The notes under the pieces were generated by a model. It was not told the DNA's origin. It was given only the letters and a program-made list of their open reading frames with translations, and did no database searches. Source: Hyphomicrobiales bacterium (GTDB lineage: Bacteria > Pseudomonadota > Alphaproteobacteria > Rhizobiales > JAJFHB01). Taken from it: a stretch of 46,934 bases of DNA. A program made the translations under genes and the position numbers. Positions within the stretch are counted from its first letter, which is position 1. Every line of letters starts with the position of its first letter. Below, in pieces: positions 1 through 46,934 of the stretch. Where the stretch lies: positions 1 to 46,934 of the forward strand of contig JAJFHL010000014.1 in NCBI GenBank assembly GCA_021775615.1. Reading direction: 5' to 3'.

Positions 1-1193
1 GTTGGCTTGATCATCTTGTTGACCGGTGTGTTCGTCACTCTTGCCCCCAGATACAGGAGCGGCGCCGTCGGGGGCGTGATGTTGGCCATGCCCAGATTGA
101 CCCCCAGGACGGCGGCGAAATGGATCGGATCCATTCCCACGCTTGTCACAACCGGCAGCAGGAGCGGTGCGGACAGCAACAGTCCGCTGATGTCGTCCAT
201 CACCATCCCAATGAGGATCATGACGACATTGACCATCAGCAGGATGACGATCGGGTTGTCGGAGATCGCGAACACCAGGGTCTTGGCGAGGCTTGGAATG
301 TCCTCGAATATGAGGAAGCGGCTGACAATCAGGACCATGAAGACCATGGCCATGACCACGCCAATAGTAATGGCGGATTCACGCAGGCCCTGCCAGAAGT
401 TGTCCAGGTTCAATCCTCTGTAAACGAAGAACCCCACGGGTATTGCGTAGACGACCGCAAACCCCGCCGCCTCCGTCGGCGTCATGACGCCGCCGTAGAT
501 ACCGCCGAGGATGAAAGCCGGCATGAGCAACGCCGGGAAAGCCCGCCACGACCTGACCCCGAACTCCCTGACATAGCTGTCCGGCCTTTCAGGCAGCTTC
601 AGATCCTTCACCCTGCGCAGCAAAACGAAGTTGACCACGCAAAGCAACACCACAAGGATCAGCCCGGGAATCACGGTGGAAAGGAAGCACTTGAGCACGG
701 ATTGCTGCGTCACCCATGCATAGAGAATCTGTGACGCGCTGGGCGGGATAAGCAGGCCAAGCGGACACGCGCTCACGATAATGGCGGCAGCGGTCCCTTC
801 GGGATAATTCGCCTTGCGCAGATGCGGCATCATAATGGAGCCGATACATGTCAGCGTGGCAGCGGCACTTCCCGAAATCGAGCCGAATATCGCACAAGCG
901 AACACCGCTGCCGCACTCAGTCCGCCCCTGATCCGCCCGACGATCAGTTCAGCGACGCTTACCAGCGGGGCGGCGATCTTGCCGCGCTCCATTATTCCGC
1001 CGGCCAGAATGAACAGCGGTATGGCGAGCAACACCACCGTGTTCATTTTCCAGTGGCCGGCCGGCAGGAAGCCGGAGACATCGTGCCCACCGAATGCCGC
1101 GATGAGGATGAGGACTGCGCCGAAGGAAAGCGGAACCGATACACCGATGACCAGCAGTAAGCAGAGAAGCACGATGCAGGCGAGCACGAGCAT
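1..1193 (-). CDS. dctM: TRAP transporter large permease (DctM), 3' end missing
   Basis: This is the large membrane subunit of a tripartite ATP-independent periplasmic (TRAP) transporter, which moves the substrate delivered by the binding protein at the expense of an ion gradient. The frame opens at an ATG at 1193 and runs off the left edge after 397 codons, so perhaps the last 30 residues are missing compared with a usual DctM of about 430. The translation is very hydrophobic with many membrane segments. It shows the DctM signature around GSISGSAAATLTCIGS and, near the cut end, a TPP-type loop (NITPPTAPL). The start lies 3 bp after the dctQ stop, so the two are translationally coupled. The family call is safe; the substrate cannot be read from this subunit. 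Confidence 0.95.
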   Translation of the reverse strand, partial: MLVLACIVLLCLLLVIGVSVPLSFGAVLILIAAFGGHDVSGFLPAGHWKMNTVVLLAIPLFILAGGIMERGKIAAPLVSVAELIVGRIRGGLSAAAVFACAIFGSISGSAAATLTCIGSIMMPHLRKANYPEGTAAAIIVSACPLGLLIPPSASQILYAWVTQQSVLKCFLSTVIPGLILVVLLCVVNFVLLRRVKDLKLPERPDSYVREFGVRSWRAFPALLMPAFILGGIYGGVMTPTEAAGFAVVYAIPVGFFVYRGLNLDNFWQGLRESAITIGVVMAMVFMVLIVSRFLIFEDIPSLAKTLVFAISDNPIVILLMVNVVMILIGMVMDDISGLLLSAPLLLPVVTSVGMDPIHFAAVLGVNLGMANITPPTAPLLYLGARVTNTPVNKMIKP

Positions 1194-1196
1194 TTG

Positions 1197-1814
1197 TTAT
1201 CCGCCTTCCGACACGCGCTCGTCGGCGTCACGCCTGGCGTCGAGCTGTTCCTCCGTCGCCCCCAGATGGAGCAACACATACAGTCGCAATGAGCTGAAAA
1301 AGGTCATCAGAACAAAGCCGAGCAACACCGCGATGCGGGGAATGAGAAATGGAATTTTCATGGCAATCGTGGACTGCCAGTACGGATAGGAGGAAATTTC
1401 GTCCCGAAGCATCAGCACCGCCCAATAGACGACCGCGAGGCTGACGATAATTTCGATGCAGCAAACCACGATCGCACGCAGCCAGTTCAGCCGCTGACTG
1501 TTCGACACATAGTCCAGGAGGTTCGCGTTGACGTGGCTGTTTTCATAGGTGCCCAGCGCACTCGCCATGAAGTACAACCAGAAACAGATGATCAGAAGCC
1601 ACTCTTCATAGGCAAAGAGGTCGGCGTTGAATCCGTATCTCAATATGACCACGAAGAAAAAAGTGAACGCCATGATCAAGCTGGCGATACAGACGAACCA
1701 GCCCAGCACGGCGAGAATCGCGCGGACTGGCCGGCGCAACGCGACAGGAACATGATCGACAAGTTCGCTCACACCGGCAAAGCCAGTTGATACAAGCGGC
1801 GATGGCAGGCGCAC
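1197..1814 (-). CDS. dctQ: TRAP transporter small permease (DctQ)
   Basis: This is the small membrane subunit of the TRAP transporter, which pairs with DctM. It has 205 residues and four hydrophobic segments at about 32-55, 70-90, 112-135 and 155-178, the normal DctQ layout. The motif YEEWLLIICFWLYFMAS around residues 69-85 is typical of the family. The start is a GTG at 1814, 27 bp after the dctP stop. The first 30 residues are less hydrophobic, so an internal start is possible. It is the middle gene of dctP-dctQ-dctM. Confidence 0.93.
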   Translation of the reverse strand: MRLPSPLVSTGFAGVSELVDHVPVALRRPVRAILAVLGWFVCIASLIMAFTFFFVVILRYGFNADLFAYEEWLLIICFWLYFMASALGTYENSHVNANLLDYVSNSQRLNWLRAIVVCCIEIIVSLAVVYWAVLMLRDEISSYPYWQSTIAMKIPFLIPRIAVLLGFVLMTFFSSLRLYVLLHLGATEEQLDARRDADERVSEGG

Positions 1815-1841
1815 AAGCTGCGCCTGCCAGTCATCTTGCTA

Positions 1842-2846
1842 CTACTTGTCATTGACCAAGCGATCGATGATCTCTTTGCCAACCATCTTTTCGACTTCCG
1901 GCCACACCGTGGTCTTGATGTGATCGGACATGGTGGCGCGTTGCTCATCGCTCAGATCCAGCACTTCCCAGCCGGCTTCCTTCAATTTGGCAATGTAGCC
2001 TTCATCATTGGCGCGAGACCATGCATTGAAGGACGCTGCAGCCTTCTCGACCGCAGCCTCAACGGCACCGCGTTGCGCGTCATCCAGCTTTGCCCAGGTC
2101 TTCTTGCTGGCGTAGTAGGTCGAGGCTTCCACGAATGCGTTGTAGGGAATGAAGTACTTGCCGACATCGCTTTTTGCGAAGTTGGTGTAAGTCAGCTGCG
2201 CCGTGCAGCAGATCGCTCCATCGACCGTGCCGGCCTGCACGGCGGCGAAAACCTCCGCCCAGTTCATCGTTGTTGTGTTGTAGCCGATCGCTTCCGTCGC
2301 GGCCTTGCCGACCTGCGAACTCCAGACACGGATGTTCAGGTTCTTCGGCCCGATTGTCGCGTAGTTGTCAGGCTTCTTGGTGGTGACCACACCGATGGGG
2401 CCTTCAACGACGTTGGCGAGGAATTTCAGGCCGAGCTTATCGAGAACCTCCGCCATGATCTGCGAATAGGCCGAGCCCTTGTCGCCGTAAACCCTCTGCA
2501 TCTCGTCCCAGGAACCGACCAGGAACGGCAGCGAATTGATCTCAAGCACCGGATCCTTGTGGGCGTAGACGAAGGCGTGGACGATGTCGACGTTTCCGCG
2601 AATGGTATCTTCAAGAAGCTCTTCGCCCGATCCAAGCTGTCCGGCGGGATAGTATTTCACCGTCAGGCCGACATTCGCGGCCTCGATATCCGTCTTGATC
2701 TGCTCCAGCATCTCGTTGCCGTAATGATCGACCGGCACGACACCGGCGAGCTTCAATGTCATTTCAGCGGCAAATGCCCCGGTTGCCATGGAAACAGTGA
2801 ACGCCGCGCCTACGGCAGCCCCTACTACGGTTCTTAAGAAACTCAT
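1842..2846 (-). CDS. dctP: TRAP transporter substrate-binding protein (DctP)
   Basis: This is the periplasmic solute-binding protein that captures the substrate and hands it to DctQM. The start at 2846 is preferred because an AGGGAG ribosome site sits just upstream and the protein then begins with a clean signal peptide (cleavage near AFA-AEM). The frame is open further upstream to 3017, but that extension has no signal character. The mature part shows DctP hallmarks: YYPAGQLGSGEELLEDTIRG, and LNIRV around the arginine that in this family binds the substrate carboxylate. The 334 residues match the family. It is the first gene of the operon, divergent from the GlxA-type regulator at 2984. The substrate is probably an organic acid, inferred only from the family. 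Confidence 0.95.
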   Translation of the reverse strand: MSFLRTVVGAAVGAAFTVSMATGAFAAEMTLKLAGVVPVDHYGNEMLEQIKTDIEAANVGLTVKYYPAGQLGSGEELLEDTIRGNVDIVHAFVYAHKDPVLEINSLPFLVGSWDEMQRVYGDKGSAYSQIMAEVLDKLGLKFLANVVEGPIGVVTTKKPDNYATIGPKNLNIRVWSSQVGKAATEAIGYNTTTMNWAEVFAAVQAGTVDGAICCTAQLTYTNFAKSDVGKYFIPYNAFVEASTYYASKKTWAKLDDAQRGAVEAAVEKAAASFNAWSRANDEGYIAKLKEAGWEVLDLSDEQRATMSDHIKTTVWPEVEKMVGKEIIDRLVNDK

Positions 2847-2983
2847 CGCTTTCTCCCTAACTTGCGGCCACGGGTATGCAGCGGCCATCAAAGTCACAGT
2901 AACGCACCGCGACAGAACCGAAGCTTGAATGAAACGGATGATACCGATAACGATAAGGACAAAGTGCTGAGAGACGAAGTTCG

Positions 2984-4003
2984 ATGAGCGAGCAATCCGC
3001 CATATTCCCCGAACCACCGGACATGCCCGATATCAAACCGGACATACGGGTCGGATTTATCCTGGCGCCCAAATTCACGCTTCTGTCATTTGCAAGTTTT
3101 GCCGACGGCCTTCGCCACGCGGCGGATGAAGCCGACTTCAGCCGCCAGATCTACTGTCACTGGAAAGTCATCGCCCCTACGCTCGATCCGGTCACCGCAA
3201 GCTGCGGCGTAGAAGTATGCCCGCATGAGACGTTCCCGGATCCGCTGGACTTCGACTATATCGTGGTGGTCGGCGGACTGCTTCCCCGGTGCCTTGAGCA
3301 GTTGGACCCTACGGCCTCTTATCTGCGGCGCGCGTATGAAGCCAACGTCTCCATTGTCGGCCTGTGCACGGGGAGCTTCATATTGGCCAAGTCGGGCCTG
3401 CTGAATGGCCGGCGCTGCGCCATTCATGTCGCCCATCTCGGGCAGATGCAAAGCCTGTTTCCAGAGGTGCTGCCCGAGACCGACCGCGCCTATGTCAATG
3501 ACAATGAGATCATCACCTGCCCCGGCGGCATCGCGGCACTCGACCTCGTTTTTGCGCTGATTGAAGCGCATTGCGGCAGGGCCCGGGCGATAAAGCTTCT
3601 GCGGGCGCTGTCGCCGGAAAGCCGCCGCACGACCCTTCATATGCCGCACCGTGCCTACTGGCACCTGGCGGCAAGCGGAAACCAGAAGATGGAGCAGGCG
3701 GTGGAGCTCATGGAAGGCCGGATCGCCGTTCCACACAGCATTTCGACGCTGGCGCGCCAGATCAACACATCATCGCGCGAACTGAACCGGATCTTCTCGA
3801 AATATGCCGGAAAACCGCCCGCCGCCGTGTGGCGCGACATGCGCCTGGCGCAGGGGCACTGGTTGCTTCTGAACTCGTACCGGACCGTAACCCAGATCGC
3901 CATGGAGTGCGGCTTCGCCGACGGCGCGCATTTCTCGCGCTGGTTCAAGCGGACCTATGGCGAGACGCCCAGGGAATTCAGGGACCGCCGCCGTCAAGTC
4001 TAG
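2984..4003 (+). CDS. GlxA-family transcriptional regulator (DJ-1/PfpI-like + AraC HTH)
   Basis: This is a DNA-binding regulator with an amidotransferase-like sensor domain at about residues 20-190 and an AraC-type double helix-turn-helix at about 225-335. The sensor contains GLCTGSFILAKSGLLNGRR, with Cys128 at the nucleophile elbow position. The HTH part carries TQIAMECGFADGAHFSRWFK, the classic second AraC helix pair. Relatives in proteobacteria regulate catabolism of choline/carnitine derivatives or arginine. Here it is divergent from the dctPQM operon and, beyond a MITE, followed by a guanidino hydrolase, so either could be a target. Its TAG stop at 4001-4003 is formed by the edge of the repeat element, so the original C-terminus may have been slightly different. 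Confidence 0.92.
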   Translation: MSEQSAIFPEPPDMPDIKPDIRVGFILAPKFTLLSFASFADGLRHAADEADFSRQIYCHWKVIAPTLDPVTASCGVEVCPHETFPDPLDFDYIVVVGGLLPRCLEQLDPTASYLRRAYEANVSIVGLCTGSFILAKSGLLNGRRCAIHVAHLGQMQSLFPEVLPETDRAYVNDNEIITCPGGIAALDLVFALIEAHCGRARAIKLLRALSPESRRTTLHMPHRAYWHLAASGNQKMEQAVELMEGRIAVPHSISTLARQINTSSRELNRIFSKYAGKPPAAVWRDMRLAQGHWLLLNSYRTVTQIAMECGFADGAHFSRWFKRTYGETPREFRDRRRQV

Positions 4004-4268
4004 GTCATGGACTCATAAATGGCGCACATTCTGTTTGGTCAGGAGGGTTCGAATGCTGGAAAACAAGCGCAAGATCATGCTTTGCGCCTTATCGAGCATT
4101 GTTTGCCTGCAGGCGGGCCCTCCTGGCCTAACCCTGCGGGCGCGTCGGATGTGCGCCGCGCGGGCGTTGCAAAGGTTTGAAAACCGGAAGGTTTCGGGCA
4201 CCCTTGCGCCTGCTCGCGACGCAAATCCGTCAGCGCAGAATGCGTGCCATTTATGAGTTCATGACCTA
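4001..4268. mobile_element. MITE-like element, family 1, copy 1
   Basis: This is a 268-bp non-autonomous element with imperfect terminal inverted repeats of about 33 bp (starting TAGGTCATGGACTCATAAAT). By eye about 30 of 33 positions pair between the ends. A second copy lies in inverted orientation at 46666-46933. It has the same length and differs at about six positions by my reading. The ends sit at CTAG/CTAA, suggesting a TA or CTAG target like that of some IS5-family elements (family inference only). It has no transposase. A short open frame inside it looks accidental, because three of the four differences within it change the amino acid. Confidence 0.85.
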
Positions 4269-4316
4269 AGGTTGCCTCCGCGACAATGTCTCTCGGCAAT
4301 CGGTATGGAGGTATTC

Positions 4317-5261
4317 ATGACACGGAATGGTTCGGCGAACGGCAGTGTCCCGTTGCGCGCGCGCAATCTGGATGGTGGCACGCCACGGCTCACGCAGTGG
4401 GGCGCCAACGCCGAATATGGCGTCCTGAGGGATGTTCTGATCGGGCCGGCGGAGACCTTCGCCTGGCGCGAGGACAACGCCGCCTATTCCTCCATCGTGC
4501 GCGACACTCTGCGGCACGAGCTCAAGTTCGACAAGCAGCTCGCGGTGCGCCAGCATCGCGAAATCGTCGATGCCTATGAGAGCGCCGGCGTCACCTGTCA
4601 CTTCCTGCCCGAGAACGAGTTGACCAGCTATCAGGTCTATGCCCGCGACTCGAGTTTCATGACCCCTTACGGCGCCGTCATCTGTCAGCTCGCCAACCCG
4701 CGCCGGCGCGGCGAGTACGCCTCCTGCCTGAGGTTCTATCTTTCCAACGACATCCCGATCTACGACATGGTCACCGCCGGCAATTTCGAGGGCGGCGATT
4801 TCAACATGATCGCGCCGGACTGTGCGCTCATCGGCTATACCGGCTTCCGCTGCGAGGAGGTCGCCGCCCGCGAGATCGGCCAGTGGTTCGAGAAGGAAGG
4901 CTGGGAGATCAAATACGCGCCGATCGACGCCTTCTACGTGCATATCGACCTGATGGTCTGCATGCTGTCGGAAAAATGCGCCGCGGTCTGTCTCGATACC
5001 ACCGAGCCGGACATCGTCGACTGGATCAGATCGAAGGGCATCGAGATCGTGCCCGTCAGTTTCCGCGACACCATGGCGCTTGGCTGTAACGTCATGTCGC
5101 TGGGCAACGACCGGGTGCTGTCGCCGGCCTCGTCGAAAGACCTGAACGAGCGCCTGCGCGCCATGGGCTTTGAGGTCTATGACCCCGATGCCTCCATGTT
5201 CCTCCACGCCGGCGGCGGCATCCATTGCATGTCGCAGCCCCTGAAGAGGGATGCGGCCTAA
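4317..5261 (+). CDS. Guanidino-group-modifying hydrolase, arginine deiminase / DDAH-like
   Basis: This is a member of the guanidino-modifying (pentein) superfamily, whose members hydrolyse arginine, dimethylarginine or similar guanidines through a covalent cysteine adduct. The start at 4317 is chosen because GGAGG stands 6 bp before it. Visible catalytic elements, numbered from that start, are Asp111 (YARDSSF), Glu158 and Asp161 (FEGGDF), His209 (YVHIDL) and Cys304 (GGGIHCMSQPL), the order expected for the family. At 314 residues it is longer than typical DDAH (about 255) and shorter than ArcA (about 410), so the exact substrate is open. It stands alone on the plus strand between a MITE and a convergent membrane gene, whose stop overlaps its own by 4 bp. 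Confidence 0.88.
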   Translation: MTRNGSANGSVPLRARNLDGGTPRLTQWGANAEYGVLRDVLIGPAETFAWREDNAAYSSIVRDTLRHELKFDKQLAVRQHREIVDAYESAGVTCHFLPENELTSYQVYARDSSFMTPYGAVICQLANPRRRGEYASCLRFYLSNDIPIYDMVTAGNFEGGDFNMIAPDCALIGYTGFRCEEVAAREIGQWFEKEGWEIKYAPIDAFYVHIDLMVCMLSEKCAAVCLDTTEPDIVDWIRSKGIEIVPVSFRDTMALGCNVMSLGNDRVLSPASSKDLNERLRAMGFEVYDPDASMFLHAGGGIHCMSQPLKRDAA

Positions 5262-5983
5262 GCGCGCTGGAGGGCGCCGCGCTCCCACAGGCGCCAGGCC
5301 ACCAGGAGGTTGACCAGCACGAAGAACGGCACGCCGATCATCGGCGCGATCGACATTGGGTAGGTGTAGACCGCGCGGGCGTCCGGCAGGCTGGTGAAGA
5401 CGTGCAACGGTCCGGGCAGTCCGAGCTGCAGCAGTATTGGGGCCGACGGCACGATGATGACGGCGCCGATCAGGTTCCAGGTGAGAAACCCGCGTGCCGT
5501 GAGCGCGCCGCGCCGCGCCCGGCCGGCAATCCACAGAGCAGAAATCCCGAAAAGCAGATCCGGGATGCCAACCAGGATCCCGAAATAGACCGGGAATTCT
5601 CCGGCCGCGGTCTTGTAGGCGGTGCCGAGCGCTGCGATCCGCAGGGCATGAAACCAGGCGAACCAGTGCCACGGCGTTGCATCTACAATGTCCCGCAGGC
5701 CGCTACGGATGCCGGCGAACAGCGTCACCGGCACCACCGCGGCGGCAACCGTGATGAGCTGGAGCCAGAGACCGGGAAACCATTTGAGCAATTCCGCGCT
5801 TGTATAGACGCCACGCGCGCCGAGCATGCCCGTCGCGATGGCATATGCGGTGAGCCACGCGAGATAGAGGTGTACCGCGAGCTTGCCCGCCGGCGCTTCG
5901 TGTGCCTGGCTGCGGCGTCCGGCAAGGATGAGCAGGAAGCCGAGTTCAACAGCCGCCAGAACCGGCGTCAGTGAGAGCTGCAT
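5258..5983 (-). CDS. Multi-pass membrane protein, unknown function
   Basis: This is a 241-residue integral membrane protein with about seven hydrophobic segments spread over the whole length and short polar loops. I recognise no catalytic motif. It is the last gene of a likely minus-strand operon that begins with the TetR regulator at 8476 and continues through the AhpD-like, hypothetical and SDR genes. The gap to the SDR gene is 48 bp. Its 3' end overlaps the convergent hydrolase gene by 4 bp. A role in the TetR-controlled response is inferred from position only. Confidence 0.8.
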   Translation of the reverse strand: MQLSLTPVLAAVELGFLLILAGRRSQAHEAPAGKLAVHLYLAWLTAYAIATGMLGARGVYTSAELLKWFPGLWLQLITVAAAVVPVTLFAGIRSGLRDIVDATPWHWFAWFHALRIAALGTAYKTAAGEFPVYFGILVGIPDLLFGISALWIAGRARRGALTARGFLTWNLIGAVIIVPSAPILLQLGLPGPLHVFTSLPDARAVYTYPMSIAPMIGVPFFVLVNLLVAWRLWERGALQRA

Positions 5984-6031
5984 TTTTGCGTTTCCTTCAT
6001 TGTCTCAATGTTCGGCGCGGCCGGGCGCGTC

Positions 6032-6769
6032 TCACCACTTTTCGGCAAACGGCCTGACCACCAGGTCGAACGTCCAGGTTGAGCGGTCCTGATGCGCCAG
6101 GTGAAACACCTCCTCCGCGATTGCGTCGGGCTTCGCGAAAAAGTCCTCGCGCGGCCATGGCCAGTCGGCCGGCGGCACAAGCCATGCCGGCCGCTCAGCG
6201 TCCGCGCCGAGCCAGGTGACGTCGATGGCGGCGTCGACGGTGATGTAGGCGACATGTATCCCCTTTGGCCCAAGGTCCCGGGCAAGGGATTCCGCAAGCA
6301 CGCGCTGCGCCGCCTTGGTCGGTGCGAACAGCGCATACATCGGCACGCCGCGGTGGGCGGCCGTGTTGCCTGTGACCATGAGGGCGCCCTTGCCCGCGGC
6401 GATCATGTCGGGCGCGAGCGCCCGCGCCAGATGGAGCAGCGACGTGGTGTTGACCCGGAAGTTGCGTTCCAGCGCTTCCGGCGGCGCATCGAGAAACGTA
6501 TCGAACGTATGCGCCACCGCGTTGTGCACCAGCACCTCCGGCGCACCCATTGTTGAGCGGACCTCCATGATGGTCGCGGCAAGTGCGTCCAGATCGCCGA
6601 CATCGCAGATAAAGGCCCGCGCGCCGGAAATCTCTTCTTCGAGGCGGTTCAGTCGGGCTTCATCGCGCGCCAGCATGGCGATACGATACCCGCCGGCAGC
6701 GAAACGGCGGGCCAGCGCGCTGCCGGTGGTGTCGCCGACCCCGGTGATCAGGCATACGGGTTTAGACAT
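6032..6769 (-). CDS. Short-chain dehydrogenase/reductase (SDR), atypical active site
   Basis: This is a Rossmann-fold NAD(P)-binding protein of 245 residues. The start is set at 6769 (MSKPVCLITG). The cofactor loop reads TGVGDTTGSALA at 9-20, CDVGD at 55-59 supplies the adenine-binding aspartate, and an NA.A motif follows at 83-86. The usual catalytic Tyr-x3-Lys appears as Phe148-Ala-Pro-Thr-Lys152, and the usual Ser is Asn/Thr (135-136). The enzyme therefore lacks the classical proton donor. The stretch LGPKGIHVAYITVDAAID fits an SDR subgroup in which I recall this Phe being common, so it is a lineage trait rather than a mutation. It sits in the TetR-led operon with a 32-bp gap upstream. It could be a reductase with altered chemistry or a binding protein. 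Confidence 0.88.
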   Translation of the reverse strand: MSKPVCLITGVGDTTGSALARRFAAGGYRIAMLARDEARLNRLEEEISGARAFICDVGDLDALAATIMEVRSTMGAPEVLVHNAVAHTFDTFLDAPPEALERNFRVNTTSLLHLARALAPDMIAAGKGALMVTGNTAAHRGVPMYALFAPTKAAQRVLAESLARDLGPKGIHVAYITVDAAIDVTWLGADAERPAWLVPPADWPWPREDFFAKPDAIAEEVFHLAHQDRSTWTFDLVVRPFAEKW

Positions 6770-6801
6770 GATACGGTCCCTTGGTTGTGATCGGCCCGGG
6801 C

Positions 6802-7215
6802 TCACGCCGCCGCCTTGGGACCGTATGGCGCGCCATACTTTTCATCGGTCCGGCCGGATTTGAGAATCTCGTGGATAGCGTCATCGACTTCGTAGGTGCG
6901 GACCCATTCCTGCGTTCCGCGCTGCATCAGCAGACCGGAATGCGGCGACCGTGACGTCGTCCGATAGGCGACGAGGGCCATGCGGCAGGCCTGGCCACCG
7001 AAGCCGTGGACGTAGTGTGCGGTTCCGGGGATCACGTGGCGGATGCGGTAGAGTTTCCAGTACTGGCCGTCGTGCTCATAGATCGCGAATGTCAGTTCGT
7101 GGGTGTCATACTGCCAGTGCCAGACGCCGCTTTCGTGGATCTTGACCCAGTCGGCGAGCCGGCTGCCATCCTCGAAGCTGTCGCCGCTGACGCGCCATCC
7201 AAGTGTATCGGTCAT
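6802..7215 (-). CDS. Hypothetical protein (137 aa)
   Basis: This is a soluble 137-residue protein, rich in Trp, Tyr and His, with no signal peptide or membrane segment. Its alternating pattern (WHWQYDTHELTFAIYEHDGQYWKLYRIRH) suggests a small beta-sheet fold, possibly lipocalin-like or a small sensor, but I do not recognise a named family. It lies 24 bp downstream of the AhpD-like gene and 32 bp upstream of the SDR in the same operon, so it is probably co-expressed under the TetR regulator. Confidence 0.75.
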   Translation of the reverse strand: MTDTLGWRVSGDSFEDGSRLADWVKIHESGVWHWQYDTHELTFAIYEHDGQYWKLYRIRHVIPGTAHYVHGFGGQACRMALVAYRTTSRSPHSGLLMQRGTQEWVRTYEVDDAIHEILKSGRTDEKYGAPYGPKAAA

Positions 7216-7239
7216 GTTCGGGTCTCCTGTTTCGATTGG

Positions 7240-7818
7240 TTATGCGGGGATGTCTTGCGATGGCCGGCTGGCGCCCTGTGACGTCTTGCGGATCAGCGGC
7301 GCGTAGCCTTGCGTCGCGAGTGCCGTGCCAACATGGCGGAAATAGTCGTCGTCGCCCTTGATCCCGAAGCCGTCCACCAGCCGGTTCACATAGTTGAACA
7401 GGGCCGTGACGTTGATCGCGTCTTCGATGGCCTGGTCAGACCAGCCGGCCGCGCGGAGGCTGCCTATATCGTCGGCGGTGACACGGCCCGGCGCGTCGGT
7501 CAGCTTGGACGCGAAGTGCAATACGGGGCGCAGCTTGTCGCTGATCGCCGCATCATCGAGGTTGGTGTCGAGGGCTTCCAGTGTCGCCCAACCGATCTCC
7601 ATGGCGGCCAGGGTGGCGCGATGGGCGCCGAGGCAGAAACCGCAGCCGTTCTTCTTCGAAACATGCGCCGCGATCAGTTCGCGCTCGGCCCTGGTCAGTT
7701 CCGAAGGCCGCGTCATCACGTCGTCGATGAACTGCAGCAGCGGGCCATAGCGGCCGGGATCCCGCAGGAACACGTCGGCGACACCGCGAAAATCCTTGGA
7801 ATAGGTCAGATACGCCAT
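7240..7818 (-). CDS. AhpD-like / carboxymuconolactone decarboxylase-family peroxidase-related protein
   Basis: This is a 192-residue protein of the carboxymuconolactone decarboxylase superfamily, peroxidase-related (AhpD-like) branch. The redox motif is clear: Cys59-Gly-Phe-Cys62 followed by His66, with the conserved Glu of the proton relay at 45-47 (TRAERELIAAHVS). Such proteins remove peroxides or alkylating compounds through the CxxC pair. It follows the TetR gene by 64 bp, and that gap contains a copy of the TetR-type operator (7846-7869). It therefore probably heads its own regulated transcript as well as being reachable from the tetR promoter. Confidence 0.92.
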   Translation of the reverse strand: MAYLTYSKDFRGVADVFLRDPGRYGPLLQFIDDVMTRPSELTRAERELIAAHVSKKNGCGFCLGAHRATLAAMEIGWATLEALDTNLDDAAISDKLRPVLHFASKLTDAPGRVTADDIGSLRAAGWSDQAIEDAINVTALFNYVNRLVDGFGIKGDDDYFRHVGTALATQGYAPLIRKTSQGASRPSQDIPA

Positions 7819-7845
7819 TGTTCGGTCCTTTCGCTTCAGGTTAGG

Positions 7846-7869
7846 GTTTCATTGCGTTCGATATGAAAC
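7846..7869. promoter_or_regulatory. Putative TetR operator, site 1
   Basis: Inverted repeat GTTTCAT-N10-ATGAAAC with perfect 7-bp arms, 27 bp upstream of the AhpD-like start codon. The same layout (spacer ending TCGAT) occurs at 8484-8507 in front of the TetR gene itself. Two matching 24-bp sites at both promoters of a regulator and its neighbour operon are strong sequence evidence for an autoregulated operator. Binding by this TetR protein is inferred. Confidence 0.75.
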
Positions 7870-7882
7870 GGGTCAAAAAATT

Positions 7883-8476
7883 TTACTGCACAGCGGAAAC
7901 GGCGACCTCCACGTGCCGCGTCACCGCATCGCGGTCGAAACCGGCGCGCAAGAGGAGCCCGATGGCATATGCGGTCGTGGCCAGAAACTCGGCACGGGCG
8001 GTGGGCTCGCCGCCCACAATCGTTCCAGCATGGTCCGCGCGCCTCAGCCACTCGGCAAAGCGGTCGGTCAAATGCGCCATATGCGCCCGAACCCTGGCTG
8101 CCACATCTGCATCATGCGGCGCCAGTTCGGTGGCGGCGTTGCACATCATGCAACCAGCCTGGCCGGCCTCCGTGCGCAAGAGATCGGCCAATGCCAGAAG
8201 AGCGCCGCGCAATCCGTCCCGGGTCGGTTCGGACGCGTCCAAAACCGTGGTGAATTCTGCCGTTATGGTTTTGCGATAGTGGTCCAGCGCCGCGAGCATC
8301 AGGCCACGCTTGTTCTGGAAGGTGCCGTAAAGGCCGTAGTAATTGACCCCGGTCGAACCGATCAGATCCCGGATCGAAGTGTCGTAGTAGCCCTTCGACC
8401 AGAACTGATGCATGGCCTTGTGCAAGGCGTCTTCGGTTTCGAATTCTCTTGGCCGTCCCATGTTTGGCCGTCCCAT
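7883..8476 (-). CDS. TetR/AcrR-family transcriptional regulator
   Basis: This is a repressor of the TetR family with 197 residues. The helix-turn-helix lies at about 16-60 (GYYDTSIRDLIGSTGVN, then YYGLYGTFQNKRGL), and the ligand domain contains Cys109 and Cys112 in a GCMMCNAATELAP motif. The paired cysteines stand where this subgroup usually has other small residues, so they could sense electrophiles or oxidants (inference). Two starts are possible, 8476 or the internal ATG at 8461. The short direct repeat GRPNMGRP makes the second as likely. A 24-bp palindromic operator lies just upstream (8484-8507) and another downstream before the AhpD-like gene, arguing for autoregulation and control of the operon down to 5258. 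Confidence 0.92.
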   Translation of the reverse strand: MGRPNMGRPREFETEDALHKAMHQFWSKGYYDTSIRDLIGSTGVNYYGLYGTFQNKRGLMLAALDHYRKTITAEFTTVLDASEPTRDGLRGALLALADLLRTEAGQAGCMMCNAATELAPHDADVAARVRAHMAHLTDRFAEWLRRADHAGTIVGGEPTARAEFLATTAYAIGLLLRAGFDRDAVTRHVEVAVSAVQ

Positions 8477-8483
8477 GCATCAT

Positions 8484-8507
8484 GTTTCATAACGATCGAT
8501 ATGGAAA
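8484..8507. promoter_or_regulatory. Putative TetR operator, site 2
   Basis: GTTTCAT-N10-ATGGAAA, a pseudo-palindrome centred on CGATCG, immediately upstream of the tetR start. It lies between the divergent tetR and DUF1330 genes, so it could control both. It matches site 1 (7846-7869) in both arms, in spacing and in the end of the spacer (TCGAT). Confidence 0.75.
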
Positions 8508-8648
8508 TAAGTATGACCTCGTCCGTTGTCAAGCGGCGGGTCGCATGTAGATTGCGTTTGTGCCACATGCGGTGAAGCGTCCGGTGGCGCAATGGCGCTG
8601 CAACTTTGCGGTCTCGCGCAGCGCGCACATCAAAAAGGAGTTGGCGGG

Positions 8649-8942
8649 ATGACGGGCTACATCATTTTCCAGGAGACCGTGCACGACGCGGCCGAGTTCG
8701 AGCGATACAAGGAGATGTCTCCGGTTTCGATCGCAAGGTTCGGCGGCGAATTCATCGTCAGGGGCGGTCCTGTCGAGACGCTCGAGGGCGAATGCAAACA
8801 CGAGCGCGTCGTGGTCATCGCGTTCCCGTCAACCGACGCTGCGCGGTCCTGGTATCATTCAGACGACTACAAGGACGCCCGCGAGCTTCGCCTCAGAATA
8901 TCGAACGGAGATACGATCCTGGTTCAAGGCGCGCTGACCTGA
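8649..8942 (+). CDS. DUF1330 family protein
   Basis: This is a small 97-residue protein of the DUF1330 family, a dimeric ferredoxin-like fold without an assigned reaction. The start at 8649 follows AGGAG by 8 bp and gives the usual family N-terminus (MTGYIIFQETVHDAAEFERY). The conserved core FGGEFIVRGGPVETLEG and the SWYHSDDYKDARELR stretch near the C-terminus are diagnostic. It is divergent from tetR and shares the intergenic region that holds TetR operator site 2. The LysR gene is convergent with it, its stop 18 bp downstream. Confidence 0.9.
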   Translation: MTGYIIFQETVHDAAEFERYKEMSPVSIARFGGEFIVRGGPVETLEGECKHERVVVIAFPSTDAARSWYHSDDYKDARELRLRISNGDTILVQGALT

Positions 8943-8960
8943 ACCGCCACACTGGGCATA

Positions 8961-9878
8961 TCAGCTTGGGCTCCTCAGCCGGCGCAGCAGGAAGTCGATA
9001 ACGGTCCGCACCCGAAGCGGCATGTGCGCTTTATGAGGGTAGAGGAGGGAAAACGGCCGCGAACGCCCTGAAAGGCCGGTGAGCACTTCGGTCAGTTCTC
9101 CGCGAGCGATCTCCTGTTCAACGATGAACCGGTACACCTGATAGAGGCCGGCGCCGCTGAGCGTCAGTGCGACACCCGCCGTGACGTCCTCCAGGCAGCT
9201 GTAGGTGCCCTGGGTGGCGACATCCACGTCGCGCCCGTCGACCCGAAACGACCACGGGATCGGCCGGCCGCTGCTGGGGAGCACGAACTGAATGCAGTCA
9301 TGGTTCTTCAGGTCGCCGGTCGTCTTCGGTGTTCCCGCCCGCCGCAGATAACCGGGCGCGGCCACCACCACAACCTCAGCATCTTCCAGCTTGCGTGCAA
9401 TCAGGCCGGAGTCCGGCGGCGTTCGGGCCCGCACCGCAAGGTCATAACCGTCACCGACGAAATCGATGTTGCGGTTGCTGGTATGAACATCGAACCGCAC
9501 GTTCGCATATTCCGCGCTGAACTCCGCAAGCAGCGGCAGAATACGAAACTGGCCGTAGGGAGTGGGCAGGCTCAACCGGACCACACCGGACGGCACAGAT
9601 TGCCATCCTCCAATGTCCCGCTCGGCCTCGATCAGCTGGTCAAGCGCCTGCCGGCACTGGGCGAAATAAGTGCGGCCCGCGTCGGTCAGGCTGATTTTGC
9701 GGGTGGTGCGTGCAAACAGCCGTACGCCCAGCCGCGTCTCGAGCCGAGAGATCGAACGGCTCACCGCCGCGGGCGTCACACCCGCTTCGTGGGCGGCGGC
9801 CGTGAAGCCGCCGAGCTCGGCGGTCATGCAGAACAGCTCCACGCTGCCGAGTTGTAGGTCGGTGAAATGCCGCGACAT
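8961..9878 (-). CDS. LysR-family transcriptional regulator
   Basis: This is a 305-residue LysR-type regulator. The N-terminal winged HTH is clear (LGGFTAAAHEAGVTPAAVSRSISRLETRLGVRLFARTTR at about 22-60), followed by the two-lobed periplasmic-binding-like effector domain. It is divergent from the glutathione S-transferase gene at 9989. The 110-bp gap carries a perfect palindrome containing T-N11-A (9897-9911), as expected for a LysR binding site. It probably controls the GST and nitronate monooxygenase genes. The effector is unknown. Confidence 0.94.
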   Translation of the reverse strand: MSRHFTDLQLGSVELFCMTAELGGFTAAAHEAGVTPAAVSRSISRLETRLGVRLFARTTRKISLTDAGRTYFAQCRQALDQLIEAERDIGGWQSVPSGVVRLSLPTPYGQFRILPLLAEFSAEYANVRFDVHTSNRNIDFVGDGYDLAVRARTPPDSGLIARKLEDAEVVVVAAPGYLRRAGTPKTTGDLKNHDCIQFVLPSSGRPIPWSFRVDGRDVDVATQGTYSCLEDVTAGVALTLSGAGLYQVYRFIVEQEIARGELTEVLTGLSGRSRPFSLLYPHKAHMPLRVRTVIDFLLRRLRSPS

Positions 9879-9896
9879 CTATTTATTACATCATGT

Positions 9897-9911
9897 TTCA
9901 AATCATTTGAA
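9897..9911. promoter_or_regulatory. Putative LysR binding site (T-N11-A palindrome)
   Basis: TTCAAATCATTTGAA, a 15-nt palindrome around a single central base, 19 bp upstream of the LysR start and about 77 bp upstream of the divergent gst start. The inner T and A are 11 bp apart, matching the LysR-type T-N11-A consensus. It is AT-rich against a GC-rich background. Function is inferred from position and symmetry. Confidence 0.65.
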
Positions 9912-9988
9912 CAGCGGAGGGTTTATGTCGGTCATAAGATGGAATACCTACAGCCCTGCAAGTCAGACATCCAACCCGAGGACATATC

Positions 9989-10597
9989 ATGAAGCTCTAC
10001 TATTCACCGGGCGCCTGCTCGCTGGCGCCGCACATTCTGGCCAGGGAGGCGTCTTTCCCCGTGCAATTGGAACGCGTCGATACCCAGGCCCATCAATTGG
10101 ATGACGGAGGCGACTATTTCGCCGTCAGCTCAAAGGGCCAGGTGCCGGTCCTGGAGCTTGATGACGGAGAGCGGCTGACGGAAGGTCCGGTGATCGCTCA
10201 GTACATTGCCGACCATGCAGAGCGCCGCGACCTGATGCCGTCGCCCGGCACTCTCGCGCGTTACCGGGTCATGGAGTGGCAGAACTACATCACTTCTGAA
10301 CTGCACAAATCCTTCACGCCGCTGTTTCATCTCGACCTTGCCGATGACGTCAAGGGCACCCTGCGCGGCGTTCTCCGTAAGAAGTACGAATGGCTCGACA
10401 GCCGGCTTGGTGAAAACGTCTATCTGACCGGCGATGACTTCACCGCAGCCGACGCCTATCTGTTCACGGTAACGAACTGGGCAAAGCCGGTCGGCCTGGG
10501 CCTTTCAGGACTGGCAAACCTGCAGGCCTTTCAGGACCGTGTCTCTGCCAGGCAGGCGGTGCGCGAGGCCCTGAAGACCGAAGGCCTCGCCGCCTGA
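9989..10597 (+). CDS. Glutathione S-transferase
   Basis: This is a cytosolic glutathione transferase of 202 residues, bacterial beta-class type. It has a thioredoxin-like domain at 1-80 with Cys10 in YYSPGACSLAPHI (the beta-class active residue), cis-proline in KGQVPVLEL, and the glutathione-binding LTEGPVIAQYIAD. The helical C-terminal domain has the N-capping motif FTAADAYLFTV. It conjugates or reduces electrophiles with glutathione. A GAGG ribosome site precedes the ATG. It is divergent from the LysR gene and followed after 35 bp by the nitronate monooxygenase gene, probably in one transcript. Confidence 0.95.
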   Translation: MKLYYSPGACSLAPHILAREASFPVQLERVDTQAHQLDDGGDYFAVSSKGQVPVLELDDGERLTEGPVIAQYIADHAERRDLMPSPGTLARYRVMEWQNYITSELHKSFTPLFHLDLADDVKGTLRGVLRKKYEWLDSRLGENVYLTGDDFTAADAYLFTVTNWAKPVGLGLSGLANLQAFQDRVSARQAVREALKTEGLAA

Positions 10598-10632
10598 GCG
10601 CCCGCCAGGGCCTCGCGCAACCCCGCAACGGC

Positions 10633-11724
10633 ATGAGAAAGACCATGTGGCAGCAAACCGAAGTGACCCGCCGGCTTAACCTGCGTGTTCCCATTTTCCA
10701 GGGGCCGTTCGGCGGCGGCATGTCTTCCATCGCGCTGGCGTCCGCCGTCACGAAAGCGGGAGGGCTCGGGTCCTTCGGCGCCCATCATCTTCCGGGCGAC
10801 CGGATCATCTCCACCGCATCGGCGATCCGCGAAGAAACCGACGGGCCGTTCGCGTTGAACCTGTGGATCCCGCATGAAGACAGCGAGAACCCGCAGATAT
10901 CGGATGCTGAGTTTCAGAGAAACATCGAGCTCCTCAAACCCTTCTACGAAGAGCTCGGCATCGAACTTCCGGTCCGGCCCGACCGGTTCTCGCCTTCATA
11001 TGACGAGCAGATCGAGGCCCTCCTGGAGGCGCGGCCCGCGGTCTTCAGTTTCGTCTACGGCATCCCGTCTCCCGAGGTGCTTGAAAAGTGCCGAGCTCTC
11101 GACACCGTCACCATCGGCGCCGCCACAACGGCGCAGGAAGCGCTTGCGCTGGAGCGCGCCGGTGTCGACATGGTGGTTGCATCCGGGTCCGAGGCGGGCG
11201 GCCACCGGGTCTCGTTTCTCCGCCAGCCGGAGGACTGTCTCACAGGAACCATGGCGCTGGTGCCACAGGTCGTTGACGCGGTGTCGTGCCCGGTGATTGC
11301 GGCCGGTGGCATCGGCGATGGCCGCGGCGTCGCCGCCGCCCTGACCCTTGGCGCGTCGGCGGTGCAGATCGGCACCGCGTTTCTTGCCTGCGAGCAATCG
11401 TCCGCCAGCACCATCCAGCGCGATGCCCTGTTCGGGCCGGATGCGGCGCGCACCGATCTCACCAAAGCCTTTACGGGCCGCCTGGCGCGCGGCATCCGCA
11501 ATCGCTTCATGGACGACCTGCGGGACCATCAGGTCCAGCTTCCGCAATACCCGGTGCAGGGCTGGTTCACAGCACCCATCAAGGCGGCGGCTGTCGAGCA
11601 GGGCCGGCCCGAGCTCATATCACTGTGGGCCGGCCAGGGCGCGCCGCTGCTGAGCCACCGCGATGCGGGCGAGCTGATGGCCTCCCTGGCGGATGAGACC
11701 GAGCGCCTGCTCGGACGGGCCTGA
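10633..11724 (+). CDS. Nitronate monooxygenase (NMO/NPD family)
   Basis: This is a flavin-dependent TIM-barrel enzyme that oxidises alkyl nitronates to carbonyl compounds and nitrite. It has 363 residues. Family marks are IFQGPFGGGMSS near the N-terminus, the catalytic His191 in ASGSEAGGHRVSF, and the phosphate-binding PVIAAGGIGDGRGVAAALTLGA stretch with GASAVQIGTAFLAC. The ATG at 10633 opens the frame; an ATG at 10645 (MWQQTEV) is an alternative start. It follows gst closely, suggesting a detoxification operon controlled by the divergent LysR protein. Confidence 0.93.
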   Translation: MRKTMWQQTEVTRRLNLRVPIFQGPFGGGMSSIALASAVTKAGGLGSFGAHHLPGDRIISTASAIREETDGPFALNLWIPHEDSENPQISDAEFQRNIELLKPFYEELGIELPVRPDRFSPSYDEQIEALLEARPAVFSFVYGIPSPEVLEKCRALDTVTIGAATTAQEALALERAGVDMVVASGSEAGGHRVSFLRQPEDCLTGTMALVPQVVDAVSCPVIAAGGIGDGRGVAAALTLGASAVQIGTAFLACEQSSASTIQRDALFGPDAARTDLTKAFTGRLARGIRNRFMDDLRDHQVQLPQYPVQGWFTAPIKAAAVEQGRPELISLWAGQGAPLLSHRDAGELMASLADETERLLGRA

Positions 11725-11726
11725 CT

Positions 11727-11891
11727 TCATCGGCACTGTTCGCGGGTCGGGTCCATGCCGGGGCGGCAGGCATTGGCCGGCTCCACCGCGAATGTGGACG
11801 CGAAGGCGAACATGAACAGAAACAGCATCGCCGCGGCCAGAACCGGCCGTGTCCGGGCCGGCTTGCGGCGGGGGAGTTGGCGCGCGTGCAT
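11727..11891 (-). CDS. Small exported peptide (54 aa), unknown
   Basis: This is a 54-residue frame with a basic N-terminus (MHARQLPRRKPARTR), a hydrophobic segment at about 17-35 and a short tail with two cysteines (NACRPGMDPTREQC), so it is probably secreted or membrane-anchored. A GAGGAG ribosome site lies 6 bp before the ATG at 11891, which supports real translation. It is convergent with the nitronate monooxygenase gene, 2 bp apart. A much longer open frame covers it on the same strand, but only this 3' part has a start signal and protein-like composition. I know no family for it. Confidence 0.55.
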   Translation of the reverse strand: MHARQLPRRKPARTRPVLAAAMLFLFMFAFASTFAVEPANACRPGMDPTREQCR

Positions 11892-12134
11892 CATAATCTC
11901 CTCGATCAAAACACTGCTTCTTCTTATGTCGTGTGCGCCCGCCCTTCGATGGAGTCCCTTTTTGTCGCGATCACTGCAATGTGAACCTTGTGCGGAAGTC
12001 CCGTCGGCTACGCAAGACATTCGATCGCCCAATGACCGGCTGTTTCCGTCGCACGAACTCGAATGAATTTTATGCATCTGGTGCGGCTTTTGCGTATGCG
12101 TTAAGGGGGTTGTATCGAACGGTGGGAGACGGAC

Positions 12135-13148
12135 ATGTCGGTCACTGAAACGCAGCCGGCCCCGGCGCGGGACAAAGCGCCCGGGAAGCCCGAATGGAAC
12201 TGGCACCCCGATCTTCCGATCGAGAATTCGCCGTTCTTCACCTGGCCCCCCAATCCCGTAAAGATGCTGCGCTGGCTCGCCATGTCCTGGTTCGACATTT
12301 CGGTGCACCTGATCCTGGTGCTCGGCGCGGTGGCCATATGGCTTTATGTCCAGCCTCCGCTGGAGCAGACGAAGAGTTTCGAGGTCGGCTGGATCGCCCA
12401 GATCTATCTGCGCAACATGCTTCTCATGTTCGCGGTGGCCGGTGGCCTGCACCTCTACTTCTACACCTACAAGAAGCAGGGCAAGACGCTCAAATTCGAC
12501 CACCGCGACCAGGCAACGAACAGCCGCACCTACGCCTTTCGCACGCAGGTCTGGGACAACATGTTCTGGTCCTGCGTCAGTGGGGTCACTTTCTGGACGG
12601 CCTATGAAGCGCTGTGCTTTTGGGCTTATGCCAACGAACTTATTCCGTTTCTGAGCTGGCAGGACCATCCGGTCTGGTTCGTCGTGCTCCTGGTTCTTAT
12701 CCCGGTCTGGAGCTCGATGCATTTCTACTGGGTGCACCGCCTGCTGCACTGGAAGCCGCTCTACAGGGCGGCGCATGCCCTGCACCACCGCAACGTCAAT
12801 GTCGGCCCATGGTCCGGGCTCTCGATGCATCCCCTGGAGCATCTCATCTACATGAGTTCCGTGCTGATCCACTGGATCGTGGCGTCGCATCCGATCCACG
12901 TTCTGTTCCACATGTACTGGCTGACCCTGGGCGCGGTGACCTCGCACACCGGCTTTGACGGCATCGTGGTCAAGGACAAGAACCGGTTGGCGCTGGGGTT
13001 CTTCCACCATCAGCTGCATCATCGCTATTTCGAATGCAATTACGGCAATGCGGATATGCCCTGGGACAAATGGTTCGGTTCGTTCCATGACGGAACCCCC
13101 GAGGCCGCCGAGCGCATGCGCGAGCGGCGCCGGCGCATGCACGGGTAA
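12135..13148 (+). CDS. Sterol desaturase / fatty acid hydroxylase superfamily protein
   Basis: This is a membrane-bound di-iron oxygenase of the fatty-acid hydroxylase superfamily, 337 residues, with hydrophobic segments at about 55-75, 95-112, 143-165, 176-192 and 240-270. The histidine boxes are present: HFYWVH and HALHH in the middle, and HHQLHH near the C-terminus. They ligate the iron pair and imply hydroxylation or desaturation of a lipid. A GGGAGAC site precedes the start. The gene is not clearly in an operon; the next gene is convergent after 3 bp. The substrate (sterol, carotenoid, fatty acid, ether lipid) cannot be told from sequence. Confidence 0.93.
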   Translation: MSVTETQPAPARDKAPGKPEWNWHPDLPIENSPFFTWPPNPVKMLRWLAMSWFDISVHLILVLGAVAIWLYVQPPLEQTKSFEVGWIAQIYLRNMLLMFAVAGGLHLYFYTYKKQGKTLKFDHRDQATNSRTYAFRTQVWDNMFWSCVSGVTFWTAYEALCFWAYANELIPFLSWQDHPVWFVVLLVLIPVWSSMHFYWVHRLLHWKPLYRAAHALHHRNVNVGPWSGLSMHPLEHLIYMSSVLIHWIVASHPIHVLFHMYWLTLGAVTSHTGFDGIVVKDKNRLALGFFHHQLHHRYFECNYGNADMPWDKWFGSFHDGTPEAAERMRERRRRMHG

Positions 13149-13151
13149 TCC

Positions 13152-13355
13152 TCAGGAGCCACGGTCCTCCGCCCTGGAAAGGCGGGCTTCAAGCGCGCGA
13201 ACCGTTTCCTGAAGTGCCGTGATCCTTCCATTGAAGTGATCTGCGGCCTGTTCGGCGGGGTCATGGTCGAACGCATCGTCGAGGCTTTTCAGTGCGGCGA
13301 GCAGTCGCCGCCAGCGCGATGCCAGAGGGACGGCGATCTGTGATGTGGTGGTCAT
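13152..13355 (-). CDS. Small hypothetical coiled-coil protein (67 aa)
   Basis: This is a 67-residue soluble protein whose second half (HFNGRITALQETVRALEARLSR) is heptad-like and probably forms a short coiled coil. It is the last gene of the MarR-associated operon, 33 bp after the NrtS-like gene. I do not recognise a family. Position and ribosome spacing make it a plausible real gene. Confidence 0.6.
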   Translation of the reverse strand: MTTTSQIAVPLASRWRRLLAALKSLDDAFDHDPAEQAADHFNGRITALQETVRALEARLSRAEDRGS

Positions 13356-13388
13356 TGGCTTTCCTTTCTCTGATGCAGATGGGGCCGG

Positions 13389-13934
13389 CTATGCCTCTTC
13401 CGGCGCGTTGAGGGTGTTCGCGGCGCGGCGATAGGATATGGCCTGCGACAGCAGGCCGAACAGCACCGGCAGTACAAAGGCCTGGCCGATGAGCGCTGCC
13501 GGCAGCGCCGAGAGATTGCCGTATTCGGCATAAGATGCGGCGGCTGAGACGGATGTGTTCACCGAGCCGGCGATCAGGCCCAGAAGGAGCGCTCGGAGCG
13601 GGATTCCGCGCGACATGGCCGTGGTCAAAAGCGAGCCGGAGCGAAGGTCGGTTAGCGGGCGCCGCCGGGCGTCGAGCACGGCGCGGCGCATGCCGAGGAC
13701 CTGCGACAGCGTGACGACAACGAACGGCGTCGCATAGACCAGCCCGAGCGGAAGCAGCTCAAGGGTGCCGCCGCCGAACAGGGCATCGAACTGGTTGGCC
13801 AGCGTCAGTACCGATCCGAGGACGAGGCCGACAAGGCCGGCCCGCAGGAGCACCGCCGGGGAGACCAGTTCGGCCAATCCCGGGCCGGCAGGCACTGTTT
13901 CGTTGGCGGTCAGAGTTTGTGTTGCGATTGTCAT
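13389..13934 (-). CDS. NrtS-like membrane protein (putative nitrate/nitrite transporter)
   Basis: This is a 181-residue membrane protein with four hydrophobic segments. Its first half (LLRAGLVGLVLGSVLTLANQFDALFGGG, then VYATPFVVVTLSQV) fits the NrtS pattern of a short helix pair containing an asparagine-glutamine-aspartate stretch (NQFDAL) and a Pro in the second helix. NrtS proteins have been linked to nitrate/nitrite transport, and the call rests on motif resemblance. The second half repeats the layout (PLRALLLGLIAGSVNTSVSAA, then GQAFVLPVLFG), suggesting an internal duplication. It is the second gene of the minus-strand operon starting at 14657. Confidence 0.65.
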   Translation of the reverse strand: MTIATQTLTANETVPAGPGLAELVSPAVLLRAGLVGLVLGSVLTLANQFDALFGGGTLELLPLGLVYATPFVVVTLSQVLGMRRAVLDARRRPLTDLRSGSLLTTAMSRGIPLRALLLGLIAGSVNTSVSAAASYAEYGNLSALPAALIGQAFVLPVLFGLLSQAISYRRAANTLNAPEEA

Positions 13935-13979
13935 GGTGAGACTTCCTTGCTCAGGTAAGGGTTGCCGGTTCTCCGGAAT

Positions 13980-14657
13980 TCAGATCGCCTGCGGCACTGG
14001 TTGTGCGTGCTGCGACGAGGCCCGCCGCAGGGCACGCACCTTCAACAGCACTGTCAGGTGCAGAATGATGAAGCCGGGCACGACGAAACTCGGGAACAGG
14101 TTCAGCGGCCACACGTCCATCGGCGCAGCGGTGACAGCGCCGGACACCAGTTCGGGAAACCGCCCGGTGGCGAGGCCGGAGGTCACGATGGCGGTTGCGA
14201 AATCGAGCAGCCCGGCAAGGTTGAACCACACAAACCCGTTGGTGGTGACATAGCCTGGGTCGCGGTCCATGCGGGCCACGACGAAGGTCGCGGCAATACC
14301 GACCGCCACATCGCCGATCCCTGCGGGCCAGGCGAACAATCCGGGCAGCACGTTGTAGGCGTAAAGCAGCAGAAAGCCGAACCCCATGACGCGCCAGTGC
14401 TGCAGCATCGTCAGGCGGCGGAGGTCCTGCGCCAGAACAAAGGCGCGAAAGCGTGCCGACATCATGTAGGCGGCGAGGAACAGCGCCACCGGCAGTGTCA
14501 CGGTTATGCCGATGGGCGGCAGCAGCGAGCCGCTGTCATTGGTCAACAGGTGGCCGGTTCCAACGAAATAGGCAACGGCGAACTGGACCGTGAGCAGGGC
14601 GGCGAGAACGGTCTTGCGGCGCGTGGTCCATAGCGGGGTTGGGGATTGGGTCGTCAT
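13980..14657 (-). CDS. Multi-pass membrane protein, unknown function
   Basis: This is a 225-residue integral membrane protein with about six hydrophobic segments over its length and a basic C-terminal tail (KVRALRRASSQ). No catalytic motif was recognised. It heads a three-gene minus-strand operon and is preceded at 14678-14689 by a palindrome (ATGTA-NN-TACAT) that recurs at the marR start. Regulation by the adjacent MarR protein is therefore likely. Membrane location is clear; function is not. Confidence 0.8.
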   Translation of the reverse strand: MTTQSPTPLWTTRRKTVLAALLTVQFAVAYFVGTGHLLTNDSGSLLPPIGITVTLPVALFLAAYMMSARFRAFVLAQDLRRLTMLQHWRVMGFGFLLLYAYNVLPGLFAWPAGIGDVAVGIAATFVVARMDRDPGYVTTNGFVWFNLAGLLDFATAIVTSGLATGRFPELVSGAVTAAPMDVWPLNLFPSFVVPGFIILHLTVLLKVRALRRASSQHAQPVPQAI

Positions 14658-14677
14658 GATGTTTTCCTTCGATTTAT

Positions 14678-14689
14678 ATGTAGGTACAT
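14678..14689. promoter_or_regulatory. Putative MarR operator, site 1
   Basis: ATGTAGGTACAT, 20 bp upstream of the membrane-protein start at 14657. It shares the ATGTA-NN-TACAT pattern with 15172-15183 at the marR start. It lies between the marR stop and the next gene, which argues for a separate regulated promoter there. Confidence 0.65.
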
Positions 14690-14714
14690 GTTTCTATCCA
14701 AAAAAAAGGCAGAC

Positions 14715-15173
14715 CTATCCTGGCTGGGCGACATTGGCCGTTGCTGAAAGGGTGCTCAGCAAAGCTGTCATCTGCGTTTTGCCGAGCCCGGTCTGAAACT
14801 GACCTTGGACCTCTCGCCACAACGGGACGGCCGTGTCTAGGAGTGCGCGGCCAGGTTCGGTGAGCGAAATCAGGCGGACCCGCTGGTCCTCGTCCCGGTC
14901 GATCCGTATCCAGTCTTTCTTCAGGAGTGGCTGAAGGTTGCGGGTCAGCGTTGTGCCGTCCATGCCGAGCACGTCGGCAAAGTCGCTCTGGCGCATCTGC
15001 CCGCGCTTGCCGAGGACCGCCAGCATGGTGAACTGCGTGGCGCGCAGGCCCACCGGCCTCAACGCGGCATCATAGGCCTGGGTCACCAGCCGGGTTGCCC
15101 GCCGCAGGTTGGCGCATGCACATACCTGAATGTCCGGATAGCTGTTGTCTGGTTGCTTGTCATCCATAAACAT
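14715..15173 (-). CDS. MarR-family transcriptional regulator
   Basis: This is a 152-residue winged-helix regulator. The recognition region RQSDFADVLGMDGTTLTRNLQPLLKKDWI and the wing RIDRDEDQRVRLISLTEPGRALL are typical MarR. The N-terminal CACANLRRATRLVTQAYD places it in a common MarR subgroup with conserved cysteines, which may respond to oxidants (inference). Two ATGs are possible (15173 and 15167). The palindrome at 15172-15183 overlaps the first, which favours 15167 or a leaderless start. The protein probably represses itself and the downstream membrane-gene operon. Confidence 0.92.
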   Translation of the reverse strand: MFMDDKQPDNSYPDIQVCACANLRRATRLVTQAYDAALRPVGLRATQFTMLAVLGKRGQMRQSDFADVLGMDGTTLTRNLQPLLKKDWIRIDRDEDQRVRLISLTEPGRALLDTAVPLWREVQGQFQTGLGKTQMTALLSTLSATANVAQPG

Positions 15174-15183
15174 GTATATACAT
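15172..15183. promoter_or_regulatory. Putative MarR operator, site 2
   Basis: ATGTATATACAT, a perfect 12-bp palindrome overlapping the first possible marR start codon. It shares the ATGTA-NN-TACAT core with site 1 (14678-14689). An operator here would block transcription of marR directly. Confidence 0.7.
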
Positions 15184-15228
15184 CTAAGTATCGCAATGTC
15201 AAGGCCCTCGGGAGAATTTCTGTGTTGT

Positions 15229-15879
15229 TCAGTAAAGTGGGATCGGACCGGGCGTGAGCCGCGCCAGGCGGCGTTTCGATTGTTGTGGGCCCTCTGCCAT
15301 CAGGATCTGGGGATCCTGCACCAGAAAGAACGCTTCCCTCGGGGTGACATCGGTGATGTAGACCTGAAGCCGTACCGTCTCGTTGGGAATGACGTAGCCG
15401 TCCTCGAACCGGACGCGGTCATAGGGCTCGGTCAGATCGGAAAACAGGGAAAACTTGTCGGAGACAAAGATCCGGTCGGCGAACGTGCGCACCTGATCGA
15501 ACGACAGGCCGTCGAAATAGACGCTCGGCTTGCCGGGTATCTCCTGCAGTTCAAGGTCGAAGCCTGCCCAGTTGCGGGCGCTGCCGTTGGTCACGACGAC
15601 CACCAGCGAAAACTGGATGAACGACTGGCGTCGCAGGTTTCCGTAGCCGTCCGGCTTCATCAGCGGGCGAATCACCATGGTCACCGGCGCCGCCCGGTGC
15701 ATTTTCTGCACCACCACGATTGGATCTTCTGCGGTGCCGGTGCCCGACGCCGCGAGGATCTCAAAGCCGCCCAGTTCGTCACTGAAAGAGAAGCCGCCGG
15801 AACTCCACTGGCCGGCGGAGACACTTGCAGACCATAGAACGGCGGTGAGGCAAATCGCCATGGCGCGCAACATCTGCAT
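15229..15879 (-). CDS. Exported hypothetical protein (216 aa)
   Basis: This is a 216-residue protein with a signal peptide (MQMLRAMAICLTAVLWSASVSA, cleavage near residue 22) and no further membrane segment, so it is probably periplasmic or secreted. The mature part is rich in beta-type stretches and aromatic residues. I do not recognise the family. It is divergent from the NHL-repeat gene at 15972 with a 92-bp gap, so the two exported proteins may be co-regulated. Confidence 0.8.
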   Translation of the reverse strand: MQMLRAMAICLTAVLWSASVSAGQWSSGGFSFSDELGGFEILAASGTGTAEDPIVVVQKMHRAAPVTMVIRPLMKPDGYGNLRRQSFIQFSLVVVVTNGSARNWAGFDLELQEIPGKPSVYFDGLSFDQVRTFADRIFVSDKFSLFSDLTEPYDRVRFEDGYVIPNETVRLQVYITDVTPREAFFLVQDPQILMAEGPQQSKRRLARLTPGPIPLY

Positions 15880-15971
15880 GAATCCAGTCTACATCAATTC
15901 GCCGCGTCGTTATATCTTTACCTTCGCCTTCGTCCTTGCGGCGCGCAAGACGGTTCAGAACCGGAGAACAG

Positions 15972-16847
15972 ATGAGCAGATTGATCGGTGCGGCGCTGGC
16001 CGTTCTTTGTCTTTGGAGCGGCCAACCGGCAGCACACGCGGAGTATCGGCTCAAGGCCGTGTCCGAGGGCGCGTTCTCCAGGCCGCACGACATAGTGCTG
16101 TCGCCGAACTCCGAGGTCATATTCGTTGCGGATCTGGGCAACAATTCCATCAAAGTCCTCAATGCGCGCGACTTGAAGATCGTCAGCGCGATCGCCGGCA
16201 GTGAGTTGAGCTCGCCTCACGATGTGGCGGTCGATGCGGATGGCAATCTGCTGGTGGCCGATACCGGCAATGGGCGGATCATGCGTTATGAGCCCAGCGA
16301 CGGTGGCGCGGTCGGGAGTGCCCTGTCGGGAGGGTTGCAGGCCCCCGAAGGGGTCGTGGATCTCGGCGACGGCCGCATAGTGGTCGCCGATGCGCGGGCT
16401 GGGGCCCTCGCCATCTTCGAGAACGGCACGCTCTCCAGCACCTCGAGCAAGCCCGCAACCGATACCGTCTCCTACCGGAAACCGCACGATGTCGACTTTG
16501 ATGGTGAGAATCGCATTGCCGTTGTCGACTCAGGCAACGACCGCATTGTCATCCTCGCGGCAGATCTCACTTTGATCCGCATCCTTGAAGGTCCCGGTTT
16601 CAACTTCAATGATCCGAAATACATCGCCTTCGGCGACGACGGCGCCTTGTTTGTCGCCGACGAATTCAATCACCAGATCAAGATCTTCGACAGGAATTAC
16701 AACCTGATCGACACCATCGGCAGCGGCGAGCAGGGCAGTGCCGACGGCCAGCTCAACAAGCCCGAAGGGGTCGAGGCGAAAGGCGACCTGGTCTGGGTCG
16801 CCGACACCCACAACCACCGGATCCTGCTGTTTGAGAAGGTGCGCTAG
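15972..16847 (+). CDS. NHL-repeat beta-propeller protein, exported
   Basis: This is a 291-residue protein with a signal peptide (MSRLIGAALAVLCLWSGQPAAHA) followed by about six NHL-type blades. Repeat cores are visible as PHDIVLSPNSEVIFVADLGNN, PHDVAVDADGNLLVADTGNG, PEGVVDLGDGRIVVADA, PHDVDFDGENRIAVVDSGND, KYIAFGDDGALFVADEFNH and PEGVEAKGDLVWVADTHNH. Such propellers bind partners or act as lyases; no catalytic residues can be assigned here. The start at 15972 is chosen for the signal peptide and the GGAGA site upstream. It is followed after 2 bp by the rhodanese gene, so they form an operon of two exported proteins. Confidence 0.92.
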   Translation: MSRLIGAALAVLCLWSGQPAAHAEYRLKAVSEGAFSRPHDIVLSPNSEVIFVADLGNNSIKVLNARDLKIVSAIAGSELSSPHDVAVDADGNLLVADTGNGRIMRYEPSDGGAVGSALSGGLQAPEGVVDLGDGRIVVADARAGALAIFENGTLSSTSSKPATDTVSYRKPHDVDFDGENRIAVVDSGNDRIVILAADLTLIRILEGPGFNFNDPKYIAFGDDGALFVADEFNHQIKIFDRNYNLIDTIGSGEQGSADGQLNKPEGVEAKGDLVWVADTHNHRILLFEKVR

Positions 16848-16849
16848 AC

Positions 16850-17290
16850 ATGACGCAACGATTACGACGGATCGTGCCGGTAGCGCTGCTGCTCCTCGGC
16901 CTTGCCATGGCGCTCTGCGGACCTTCTTTCGCCGATGCCGAAAAGATCACCGTCCAGGACGCTCATGCGCAGGCGGCCAGCGGCGAGATTGTGCTCATCG
17001 ACGTGCGCACGCCCGGCGAATGGCGCGACACCGGCGTTGGTGAAGGCGCCCATACGGTCAGCATGCATCTGCCGGGGTTCGCCGAGAAGCTGGCAGCCAT
17101 CATCGGGGGTGACATGTCCAAAACCGTCGCCCTGATCTGCGCCCGGGGCGGCCGGTCTGCAAGAATGTCGGCACAACTCGCGCGCATGGGTTACACGAAA
17201 ATCCTCGATGTGGCGGAAGGCATGCTCGGGTCGGGACACGGACCGGGCTGGCTCGGGACCCGCCTTCCGACCGTACCGTTCACCGATTGA
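16850..17290 (+). CDS. Rhodanese-like domain protein, exported
   Basis: This is a 146-residue single rhodanese domain with an N-terminal signal peptide (cleavage near FADA, residue 30). LIDVRTPGEWRDTG is the classical N-terminal motif, and the active-site loop is Cys97-Ala-Arg-Gly-Gly-Arg-Ser, so the sulfur-carrying cysteine is present. The role is periplasmic sulfur transfer or thiosulfate handling; the acceptor is unknown. It is translationally coupled to the NHL-repeat gene, and its end overlaps the convergent AlkB-like gene by 11 bp. Confidence 0.92.
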   Translation: MTQRLRRIVPVALLLLGLAMALCGPSFADAEKITVQDAHAQAASGEIVLIDVRTPGEWRDTGVGEGAHTVSMHLPGFAEKLAAIIGGDMSKTVALICARGGRSARMSAQLARMGYTKILDVAEGMLGSGHGPGWLGTRLPTVPFTD

Positions 17291-18410
17291 CCGCGGCGGC
17301 CTCGTCGGGCGCCGCGTCGTCCGCCGCGGTGCATTGTGCGTCCCACTCCGCCAGTGGCCGCGCCATGACCCGGCGCCATACCGGCGGCACATAGCACAGC
17401 GCCAGCATGGCGCCGTAGCCGAGCGGCAGTCGTGGTGCATCGGGCCGCCGCTCCAGCCTGTAGTAGGGACGGCCCATATGCATGTGATGGTCGGCGTGCC
17501 GCGCCGCGTTGTAGAGCAGGGCGTTGGTTGCCGCGCGGTAGCTGTCCCAGGAATGATGCGCGCTCACCGGCTCGCCATTGCGGCGTTCGAGCCCGTAATG
17601 CTGCACGTAGGTCACGGCCAGGTGGCTGGTCTTGCCGGCGGCGGCCATGGCGACAAACACCGCGGCTCCCGTCCATCCTGCGGCATACGCGAACGCCGCT
17701 CCGTAGACGAGAGGGATGGCAGGGCCCATCAGAACCGGGCTGTCCGTACCGGTCGGTGGCTTGCCGCGACGCCGCCGGTGCTCCGCTTCGATAGCGAACG
17801 CTTCGCAAATCTGGCCCCAGGTGGAGCGCAGGGCAAAGCGGTAGAAGGTTTCACCGCGCCGCGCGGTGGCCGGGTCTCGCGCCGCGTCCCCCACATTGCG
17901 GTGATGGCCGAACACATGCGACACCGCATAGGTGGTGTCGCAGGTGAACCCGAGCAGCGCATAGCCCTGAGCCAGGCTCACCGGGCGGCCTAGGCGGTGG
18001 ATGAACTCGTGTCCCACCACGACCCCGCAAGCGCCGTAAAGCGTCGCGATCGAGATGCCGCCGCCGATCAGATCGTAAAGTGACGCAGCCTGCCGCGCCT
18101 GGACAAGGTCGATCCCGAAGCTGTTCCGCGCGGCCCCTGCAAGGCCGAAGGGATCGAAGTCCGAGAGATAGGTTGCATAGAGCGCCGATATGGCGGCGAG
18201 CAGGGGCAAGGCCAGGTAGAGGGAGCCGTTCAGAAACGCCGCCCAGGGACCGCTCGGGGAGGAACCGCTGTCGCCGACCGTCTCGTCGAGAAACACAAGG
18301 GCGAGTGTCATCAGCACGGCTCCGGTCCACAGCCACGGTCCGCCTGCCAGGAGCGAGGCCAGTACCGCCACGGCGACGCCGTTCAGCGCAAGAAAACGCA
18401 GTGGGTGCAT
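17280..18410 (-). CDS. Alkane 1-monooxygenase-like (AlkB/XylM) membrane di-iron enzyme
   Basis: This is an integral membrane non-heme di-iron oxygenase of 376 residues, in the length range of AlkB. It shows the three histidine clusters in order: HEFIH at 134-138, HVFGHH at 165-170, and the C-terminal RHADHH, with LLYNAARHADHHMHMGRPYY taking the place of the AlkB LQRHSDHH motif. About six hydrophobic segments surround them. AlkB enzymes hydroxylate alkanes at the terminal carbon using rubredoxin, but no rubredoxin gene is adjacent. The substrate could also be a fatty acyl or aromatic methyl group. It overlaps the convergent rhodanese gene by 11 bp. Confidence 0.9.
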   Translation of the reverse strand: MHPLRFLALNGVAVAVLASLLAGGPWLWTGAVLMTLALVFLDETVGDSGSSPSGPWAAFLNGSLYLALPLLAAISALYATYLSDFDPFGLAGAARNSFGIDLVQARQAASLYDLIGGGISIATLYGACGVVVGHEFIHRLGRPVSLAQGYALLGFTCDTTYAVSHVFGHHRNVGDAARDPATARRGETFYRFALRSTWGQICEAFAIEAEHRRRRGKPPTGTDSPVLMGPAIPLVYGAAFAYAAGWTGAAVFVAMAAAGKTSHLAVTYVQHYGLERRNGEPVSAHHSWDSYRAATNALLYNAARHADHHMHMGRPYYRLERRPDAPRLPLGYGAMLALCYVPPVWRRVMARPLAEWDAQCTAADDAAPDEAAAVNR

Positions 18411-18531
18411 TTCGTCCGGTCCGGGTGATAGGTTGCGCGGCGCGAGTATCCCACGAGACCATAGCGCCGCGCAACGCGGGCCCGGCCGGGTGCCGGAACG
18501 GTCACAAGGTAGACGGGCGGAGGTGAATTCG

Positions 18532-19365
18532 ATGAGTGAAGGTACTGGGGTTGCAGATCACTACGGCAGCGGCAGCCTGCTTGAAACGCTGAAGCAGAAT
18601 TTGCGTGAAGACGGCATCGATCCGGAGCACCCGACCATTGAGGCGCTGGCGCCGTATGATCAGTTTCACGGTCGCGGTCTTGAGGCGACCAGCGAACTGG
18701 CCGATGTGCTCGAGGTTTCCCCCGGCCAGCACATCCTTGATGTCGGCAGCGGGGTCGGCGGACCGGCGCGGTACTTTGCCGACCGCTTCGGTTGCCGCGT
18801 CACCGGCATTGATCTGACCGAAGAATTCTGCGACGTCGCCCGCCACCTGACGCAGGTCCTCGGTCTTGAGGACAAGGTCTCCATCGAGCACGGAAACGCC
18901 CTTGCCATGCCCTTTGAAGACGCCGCCTTCGATGGCGCCTATTCCATGAACGTCTCCATGAACATCGCCGACAAGGCCGCCTTTTACGCCGAAGTCCACC
19001 GCGTTCTCAAGCCGGGCGCGTGGTTCATGTTGTCCGAAATCGCCCAGGGGCCGGGTGGTGCCGTGGACTATCCGACGCCATGGGCGGCAATCGCCGCCAA
19101 CAGCCATTTGTCGACGCCGCAACAGACCGAAGACGGGCTCCGTGCCGCCGGCTTTGAAATCAGACAATCCCGCGACACGGTCGAGGCCGTGCTCGCCTTC
19201 GGCGCCCGGGCGCGCGCCATCGTCGAGCGCGGTGAAAAGCCGCCGCACCGCGCCATCGCGTGGATCCACGGTGAGATTGCCGCCGAGGCCATGGGCAATT
19301 CAGGCGAGGGCGTGAAGACGCAGCGCCTTGTGCCGATCGAAGTTCTCTGCACGAAAGGGCAATGA
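18532..19365 (+). CDS. SAM-dependent methyltransferase (class I)
   Basis: This is a 278-residue class I methyltransferase. Motif I is ILDVGSGVGGPARYFA at about 68-83, the acidic end of strand 2 is GIDLT at 92-96, and GNALAMPFEDAAFDGAY and LKPGAWFMLSEIAQG are the later motifs. It resembles the glycine/sarcosine and phospholipid N-methyltransferase branch, but a small-molecule substrate cannot be fixed. The start is at 18532, after a GGAGG site 6 bp upstream. The next gene is convergent, only 8 bp away. It is divergent from the AlkB-like gene. Confidence 0.92.
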   Translation: MSEGTGVADHYGSGSLLETLKQNLREDGIDPEHPTIEALAPYDQFHGRGLEATSELADVLEVSPGQHILDVGSGVGGPARYFADRFGCRVTGIDLTEEFCDVARHLTQVLGLEDKVSIEHGNALAMPFEDAAFDGAYSMNVSMNIADKAAFYAEVHRVLKPGAWFMLSEIAQGPGGAVDYPTPWAAIAANSHLSTPQQTEDGLRAAGFEIRQSRDTVEAVLAFGARARAIVERGEKPPHRAIAWIHGEIAAEAMGNSGEGVKTQRLVPIEVLCTKGQ

Positions 19366-19373
19366 CCCGCAGA

Positions 19374-20666
19374 TCACGCCATCTGGGAACGGCAGTAGGT
19401 TTCGCGCAGCAGGAGTGAGAACAAAAGGCCGAGCGCCGCCCATACGATAAAGCTCAAGAATGCGATGTTGTAGGCGTCGATCCCGTAGGCACGCACGCCG
19501 TCCAATGTGCTGCCGTCCCACTGAAGATCCAGAAACAGCCCGATGATCGGCTGCAGCACAGCGCCGGCGCCGACCGTTCCCATGTTTATGAACCCGGTCA
19601 CCGTTCCATGGCTCGCCGGCGGCGTAATTTCACGTCCCAGCGCATAGGTGATCACCATTGTTCCGCTCAGGGCGCCGACCAGAAAGATCAGTACGGCCGC
19701 CGCCGGCAGCGGCAGCCCGGGCAGGTAGAACAGGGTTCCCATACAGGCAAGATTGATGATGCCGACCACGATCAGCGGCGCCTTGCGGCGGCCGAGATGG
19801 TCTGACAGCCAACCGCCGAACGGGGCGCCGAGCGCCCAGCCCATAAGATTGAACGACACGTAGAACGCCGCATCGGGCCGGTCGAGGCCGTACTTGACCA
19901 TCATATAGGGCACGCCCCAAAGACCGCCGAAGGCAAGCAGAGGGCCGGAAAATGCTGCTCCAACGGCCATCACGCACCACAGTCGGGCGTTGCCGAGCGT
20001 GATGCCGATGCTTTTCAGGACGTTTCCGCCCGGGCGTGGAGGCTCTGCGCCCGGCGCTTGCGGAGGACGGTCGCGAACCACCAGCCAGATCGCCACGGCG
20101 ATGATGCCGGCAAGGCATGCACCGGCCAGCATGGCGTCGCGCCAGCCGACCGCCTCGACCAGAAGCGCCAGCGGCGCCTGTCCCAGCAAGCCGCCCGCCA
20201 TCCCTCCCAGCATGGTGAGCCCGGACACAAAAGCGTAACGGTGCGGCGGAAACCAGCGGCTGCCCAGGACCAGGGCGCCGACAAACGCGCAGGCCGATCC
20301 GGCTCCGATCAGAAACCGGCCGAGATAGGCCATCGCAATGCCGTCTGACAGGGCAAACAGGACCGCGCCGCCGGCGGCGACAGCGGTCGACACCGAGATC
20401 ATCGCTCGCGGACCCCAGCGGTCCATCATGGCGCCGATCGGGATCTGCGAGCCGGCGTAGATATAGAAATAGATGGCGGAAAGATTGCCGAGCACCGCGG
20501 CGCCGACGGCGAATTCGCGCATCAGGTCGGCGCTCATGACGCTCGGTGAGACCCGCATGAAAAACGCCATGCCGAAGGCCGAAGCCGCCAGCCCCCAGAC
20601 CGCCCAGGCCCGCATTCCGTAGCCGGCATCGCTGGTGCGTTCTGAGCCGCTCGTGCGTTCTGCCAT
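19374..20666 (-). CDS. Major facilitator superfamily (MFS) transporter
   Basis: This is a 12-helix secondary transporter of about 430 residues. Loop 2-3 carries PIGAMMDRWGPRAMI, matching the MFS G-x3-D-x-x-G-x-R motif, with a second copy (PFGGWLSDHLGRRKAPLI) after helix 8. The N-terminal half shows FGMAFFMRVSPSVM, common in the anion:cation and MFS_1 branches. A GTG start at 20681 is also possible, but the ATG at 20666 is preferred. The gene lies between the convergent methyltransferase and the pilus genes. The cargo is unknown. Confidence 0.93.
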   Translation of the reverse strand: MAERTSGSERTSDAGYGMRAWAVWGLAASAFGMAFFMRVSPSVMSADLMREFAVGAAVLGNLSAIYFYIYAGSQIPIGAMMDRWGPRAMISVSTAVAAGGAVLFALSDGIAMAYLGRFLIGAGSACAFVGALVLGSRWFPPHRYAFVSGLTMLGGMAGGLLGQAPLALLVEAVGWRDAMLAGACLAGIIAVAIWLVVRDRPPQAPGAEPPRPGGNVLKSIGITLGNARLWCVMAVGAAFSGPLLAFGGLWGVPYMMVKYGLDRPDAAFYVSFNLMGWALGAPFGGWLSDHLGRRKAPLIVVGIINLACMGTLFYLPGLPLPAAAVLIFLVGALSGTMVITYALGREITPPASHGTVTGFINMGTVGAGAVLQPIIGLFLDLQWDGSTLDGVRAYGIDAYNIAFLSFIVWAALGLLFSLLLRETYCRSQMA

Positions 20667-20821
20667 GACTGGCTCTGCCACTGCCTACCCGTCCGGTGTT
20701 TGGTCTGTTGAATTGCCCCGCAAAAACTGGAACTGCCATGGCCGGTCAGTCGGCCGCCGGAGCAGTGCGCACATTCACATAAATTGCGGGGCAGGGGAAG
20801 GTGCGAAACGGGACTGAAACG

Positions 20822-20846
20822 AAAAGGCCCGCCATATGGCGGGCCC
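20822..20846 (-). terminator. Rho-independent terminator after tadG-like gene
   Basis: Perfect stem GGCCCGCCAT/ATGGCGGGCC, read on the minus strand and followed by TTTTCGTTT. It lies 24 bp after the stop of the tadG-like gene (20870), so it ends the tadE-tadG transcript. Confidence 0.8.
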
Positions 20847-20869
20847 TTGCATGTCGTGCTGTCCGGGTG

Positions 20870-21433
20870 TCAGTTCTGGAATTCAACCACCGAAACCTGG
20901 CGCGGGCGCAGGAAGAACGCGTCGTCCAGTTCGAAATCCTGGCCGACGAATTTGGTAAGGATCGAATCGTAGAGATAGGTGACCTCGGCAAGGATGACGC
21001 TGCCGCCGGCTTCGATCATGCCGTTGGGAATGGTCACACCGCTGACGCTCGAGCGCGGCGTGCCGTGATAGGCATCGCTCCAACCGACAACCGGGTCGTC
21101 GTTTTCGTCCAGCTCGATGCTGGTCACGACGATGCTGAGATCGGCATTGGGAAACGGCGCGACGATCGCCGCCGCCGCCTGGTAGATGTCGGCCATGCCG
21201 TCCGCATCGACGGTCTCGGCCTGGGCGACCAGATCCGCTGCCGTGCTGGCAAGTGTGGTGATCTTACGGTCCGCGGTCAGCACCTGGGAAACGTCGACGG
21301 CTCCCATATACATGGTGATCATGACCGGGAAGATGAACGCAAACTCGATTGCCGAAACACCGCCCTTGTCGCGCCTGAAGGCGCGGCGCAGCTTTGCGTG
21401 TTCGCGGAACCAATTCGAAAGCGTCTTTGTCAT
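20870..21433 (-). CDS. TadE/TadG-family pseudopilin-like pilus assembly protein
   Basis: This is a 187-residue TadE/G-type minor pilus protein. After a basic N-terminus it has a prepilin-like site, Gly25 followed by VSAIEF, where Glu30 is the +5 glutamate, and then a hydrophobic helix. It would be cleaved by the CpaA-type peptidase and inserted in the inner membrane as part of the pilus machine. The rest is periplasmic. It is the second gene of the tadE-tadG unit (18-bp gap) and ends in a strong terminator at 20822-20846. Confidence 0.88.
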   Translation of the reverse strand: MTKTLSNWFREHAKLRRAFRRDKGGVSAIEFAFIFPVMITMYMGAVDVSQVLTADRKITTLASTAADLVAQAETVDADGMADIYQAAAAIVAPFPNADLSIVVTSIELDENDDPVVGWSDAYHGTPRSSVSGVTIPNGMIEAGGSVILAEVTYLYDSILTKFVGQDFELDDAFFLRPRQVSVVEFQN

Positions 21434-21451
21434 TTTCTCGCTTCGCTCCCT

Positions 21452-22018
21452 TTAGAACGGTTCATTGCGGAAGGCGGACGCCGCGGCGATCAGTCGTTTG
21501 CCGCCCGCCATGTTCGACAGGCCGGTGATGTGGTCCGGCGTGATCATGTCCCAGACATAGAACGCACGCACCACGACGACTTCCGACGTGGCGCCGGGCG
21601 AGAATGTGTTTCCGCCGGCCAGCTCGTCATTCTCGTCGAGCGCTGCGGGCAGGGTGACGCCGGCAAAGTTGGTGAAGCTTCTGACGTCGATGGTGAGACG
21701 GGCATTGCAGTCGAGATAGCCCGCCAGGCTGCCGCACACGGATGTCTTGAACATGGCTTCCGAGATGCCCTGGGTCTGCACCTGGCCCGTTCGTATCAGC
21801 CGGCCGGCGTTGGCAACGCCGGTTTCGAGCGCCGATTGCGTGAAGAAGATCAGTGTCGTCTCGAAGATCGCGATCAAGAGGCCGAGAAACGGCACGGCGA
21901 CGATGCCGAACTCGATCGCGGTGGTGCCGTCCGAGTTGCGTCGGAAGCGGCGGAACAGGCGGCTCATACCTCGCGGCCGGCGCCGCTGACTGTCCGCGGA
22001 TTTATCTGTGGTGTTCAC
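21452..22018 (-). CDS. TadE-family pseudopilin-like pilus assembly protein
   Basis: This is a TadE-type minor pilin. From the GTG start at 22018, which has GGGAGG 8 bp upstream, Gly31 is followed by TTAIEF, a clear prepilin peptidase site with Glu36 at +5 and a hydrophobic helix after it. The frame is open further upstream (ATG at 22090), and a later ATG at 21967 is also possible. The GTG has the best ribosome site. Two cysteines (SVCGSLAGYLDC) may form a disulfide. Its promoter region carries a perfect CtrA-type box at 22150-22164. Confidence 0.87.
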   Translation of the reverse strand: MNTTDKSADSQRRRPRGMSRLFRRFRRNSDGTTAIEFGIVAVPFLGLLIAIFETTLIFFTQSALETGVANAGRLIRTGQVQTQGISEAMFKTSVCGSLAGYLDCNARLTIDVRSFTNFAGVTLPAALDENDELAGGNTFSPGATSEVVVVRAFYVWDMITPDHITGLSNMAGGKRLIAAASAFRNEPF

Positions 22019-22149
22019 CGAATACGCCTCCCGTAGATGGTCGGCAAGATTTTTTCTTGCACAATCCGGGTTCTGGTTTCCCTGTTGCATTACTTTATGG
22101 GGAGAAATCTTACGAAAGGGTGTTTGGAAGCGGTTAACAAAGGCCTTAG

Positions 22150-22164
22150 TTAAGAAGGTCTTAA
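22150..22164. promoter_or_regulatory. CtrA-type binding box upstream of tadE-tadG
   Basis: Perfect TTAA-GAAGGTC-TTAA (TTAA-N7-TTAA), the consensus for the cell-cycle regulator CtrA in alphaproteobacteria. A partial second half-site (TTAAC) lies about 17 bp away. CtrA controls pilus genes in Caulobacter, so regulation here is plausible but inferred. Confidence 0.65.
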
Positions 22165-22188
22165 GTAATTACGCTTCGGGAAAGACAA

Positions 22189-22215
22189 AAAGGCCCGGCG
22201 TTGCGCCGGGCCTTT
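22189..22215 (-). terminator. Rho-independent terminator after the secretin-N-domain gene
   Basis: Stem of 12 bp (AAAGGCCCGGCG/CGCCGGGCCTTT) with loop CAA on the minus strand, followed by TTTGTCTTT. It lies about 36 bp after the stop at 22252. Confidence 0.82.
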
Positions 22216-22251
22216 CCACACTCTGTAGTATGCAGGTGCAGTGGCCGAGCC

Positions 22252-22758
22252 TTATTCGCCCTCCGGGGCAGGCTGTGCGGAATCTTCCGAAAGGCCCTTC
22301 TTGCCGGTGACCTGCTTGAATATCGTTTCGTAGTGATCGCCGTAGTCGCCAACATTGAGCTCAGTCTCGCACATTGGCGCGCAATTCAAGCTGACTCGCG
22401 CCGCACCATTGTGCAATGACACTTCATGCTGGCCGCTTGACGCAACGTTCAGCGCCAGGTTCGCAATCTCTTCGCCGGCCCCGTCGAGGGCAATGATGTT
22501 GGTTGTTCCGTAATTCTTGCCGAGGACAACCATGAGATTGCCGTTCTGCACCGAGACATCGGCGATCAGTGGATTGCCGATGACGACCGTTGCCGGGCTT
22601 TTCACCAGCGGCACAATGCGTGCTTCATCCACACCGACGCGCAGAGTGCTTTGCGCGGACGCGGTCTCGAACGCGCCTGATACTATAGAGACAGCAGCCA
22701 TGACCAGAGTGGCCTGCAAGAAACGCGCGACCCCGACCCATACCGAACACCTGTACAT
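22252..22758 (-). CDS. Exported pilus assembly protein, secretin N-domain only (CpaC N-terminal-like)
   Basis: This is a protein of about 168 residues with a signal peptide (hydrophobic stretch ending near ASAQS). Its mature core resembles the N-terminal domain of CpaC/RcpA secretins: LRVGVDEARIVPLVKSPATVVIGNPLIADVSVQ, then GKNYGTTNIIALDGAG. The full CpaC at 25348 has the matching segments (IVKLGMNKSMIVRLPEP and GRTVGQTNVFFFDADG), but this protein stops before any secretin domain. It may therefore be a periplasmic partner or pilotin-like helper (inference). A TTG start at 22776 is an alternative. It ends in its own terminator and is divergent from flp. Confidence 0.85.
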   Translation of the reverse strand: MYRCSVWVGVARFLQATLVMAAVSIVSGAFETASAQSTLRVGVDEARIVPLVKSPATVVIGNPLIADVSVQNGNLMVVLGKNYGTTNIIALDGAGEEIANLALNVASSGQHEVSLHNGAARVSLNCAPMCETELNVGDYGDHYETIFKQVTGKKGLSEDSAQPAPEGE

Positions 22759-23337
22759 GAGGTGACCCTTTCCCAACCAATACGCAACAAACTATTCCTG
22801 CAATTAGCGCCCAAAATGGTGAAGGAACCCTTACGTAATTGCGTCGTCGGGGGGAGCGGGGCGGGACCGCGGGGTGTCATCCGGGGCCGGCCTGCGGAAA
22901 TTGTCCTGATGTCGGTTACAGAATTCTGCGTGCGGGGGATGTCTAGTGTCGCACCGCGTCATGATTGCAGGCGCTGCCGTTCCCGCCGGCACAATCGTAA
23001 GCAAGTCTAAATCCGGTCGAATATGGCGGATCTCCCATGGAAAAAGCATTTTCCATTGAGCTCTCCCTTGCCAATTCCCACAATTGGCAAACTAAAATTG
23101 AACGTTAACTTGGTATAAAGGGTGATATAGGCGAAATATAAAATATAAAAATGGAAATAAACTGACGGTTAACCGTAAGGACCAAAGGATATCCGTATGT
23201 AGAGTGCTGTCTTTCTCGATTTTTACTTTATCGTAACATGTCTGGATTAGGTTCCGGTATGGTTCAAGACTGCCACTGGCAAGATGGATGGCAGGGAGAA
23301 CTGGTGCTGTCAAACCTGAGTATCAAGGAGAACTAAA
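22759..23337. other. 579-bp intergenic region upstream of flp, with flp promoter
   Basis: No gene is visible here. The left part is GC-rich; from about 23040 the sequence turns AT-rich, as pilin promoters often do. A near-consensus CtrA box (TTAA-N7-TAAA) lies at 23105-23119, and a further TTAACC half-site at 23169. AAGGAG stands 6 bp before the flp start codon. The long leader (over 150 bp) could carry regulatory RNA structure, but I see no known element. Confidence 0.5.
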
Positions 23338-23499
23338 ATGAAGAAGTTTATGCAGTTTGCCAAAGACGAGTCTGGTGCGACCGCTATTGAGTATGGCCTG
23401 ATTGCCGCTGGCATCGCCGTTGCGATCATCACCGCCGTGAACACGGTTGGTACCGATCTCGACGCAATGTTCAAGGCGGTTTCTGCCGACCTCAAGTAA
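23338..23499 (+). CDS. flp: Flp/Fap-type major pilin
   Basis: This is a 53-residue prepilin of the Flp family, the subunit of the Tad pilus. The layout is complete. A short basic leader (MKKFMQFAKDES) ends at Gly13, the cleavage site is followed by ATAIEYGLIAAG (E at +5, then Y), and the hydrophobic helix AVAIITAV follows. The mature pilin would have about 40 residues. An AAGGAG site precedes the ATG. A strong terminator at 23565-23602 lies downstream, so high-level pilin transcription is separated from the machinery genes. It is processed by the CpaA peptidase encoded next. Confidence 0.97.
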   Translation: MKKFMQFAKDESGATAIEYGLIAAGIAVAIITAVNTVGTDLDAMFKAVSADLK

Positions 23500-23564
23500 A
23501 AAGAACATTACCTGATACTTGTCAGCATCTCTCCCACTCGAGACATCTGACAGGGAGGCAAGTC

Positions 23565-23602
23565 AAGGCTGCCGGCTCCGGCCGGCAGCCTTAATCTTTT
23601 TT
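23565..23602 (+). terminator. Rho-independent terminator after flp
   Basis: Perfect 12-bp stem (AAGGCTGCCGGC/GCCGGCAGCCTT) with a TCCG loop, followed by AATCTTTTTT. It separates flp from cpaA and probably lets only part of transcription through to the pilus machinery operon. Confidence 0.9.
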
Positions 23603-23729
23603 GCATCGCCGTTTCGCGGGAGAGTTATCTCGTGCCGGTTTACCGGGAATTTACCGCGCCGTGTTTGAGTGGCCTTGCGGATGCCGCGGCTCCGCGGTGA
23701 TGTGCGTAAGACAAGTGCGTGGTGGTATC

Positions 23730-24233
23730 GTGTTCGAGATAGTTGTGTTTTCGCTTTTCCCGGTGGTCATGATCGTGGCCGCGGTGTCGGACCTCTTCTC
23801 CATGACCATATCGAACCGGCTCACCGTCGGGCTCGCCCTGGCGTTCTTCGCCGTTGCGCTTTATTGCGGCATCGGCCTGGAGCAGATCGCGCTTCATGTG
23901 TCGGCCGGCATCGCCATGCTGACGCTCGGCTTTGCGCTTTTCTCGTTCGGCTGGATCGGCGGCGGCGACGCCAAGTTGTTCGCGGCCACCGCGGTCTGGC
24001 TGGGATGGTCGCCTCTGTTCGAGTACGCACTCTATGCATCTTTGTTTGGCGGCGCGCTCACCATGGCCATCATCATTGCCCGAAAGATGCCGATGCCGGC
24101 ATTTCTGGAACGCCAATCCTGGGCCGCCCGGCTTCACAATGCCAAGCAGGGTATTCCCTACGGCGTTGCGCTGGCGGCCGCCGGGCTGATGATCTATCCC
24201 GCGACCCCGCTCGTTCCTCTCATCTTGAAATAG
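23730..24233 (+). CDS. cpaA: Prepilin peptidase CpaA/TadV
   Basis: This is a membrane aspartic protease of the type IV prepilin peptidase family that cleaves Flp and TadE-like leaders. The two catalytic aspartates are Asp21 (AAVSDLFSMTISNR) and Asp80 (WIGGGDAKLFAA, the GxGD motif). With about 167 residues and six hydrophobic segments it lacks the N-methylation domain, as usual for TadV. The GTG at 23730 gives the family's normal N-terminus; an ATG at 23700 would add ten residues. It lies after the flp terminator and 278 bp before cpaB, a gap with no gene and a weak CtrA-like site (TTAA-N7-TTGA) at 24424. Confidence 0.93.
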   Translation: MFEIVVFSLFPVVMIVAAVSDLFSMTISNRLTVGLALAFFAVALYCGIGLEQIALHVSAGIAMLTLGFALFSFGWIGGGDAKLFAATAVWLGWSPLFEYALYASLFGGALTMAIIIARKMPMPAFLERQSWAARLHNAKQGIPYGVALAAAGLMIYPATPLVPLILK

Positions 24234-24511
24234 AGAGCCAGAGCGCTTTGCGCTCAAGGCCGGCTCCGCTCCCACTGACAATTGCGCCGCGGGTTCTGTG
24301 CGGCCCGGCACACGGCCTTTCGGCGATCCGGAGCGGCGGCGAATGCCTGTCGCGGCGTGCCGTGCGGCCGATCGGAGTGTCCCGGCTTAAATCTGCGAAT
24401 ATTCAGCGCTAACCGGCGCACCATTAACTTTAATTTGACCATTCACGGTTCAAATACAGGTGAAGGCCACAGGGCCATTCATGTCTGTTTGTGAGTATCT
24501 GGTGTGTGTAG

Positions 24512-25336
24512 ATGAACAAAGCGCGTCTTGCAGTATTGGGTCTTGCGTTGATCACGGCGATCGGCGCGGCGGTCCTGGTTTCCAAAATGTCCGGCGGCGA
24601 ACAGAAGGTCGTTGTCGAAGCGCCAAAATCCGAGACCGTTAAGGTCCTGGTCGCGGCCAAGGACATCAATCTCGGGACCCTTCTGACATCCGCCCATATG
24701 GTTTGGCAGGACTGGCCGAAAACGGCGCTCTCCAACAGCCTGATCACCAAGGAATCGACGCCAAAGGCGACGACGGACTTTAAGGGCGCCACCGTGCGCG
24801 CACCGTTTGTCCAGGGCGAGCCGATCATCAGCCGCAAGATCATCCGGCCCGAGCAGGGCGGATTCATGGCGGCGATCCTGCCCAAGGGCATGCGCGCCAT
24901 TTCGGTGCGGATTTCGGTCGAGACCGGTGCCGGCGGCTTCATTCTGCCGAACGACCGGGTCGACGTCCTGCTCACCCGCCGCGTCCGCACCGGCGGGCAG
25001 AGCTCACGGGAAGAACACTTCACTGAAACCGTCCTGAAGAACGTCCGGATCCTTGCCATCGATCAGACCTTTTCCGACGACGGCAAGGGCGACCAGGTGG
25101 TCGTCGGAAAGACCGCCACTCTTGAGCTGAAGCTGGAGCAGGCGGAGATCCTGTCGCTCGCCGAAGCCATGGGCGATATCTCCCTGGCACTTCGCAGCAT
25201 CAAGGAAAACTCCAATTTATCGCTCAGCGAAATTGGGCCCGAGGCGGCCGGGTCGCTGTCTGACAACGGCCGCAACACGGGTGCCGTCACCATGCTGCGC
25301 TACGGCGTTGCCACCACATTGAATTCGAGAAGATAA
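24512..25336 (+). CDS. cpaB: Flp pilus assembly protein CpaB/RcpC
   Basis: This is a 274-residue periplasmic protein with an N-terminal membrane anchor (about 5-25) and a SAF domain (about 43-110, VKVLVAAKDINLGTLLT and PFVQGEPIISRKI), which in RcpC is thought to bind peptidoglycan or to help the secretin. The central block GMRAISVRISVETGAGGFILPNDRVDVLLT is diagnostic for CpaB. The first nine residues (MNKARLAVL) are basic and hydrophobic. It starts the cpaB-tadC operon. cpaC follows 11 bp later. Confidence 0.95.
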   Translation: MNKARLAVLGLALITAIGAAVLVSKMSGGEQKVVVEAPKSETVKVLVAAKDINLGTLLTSAHMVWQDWPKTALSNSLITKESTPKATTDFKGATVRAPFVQGEPIISRKIIRPEQGGFMAAILPKGMRAISVRISVETGAGGFILPNDRVDVLLTRRVRTGGQSSREEHFTETVLKNVRILAIDQTFSDDGKGDQVVVGKTATLELKLEQAEILSLAEAMGDISLALRSIKENSNLSLSEIGPEAAGSLSDNGRNTGAVTMLRYGVATTLNSRR

Positions 25337-25347
25337 GGACGCGGCTC

Positions 25348-26844
25348 ATGCTGTGCGCTGTTTCAGGATTGCTCAAGAAGGCCGAAATTATGCGGTATTG
25401 CGCGGTGGCGCTGGTTTGCGCCGTATTGGTTGCTCTGATGCCGGCGTCTGCCGAACGGGGCCTGCATCTGGCGGCTCCCGCCAACGCGGCGGACATGCTG
25501 ACCATCGGTGAAAACGAGACCTCCCGTATTGTTAAGCTGGGAATGAACAAGTCGATGATCGTGCGCCTGCCGGAACCGGCCCGCGATGTTCTGGTCTCCG
25601 GACCGACGATTGTTGACGCCGTTGTTCGCACCGCGCGCACGGTCTATCTGATGGGCCGCACGGTGGGGCAGACGAACGTCTTCTTCTTCGATGCCGACGG
25701 CCGTCAGATCCTCAGCCTCGAAATCGCCGTCGAACGCGACGTCACCGTGCTCCAGGAAACGCTGCGACGCCTCATTCCAGGCGCTGACATCAATGTCGAG
25801 GCGCTCAACGACAACGTCATCCTGACCGGAACCGTCAACAGCGCCCAGCAGGCGCGGATGGCGATGGATGTTGCGGCGAGATTTGCCGTCGTCGCCGATG
25901 GCGTAACCGTCGAAGACCATGACGGCGCCTCGCGTGTGGTCAATCTGCTCACCATTGCGGGCAAGGACCAGGTCATGCTCAAGGTCACCGTTGCCGAAAT
26001 GCAGCGCACCGTCCTCAAGCAGATGGGTGTCGATCTGGCCGCGGCCATCGATGTCGGGTCGACGGTTCTGAACCTGGCAACCGTCAATCCGTTCACACTG
26101 GCCAATGGCGTGCTGAGCAACACCAATCTGGCGATCGGCCATACCTTTGGCAACGGCGATGCGGTTGCCGGCGTGATCCGCGCCATGGAACGCAACGGCT
26201 TCCTGCGCACTCTGGCGGAACCGACCCTGACCGCGGTATCGGGTGAAACCGCAAACTTCCTGGCCGGCGGCGAGTTTCCCATTCCGGTGGCCTCGGACGA
26301 AGACGGTGTCACCATCGAATTCAAACCCTTCGGCGTCGGGCTGGGCTTTACCCCGATCGTGCTGTCGGAAGGGCGCATCAATCTGAAAGTGTCGACGGAA
26401 GTCTCCGAGCTGACGACGGAGGGTTTTTCCATCGGCTCTGCGACCACCACGGCAAGCATCACCATACCGGGCTTGCGCGTGAGGCGGGCCAGCACGACCG
26501 TCGAACTGCCCAGTGGCGGCTCCCTGATCATGGCCGGGCTCATCCAGGAGGCCAGCAAGCAGCAGCTGAACGGCATTCCCGGCATCAAGGACGTACCGAT
26601 TCTGGGGACCTTGTTCCGCTCACGGGACTTCCAGAACGAAGAGACCGAGCTGGTGGTGATCATCACGCCATACATCGTTCAGCCGGTTGCCAGGAACGCG
26701 CTGGTCACACCGGACCAGAACATGAACATGGCCGACGATGTTCAGGGTTACTTCTTTGGCTGGTTGAACAAGGTCTACGGCGTGCATGGCGGGCCGGAGC
26801 CCAAAGGCACTTATCACGGAAATGTCGGCTTCATTGTCGAGTAG
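25348..26844 (+). CDS. cpaC: Outer-membrane secretin CpaC/RcpA
   Basis: This is the outer-membrane channel for the Flp pilus, 498 residues. An N-terminal signal peptide (the start at MRYCAVALVCAVL, position 25387, gives a cleaner one than the first ATG) is followed by the pilus-N domain (about 50-140), a BON-type domain (INVEALNDNVILTGTVNSAQQARMA) and the secretin domain (about 290-460) with VRRASTTVELPSGGSLIMAGL and the VPILGTLFRS signature. The C-terminal tail TELVVIITPYIVQPV is also typical of secretins. It sits between cpaB and cpaD. Confidence 0.96.
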   Translation: MLCAVSGLLKKAEIMRYCAVALVCAVLVALMPASAERGLHLAAPANAADMLTIGENETSRIVKLGMNKSMIVRLPEPARDVLVSGPTIVDAVVRTARTVYLMGRTVGQTNVFFFDADGRQILSLEIAVERDVTVLQETLRRLIPGADINVEALNDNVILTGTVNSAQQARMAMDVAARFAVVADGVTVEDHDGASRVVNLLTIAGKDQVMLKVTVAEMQRTVLKQMGVDLAAAIDVGSTVLNLATVNPFTLANGVLSNTNLAIGHTFGNGDAVAGVIRAMERNGFLRTLAEPTLTAVSGETANFLAGGEFPIPVASDEDGVTIEFKPFGVGLGFTPIVLSEGRINLKVSTEVSELTTEGFSIGSATTTASITIPGLRVRRASTTVELPSGGSLIMAGLIQEASKQQLNGIPGIKDVPILGTLFRSRDFQNEETELVVIITPYIVQPVARNALVTPDQNMNMADDVQGYFFGWLNKVYGVHGGPEPKGTYHGNVGFIVE

Positions 26845-26865
26845 AGGGCAGGCGGGGATAGAACG

Positions 26866-27594
26866 ATGAAATACATCAAGACAATAATGACGGGCCGGTC
26901 GGCAACCACGGCCGCCATACTCGCCTCGGCTCTGGCGTTGAGTGGCTGCATGACCGATATGGACTACAGCGACGTCGCCAGCCCCTACGCGCCGGTTACG
27001 CCGACCGAGCGCTATCCGATTGCGGTCACCGACACCCGCGTCAGCGTGGAAATCCCGGTGCACAGGAACATGTCGCGCCTGTCGGCAGATGTGCGCGCCG
27101 ACGTACAGAGGTTCCTGGCGCAATACCGCTCTTCGGGCACCGGTCAGCTTGTGCTGGTCAAACCGAAACGCGCCCGCCACCGCACCTCCATGGCCGTTGC
27201 GATCTCCGAACTGCAGACCATGATCTCGTCCGCCGGCATCAACTCGCATGCGGTCGCCTACACCAACTATCCGAAAGGCGCGGCGGGCACGACGGCGCCC
27301 ATCACCTTGTCGTTCGAGAGCTTTGTCGCCATCCCGCCGGAATGCGGTGACTGGTCCAAAAACATGGCGGTGACTTACGACAACACTCCGCACCCCAATT
27401 TCGGCTGCACCATGCAGCACAATCTGGCGGTCATGGTCGCCAATCCGAATGATCTGATCACGCCGCGCGCCATGACGCCGAAACATACCGGTCGTCGCGA
27501 TGTGGTCATCGAACAGTATCGTGTCGGCGCGGGAACCGAAGCCGACACATCCGCTGCCAGCGACAATGGAATTAGTGAGGTCGGCAATGAATGA
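26866..27594 (+). CDS. cpaD: Pilus assembly lipoprotein CpaD
   Basis: This is a 242-residue outer-membrane-associated protein of the CpaD family. The N-terminus is a lipoprotein signal ending in LALSGC, with the lipid-carrying Cys28. PTERYPIAVTDTRVSVEIPV and YDNTPHPNFGCTMQHNLAVMVANPNDLI are the characteristic CpaD stretches. It is thought to help place the secretin. Its stop overlaps the cpaE start by 8 bp. Confidence 0.95.
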   Translation: MKYIKTIMTGRSATTAAILASALALSGCMTDMDYSDVASPYAPVTPTERYPIAVTDTRVSVEIPVHRNMSRLSADVRADVQRFLAQYRSSGTGQLVLVKPKRARHRTSMAVAISELQTMISSAGINSHAVAYTNYPKGAAGTTAPITLSFESFVAIPPECGDWSKNMAVTYDNTPHPNFGCTMQHNLAVMVANPNDLITPRAMTPKHTGRRDVVIEQYRVGAGTEADTSAASDNGISEVGNE

Positions 27595-28942
27595 TCCAGC
27601 GCTTGATATCCCCGGCCTGCCCGAGGTGGCCGAGCACGAGATGCCGGCCATGGCCGAGCCTTCACCGGACGAGCCGTCGTTGGCCAACATGATGCCTGCA
27701 TCGTCGCCGGAGGCTTCGTCTCCCCTGATCGGGTCGGTGCCGCGGATTTCGATCCAGGCTTTCTGCCAGACCCAGGAGACCGCCGCCATCATCGATGCGG
27801 CCTCGAAGGACCGGCGGCTTTCACGGGCGCAAACCAGCGTGCAGCTCGGCGGCATCGTCGCGGCAAGCCAGTATTTCACTCAGGCGCCGACGCCGAATCT
27901 GCTGATCGTTGAATCGAGCAGTCAGCGCGAAGCCATGATGGCCGAACTCGGTCAACTGGCCGGTGCCTGCGATCCTGGAACAAAGGTCATTGTGGTCGGC
28001 CACCTCAATGACGTCATCCTGTACCGTGAGCTGATGCGCGAAGGCGTCAGCGAATACATCGTCGCGCCGATCAGCCAGCTGCAGATCATCGAGAGCATCT
28101 CGAACCTCTACAACGATCCCGAAGCAGCACCCGTCGGCCGGGTGATCACCTTCGTCGGCGCCCGGGGCGGCTCGGGCTCGAGCACTCTGGCGCACAATAT
28201 CGGCTGGACGATTTCCGAACATCAGGGCGAGAATGTCGTGATTGCGGATCTCGATCTGCCGTTCGGTACCGCCGGTCTGAACTTCAATCAGGATCCGCCG
28301 CAGGGCATCGCTGAGGCTCTGAGTTCGCCGGACCGCATGGATGAAGTCCTTCTCGAACGGCTGCTGACCCGCTGCACGGACCGCCTCTCCCTGTTCGCCG
28401 CGCCAGGCGCCATCGACCGTGATTATGAGTTCGACGCCGAGGCGCTCGATTCGATCATCGAAGTGGTGCGCCACAATGTGCCCACGGTCGTCATCGACCT
28501 GCCGCATGTGTGGACCCCATGGGCGAAAAAGGTTCTGCTCGGCGCCGATGAAATCGTCATCACGGCGGTTCCCGAACTGGCCAGCCTGCGCAATGCGAAA
28601 AACCTCGTCGACACCGCCAAGGCGGCGCGTCCCAACGATTTCGAGCCGCGCCTGATCCTCAATCAGGTTGGCGTTCCGAAACGTCCCGAGATTGCGCCGC
28701 AGGACTTTACCAAGGCCCTCGACGTCGAGCCGACGCTGATCATTCCTTACGATCCGCAGCTGTTCGGTACGGCCGCCAATAACGGACAGATGATCGAGGA
28801 AGTGGCGCAAAACTCCAAGATCACCGAGGGGATCCGCTATCTGGCGAGCCAGTTGTGCGGCCGTCAGGAGCCACCGAAGGAGCAGAAGTCCCTTCTTGGA
28901 CCTCTGCTCGGCAAATTCTCGTTTAGGAAAGAAGCGAGCTGA
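27587..28942 (+). CDS. cpaE: Pilus localisation/assembly ATPase CpaE
   Basis: This is a MinD/ParA-like protein of about 451 residues. The N-terminal half (about 55-180) resembles a degenerate receiver domain (PNLLIVESSSQREAMMAELG; GVSEYIVAPIS). The C-terminal half has the deviant P-loop at 191-200, GARGGSGSST, in which the usual Lys is replaced by Ser, as is common in CpaE. It helps place the pilus, probably at a cell pole. The start at 27587 (MNDPALDIPG) overlaps the cpaD stop, and its own TGA overlaps the cpaF ATG by 1 bp. Confidence 0.95.
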   Translation: MNDPALDIPGLPEVAEHEMPAMAEPSPDEPSLANMMPASSPEASSPLIGSVPRISIQAFCQTQETAAIIDAASKDRRLSRAQTSVQLGGIVAASQYFTQAPTPNLLIVESSSQREAMMAELGQLAGACDPGTKVIVVGHLNDVILYRELMREGVSEYIVAPISQLQIIESISNLYNDPEAAPVGRVITFVGARGGSGSSTLAHNIGWTISEHQGENVVIADLDLPFGTAGLNFNQDPPQGIAEALSSPDRMDEVLLERLLTRCTDRLSLFAAPGAIDRDYEFDAEALDSIIEVVRHNVPTVVIDLPHVWTPWAKKVLLGADEIVITAVPELASLRNAKNLVDTAKAARPNDFEPRLILNQVGVPKRPEIAPQDFTKALDVEPTLIIPYDPQLFGTAANNGQMIEEVAQNSKITEGIRYLASQLCGRQEPPKEQKSLLGPLLGKFSFRKEAS

Positions 28943-30459
28943 TGTTTGGCAAACGAAACGACGCCGATCCGGCGCCTGCGCAACCGGCCACGCCGCCGCC
29001 CGCCGCACCGGCGCCCGCCGCGCCACCGGCCCATCCTGCTGCCGGCGAGGTGTTGCCGGATCTGCCTCCCATGGAACCTGCGGCAGCCGCTCCGGCGCCT
29101 CCGGCTCCGGCCCCCGAAGCGGCTGCTCCCGACAAGCCGAAGTCGAAATTGTCCACCGAGCGCCGGTCGGATGAATACTACGACATCAAGACGACGATCT
29201 TTAATGCGCTGATCGACGCCATCGACCTGACACAGCTGGCGCAGCTCGACCGCGACAGCGCACGCGATGAAATTCGCGACATCGTCAACGAAATCATCGC
29301 CATCAAAGATGTCATGATGTCGATCTCCGAGCAGGAAGACCTGCTCGAGGACATCTGCAATGACGTGCTGGGCTATGGGCCGCTGGAGCCGCTGCTCGCC
29401 CGCGACGACATTGCCGACATCATGGTCAACGGCGCGGAGACGACCTACATCGAGGTCGACGGCAAGGTGCAGAACACCAACGTCCGCTTCCGCGACAACA
29501 ACCAGCTGTTGAACATCTGCCAGCGCATCGTGTCGCAGGTCGGCAGGCGCGTCGACGAAGCCAGCCCCATATGCGATGCGCGTCTCCCCGACGGCAGCCG
29601 CGTGAACGTCATCGTTGCACCGCTCTCGATCGACGGCCCGGCACTCACCATTCGTAAGTTTAAGAAAGACAAACTTACAATGGACAAGCTGATCGGCTTC
29701 GATTCGATCACACCGGAAGGCGGGGAGATCCTCGGCATCATCGGCAAGGTGCGCTGCAACGTTCTGATTTCCGGCGGTACCGGTTCGGGCAAGACGACGC
29801 TTCTGAACTGCCTCACCGGGTTCATCGAGGAAGACGAACGGGTCATCACCTGCGAAGACTCCGCCGAACTGCAGTTGCAGCAGCCTCACGTGGTGCGTCT
29901 CGAAACCCGCCCGCCCAATCTCGAGGGCGAGGGCGAGATCACCATGCGCGACCTGGTCAAGAACTGCCTGCGTATGCGCCCGGAGCGGATCATCGTCGGC
30001 GAGGTGCGTGGACCCGAAGCATTCGACCTGCTTCAGGCCATGAACACGGGCCACGACGGTTCCATGGGAACGCTGCACGCCAACTCACCGCGCGAGGCCC
30101 TGAGCCGGCTTGAAAGCATGATCACCATGGGTGGTTTTTCGCTGCCCTCCAAGACCATCAAGGAAATGATCATTGGCGCTGTCGATGTTGTGGTTCAGGC
30201 GGCGCGCCTGCGCGACGGCTCGCGGCGGATCACCCACATCACCGAGATCATCGGTGCGGAAGGCGACGTCATCACCACCCAGGATCTCTTCATCTATGAC
30301 ATCACCGGTGAAGATGCCAACGGCAAGGTGATCGGCCAGCACCGCTCGACCGGTATCGCGCGGCCCAAATTCTGGGAGCGTGCGCGGTACTACAATGAAG
30401 AACTCAACCTGGCCAAGGCGCTTGAAGCCGCCGAAGTCAGAACCGACGATATGGTCTAA
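28942..30459 (+). CDS. cpaF: Secretion ATPase CpaF/TadA
   Basis: This is the hexameric ATPase that powers Flp pilus assembly, 505 residues. A Pro/Ala-rich N-terminal extension (about 11-66) precedes the ATPase. The Walker A motif is GGTGSGKT at 278-285. The Asp/His boxes and Walker B are visible as [39 protein letters not shown] and [15 protein letters not shown]. The family is well fixed. It is translationally coupled to cpaE. Confidence 0.97.
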
Positions 30460-30474
30460 GCGGGGTAAAGCATC

Positions 30475-31479
30475 GTGTTCGGCGACACTCTCATAATCAT
30501 CGCCGTGGCATTCATGGCCGCGATCAGCGTAGGCGGAATCGCCTATGTGCTCATCTATCCGCTGCTTTCGGGCGAAGCCCAGGCCAACAAACGGATGGCC
30601 CGTGTCGCCGGCGGTCAGGGCGGGCGCGCCAAGCGCGCCGCTGCAAATCTCGAAGCGCAGGGCCGCGACCAGCGTCGCAAGCAAATGCAAAAGACGCTGA
30701 TCGAGATGGAGCAGAACCACAAGAAGAAAAAGAAGCGGGTGACGCTGGCCATGTCCCTGACCCAGGCGGGTCTCGATATATCCGTCAAAGTGTTCTGGGC
30801 GCTGAGCATTGTATGTGGCCTGTTCACCGGCCTGCTCATCCTGATAACCGGTTTTCAGTGGCAGATCGCCGCCGCCGCGGCCTTCGCTGCATGCCTCGGT
30901 ATTCCCCGCTGGGTACTGAAGTTTCTCAAGAAGCGCCGGCAGAACAAGTTCCTTGCCGAATTCGCCAACGCGATCGATGTCATCGTGCGTGGTATCAAGG
31001 CCGGCCTGCCGGTCAACGACACCTTGAAGGTGATCGCCCTTGAGAGCCCCGATCCGGTCGGCCCGGAGTTCCAGGCGGTGATCGACGGCCAGAAGCTCGG
31101 CGTCCCGCTCGACCAGGGGCTGGAGCGCATGTTCGAACGCATGCCGCTGGCCGAGGTCAACTTTATGTCCATTGTGGTCGGCATCCAGCAACGCACCGGC
31201 GGCAATCTCGGCGAAGCACTCGGCAACCTCTCCAAGGTGTTGCGTGACCGCAAGAAAATGCAGGGCAAGATCAAGTCGATGTCGCAGGAAGCGAAGAGCT
31301 CCGCCGCGATCATCGGCGCGCTGCCGCCGTCAATCATGATCCTGGTGTTCATCACCAGCCCCAACTACATCTCGCTGCTCTGGACCACCGAAATCGGCCA
31401 GATGATGCTCGCCGGCTCCGCCATGTGGATGTTCATGGGCGTCATGGTCATGCGCAAGATGATCAACTTCGACTTCTGA
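30475..31479 (+). CDS. tadB: Inner-membrane pilus platform protein TadB (CpaG)
   Basis: This is an integral inner-membrane protein of 334 residues with a T2SSF domain at about 160-290 (FANAIDVIVRGIKAGLPVNDTLKVIA and VNFMSIVVGIQQRTGGNLGEALGNLS). It has four hydrophobic segments: the first near the N-terminus, two at about 100-140, and the last at the C-terminus. A strongly basic cytoplasmic segment (KKKKKRVT) lies near residue 85. The start is a GTG. It forms the platform with TadC. It lies 15 bp after cpaF. Confidence 0.95.
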   Translation: MFGDTLIIIAVAFMAAISVGGIAYVLIYPLLSGEAQANKRMARVAGGQGGRAKRAAANLEAQGRDQRRKQMQKTLIEMEQNHKKKKKRVTLAMSLTQAGLDISVKVFWALSIVCGLFTGLLILITGFQWQIAAAAAFAACLGIPRWVLKFLKKRRQNKFLAEFANAIDVIVRGIKAGLPVNDTLKVIALESPDPVGPEFQAVIDGQKLGVPLDQGLERMFERMPLAEVNFMSIVVGIQQRTGGNLGEALGNLSKVLRDRKKMQGKIKSMSQEAKSSAAIIGALPPSIMILVFITSPNYISLLWTTEIGQMMLAGSAMWMFMGVMVMRKMINFDF

Positions 31480-31507
31480 TCCAGGTCTCTCAAAAGGTAA
31501 TAGCACC

Positions 31508-32479
31508 GTGCTTTCGATGATTTCAGCCATACTCGAACCCCGGATGATGATCACCATCCTCATCGGGCTGTCGGTCTTTGCGAGCATCATCACCTTGGCG
31601 ATGCCGTTGATGGTGTCCGACAAGTTGAAGTCGCGGCTCAAATATGTGTCGACCGAGCGAGAGGTGCTGCGCCAGCGTCACCGCGAGATCCTGGAGAAGG
31701 AAAAGAGCAATGCCAAGCTGCGCTCGTCGCCGAAGAGCTACATGCAGCAGCTGGTCAAGCAGTTCAATCTGAGCCGTCTGCTGGAAACCGACGAGACTCG
31801 CGACCGCCTCAAGATGGCCGGTCTGAGGGCGCCGTCGCATGTCGTGACGTTTCTGTTTTTCCGCGCCACCCTGCCCTTCCTGGTCGCCGGCGGCGTGTTT
31901 GTGTATCTCTATATCCAGGATGGTTTCGATCTGCCGTTGCTGACCCGTCTCGGCATCGTGCTCGGCGGCGCCTATCTCGGCTTCTATCTGCCCAATATCT
32001 TCATCGCCAATATCATCACGCGCCGCCAGCAGTCGATCAAGCGGGCCTGGCCGGACGCCATGGACCTTATCCTGATCTGCGTCGAGGCCGGCATGTCGAT
32101 CGAAGGCGCCTTTTCCAAGGTTGCCGAGGAGGTTGGGTCCCAGTCGATGGAACTGGCCGAGGAAATGAGCCTGACCACCGCCGAGCTCTCCTACCTTCAG
32201 GAGCGCCGCCTGGCCTATGACAATCTCTCCAAGCGCACCGGGCTCGATGGCGTCAAGTCCGTCATGACCAGTCTCATTCAGGCCGAGCGCTACGGTACGC
32301 CGGTTGGCCAGGCGCTGCGCGTGCTGGCCCAGGAAAACCGCGACCAGCGCATGGCGGAAGCCGAAAAGATGGCCGCCGCCCTGCCGCCGAAGCTCACCGT
32401 GCCCATGGTGCTGTTCTTCCTGCCGGTGATTTTCGTCGTCATTCTCGGCCCGGCCGGCATCCAGCTGATGGATCTCTAG
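31508..32479 (+). CDS. tadC: Inner-membrane pilus platform protein TadC (CpaH)
   Basis: This is the second platform protein, 323 residues, with a T2SSF domain (AWPDAMDLILICVEAGMSIEGAFSKVAEEV and GLDGVKSVMTSLIQAERYGTPVGQALRVLAQE). The N-terminal and C-terminal hydrophobic segments match TadC. GTG start at 31508 with AGGT upstream. It is the last pilus gene. No tadD (TPR) gene follows, as in the ctp cluster I recall from Agrobacterium. The next gene, acdR, is convergent. Confidence 0.95.
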   Translation: MLSMISAILEPRMMITILIGLSVFASIITLAMPLMVSDKLKSRLKYVSTEREVLRQRHREILEKEKSNAKLRSSPKSYMQQLVKQFNLSRLLETDETRDRLKMAGLRAPSHVVTFLFFRATLPFLVAGGVFVYLYIQDGFDLPLLTRLGIVLGGAYLGFYLPNIFIANIITRRQQSIKRAWPDAMDLILICVEAGMSIEGAFSKVAEEVGSQSMELAEEMSLTTAELSYLQERRLAYDNLSKRTGLDGVKSVMTSLIQAERYGTPVGQALRVLAQENRDQRMAEAEKMAAALPPKLTVPMVLFFLPVIFVVILGPAGIQLMDL

Positions 32480-32498
32480 AGCCTGGACAATCTGCGGT

Positions 32499-32963
32499 CT
32501 AGAAGTCGAGCGGAGCGCCGTCGACCACCTCTTTCATGACAAAGAACGTCCGCGTCTGCCGGACGCCCGGCACGGCGATCAGCTGCTCGCCGTGGAGCCG
32601 GCTGAAATCGGCGATGTCGCGAATCCGGATTTTCAGGAAGTAGTCGAAATCGCCCGCCACCAGATGGCAGTCGAGGACGAAGGGCAGGCCGGCTATGGCC
32701 TGCTCGAAAGCGGCGAAGCTTTCCGGCGTTGACCGGTCGAGAACCACACCCACCAGCACCAGCGAACCGCGCTCCACCTTGTGCGGCGCGATGCGCGCTG
32801 TGACCCGTTCGATGAAACCGTCTTCAAACAGCCGCTGCGTGCGGCGGTGGCAGGTTGCCGGGCTTGCATTCACCCGCCGTGCGATTTCCGCGTTCCCCAT
32901 CCGGCCGTCCGTCTGCAGCAGTTTAAGAATCTTGCGGTCGGTGCGGTCAAGTTTGTATTCCAT
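32499..32963 (-). CDS. acdR: Lrp/AsnC-family regulator (AcdR-like)
   Basis: This is a 154-residue Lrp/AsnC-type regulator: HTH at about 5-50 (DRTDRKILKLLQTDGRMGNAEIARRVNASPATCHRR) and a RAM ligand/oligomer domain at about 65-150 (GLPFVLDCHLVAGDFDYFLKIRIRD). The start at 32963 gives the normal family N-terminus (MEYKLDRTDRK); the frame is open upstream to 33035. It is divergent from acdS, the arrangement known from acdR/acdS in several proteobacteria, and probably activates acdS. A perfect palindrome (GAAAGATTCTTTC, 32964-32976) directly upstream of the start codon is a candidate site for autoregulation. Confidence 0.9.
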   Translation of the reverse strand: MEYKLDRTDRKILKLLQTDGRMGNAEIARRVNASPATCHRRTQRLFEDGFIERVTARIAPHKVERGSLVLVGVVLDRSTPESFAAFEQAIAGLPFVLDCHLVAGDFDYFLKIRIRDIADFSRLHGEQLIAVPGVRQTRTFFVMKEVVDGAPLDF

Positions 32964-32976
32964 GAAAGATTCTTTC
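32964..32976. promoter_or_regulatory. Palindrome at the acdR start, putative autoregulatory site
   Basis: GAAAGATTCTTTC, 13 nt, palindromic around the central T, touching the acdR start codon. No strong ribosome site is visible there, so the site might control translation or transcription initiation. Lrp-type sites are loose, so the assignment is tentative. Confidence 0.45.
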
Positions 32977-33123
32977 GAAAAAATATGATCTTCCGAGATA
33001 TCACCGATCTTTCGGGCATCAAAGGTTGAAATCATCTCGTAATTTTACCGAACTTCGCAAGCACCTTTCGCGGCATTTGGATTATTCTCGGCCACCGTTA
33101 GGACGGAAAACCGGAGGATCGCG

Positions 33124-34146
33124 ATGACCGGACTTACCGAGAAATTTGAACGATATCCCTTGAGTTTCGGGCCGACCCCGATCGAGAAGCTGGCGCGATT
33201 GAGCGATCACCTCGGCGGCGCGGTGGAAATTCATGCCAAACGGGAAGACTGCAACTCGGGCCTTGCCTTCGGCGGCAACAAGATCCGCAAGCTGGAGTAT
33301 TTGGTGCCGGACGCGATCGCCCAGAACTGCGACACCCTGGTGACCATCGGCGGCGTCCAGTCGAACCACACGAGGCAGGTCGCCGCGGTGGCCGCCAAGA
33401 TCGGCATGAAATGCCGTCTCGTGCAGGAGAGCTGGGTGCCGTTCAACGACGCGGTCTATGACCGTGTCGGCAACATCTTGATGTCCCGGGTGATGGGCGC
33501 CGAAATCGAGCTGGTCGACGAGGGCTTCGATATCGGCATCCGCGAGAGCTGGGAACGGGCGCTGGAAGATGTCAGAGCCAAGGGTGGAAAACCCTATGCC
33601 ATCCCGGCCGGCGCCTCGGTTCACAGGCTTGGCGGCCTTGGATATGTGAACTTCGCCGACGAAGTCCGCGAACAGGAAAAGGCGCTCGGCTATGCGTTCG
33701 ACTATATCGTCGTCTGTACCGTCACCGGTTCGACCCATGCCGGCATGCTGGTCGGCTTTGCCGCCGACGGCCGGCAGCGCAACGTGATCGGCATCGACGC
33801 GTCGCACACTCCCGAACAGACCCGTGTCCAGGTCCTCGACATCGCCCGCAACACCGCCGGCCTCATTGAGCTCGGCTCGGACATTGCCGAGGACGACGTG
33901 GTGCTCAAGACCGAGTACGCCTATCCTGAATATGGCGTGCCGTCGGAGGAGACCAACGAGGCCATCCGCCTCTGCGCCCGCCTCGAAGGCATGATGACCG
34001 ACCCGGTCTATGAGGGCAAATCCATGCAAGGTCTGATCGATCTGGTGCGCCAGGGCTTTTTCCCGTCGGGCTCCAAAGTGCTCTACGCCCATCTCGGCGG
34101 CGTGCCCGCCATCAACGGCTACAGCTACCTCTACCGCAACGGCTAG
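33124..34146 (+). CDS. acdS: 1-aminocyclopropane-1-carboxylate (ACC) deaminase
   Basis: This is a PLP enzyme that opens the cyclopropane ring of ACC, the plant ethylene precursor, giving 2-oxobutanoate and ammonia. It has 340 residues. Key residues follow the true AcdS pattern: Lys53 ([11 protein letters not shown]) for PLP, the [12 protein letters not shown] segment, Tyr296-Glu297 (DPVYEGKS) and Leu324 (YAHLGGV). These correspond to the Tyr, Glu and Leu that separate ACC deaminase from the related D-cysteine desulfhydrase. A GGAGG site precedes the start. It is divergent from the Lrp-type gene. Its TAG stop (34144-34146) is the first three bases of a dispersed repeat. Confidence 0.95.
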
Positions 34147-34272
34147 AGCTTGTTGTGTTCAATCTGTACCGGCCCACGCCCCCTTCCCAACCACCCCTAG
34201 GGTACCTTTGTCGGGTGGTTGGGCAGGGGGCGTGGGCTGGCGCCGAACCACATAAAGCGCGACGCGCTCTAG
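34144..34272. repeat. Hairpin-bearing dispersed repeat, copy A
   Basis: A repeat of about 129 bp, TAGAGC...GCTCTAG, with a long central hairpin. The arms begin CCGGCCCACGCCCCC and end in a CAACCACCC/GGGTGGTTG pair enclosing a 16-nt loop (34197-34212). A second copy lies at 36009-36137. Outer flanks run in the same direction in both, but the loop is reversed. It is similar in style to intergenic mosaic repeats of Rhizobiales (comparison from memory). Its first TAG is the acdS stop. Confidence 0.85.
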
Positions 34273-34423
34273 ACGGGAGAGCGGGCCGGCACGGATCAGG
34301 CGCAACTTGGCCCAGAGGCATCGACACCATCTGAACTCCGAAGGTGTTCTGGCATAGTTCTGTGTGCCATAGTTTGGTCAGCGGTCACATTGTGACGGCA
34401 GCCAAGAGCGGACGGGGTGTGGA

Positions 34424-35989
34424 ATGGTATTCGAATTCTTTGCAGTGAGCGCAGCGTTCATCTTCGGGATTGGTGCGCGACAGGTCGGCCTGCCGCCGCT
34501 TGTCGGCTTTTTGGCTGCCGGCTTCTTTATCAATGCCGTTGGGCCGGGCTTCGGCATGCCGACCACTACCGGGCCGATCCTTGACTATCTCGCCAATCTC
34601 GGCGTCTTGCTGCTTTTGTTCACCATCGGTCTCAAACTCAAACTCAAGCAGATTGGCGAGCTGCATGTTGTCGGTGGCACGCTTTTGCAGTTTGCCCTTT
34701 CGATTGCGATCTTCACGCCGATCACGCGGCTGTTGTTCACCGATGACTGGACGATCGCGCTGCTCGTCGGCATCGCGCTGGCGTTCTCCTCGACGGTCCT
34801 TGCCGCGAAAATGCTTGAAGCCAAGCGCGAGCTGGGGAATTTCCACGGCCGCACCGCCATCGGAATCCTGATCGTCCAGGACATTATCGCACTTGTGGTC
34901 CTGGCCATTTTCGCAGGCAAGTTGCCCGGCCCATGGGCGCTTTTGATATTTGCAACGCCGCTTCTTCGGCCGGTCCTGTTCAAGATGCTGGATTTGGTCG
35001 GCCATGACGAGGTGCTCGTATTGACCGGCATGCTGCTGAGCCTTGTCATCGGCGGCGTCGGCTTTGAGCTGATCGGACTGAAGGGCGAGATCGGTGCGCT
35101 TGTCATGGGGTTGTTGTTGTCCACCCATCCACGCGCCAGCGAGCTGTCGGAGTCGCTGTGGTCCCTGAAGGAAGTGTTCCTGATCGGCTTCTTCCTGTCG
35201 ATCGGCATGTCCGGACTGCCGGATGGTGATGCGCTGATTTTCGCCGTCGTTCTCGGCGTCCTGCTGCCGTTGAAAGGGATCCTGTTCTTCTTCTTGCTTG
35301 TCGCCTTCCGGCTGCGGGCGCGCACGTCCTTCCTCGCCGCCCTGTCGCTGACCGCCTACAGTGAATTCGGCCTGATCGTCGCGGCCGGCATTCCCGCCGC
35401 GGAAAGCTTCCTTGTGCCGCTTGCGATCGCGGTCTCGGTTTCGTTTGTGATCGCCGCACCGCTCAACCGTTTCGCCCATCCGCTGTTTGAGCGGTTTGAA
35501 GAAAAGCTGCAGCCGTTTGAACGCCAGACGCGTCACCCTGACGAACAGCCGAAAGACCTCGGAGACGCCAATATGCTGATTTTCGGCATGGGGCGCACGG
35601 GCTCAGCCGCTTATGAAGCGCTGGTCGCCGACGGCATGCGGCCCGTCGGGCTCGATGCCGACACTTACAAGGCTCAAGCCCATGCAGACGCCGGGCGAAA
35701 TGTCATCTTCGCAGACGCAGAAGACAGCAATTTCTGGAACAACGTGAGTCTTGACGGGATAGAAGCCGCGGTCCTGGCAATGGACGATGTCGAAGCCAAA
35801 CTGATAGCCGCACGAACGCTTCGCGCGCGTGCGTTCACCGGTCCGATCGTCAGCCATGCGCTCTATTCGGATCACGTCGACAGGATCACCGAGGCCGGCG
35901 CGGATCAGACCTATCTGACCATGCAAGAGGCCGGACGGAGCCTCGCCGCCCATGCGGTCGAGGCAATGCAGCCGCAAGGCGACGATTGA
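34424..35989 (+). CDS. KefB-like cation:proton antiporter with TrkA-N domain
   Basis: This is a CPA2-type monovalent cation/proton antiporter of 521 residues. The first 350 residues are a multi-helix transport domain with the GIGARQVGLPPLVGFLAAGF N-terminus and the Gln152-Asp153 pair typical of the family (ILIVQDIIALV). The C-terminal part (about 382-510) is a Rossmann-type TrkA-N domain (MLIFGMGRTGSAAYEAL, with GxGxxG). In Kef proteins such a domain binds nucleotide and glutathione conjugates and gates K+ efflux. No KefF/KefG-type quinone reductase gene is adjacent. The gene lies exactly between the two hairpin repeats (34144 and 36009). Confidence 0.92.
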   Translation: MVFEFFAVSAAFIFGIGARQVGLPPLVGFLAAGFFINAVGPGFGMPTTTGPILDYLANLGVLLLLFTIGLKLKLKQIGELHVVGGTLLQFALSIAIFTPITRLLFTDDWTIALLVGIALAFSSTVLAAKMLEAKRELGNFHGRTAIGILIVQDIIALVVLAIFAGKLPGPWALLIFATPLLRPVLFKMLDLVGHDEVLVLTGMLLSLVIGGVGFELIGLKGEIGALVMGLLLSTHPRASELSESLWSLKEVFLIGFFLSIGMSGLPDGDALIFAVVLGVLLPLKGILFFFLLVAFRLRARTSFLAALSLTAYSEFGLIVAAGIPAAESFLVPLAIAVSVSFVIAAPLNRFAHPLFERFEEKLQPFERQTRHPDEQPKDLGDANMLIFGMGRTGSAAYEALVADGMRPVGLDADTYKAQAHADAGRNVIFADAEDSNFWNNVSLDGIEAAVLAMDDVEAKLIAARTLRARAFTGPIVSHALYSDHVDRITEAGADQTYLTMQEAGRSLAAHAVEAMQPQGDD

Positions 35990-36008
35990 TCTGGTGCGTT
36001 CCGGTCAT

Positions 36009-36137
36009 TAGAGCTTGTTGCGTTCAATCTGCACCGGCCCACGCCCCCCTGCCCAACCACCCGACAAAGGTACCCTGGGGGCGGTTGGGCAGGGGGCGTG
36101 GGCCGGTGCCGAATCACATAGAGCGCGACGCGCTTTA
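36009..36137. repeat. Hairpin-bearing dispersed repeat, copy B
   Basis: Second copy of the element at 34144-34272, about the same length, with outer flanks in the same orientation. The central loop (36063-36078, GACAAAGGTACCCTGG) is the reverse complement of the copy A loop apart from one base. The arm detail CTGCCC also appears on the opposite side from copy A. It lies 20 bp after the kefB-like stop. Confidence 0.85.
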
Positions 36138-36253
36138 GCTCAGGGCGGCGTCAAGTGCCGAGGATTCATTGCGTAGACTGACAAGGATCAAGTAAACGAT
36201 GATTTTACCGCATTGCACCTTCAATCGAATCGGAACCATTAAGGCACTGGCGC

Positions 36254-36463
36254 ATGGCATTTGAAGAACTGATTACGAAGATCAATTTGCTCCTGGGTGA
36301 CATGGACCATCAGGCTGATGATGCGCACGAGATCCTTGAGCAAATCCATTTGGAGCTGAACCAGCTCAGGGCAACCGGCCAGCCGTTACCCGAAGACCTC
36401 GTCGAGCTCGAAAGCCGACTGGAACGTGAATTCGAAACCATCGCGAAGTCACGCAATTCGTGA
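36254..36463 (+). CDS. Small hypothetical protein (69 aa)
   Basis: This is a 69-residue acidic protein, almost wholly predicted helix with a likely coiled coil (DDAHEILEQIHLELNQLR, then LVELESRLEREFETIA). It has an AAGG ribosome site and sensible codon use. The family is not recognised. It stands alone between repeat copy B and the M20 peptidase gene. Confidence 0.6.
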   Translation: MAFEELITKINLLLGDMDHQADDAHEILEQIHLELNQLRATGQPLPEDLVELESRLEREFETIAKSRNS

Positions 36464-36683
36464 ACCGACCTGCGGCATTGGTGGAAGGTCAGCCAATGGG
36501 GGCAAAACTGACGTCCATCGCCCTCACTCAAAACGGCGGTTCCTGACCCTAACCGGTCATTAGACTTGTACGTAGAGCAACGGCAGCCTTCGGCCAGAAA
36601 CGGCCGTTCAGATCTTGCGGGTTGCGGATTGCTCGTATTTGATTTGGTATTTTAGCACTAGAAGTGCTTTTGGAGATCGATGA

Positions 36684-37901
36684 GTGGCTGACCCTTGCAC
36701 AACGCTTGTGGCGCTCGCGGGCAAGTTGGACAAACTGGCGCTCATCCGACGTCTCTGCGACATGATCGCGATACCAAGCGAGAACCCGTTCGACCAAGCC
36801 CCTTCTCTCGGCTATCGGGAACAAGAGATGGGGGATTACCTGTTGCAACGCCTCAAAGAGCTGAGCTTTGAGGTCGACAGTCATGAACTCTCTCCCGGCC
36901 GAAGGAACGTCTGGGGGCGGCTGAAAGGAAAAGGCAACGGCCCTTCATTGATGCTGGTTGGACATCTCGACACTGTTGGAACAGAGGGTTACCCGGAAGC
37001 ATTTCGTCCTCGTGTCGATGGTGACTGTGTTTACGGACGCGGGGCCTGCGACATGAAGGGAGCACTTGCCTGCTACCTGGAGACAGCGCGGCTCATTGTT
37101 GAAAGCGATATCGAACTCAATGGCGATCTCTTGATCGTCGGTGTTGTTGACGAAGAGTGGCAATTGACGGGCTCCCAGCATTTGGGCCTTCACGGCCCTT
37201 GGGCGGATTACGCGATTGTCGGAGAAGGAACGAGTTCAGGAGCAAACAAAGAACTTTCGATCTGCGCGGCGCATAAGGGAGACTACGCTGTGAAGATCCG
37301 TACGTTCGGGACCGCGGTGCATTCCAGCGTTCCTGAACAAGGTCACAACGCGATCTCCGATATGGCGGAGGTAGTGCGATCGATCGACAGGTACCACCGG
37401 GAACTCGGACAACGCGAGCCGCATCCGTTGTGCGGGCACGGAACCGCCTCTGTTGGCGTAATCTCTGGCGGTTCAATGGCCTGCACCGTACCGGATTGCT
37501 GTGAAATACATGTCGACCGCAGAATGTTGCCCGGCGAGACCGTCGAGCAAATCAACAGTGAGTATGAACAGCTGTTGGGCCGTATTCCAAGGCTGCGCTT
37601 CGAAATCGGCGACCCGCTGACAATAACCGCTGCGCTAGACGTCCCAGTTGACTGTGAAGTAGTGGAGGCAAGCGTCGAGGCATATAAAGCCGTAACCGGC
37701 AACTTGCCAACGATCCGGGCGCATCCAGCAGCGACCGACGCCCCGAATCTAGGATTTCCGGCAGTTATTTTTGGCCCAGGTGCTGTCGAACAAGCCCATA
37801 CGGTCGATGAGTTTGTAAGGATCGATGAGCTGGAAATCGCGACGAAAGTCTATTTGGGGGTCGTTCTAAGACTATTGTCAGCCGAAGAAGCTGACGTTTG
37901 A
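36684..37901 (+). CDS. M20-family metallopeptidase (ArgE/DapE-like)
   Basis: This is a zinc amidohydrolase/peptidase of the M20 family, 405 residues. Metal and catalytic residues are visible: His94 and Asp96 (LVGHLDTVG), Asp123 (GRGACDMKGA), Glu157-Glu158 (VVDEEWQ), Glu181 (VGEGTS), and the C-terminal His in VEQAHTVDEF. The inserted dimerisation domain is at about 200-310. Relatives remove acyl groups from amino acids (acetylornithine, succinyl-diaminopimelate). The substrate here is not fixed. The GTG at 36684 has GGAG 8 bp upstream. It stands alone. Confidence 0.92.
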   Translation: MADPCTTLVALAGKLDKLALIRRLCDMIAIPSENPFDQAPSLGYREQEMGDYLLQRLKELSFEVDSHELSPGRRNVWGRLKGKGNGPSLMLVGHLDTVGTEGYPEAFRPRVDGDCVYGRGACDMKGALACYLETARLIVESDIELNGDLLIVGVVDEEWQLTGSQHLGLHGPWADYAIVGEGTSSGANKELSICAAHKGDYAVKIRTFGTAVHSSVPEQGHNAISDMAEVVRSIDRYHRELGQREPHPLCGHGTASVGVISGGSMACTVPDCCEIHVDRRMLPGETVEQINSEYEQLLGRIPRLRFEIGDPLTITAALDVPVDCEVVEASVEAYKAVTGNLPTIRAHPAATDAPNLGFPAVIFGPGAVEQAHTVDEFVRIDELEIATKVYLGVVLRLLSAEEADV

Positions 37902-38314
37902 ACCAGCAGAGATGAGTGTCCGCCTTAGGTCGATGGTGTTGAAAAACTCTGGGCGAAGTGTGCCGGCGCAAGAACGTTGCTCACATGCGCAACATCGATT
38001 CAAAGGCCGATTCTTTTCCTCAACTTTGATGGCGATCCTAGCAACAATGTTGCGTGTGACACCGTTGAAGGAGGCTCCGGCATAGTTTTTCAACACCGTC
38101 GGTCAACCGCTGCCCTTGGCCGAATTCGACCAGGAATGGACGTTCGTTCGGCTGCTGCTGAATGTTCACTGTCGCCGCAAATACGGCCATTCATCACATT
38201 CAGACGGCAATTCCGGCTATAAAACGGAGCAGTCAATCGGACCGATTGCGAAGTGAACGCCGGGAAGCATAGTATCAGCGCATAGCGATCGGCTGACGGG
38301 CGCGGAGGACACTA
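37902..38314. other. Intergenic stretch with IS remnant
   Basis: 413 bp between the M20 and VOC genes. It contains the 163-bp IS remnant described separately (37935-38097). The rest has no gene that I can support; short frames have no start signals. GGAGG for the VOC gene is at 38304-38308. Confidence 0.5.
37935..38097. mobile_element. IS-derived remnant with GGTGTTGAAAAACT ends
   Basis: 163-bp fragment bounded by inverted ends GGTGTTGAAAAACT and AGTTTTTCAACACC. Similar ends occur on IS5/IS1182-type elements, which I recall from Rhizobiales. Read on the minus strand the left end translates as FFNTI, a common C-terminal ending of those transposases. The interior is too short for a transposase, so it is a deletion remnant or a MITE. 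No matching flanking duplication is obvious. Confidence 0.6.
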
Positions 38315-38692
38315 GTGGATTTTTCCAAGACTGGAATAATTCTCAACACCGAGAAATACCCAGCATGCGTAAATTTCTACGGCGACGTTCTGGGATTGGA
38401 TCTTCTCTACGAGATAAACCGACCTGGCGAGCAATTGACATGCTTTGATCTGGGTGGCGTTTACTTGATGGTTGAGACTGGCGGTCGTTCGCACTCAGAT
38501 GTCAAACCCATCGACCACTGCCCAACAAAGTTTCGTTTCAATGTGCCGAACGTCGAAACGGTTTGCACCGAGCTCAGGAGCAAAGGTGTAACCGTCGAGG
38601 TACGCCACCACGAATGGGGAACGACCGCAGAGTTCTGTGATCCTGACGGGAACCGCTGCGCGCTGAGATCGGACGAGGGATTTGGAGCCTGA
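38315..38692 (+). CDS. VOC/glyoxalase-superfamily protein
   Basis: This is a 125-residue vicinal-oxygen-chelate fold protein. The first half has YPACVNFYGDVLGLDLLYE, and the second ends with AEFCDPDGNRCALR, the usual glyoxalase/bleomycin-resistance pattern with a likely metal-binding Glu in AEFCD. Single-domain VOC proteins work as isomerases, dioxygenases or drug-binding proteins; the substrate is open. The start is a GTG with GGAGG 6 bp upstream, a strong signal. Neighbours are an IS remnant and a MITE, so the gene may be an accessory gain. Confidence 0.88.
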   Translation: MDFSKTGIILNTEKYPACVNFYGDVLGLDLLYEINRPGEQLTCFDLGGVYLMVETGGRSHSDVKPIDHCPTKFRFNVPNVETVCTELRSKGVTVEVRHHEWGTTAEFCDPDGNRCALRSDEGFGA

Positions 38693-38840
38693 AATAGGCG
38701 ATGTGAACGATTGGCGCTCAACGAAATCTGAGCCTGATTCTCTGAAATGTCCTAACCCGGTGGGAAACTGACAATTGATCGGCGATGCTGAACGGTCGCT
38801 TCGGGTCGATTCCGGCCCTTCAGATAAAGAAACTTCGCTC

Positions 38841-39108
38841 CTAGACCCTTTCATCTTTATACGGAATCGCTTTGACTGGATTTTCACGTCTGCTGACCAG
38901 GCACGGGTCCCGCCGTGGACTTGCCGTCCACAAGGGGGCCGTAACGCAGTCAGGAGACCTGAAAATCCGGCCTTCGGTGGGTCGAACCGGCTCGCCGGCA
39001 GCGTTGCGGCGCTTGCCCGATGTACCACATCGCGCTTCGCACCGCGCCTTGCCGGGCGAACCGGTTTGGCTCCATCAAACGTTTCCGTACAAAGATGAAA
39101 GGGTCTAG
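38841..39108. mobile_element. MITE-like element, family 2
   Basis: 268-bp element with long terminal inverted repeats of about 34 bp (starting CTAGACCCTTTCATCTTT) and CTAG at both outer ends. The TIR sequence differs from family 1 (4001, 46666), but length and CTAG ends agree, so the two families may have been moved by related transposases. No transposase lies inside. Small frames in it look accidental. The remaining parts of the 537-bp gap (38693-38840 and 39109-39229) hold no gene I can support. Confidence 0.8.
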
Positions 39109-39229
39109 TGGACTTCTGGAAATGGCACTAAATCCCCGTGTCGCCGGGAGTGGGAGAATGGCGGACTCCGGGTGCCAACCGGACACTCTCTGGGCAGACA
39201 CAGGCGGTTCGTACCTGTGAATGCACCAG

Positions 39230-40030
39230 CTAAACCACCGCGACCCTCTGGTCGTGGCCTTGATCAGCAGCCTTCCCGTGCTGTCCAAACAGCCGATTGG
39301 CAGACGCGAAATCCTCTTTCGTATCGATCTCTGTCCAAGCCAGCCCGGTAATATCCAGAGCATGAAACGGCGTGTTTCGATCAATCAACCTCTCGTATGC
39401 GGACTCGTAATAGTCCTGATGGTTTACCGGGTCCGCCATCATGGTTGAGAGCTCTGCAAAGAGGGTCTTCGCGGTCGTGCTGCTGATTTTCTCGATGCCG
39501 ATTGACTCACCGATGGCCAATTTTGCATCTACGGTCTTGCTGGCCCGCACCACCCGGTTGCCAGCCTCGACAACGACCTTGATCTCCTCTGCATCAAGCT
39601 GGATGTTTCGGTCGATACACAGGCAGTTGTCATAAGCGCTGTCGATCAGTTTCCTGAGGATGTCTTGGTCAAAGACAACGTCCGCATCGAACTTCACGAA
39701 TCCGTTTCCGTTGGCAAACGCTTCTGCCAGCATCAGGGAGTACCCTGTATTGGTTTCAGCGAACCTGTCATTGAGGACGAACTGCACCGAAAGATCGGGA
39801 AAGGTGCTCGACACAAAGTTTTCGATTTCGATGTCGAGATATCCGAGCACAATGATCACTTCGCCGATGCCGCAATCGCGTATGTTAGTGATCATCCTTT
39901 CAAGAATGGTGATCCCGCCGACCTTCAGCAGGCACTTTGGGCAGCTGTCGGTCAAAGGCCTAATTCTCGATCCCACTCCGGCGGCCAGAATGATGGCCTT
40001 GAGAGCGGGCGGCGGATTGGTTGCATTCAT
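39230..40030 (-). CDS. Cytidylyltransferase, PntC/LicC-like (probable CTP:2-aminoethylphosphonate)
   Basis: This is a nucleotidyltransferase of 266 residues. The N-terminal signature is AIILAAGVGSRIRPLT at about 12-27, with Lys32 in CPKCLLKVGG. FDADVVFD around Asp115 and Asp117 binds metal. WTEIDTKEDFASANRL near the C-terminus matches LicC/PntC proteins that make CDP-choline or CMP-aminoethylphosphonate. Its neighbours, a CDP-alcohol phosphotransferase and an AEP-type transaminase, favour the phosphonate substrate. In published PntC systems the product CMP-AEP feeds transfer onto a lipid or glycan. Phosphocholine or phosphoethanolamine substrates remain possible. Confidence 0.85.
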   Translation of the reverse strand: MNATNPPPALKAIILAAGVGSRIRPLTDSCPKCLLKVGGITILERMITNIRDCGIGEVIIVLGYLDIEIENFVSSTFPDLSVQFVLNDRFAETNTGYSLMLAEAFANGNGFVKFDADVVFDQDILRKLIDSAYDNCLCIDRNIQLDAEEIKVVVEAGNRVVRASKTVDAKLAIGESIGIEKISSTTAKTLFAELSTMMADPVNHQDYYESAYERLIDRNTPFHALDITGLAWTEIDTKEDFASANRLFGQHGKAADQGHDQRVAVV

Positions 40031-40084
40031 CTAACAGGTTCCGTTTAAGGCAGATCTTGAGGATCGCAGGCGCAGAAGACAGGT

Positions 40085-40852
40085 CTATTTTTGAACCGAG
40101 GTTTTCTGGTCGTGGCCGATGTGACGGCCATGTTGCCAGGACCGGTAAAGGCCGTAGTACAGCTGGCTGGCGGCGAACACCCAGAGCATCGGGGTCAGGA
40201 TATCGAGCACCAGTGCAAGTGAAAGCATGAAGATGAAGACGCCCTCGTCGAACGCCAGAATCTTTTTCTGCTCGGTCACAAACCAGCGAAGGTTAGCGGC
40301 AAAACCAAATCCCGGCCCGGCGTCATTGGGTGCCGTTTTGGCCGTTGCGACTTTCACAAGATAGGCGCTGTCGCGCGACATCTCGGTGTGGATCGCGACG
40401 TATTTCGCGTAGCCTCGAAGGGAGTAAAAAGAGACGCCGACGAAGGCCAAAATCAAGGGCATGACATCGTGAGACTGCAAGTAGGCAGCATATCCCACCG
40501 CCCCGAACCACACGGTCACCTGGATCTGGTCGGTCAATCTGTCAACGTAACTTCCCAATGCAGACGGGGTGTTCCGGTAGCGCGCCATCTGGCCGTCCAT
40601 GCAGTCGAGCACGTGGCTTGCCTGAATCAGAATGGCCGCGATGACGAAATTTACCGCACCTCCCAGAACAACAAAGACCGCGGAAACAATCGCGACGATG
40701 AACGACAGCAACGTGATCCGGTCCGGTGTCAGCCATTTGGCATCGACTGCAAAGTAGTTGGCACCGATGGCCAGCGGCGAGGTGACAAACGAGGACCACC
40801 ACTCATCATTCGTGTTTTTGGTGGCCCACAGGCGGACAAGTTTTTGGTTCAT
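40085..40852 (-). CDS. CDP-alcohol phosphatidyltransferase-family membrane protein
   Basis: This is a membrane enzyme of 255 residues with about six helices. The complete family motif D-x2-D-G-x2-A-R-x8-G-x3-D-x3-D is present: Asp83, Asp86, Gly87, Ala90, Arg91, Gly100, Asp104 and Asp108. It transfers a CMP-linked headgroup to an alcohol acceptor. In this operon it would place a phosphonate (or phosphoethanolamine-like) group on a lipid or glycan. Its start overlaps the transaminase stop by 4 bp, and a 54-bp gap leads to the cytidylyltransferase gene. The acceptor is unknown. Confidence 0.88.
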   Translation of the reverse strand: MNQKLVRLWATKNTNDEWWSSFVTSPLAIGANYFAVDAKWLTPDRITLLSFIVAIVSAVFVVLGGAVNFVIAAILIQASHVLDCMDGQMARYRNTPSALGSYVDRLTDQIQVTVWFGAVGYAAYLQSHDVMPLILAFVGVSFYSLRGYAKYVAIHTEMSRDSAYLVKVATAKTAPNDAGPGFGFAANLRWFVTEQKKILAFDEGVFIFMLSLALVLDILTPMLWVFAASQLYYGLYRSWQHGRHIGHDQKTSVQK

Positions 40853-42036
40853 GTGCCGGCGATTGCAGGTGCGTAAACGCCGCTGTTGTCGTGAGCCTCA
40901 TGGGCTGGCGATAGCGGGACAGCGGCGATCTTCTCTTGGGCAACAGGCTGAAAGCCCTGCAGAACTTCACCAAGCGCGGCGAGGAAGACCCGGATATCCC
41001 TGTTCGACAACTCTCCAATATTTCCGACCTGAAATACCTTGTTCTTGAAGCAGCCCTTGCCTTCATAAATGACGATGGAGCATTCACGAAGCTTCTGCCG
41101 GAGCCGGCCAACATCAACATTGGGCGGCACAACGACGGTGGTCAGAACAGAGCACATGTCCTTCTGATCGATCAGAAACTTGAGGCCCAGTTTCGCCATG
41201 CCACGCCGCAAGAGGCGGGCGCGCCTCCTGATCTTGGCATAGCGATTGGATACGCCCTCCAGCAGTATGTTGGAGAGCGCCTGGTCGAGCCCGTAGAACA
41301 GCGGAACACCCGGCGTGTTCGGGGTCTGGGAACGTGCGCTCATGAAGGCATAAAAGGTGGCGAGGTTCAGATAGGCCGTTTTGACCGGATTGTGTTTCAG
41401 CTTCTCGAATTCCGCCGTTTCGCCGACCACAAAGGACAACCCGGCGTATGAGCCAATCGCCTTTGAGCTTGAACTGGAACAGAACGCTATGTTGCAGGCT
41501 TCCATGTCGACGGCCTCGGCGCCGGCGCTGCTGACACAATCAACAACGAAAAGCGCGCCGTGCGATTTGGCCAGCCCACCGATGACCTGAAGCGGGTTCA
41601 GCATGCCCGTGCACGTCTCGTGATGAACCATCACAACCACGTCCATATGGTGTGTGTTCAGAAATGCTTTTACGACGTCCACATCGATGCTTTGCCCCCA
41701 GGGAAACTCAAGCAGAAAGGTATTCGCATTGTGGATGTCGGAAATCTTGTGAAGCCGCTCGCCAAACTCCCCGTTGGAGAGAATCAGGACCTTCTTGTCG
41801 CCGACCACGGACGAAAGCATTGCCTCATTGGCGGCAGTTCCAGAGCCGGTGATCACAACCGCGCTGTAGCGCGCCTTGTTCTTGATTTCGAACATCTCCA
41901 GAAGTTTGTGTTCGATGCCTGCCAATAGATCATCAAACTCGGCTTCACGGTGACAAATATCGTTTTTCGCAATGGCCAGGCGGACGTTTGCGGCCACATT
42001 GACCGGGCCCGGCGTGAAAAGCATGAACTGGTTCAT
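40849..42036 (-). CDS. 2-aminoethylphosphonate-pyruvate transaminase-like enzyme
   Basis: This is a class V PLP aminotransferase of 395 residues. Marks are LFTPGPVNV at 6-14, GSGTAANEAM at 64-73, HHETCTGMLNP at 138-148, VVDCVSSAGAEAVDME at 164-179, and the PLP-binding Lys192 (SSSSSKAIGSYAGL). The C-terminal IVIYEGKGCFKNKVFQVGNIGELSNRDI resembles AEP transaminases. It could make AEP from phosphonoacetaldehyde, or run in the catabolic direction. It heads the three-gene operon. No pepM, ppd or phosphonatase (phnX) is in the window, so whether phosphonate is made or taken up must be decided elsewhere in the genome. Confidence 0.87.
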   Translation of the reverse strand: MNQFMLFTPGPVNVAANVRLAIAKNDICHREAEFDDLLAGIEHKLLEMFEIKNKARYSAVVITGSGTAANEAMLSSVVGDKKVLILSNGEFGERLHKISDIHNANTFLLEFPWGQSIDVDVVKAFLNTHHMDVVVMVHHETCTGMLNPLQVIGGLAKSHGALFVVDCVSSAGAEAVDMEACNIAFCSSSSSKAIGSYAGLSFVVGETAEFEKLKHNPVKTAYLNLATFYAFMSARSQTPNTPGVPLFYGLDQALSNILLEGVSNRYAKIRRRARLLRRGMAKLGLKFLIDQKDMCSVLTTVVVPPNVDVGRLRQKLRECSIVIYEGKGCFKNKVFQVGNIGELSNRDIRVFLAALGEVLQGFQPVAQEKIAAVPLSPAHEAHDNSGVYAPAIAGT

Positions 42037-42674
42037 ATTTTCTGGTTTCCTTCAAAATGGGCATCGCGATAGGGGTCTGAATTGCGAAGTGTCAAACGTG
42101 GCGTCGGGGGCACTCCACACCTCAAACCGAGAAGCTGGATTGCCCTCCAGGGGATGGACTTCCGCGATCGGAACCCTCCCTGTGTTGCGCAGGCGCTTAA
42201 AAATAACTTCGTGGTGCAAAAACAGGCCCCGCGGCCAGAAACGACCTCGGATGGATTGAGTATTCAGCCGAAACCGGCATTGTTCGCAGCCCCATGAATC
42301 GGCCAACGGCCTGAGGCGCCAACACCCGGTGCGGAGACGACAATCAGTAAGCGGCATGAGATGTGCCGCACTCTGTATTTTATCTTCTTAAGCAGATCCA
42401 GGGACCGGGTAGAGATCAAAAGTTGTCTCTGCGCCCTGACCTTGGGTCGGTCTATGAGCCATTTAATTGTGATCAAACGGTCAAAGGTACATCTTGCCGG
42501 TGCAACGTTCGAGAGCCAATCATCAAGAGCGTTGCGCGCATGTTTCGATCATGCCGGACCGGGAAACGTGAGGTTCAAACGGATTTTCGAACAGTTTCCA
42601 ATGGCGCGATGGTAGTGGCAACGTCAAATTCTGGCAAGGTAATTCATGACAGCCAAGTGACGCGAAGCCGGCTC
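42037..42674. other. 638-bp intergenic region, no gene supported
   Basis: Upstream of the transaminase operon and downstream of the HAD gene. Open frames of up to about 100 residues exist on both strands, but none has a ribosome site plus protein-like composition. An interior piece (GCGGCCAGAAACG around 42229-42241) recalls a motif also seen at about 36594, perhaps from a degraded intergenic repeat. The promoter of the operon must lie near 42040-42150, but I cannot mark it exactly. Confidence 0.45.
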
Positions 42675-43571
42675 TCAGGTCCAGCGGAGCCGGTCGCATA
42701 TGCCGGCAAGCCTGATCCCCGAATATTGGTTCTCCACTTCGGCGGCCACTCTGGCGACCCCCTCAGGGTTGCCCAGATCGCCAAGTTCGGCGGCATGGAT
42801 ACCGCCGGTTATGAAATAGACGTCAAACCCGTTTCGGGCCGCGCCCTCGATGTCAGTGGGCAGCCCGTCGCCGACCGCGAGCAGGCGGTTCTTCGCGACG
42901 TTCCGGCCGGCCAGCTCCGACACCTTTGCCATGGCGGCATCATAAATAGGCGCCTGCGGTTTGCCGGCGAGGGTAACTCTTCCACCCATTTCCGAATAAC
43001 GCCGGGCAATCGACCCGGCGCACATCACCAGCCGGTCGCCACTGCGCACCACCAGATCAGGATTGGCGCACAACATCTCGACGCCCTGGTCCAGCATCGC
43101 CGAGAGACGGCCATCATAATCTTCCACAGTTTCGCTGGCGTCGTTCATCGGTCCGGTGAGCAGGCAGAGTTCCGCCTCCGGCCTGTCGACAATCGGATTC
43201 GGCAGGCCTTCCAGGATCATATGATCGCGCGGCGGACCAAGATGAAAAAGCGGCGCCTTCGGCCGTTTCTTGACCAGCGCTTGGGTGACGTCTCCGGAGG
43301 TAACGATGCTGTCGAATGCTTCGCGTGGCACGCCCAGCCGCTTCAGCTGCGGGTAGACAGCCCGGCAGGGGCGCGGTGCATTGGTGATCAGAACAACATA
43401 TCCGCCGCCTGCCCGGTACCGGCACAGCGCCTCAACAGCATCCTCGAATGCGGCGACGCCATTGTGGACCACACCCCAAACATCGCAGAGCCAACCGTCG
43501 TAATGCTCCGCCAGTTCACTGGCCGGGGTGAGCACATTTGGCCGAACCAAAAGTGGGAGGGCGTGGCTCAT
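42675..43571 (-). CDS. HAD-superfamily hydrolase, TIGR01459-type (subfamily IIA)
   Basis: This is a 298-residue HAD hydrolase. From the ATG at 43571, motif I is Asp30-Val-Trp-Gly-Val-Val-His-Asn-Gly (LCDVWGVVHNG), motif II is VLITNAPRP, and the distal motif is AVGDGLPTDIEGA. The cap arrangement is that of subfamily IIA (NagD-like sugar or nucleotide phosphatases). TIGR01459-type proteins are common in alphaproteobacteria. The frame is open to 43607, but only 43571 gives the usual N-terminus. Substrate unknown; it stands alone. Confidence 0.92.
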   Translation of the reverse strand: MSHALPLLVRPNVLTPASELAEHYDGWLCDVWGVVHNGVAAFEDAVEALCRYRAGGGYVVLITNAPRPCRAVYPQLKRLGVPREAFDSIVTSGDVTQALVKKRPKAPLFHLGPPRDHMILEGLPNPIVDRPEAELCLLTGPMNDASETVEDYDGRLSAMLDQGVEMLCANPDLVVRSGDRLVMCAGSIARRYSEMGGRVTLAGKPQAPIYDAAMAKVSELAGRNVAKNRLLAVGDGLPTDIEGAARNGFDVYFITGGIHAAELGDLGNPEGVARVAAEVENQYSGIRLAGICDRLRWT

Positions 43572-43801
43572 TGCCCGCTGCCTACCGACCGGCGGGCGTC
43601 CGGTCAAGTATCAATTGGTCTTGAGGGTCCGTTGAAATCTGCCTTAAGCGGCGCGCCGCGAAGCCACAGCCCGCCCTTTTCCCGGTGCGGCGCAAGAATT
43701 CCTGAACAGGCGTTGAAGCAATCGTTGCCTTTTTTCCGGCATTGCAGTCCGAGATTGCTTCAGCCCTAGTTTCCGCTATCAGGAAATGCAACGTTGCCCG
43801 G

Positions 43802-44626
43802 ATGACGGATCACCACACACAAAGCGGCGCGATAGAGACGCGAGTACGGGTATTGACGTGGAACATCTGGTGGCGGTTCGGGCCATGGGAGCGTCGTCAA
43901 CCGGCGATCGCGGCGACACTGAAATCCATTGATGCTGACATTATCGCGCTGCAAGAGGTCTGGAGCGACGACACCACCAATCTTGCCGCCGAGCTTGCGG
44001 CGGAGCTCGGCTACCACCACGCATTTGCATCCGGCGTGGAGATGGAAGGGTTCGGCTTTGGTAACGCCGTGTTGTCCCGATGGCCGATTGAGAACTGGGA
44101 GACGACATCGCTGCCTGGAGAAAAGGAGACTGGCGAGGGCAGGCTCGCGCTGTATGCTGAAGTCAGCGGTCCGCACGGAGTGCTTCCCGTCTTCAACACT
44201 CATCTGAACTGGCGTTTTGAACACAGCCACATTCGACAGCTGCAAGTGGCCGATCTGACCCGCTTCGTCGATCGTATGCGCCCATGGACATTCCCACCGA
44301 TCGTGTGCGGCGACTTCAACGCCGAGCCGGACGCCGAAGAGATGCGAATGTTGACAGGGCTGACCACCTGTCCCGTCGAGGGTCTGGTGTTCCATGATGC
44401 GTGGCGCGTGGCCGGCGATGGCCGACCGGGTACGACCTGGGACACCGCCAATCCCTACGTGAATACAACTTTTGAGCCTGACCGACGGATTGACTATATA
44501 TTGGTCGGCTTGCCCGAGGCCCGTGGCGCCGGCCACATCGTCAATTGCCAGGTTGCCGGCCACAAGCCGATAGACAACGTGTGGCCAAGCGATCACTACG
44601 CGGTATTGGCCGAACTTCGCTATTGA
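43802..44626 (+). CDS. Endonuclease/exonuclease/phosphatase (EEP) family protein
   Basis: This is a 274-residue EEP-fold phosphodiesterase. The catalytic and metal residues are in order: Asn21 (LTWNIWW), Glu52 (ALQEVWS), the NTHLNW histidine, CGDFNAEPD with Asp and Asn, and the final SDH (WPSDHYAVL). Members cut DNA, dephosphorylate lipids or cleave sphingomyelin; the choice is open here. The N-terminus has no signal peptide. The frame is open to 43742, but 43802 is the preferred start. Divergent from the HAD gene. Confidence 0.9.
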   Translation: MTDHHTQSGAIETRVRVLTWNIWWRFGPWERRQPAIAATLKSIDADIIALQEVWSDDTTNLAAELAAELGYHHAFASGVEMEGFGFGNAVLSRWPIENWETTSLPGEKETGEGRLALYAEVSGPHGVLPVFNTHLNWRFEHSHIRQLQVADLTRFVDRMRPWTFPPIVCGDFNAEPDAEEMRMLTGLTTCPVEGLVFHDAWRVAGDGRPGTTWDTANPYVNTTFEPDRRIDYILVGLPEARGAGHIVNCQVAGHKPIDNVWPSDHYAVLAELRY

Positions 44627-45312
44627 CTGGATTTTTGGTTTTCTGATGTCTCTTCAGTGCACATTCACGAGGTGTGAACTCAGCCTGAATGCACTCAGAT
44701 GTCAGGCGTAATACCAAGGGCTTTCATGCCCCTTGCGGAAGTAGCTCTCTATCTGCCTCGCAAAACTGACCGGTGCACCCATAGCATCGTCAACGCGCGC
44801 CAAGACTGTATCGGCTCCCCGAGCCTCTTGGCTTGCATAGAGATGGTTCCAACCATGTGCGAGCGCATCGCATTAGAGTGCGGACTCTCACAAATTCCAA
44901 AATCATACTCATAATATAAATCCCAATCTTTCAAAATAATAAGTATACTATGATTGCGCAATTCCGTGTTATTATTAATCGAACTTGTATATTCGTGAAA
45001 TATAAAAAATAATGCATTGATAATTGCTTGAATTACAACATATAACTATGGTGATAAATATTAGCGCGAGAATGAAAGATACACCGTATGTGTGCTATAA
45101 GATATGAACCGATAAAGACGGATTCAAACGAGAGCAAACCCGGAAACAAGGCCAAAGCCACTCCTGCGGCCGCCCGGCCGGCGACGGAGTCTGACCGGAA
45201 GTCGGACAAAATTGGGCCGGCGAACAAGACTTAAACAATGGGATCGGTTGGGGGCATTCGGCCTCCTCCAGCCCTCAATCGGGAGGCAATGCCGCCAACC
45301 GGGAAATTTCCG
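44627..45312. other. Intergenic region with AT-rich patch
   Basis: 686 bp without a gene that I can support. From about 44890 to 45125 the composition becomes strikingly AT-rich compared with the surrounding GC-rich DNA, with runs such as ATAATATAAAT. Only very short frames are present. A weak hairpin (AGTGCA...TGCACT) near 44656-44695 follows the EEP gene and has no T-run. The patch may be a promoter region, a remnant of imported DNA, or an unrecognised small RNA locus. Confidence 0.45.
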
Positions 45313-45726
45313 ATGACGATACGCACGAGTAGGAAAACAGTCACGTTCAGTGGACCCTTTGTGCTGAACGGCGTCGATGAGACACTGCCAGCCGGCGCCT
45401 ATGCCGTGGACACCGATGAAGAGCCTATAGAGGGTATCTCGTTCCTCGCCTACCGGCGGCTGTCGACCTGGCTTCACGTCGGTGGAAAACCTGGCAGCCG
45501 CGTCCTCGACCGAGTGATTGCAATCGACCCGAAAGATCTCAATGCGGCATTGATGCGCGACGAGGCGCCCGCAAAGATGCTGAACGAACCTCATCTCGAT
45601 GAAATGCTGGCGGATCCCCTGGTGCGTCTGGTCATGTGCAGTGACGGTCTTTCGGAAAATGACGTTCGCCAGACGCTGCTTCGACGACTCGCTCCGCCCG
45701 GGCCGGAGACTCGCTTTGTCGCGTAA
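45313..45726 (+). CDS. Conserved hypothetical protein (137 aa)
   Basis: This is a 137-residue soluble protein beginning MTIRTSRKTVTFSGPFVLNG. From memory it resembles a small family widespread in Rhizobiales with the core TVTF..PF.LNG.DE.LPAG.Y.V.TDEE and SF.AYRR. Function unknown. The start at 45313 is chosen because the family starts MTIRT; earlier starts (45289, 45238) exist. The C-terminal half (LNEPHLDEMLADPLVRLVMCSDG) is helical. It stands alone. Confidence 0.75.
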   Translation: MTIRTSRKTVTFSGPFVLNGVDETLPAGAYAVDTDEEPIEGISFLAYRRLSTWLHVGGKPGSRVLDRVIAIDPKDLNAALMRDEAPAKMLNEPHLDEMLADPLVRLVMCSDGLSENDVRQTLLRRLAPPGPETRFVA

Positions 45727-45980
45727 CGCTGGTCAGGCCGAGTGGAAATGCACAGAACAATGCGGAATTGCCGTTGAACACACGGTCGACGTTTCGTGGC
45801 GCAAGTACTGCCTCCGGGGCCAAAGGTTGCAGTGAACCAAGGCGCCTCCTGAAAAAATCGACGAGAGTCCAACCGCACGCAAAGTCCAGCGGAGTGACTG
45901 CGGAGGTCCGCTGGAATGACCGCGCCCTCGCGAACTGTTCCGTCATGAGGCGGAGCCTGATTATCATGGAGAATCCCAAA

Positions 45981-46163
45981 ATGACCGCCAAGCCCCCGAA
46001 AGCAAAGGCCAAAACCCGCAGTAAAACGACCGAAAACGAACTGTCCAAATACGGCATTTCACGCGTTTCCACTGACCATTTTCATTATGGGGAATACAAG
46101 TACACCGATCTGAAGGACGCGGTCGCGCAAGCAAAGCGCGACCTGAGGGCAGGCATGACGTGA
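45981..46163 (+). CDS. Small hypothetical protein (60 aa)
   Basis: This is a 60-residue protein with a very basic N-terminus (MTAKPPKAKAKTRSKT) and a C-terminal part VSTDHFHYGEYKYTDLKDAVAQAKR that recalls a short domain common in small proteins of Rhizobiales. It may bind nucleic acid or another protein; this is not established. An ATG at 45966 is an alternative start. GGAG 9 bp upstream supports 45981. Confidence 0.65.
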   Translation: MTAKPPKAKAKTRSKTTENELSKYGISRVSTDHFHYGEYKYTDLKDAVAQAKRDLRAGMT

Positions 46164-46182
46164 GCGCTCCGGACCCGATCAC

Positions 46183-46668
46183 TTGTCCGACCACACCAGA
46201 ACGGTAGATCTCTATGAAACCAGACTCCCTCGGCAAGAGGATTTGCCGGCGCTGCAAGAAGCCGAGCTCCTGGAAGAACGGTGTGCCGCCGAGGAGCTTC
46301 GGTTCCGGCAGCACAGGTTAGATCAATGCAAGGGGGCCCCGCGACATGAAGACGGAACATCGGCGAGCGCGGCCAGATGTGCCTGGCGTCTGCCCCGCTG
46401 GAAAGGGCTCTTTCGCGTGACGCGGCTTCGATCTCTGCTCGTAAGGCCGGCGCTAAGGAAGCGCCTCGCGGGCGCAATTTACAGGTATGCAGTCGGTCAA
46501 TCCGTCACACTGGCTCCGGGGCATGGGTTTCGCGGCGTCGTCTCCGGGCGGTATCGAGTGCTCGAGTTGATGCCGTGCCGGGAAGAAGGCCCGGTCTACC
46601 GCATCAGAAGCCATGAAGAACTGTTCGAGCGGACTGCCAGGGAGTACGAGCTGTGCGATGACTTCTAG
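46183..46668 (+). CDS. Hypothetical protein with small C-terminal conserved domain (161 aa)
   Basis: The last 65 residues (YRYAVGQSVTLAPG, SGRYRVLELMPCREEGPVYRI, SHEELFERTAREYEL) look like a small beta-rich domain that I recall from Rhizobiales hypothetical proteins. The first 90 residues are basic and less protein-like, and the start (TTG at 46183) is weak, so the true gene may begin later or be partly degraded. Its TAG stop (46666-46668) is formed by the edge of the MITE, so the C-terminus may be altered. Confidence 0.5.
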   Translation: MSDHTRTVDLYETRLPRQEDLPALQEAELLEERCAAEELRFRQHRLDQCKGAPRHEDGTSASAARCAWRLPRWKGLFRVTRLRSLLVRPALRKRLAGAIYRYAVGQSVTLAPGHGFRGVVSGRYRVLELMPCREEGPVYRIRSHEELFERTAREYELCDDF

Positions 46669-46933
46669 GTCATGAACTCATAAATGGCACGCATTCTGCG
46701 CTGACGGATTTGCGTCGCGAGCAGGCGCAAGGGTGCCGGAAACCGTCCGGTTTTCAAACCTTTGCAACGCCCGCCCGGCGCACATCCGACGCGCCCGCAG
46801 GGTTAGGCCAGGAGGGCCCGCCTGCAGGCAAACAATGCTCGATAAGGCGCAAAGCCTGATCTTGCGCTTGTTTTCCAGCATTCGAACCCTCCTGACCAAA
46901 CAGAATGTGCGCTATTTATGTGTCCATGACCTA
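46666..46933. mobile_element. MITE-like element, family 1, copy 2 (inverted)
   Basis: 268 bp, reverse complement of the element at 4001-4268 with about six differences by my reading. CTAG flanks both ends (46665-46668 and 46931-46934). The window stops exactly at the outer CTAG, which suggests an assembly or contig break at a multicopy repeat. See copy 1 for structure. Confidence 0.85.
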
Positions 46934-46934
46934 G

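Follow-up and report, generated by a model that had tools for sequence, protein, structure and literature searches.

A three-gene operon in bacteria of about a dozen phyla as a candidate PepM-independent route to an amine-bearing phosphorus headgroup

The window, that is, the whole 46,934-nt stretch of Hyphomicrobiales DNA analysed here, encodes a transaminase (AT), a CDP-alcohol phosphotransferase and a cytidylyltransferase (NT) in a single operon. Our reading, held with about even confidence, is that this trio constitutes a self-contained, horizontally spread three-enzyme route to an amine-bearing phosphorus headgroup and makes no use of PepM. In the proposed pathway, AT would convert a small aldehyde or ketone that carries a phosphate into an amino-phosphate by transamination, and NT, judging from its fold and residues, would join this to CMP using CTP. 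The transferase would then pass the amino-phosphate to an acceptor in the membrane, in the simplest case diacylglycerol, to yield an amino-phospholipid. The substrate, acceptor and product named here are putative. More tentatively, the product may be an undescribed amino-phosphate headgroup, defining a new class of amino-phospholipid or glycan decoration, formed by a new route in which a phosphorylated carbonyl compound is transaminated and then activated with CMP; the operon would have spread horizontally among marine bacteria from about a dozen phyla. Our literature searches returned no description of this trio and nothing on serinol-type lipids. If correct, the reading would add to nucleotidyl-activated surface tailoring a pepM-independent branch invisible to pepM-based genome surveys, and likely a new headgroup in marine bacteria. 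Because the trio is small, occurs on a plasmid and is found in culturable type strains, the reading is directly testable.

All three ORFs lie on the minus strand, where the preliminary description had placed them (Table 1), and belong to the Pfam/NCBIfam families Aminotran_5, CDP-OH_P_transf and NTP_transf_3. The 4-bp overlap reported for the first two genes is an ATGA junction, a gap of 54 bp separates the transferase and NT genes, and gene order is kept across phyla. The trio is an operon, as originally described, and the conserved order excludes chance. Of the 74 homologous operons of the main type, 55 have exactly this ATGA overlap, a count that depends on approximate start mapping. The G+C content of the trio is 55.1%, versus 60.1% for the window. 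The source genome is a draft (6.26 Mb in 392 contigs, 96.65% complete). Elsewhere in the window, positions 33124–34146 encode an ACC deaminase that matches TIGR01274 strongly (580 bits, where the cut-off is 392).

Table 1. Positions of the trio and its upstream neighbour in the window.
Feature	Position	Strand	Characteristics
AT, class-V PLP transaminase	40849-42036	-	395 aa; sister clade of the AEP transaminases; Schiff-base lysine K192; Gln336 replaces conserved Arg
CDP-alcohol phosphotransferase	40085-40852	-	255 aa; full motif D83...D108; invariant N-terminal DEWWSSF; predicted integral membrane enzyme
NT, PntC/LicC-type cytidylyltransferase	39230-40030	-	266 aa; conserved D115/D117, E209, W232-x-E234-x-D236
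ATGA overlap (4 bp), AT stop / CDP-alcohol phosphotransferase start	40849-40852	-	
HAD-IIA hydrolase (TIGR01459)	42675-43607	-	upstream of trio, same strand; outside core module

A single search of GTDB contigs, in which the transferase served as query, yielded 112 relatives, of which 80 were kept (57–90% identity). Their hosts represent about a dozen phyla, mostly marine judged by name, and include Alpha- and Gammaproteobacteria, Bacteroidota, Chlamydiae, Nitrospinaceae, Actinomycetes, Acidimicrobiales, SAR202, Aerophobetes, KSB1, Planctomycetes and Verrucomicrobia. Partners of the window type accompany the transferase in 74 of the 80 loci, with order (AT, transferase, NT) and strand kept wherever the contig extends far enough. 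Median pairwise identities are similar for NT (56%), the transferase (60%) and AT (61%). In the remaining six loci, from Planctomycetes and Verrucomicrobia, the same transferase (57–61% identity) is combined with a different AT and NT in the order AT'-NT'-transferase. That one transferase is retained with two AT/NT sets argues for a single product of the three steps and for enzymes that act as one unit.

The trio is rare among close relatives of its host. It was present in 5 of 397 genomes sampled from the order and, in a class sample of 385, only in the window's own genome. Orthologous trios occur in the genomes G001, G002 and G040 and in the complete genome of Rhizobiales bacterium IMCC20636 (CP018226.1, G042). 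A further copy is carried by plasmid NZ_CP025806.1 of Sulfitobacter sp. SK012; this is the one true match among plasmids, the others aligning at 27–31% identity over half of the transferase. Among viral contigs, 29 pattern matches included none encoding a relative of the transferase. The breadth of phyla, the plasmid copy, the rarity within order and class, and the interleaving of phyla in the AT tree point to horizontal spread of the trio.

The preliminary description labelled the trio a phosphonate-tailoring module and noted that pepM is absent from the window. The absence extends to the genome: in a profile search of the whole draft, the best PepM-like match scored 42.6 of the 319.55 bits needed. 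Ppd-like matches in this genome all fell under the cut-off, and the best of them are split genes (on C81 and C241), which were left aside as unrelated in a genome without pepM. One such alpha/beta decarboxylase pair (G000:C81, L040 9068–10131) resembles Ppd or sulfopyruvate decarboxylase and lies near TRAP-type transporter genes. The PepM motif EDKx5NS (PMC6697681) occurs in none of the 80 trio loci, searched up to 10 kb on each side. PepM was not found over the cut-off in G000, G001, G002, G040 or the complete IMCC20636 genome. It did exceed the cut-off in 2 of 50 trio-bearing genomes, of which one has the variant type of operon. In a sample of the phylum, 18 of 398 genomes have it, so that pepM is no commoner in trio genomes (Fisher p = 0.71 and 1.0; the tests used 44 main-type genomes of a list holding 45).

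These data bear on the idea that the trio is an ordinary phosphonate-tailoring cluster whose pepM and ppd lie elsewhere in the genome or were lost in assembly gaps. The incompleteness of the draft leaves some room for this, and one main-type trio genome, from SAR202 (L093), does have pepM. However, all but that one of the main-type genomes (counted as 45 or as 49) lack a PepM over the cut-off, many isolate genomes among them, and for IMCC20636, where a complete genome has the trio and no pepM, the idea is refuted. Nor do the weaker matches supply the enzyme. In G001, G002, G040 and IMCC20636, the strongest matches that were read out contain a KRCGH-type motif in place of EDKx5NS. Many of the sub-cut-off matches read out from trio genomes have isocitrate-lyase-type motifs, and the other fetched loci of such matches have no EDKx5NS either. 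A 285-bit match in G403 reads EDKx5TS rather than EDKx5NS and was not counted as PepM. Many trio genomes are incomplete metagenome-assembled genomes, in which a single absence carries little weight; the argument rests on the overall pattern and on the complete genome. We consider a hidden pepM very improbable.

AT is related to the 2-aminoethylphosphonate (AEP) transaminases and is set apart from them. It scores 296 bits on the PhnW-AepZ model TIGR03301, under the curated cut-off of 360.8, and its best sequence match in the PDB, far ahead of other solved proteins, is 6pd1, the PntC-AEPT fusion of Treponema denticola. Residues of the class-V fold are present, and K192, the PLP lysine, and D166 are invariant. 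In the AT tree, the trio proteins form their own clade (support 100/99) beside the clade of solved and pepM-linked AEP transaminases. The AEP transaminases have a conserved arginine near the C terminus, within F-R-[IV], at a position occupied by Gln336 in 73 of 73 main-type ATs. The arginine is present in 1m32, 9kk8 and 6pd1, in the pepM-linked ATs of L203–L205 and L210, and in the 7 variant ATs. Chen et al. are said to have found in 2002 that this residue in the Salmonella enzyme (1m32), Arg340, binds phosphonate or carboxylate. The exchange of Arg for Gln suggests a different substrate or donor for AT, although Gln336 might itself accommodate a carboxylate or phosphonate. Given its closeness to PhnW, AT could be scored as AEP metabolism when marine phosphorus cycling is surveyed.

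The solved structure closest to the predicted fold of NT is PntC. The AlphaFold model (pLDDT 91.6) superimposes best on PntC (6pd2, Z 31.5), followed by LicC (28.6) and sugar enzymes (28.5 and lower), consistent with the original assignment of NT to the PntC/LicC group rather than to the sugar nucleotidyltransferases. By sequence, NT matches 6pd1 and LicC equally well in a PDB search. The trio NTs form one clade (100/99); the deeper forks of the tree are weak and long branches meet, so that any placement with PntC or with LicC would be tentative. E104 and E196 of T. denticola PntC, which contact the AEP amine, align with D115 and E213 of NT. D115 is as in LicC; E213 varies, and E209 is invariant. 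The NTs adjacent to pepM share the D-A-D arrangement, so the acidic residues of NT do not discriminate between AEP and other amines.

The resemblance to LicC (1jyk), which shares its fold and D-x-D region with NT, allows for a Kennedy-type pathway in which NT would activate phosphocholine or phosphoethanolamine and the role of AT would be unrelated. RefSeq names NT as a member of the phosphocholine cytidylyltransferase family, and LicC is its second structural match. LicC operates in an operon for choline uptake and phosphorylation, whereas the trio has a transaminase instead. AT is always the first gene of the operon and is co-inherited with the others, no choline kinase recurs beside the trio, and the kinase-like proteins of trio operons that were tested gave no match to choline-kinase models. 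A choline- or ethanolamine-type pathway is improbable.

The preliminary description correctly identified the full CDP-alcohol phosphotransferase motif in the second enzyme, and the fold agrees with it. The motif (D83-x2-D86-G87-x2-A90-R91-x8-G100-x3-D104-x3-D108) is invariant in 34 aligned homologues; one further, variant copy has Lys at position 91. The N-terminal DEWWSSF sequence is unusual. The transferase model (pLDDT 85.5) is closest to AF2299 (Z 22.0) and IPCT-DIPPS (18.9), ahead of the PIP synthases and choline phosphotransferase. IPCT-DIPPS and AF2299 also resemble the trio in pairing a nucleotidyltransferase with a CDP-alcohol phosphotransferase, but they have no transaminase, and IPCT-DIPPS acts on inositol-type substrates.

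This likeness would accommodate a soluble, osmolyte-like phosphodiester or an inositol-type product. The transferase would in that case act on a water-soluble alcohol and link the CMP-activated amine to it, much as di-myo-inositol phosphate is made. A distant, variant AT'-NT' pair in an alphaproteobacterial locus (L035 396–5785) lies near an inositol-phosphate-synthase-like ORF, together with a different CDP-alcohol phosphotransferase. A common fold does not show function, however, and the modelled likeness does not fix the acceptor of the transferase. No inositol-phosphate-synthase family recurs by the trio, and an inositol product leaves AT unexplained. We judge such a product to have a small probability.

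The Pnt pathway is among the known systems closest to the trio. PntC-AEPT of T. denticola (Tde1415; PMC6697681; 6pd1/6pd2) combines the same transaminase and cytidylyltransferase families. The trio differs in that its enzymes are unfused, pepM and ppd are missing, AT lacks the arginine and a CDP-alcohol phosphotransferase is always present. Three gammaproteobacterial pepM clusters (L203–L205) provide a second comparison, since each contains homologues of all three trio proteins. The occurrence of these homologues in genuine pepM clusters indicates that a Pnt-like logic is sound for the trio. In L203–L205, unlike in the trio, pepM is present, fused to a second nucleotidyltransferase, and AT keeps its arginine. 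The proteins are distant from all three of the trio, with ATs scoring 248–267 bits on the trio profile.

The same clusters, together with 6pd1 as the best match of both AT and NT, lend some support to AEP salvage. Here seawater AEP would be imported, activated by NT to CMP-AEP and transferred to give a phosphonolipid, with AT adjusting the pool of AEP and phosphonoacetaldehyde. The mostly marine hosts fit this account, and a passage in PMC9381506 names AEP as the most abundant phosphonate in the marine setting. The shared 6pd1 match weakens our reading of an amino-phosphate, as it would fit AEP equally well as the substrate. Against salvage, the AEP-binding protein gene phnS2, the AEP transporter component covered in our searches, exceeds the cut-off in no more than 4 of 49 genomes with the trio, and no transporter gene is a recurrent neighbour of the operon in different phyla. 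AT would be needless in such a pathway or would destroy AEP, and its Arg-to-Gln exchange also argues against AEP. On balance, salvage seems unlikely, while retaining more than marginal weight.

Small P-loop proteins are encoded inside or just behind the operon in 10 loci (7 main-type, 3 variant). Five belong to family c10 (L072, L080, L094, L114, L138) and five to family c12 (L084, L085, L088, L090, L144). Members of c12 match uridine-kinase/AAA_18 models. A kinase in the operon would be more in keeping with a phosphate ester than with a phosphonate, although the argument is indirect. The limited occurrence of these genes, and the weak recognition of c10 by the kinase models, weaken the amino-phosphate reading. 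Given the lack of pepM enrichment, the loss of the arginine from AT and the kinases within some operons, the original phosphonate-tailoring label is not supported, and the headgroup is probably something other than a phosphonate. Among the three options initially offered (pepM elsewhere, salvage or a different headgroup), the last now fits best.

The HAD-IIA hydrolase upstream of the trio is 86–87% identical to the trio-linked HADs of G001 and G040, 56–61% identical to those in Rhodobacterales and only 45–46% identical to the HADs of its family and order mates G002, G003 and G005. Its greater similarity to HADs that accompany the trio in other lineages than to the ordinary HAD of its own family makes it probable that the hydrolase and the trio moved together in this lineage. 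The HAD, groESL and the remaining neighbours were rejected as core partners, since none of them recurs from phylum to phylum.

Several features of individual neighbourhoods were also observed. A protein of 355–381 aa is encoded beside or within three gammaproteobacterial operons (L092 4002–5093, L115 10678–11823, L075 11689–12756); the L092 member matches no Pfam family. A single case is the BcsA-like cellulose synthase (L046 16938–19121) that IMCC20636 encodes some 5 kb downstream of its trio. Finally, groEL, often with groES, is found near the trio in 16 loci, mostly from Roseobacters and including one gammaproteobacterium (L096, L099, L106, L111, L115, L119, L126, L128, L130–L132, L135, L139, L140, L142 and L143), and also near the trio on the Sulfitobacter plasmid (L175 14339–16305).
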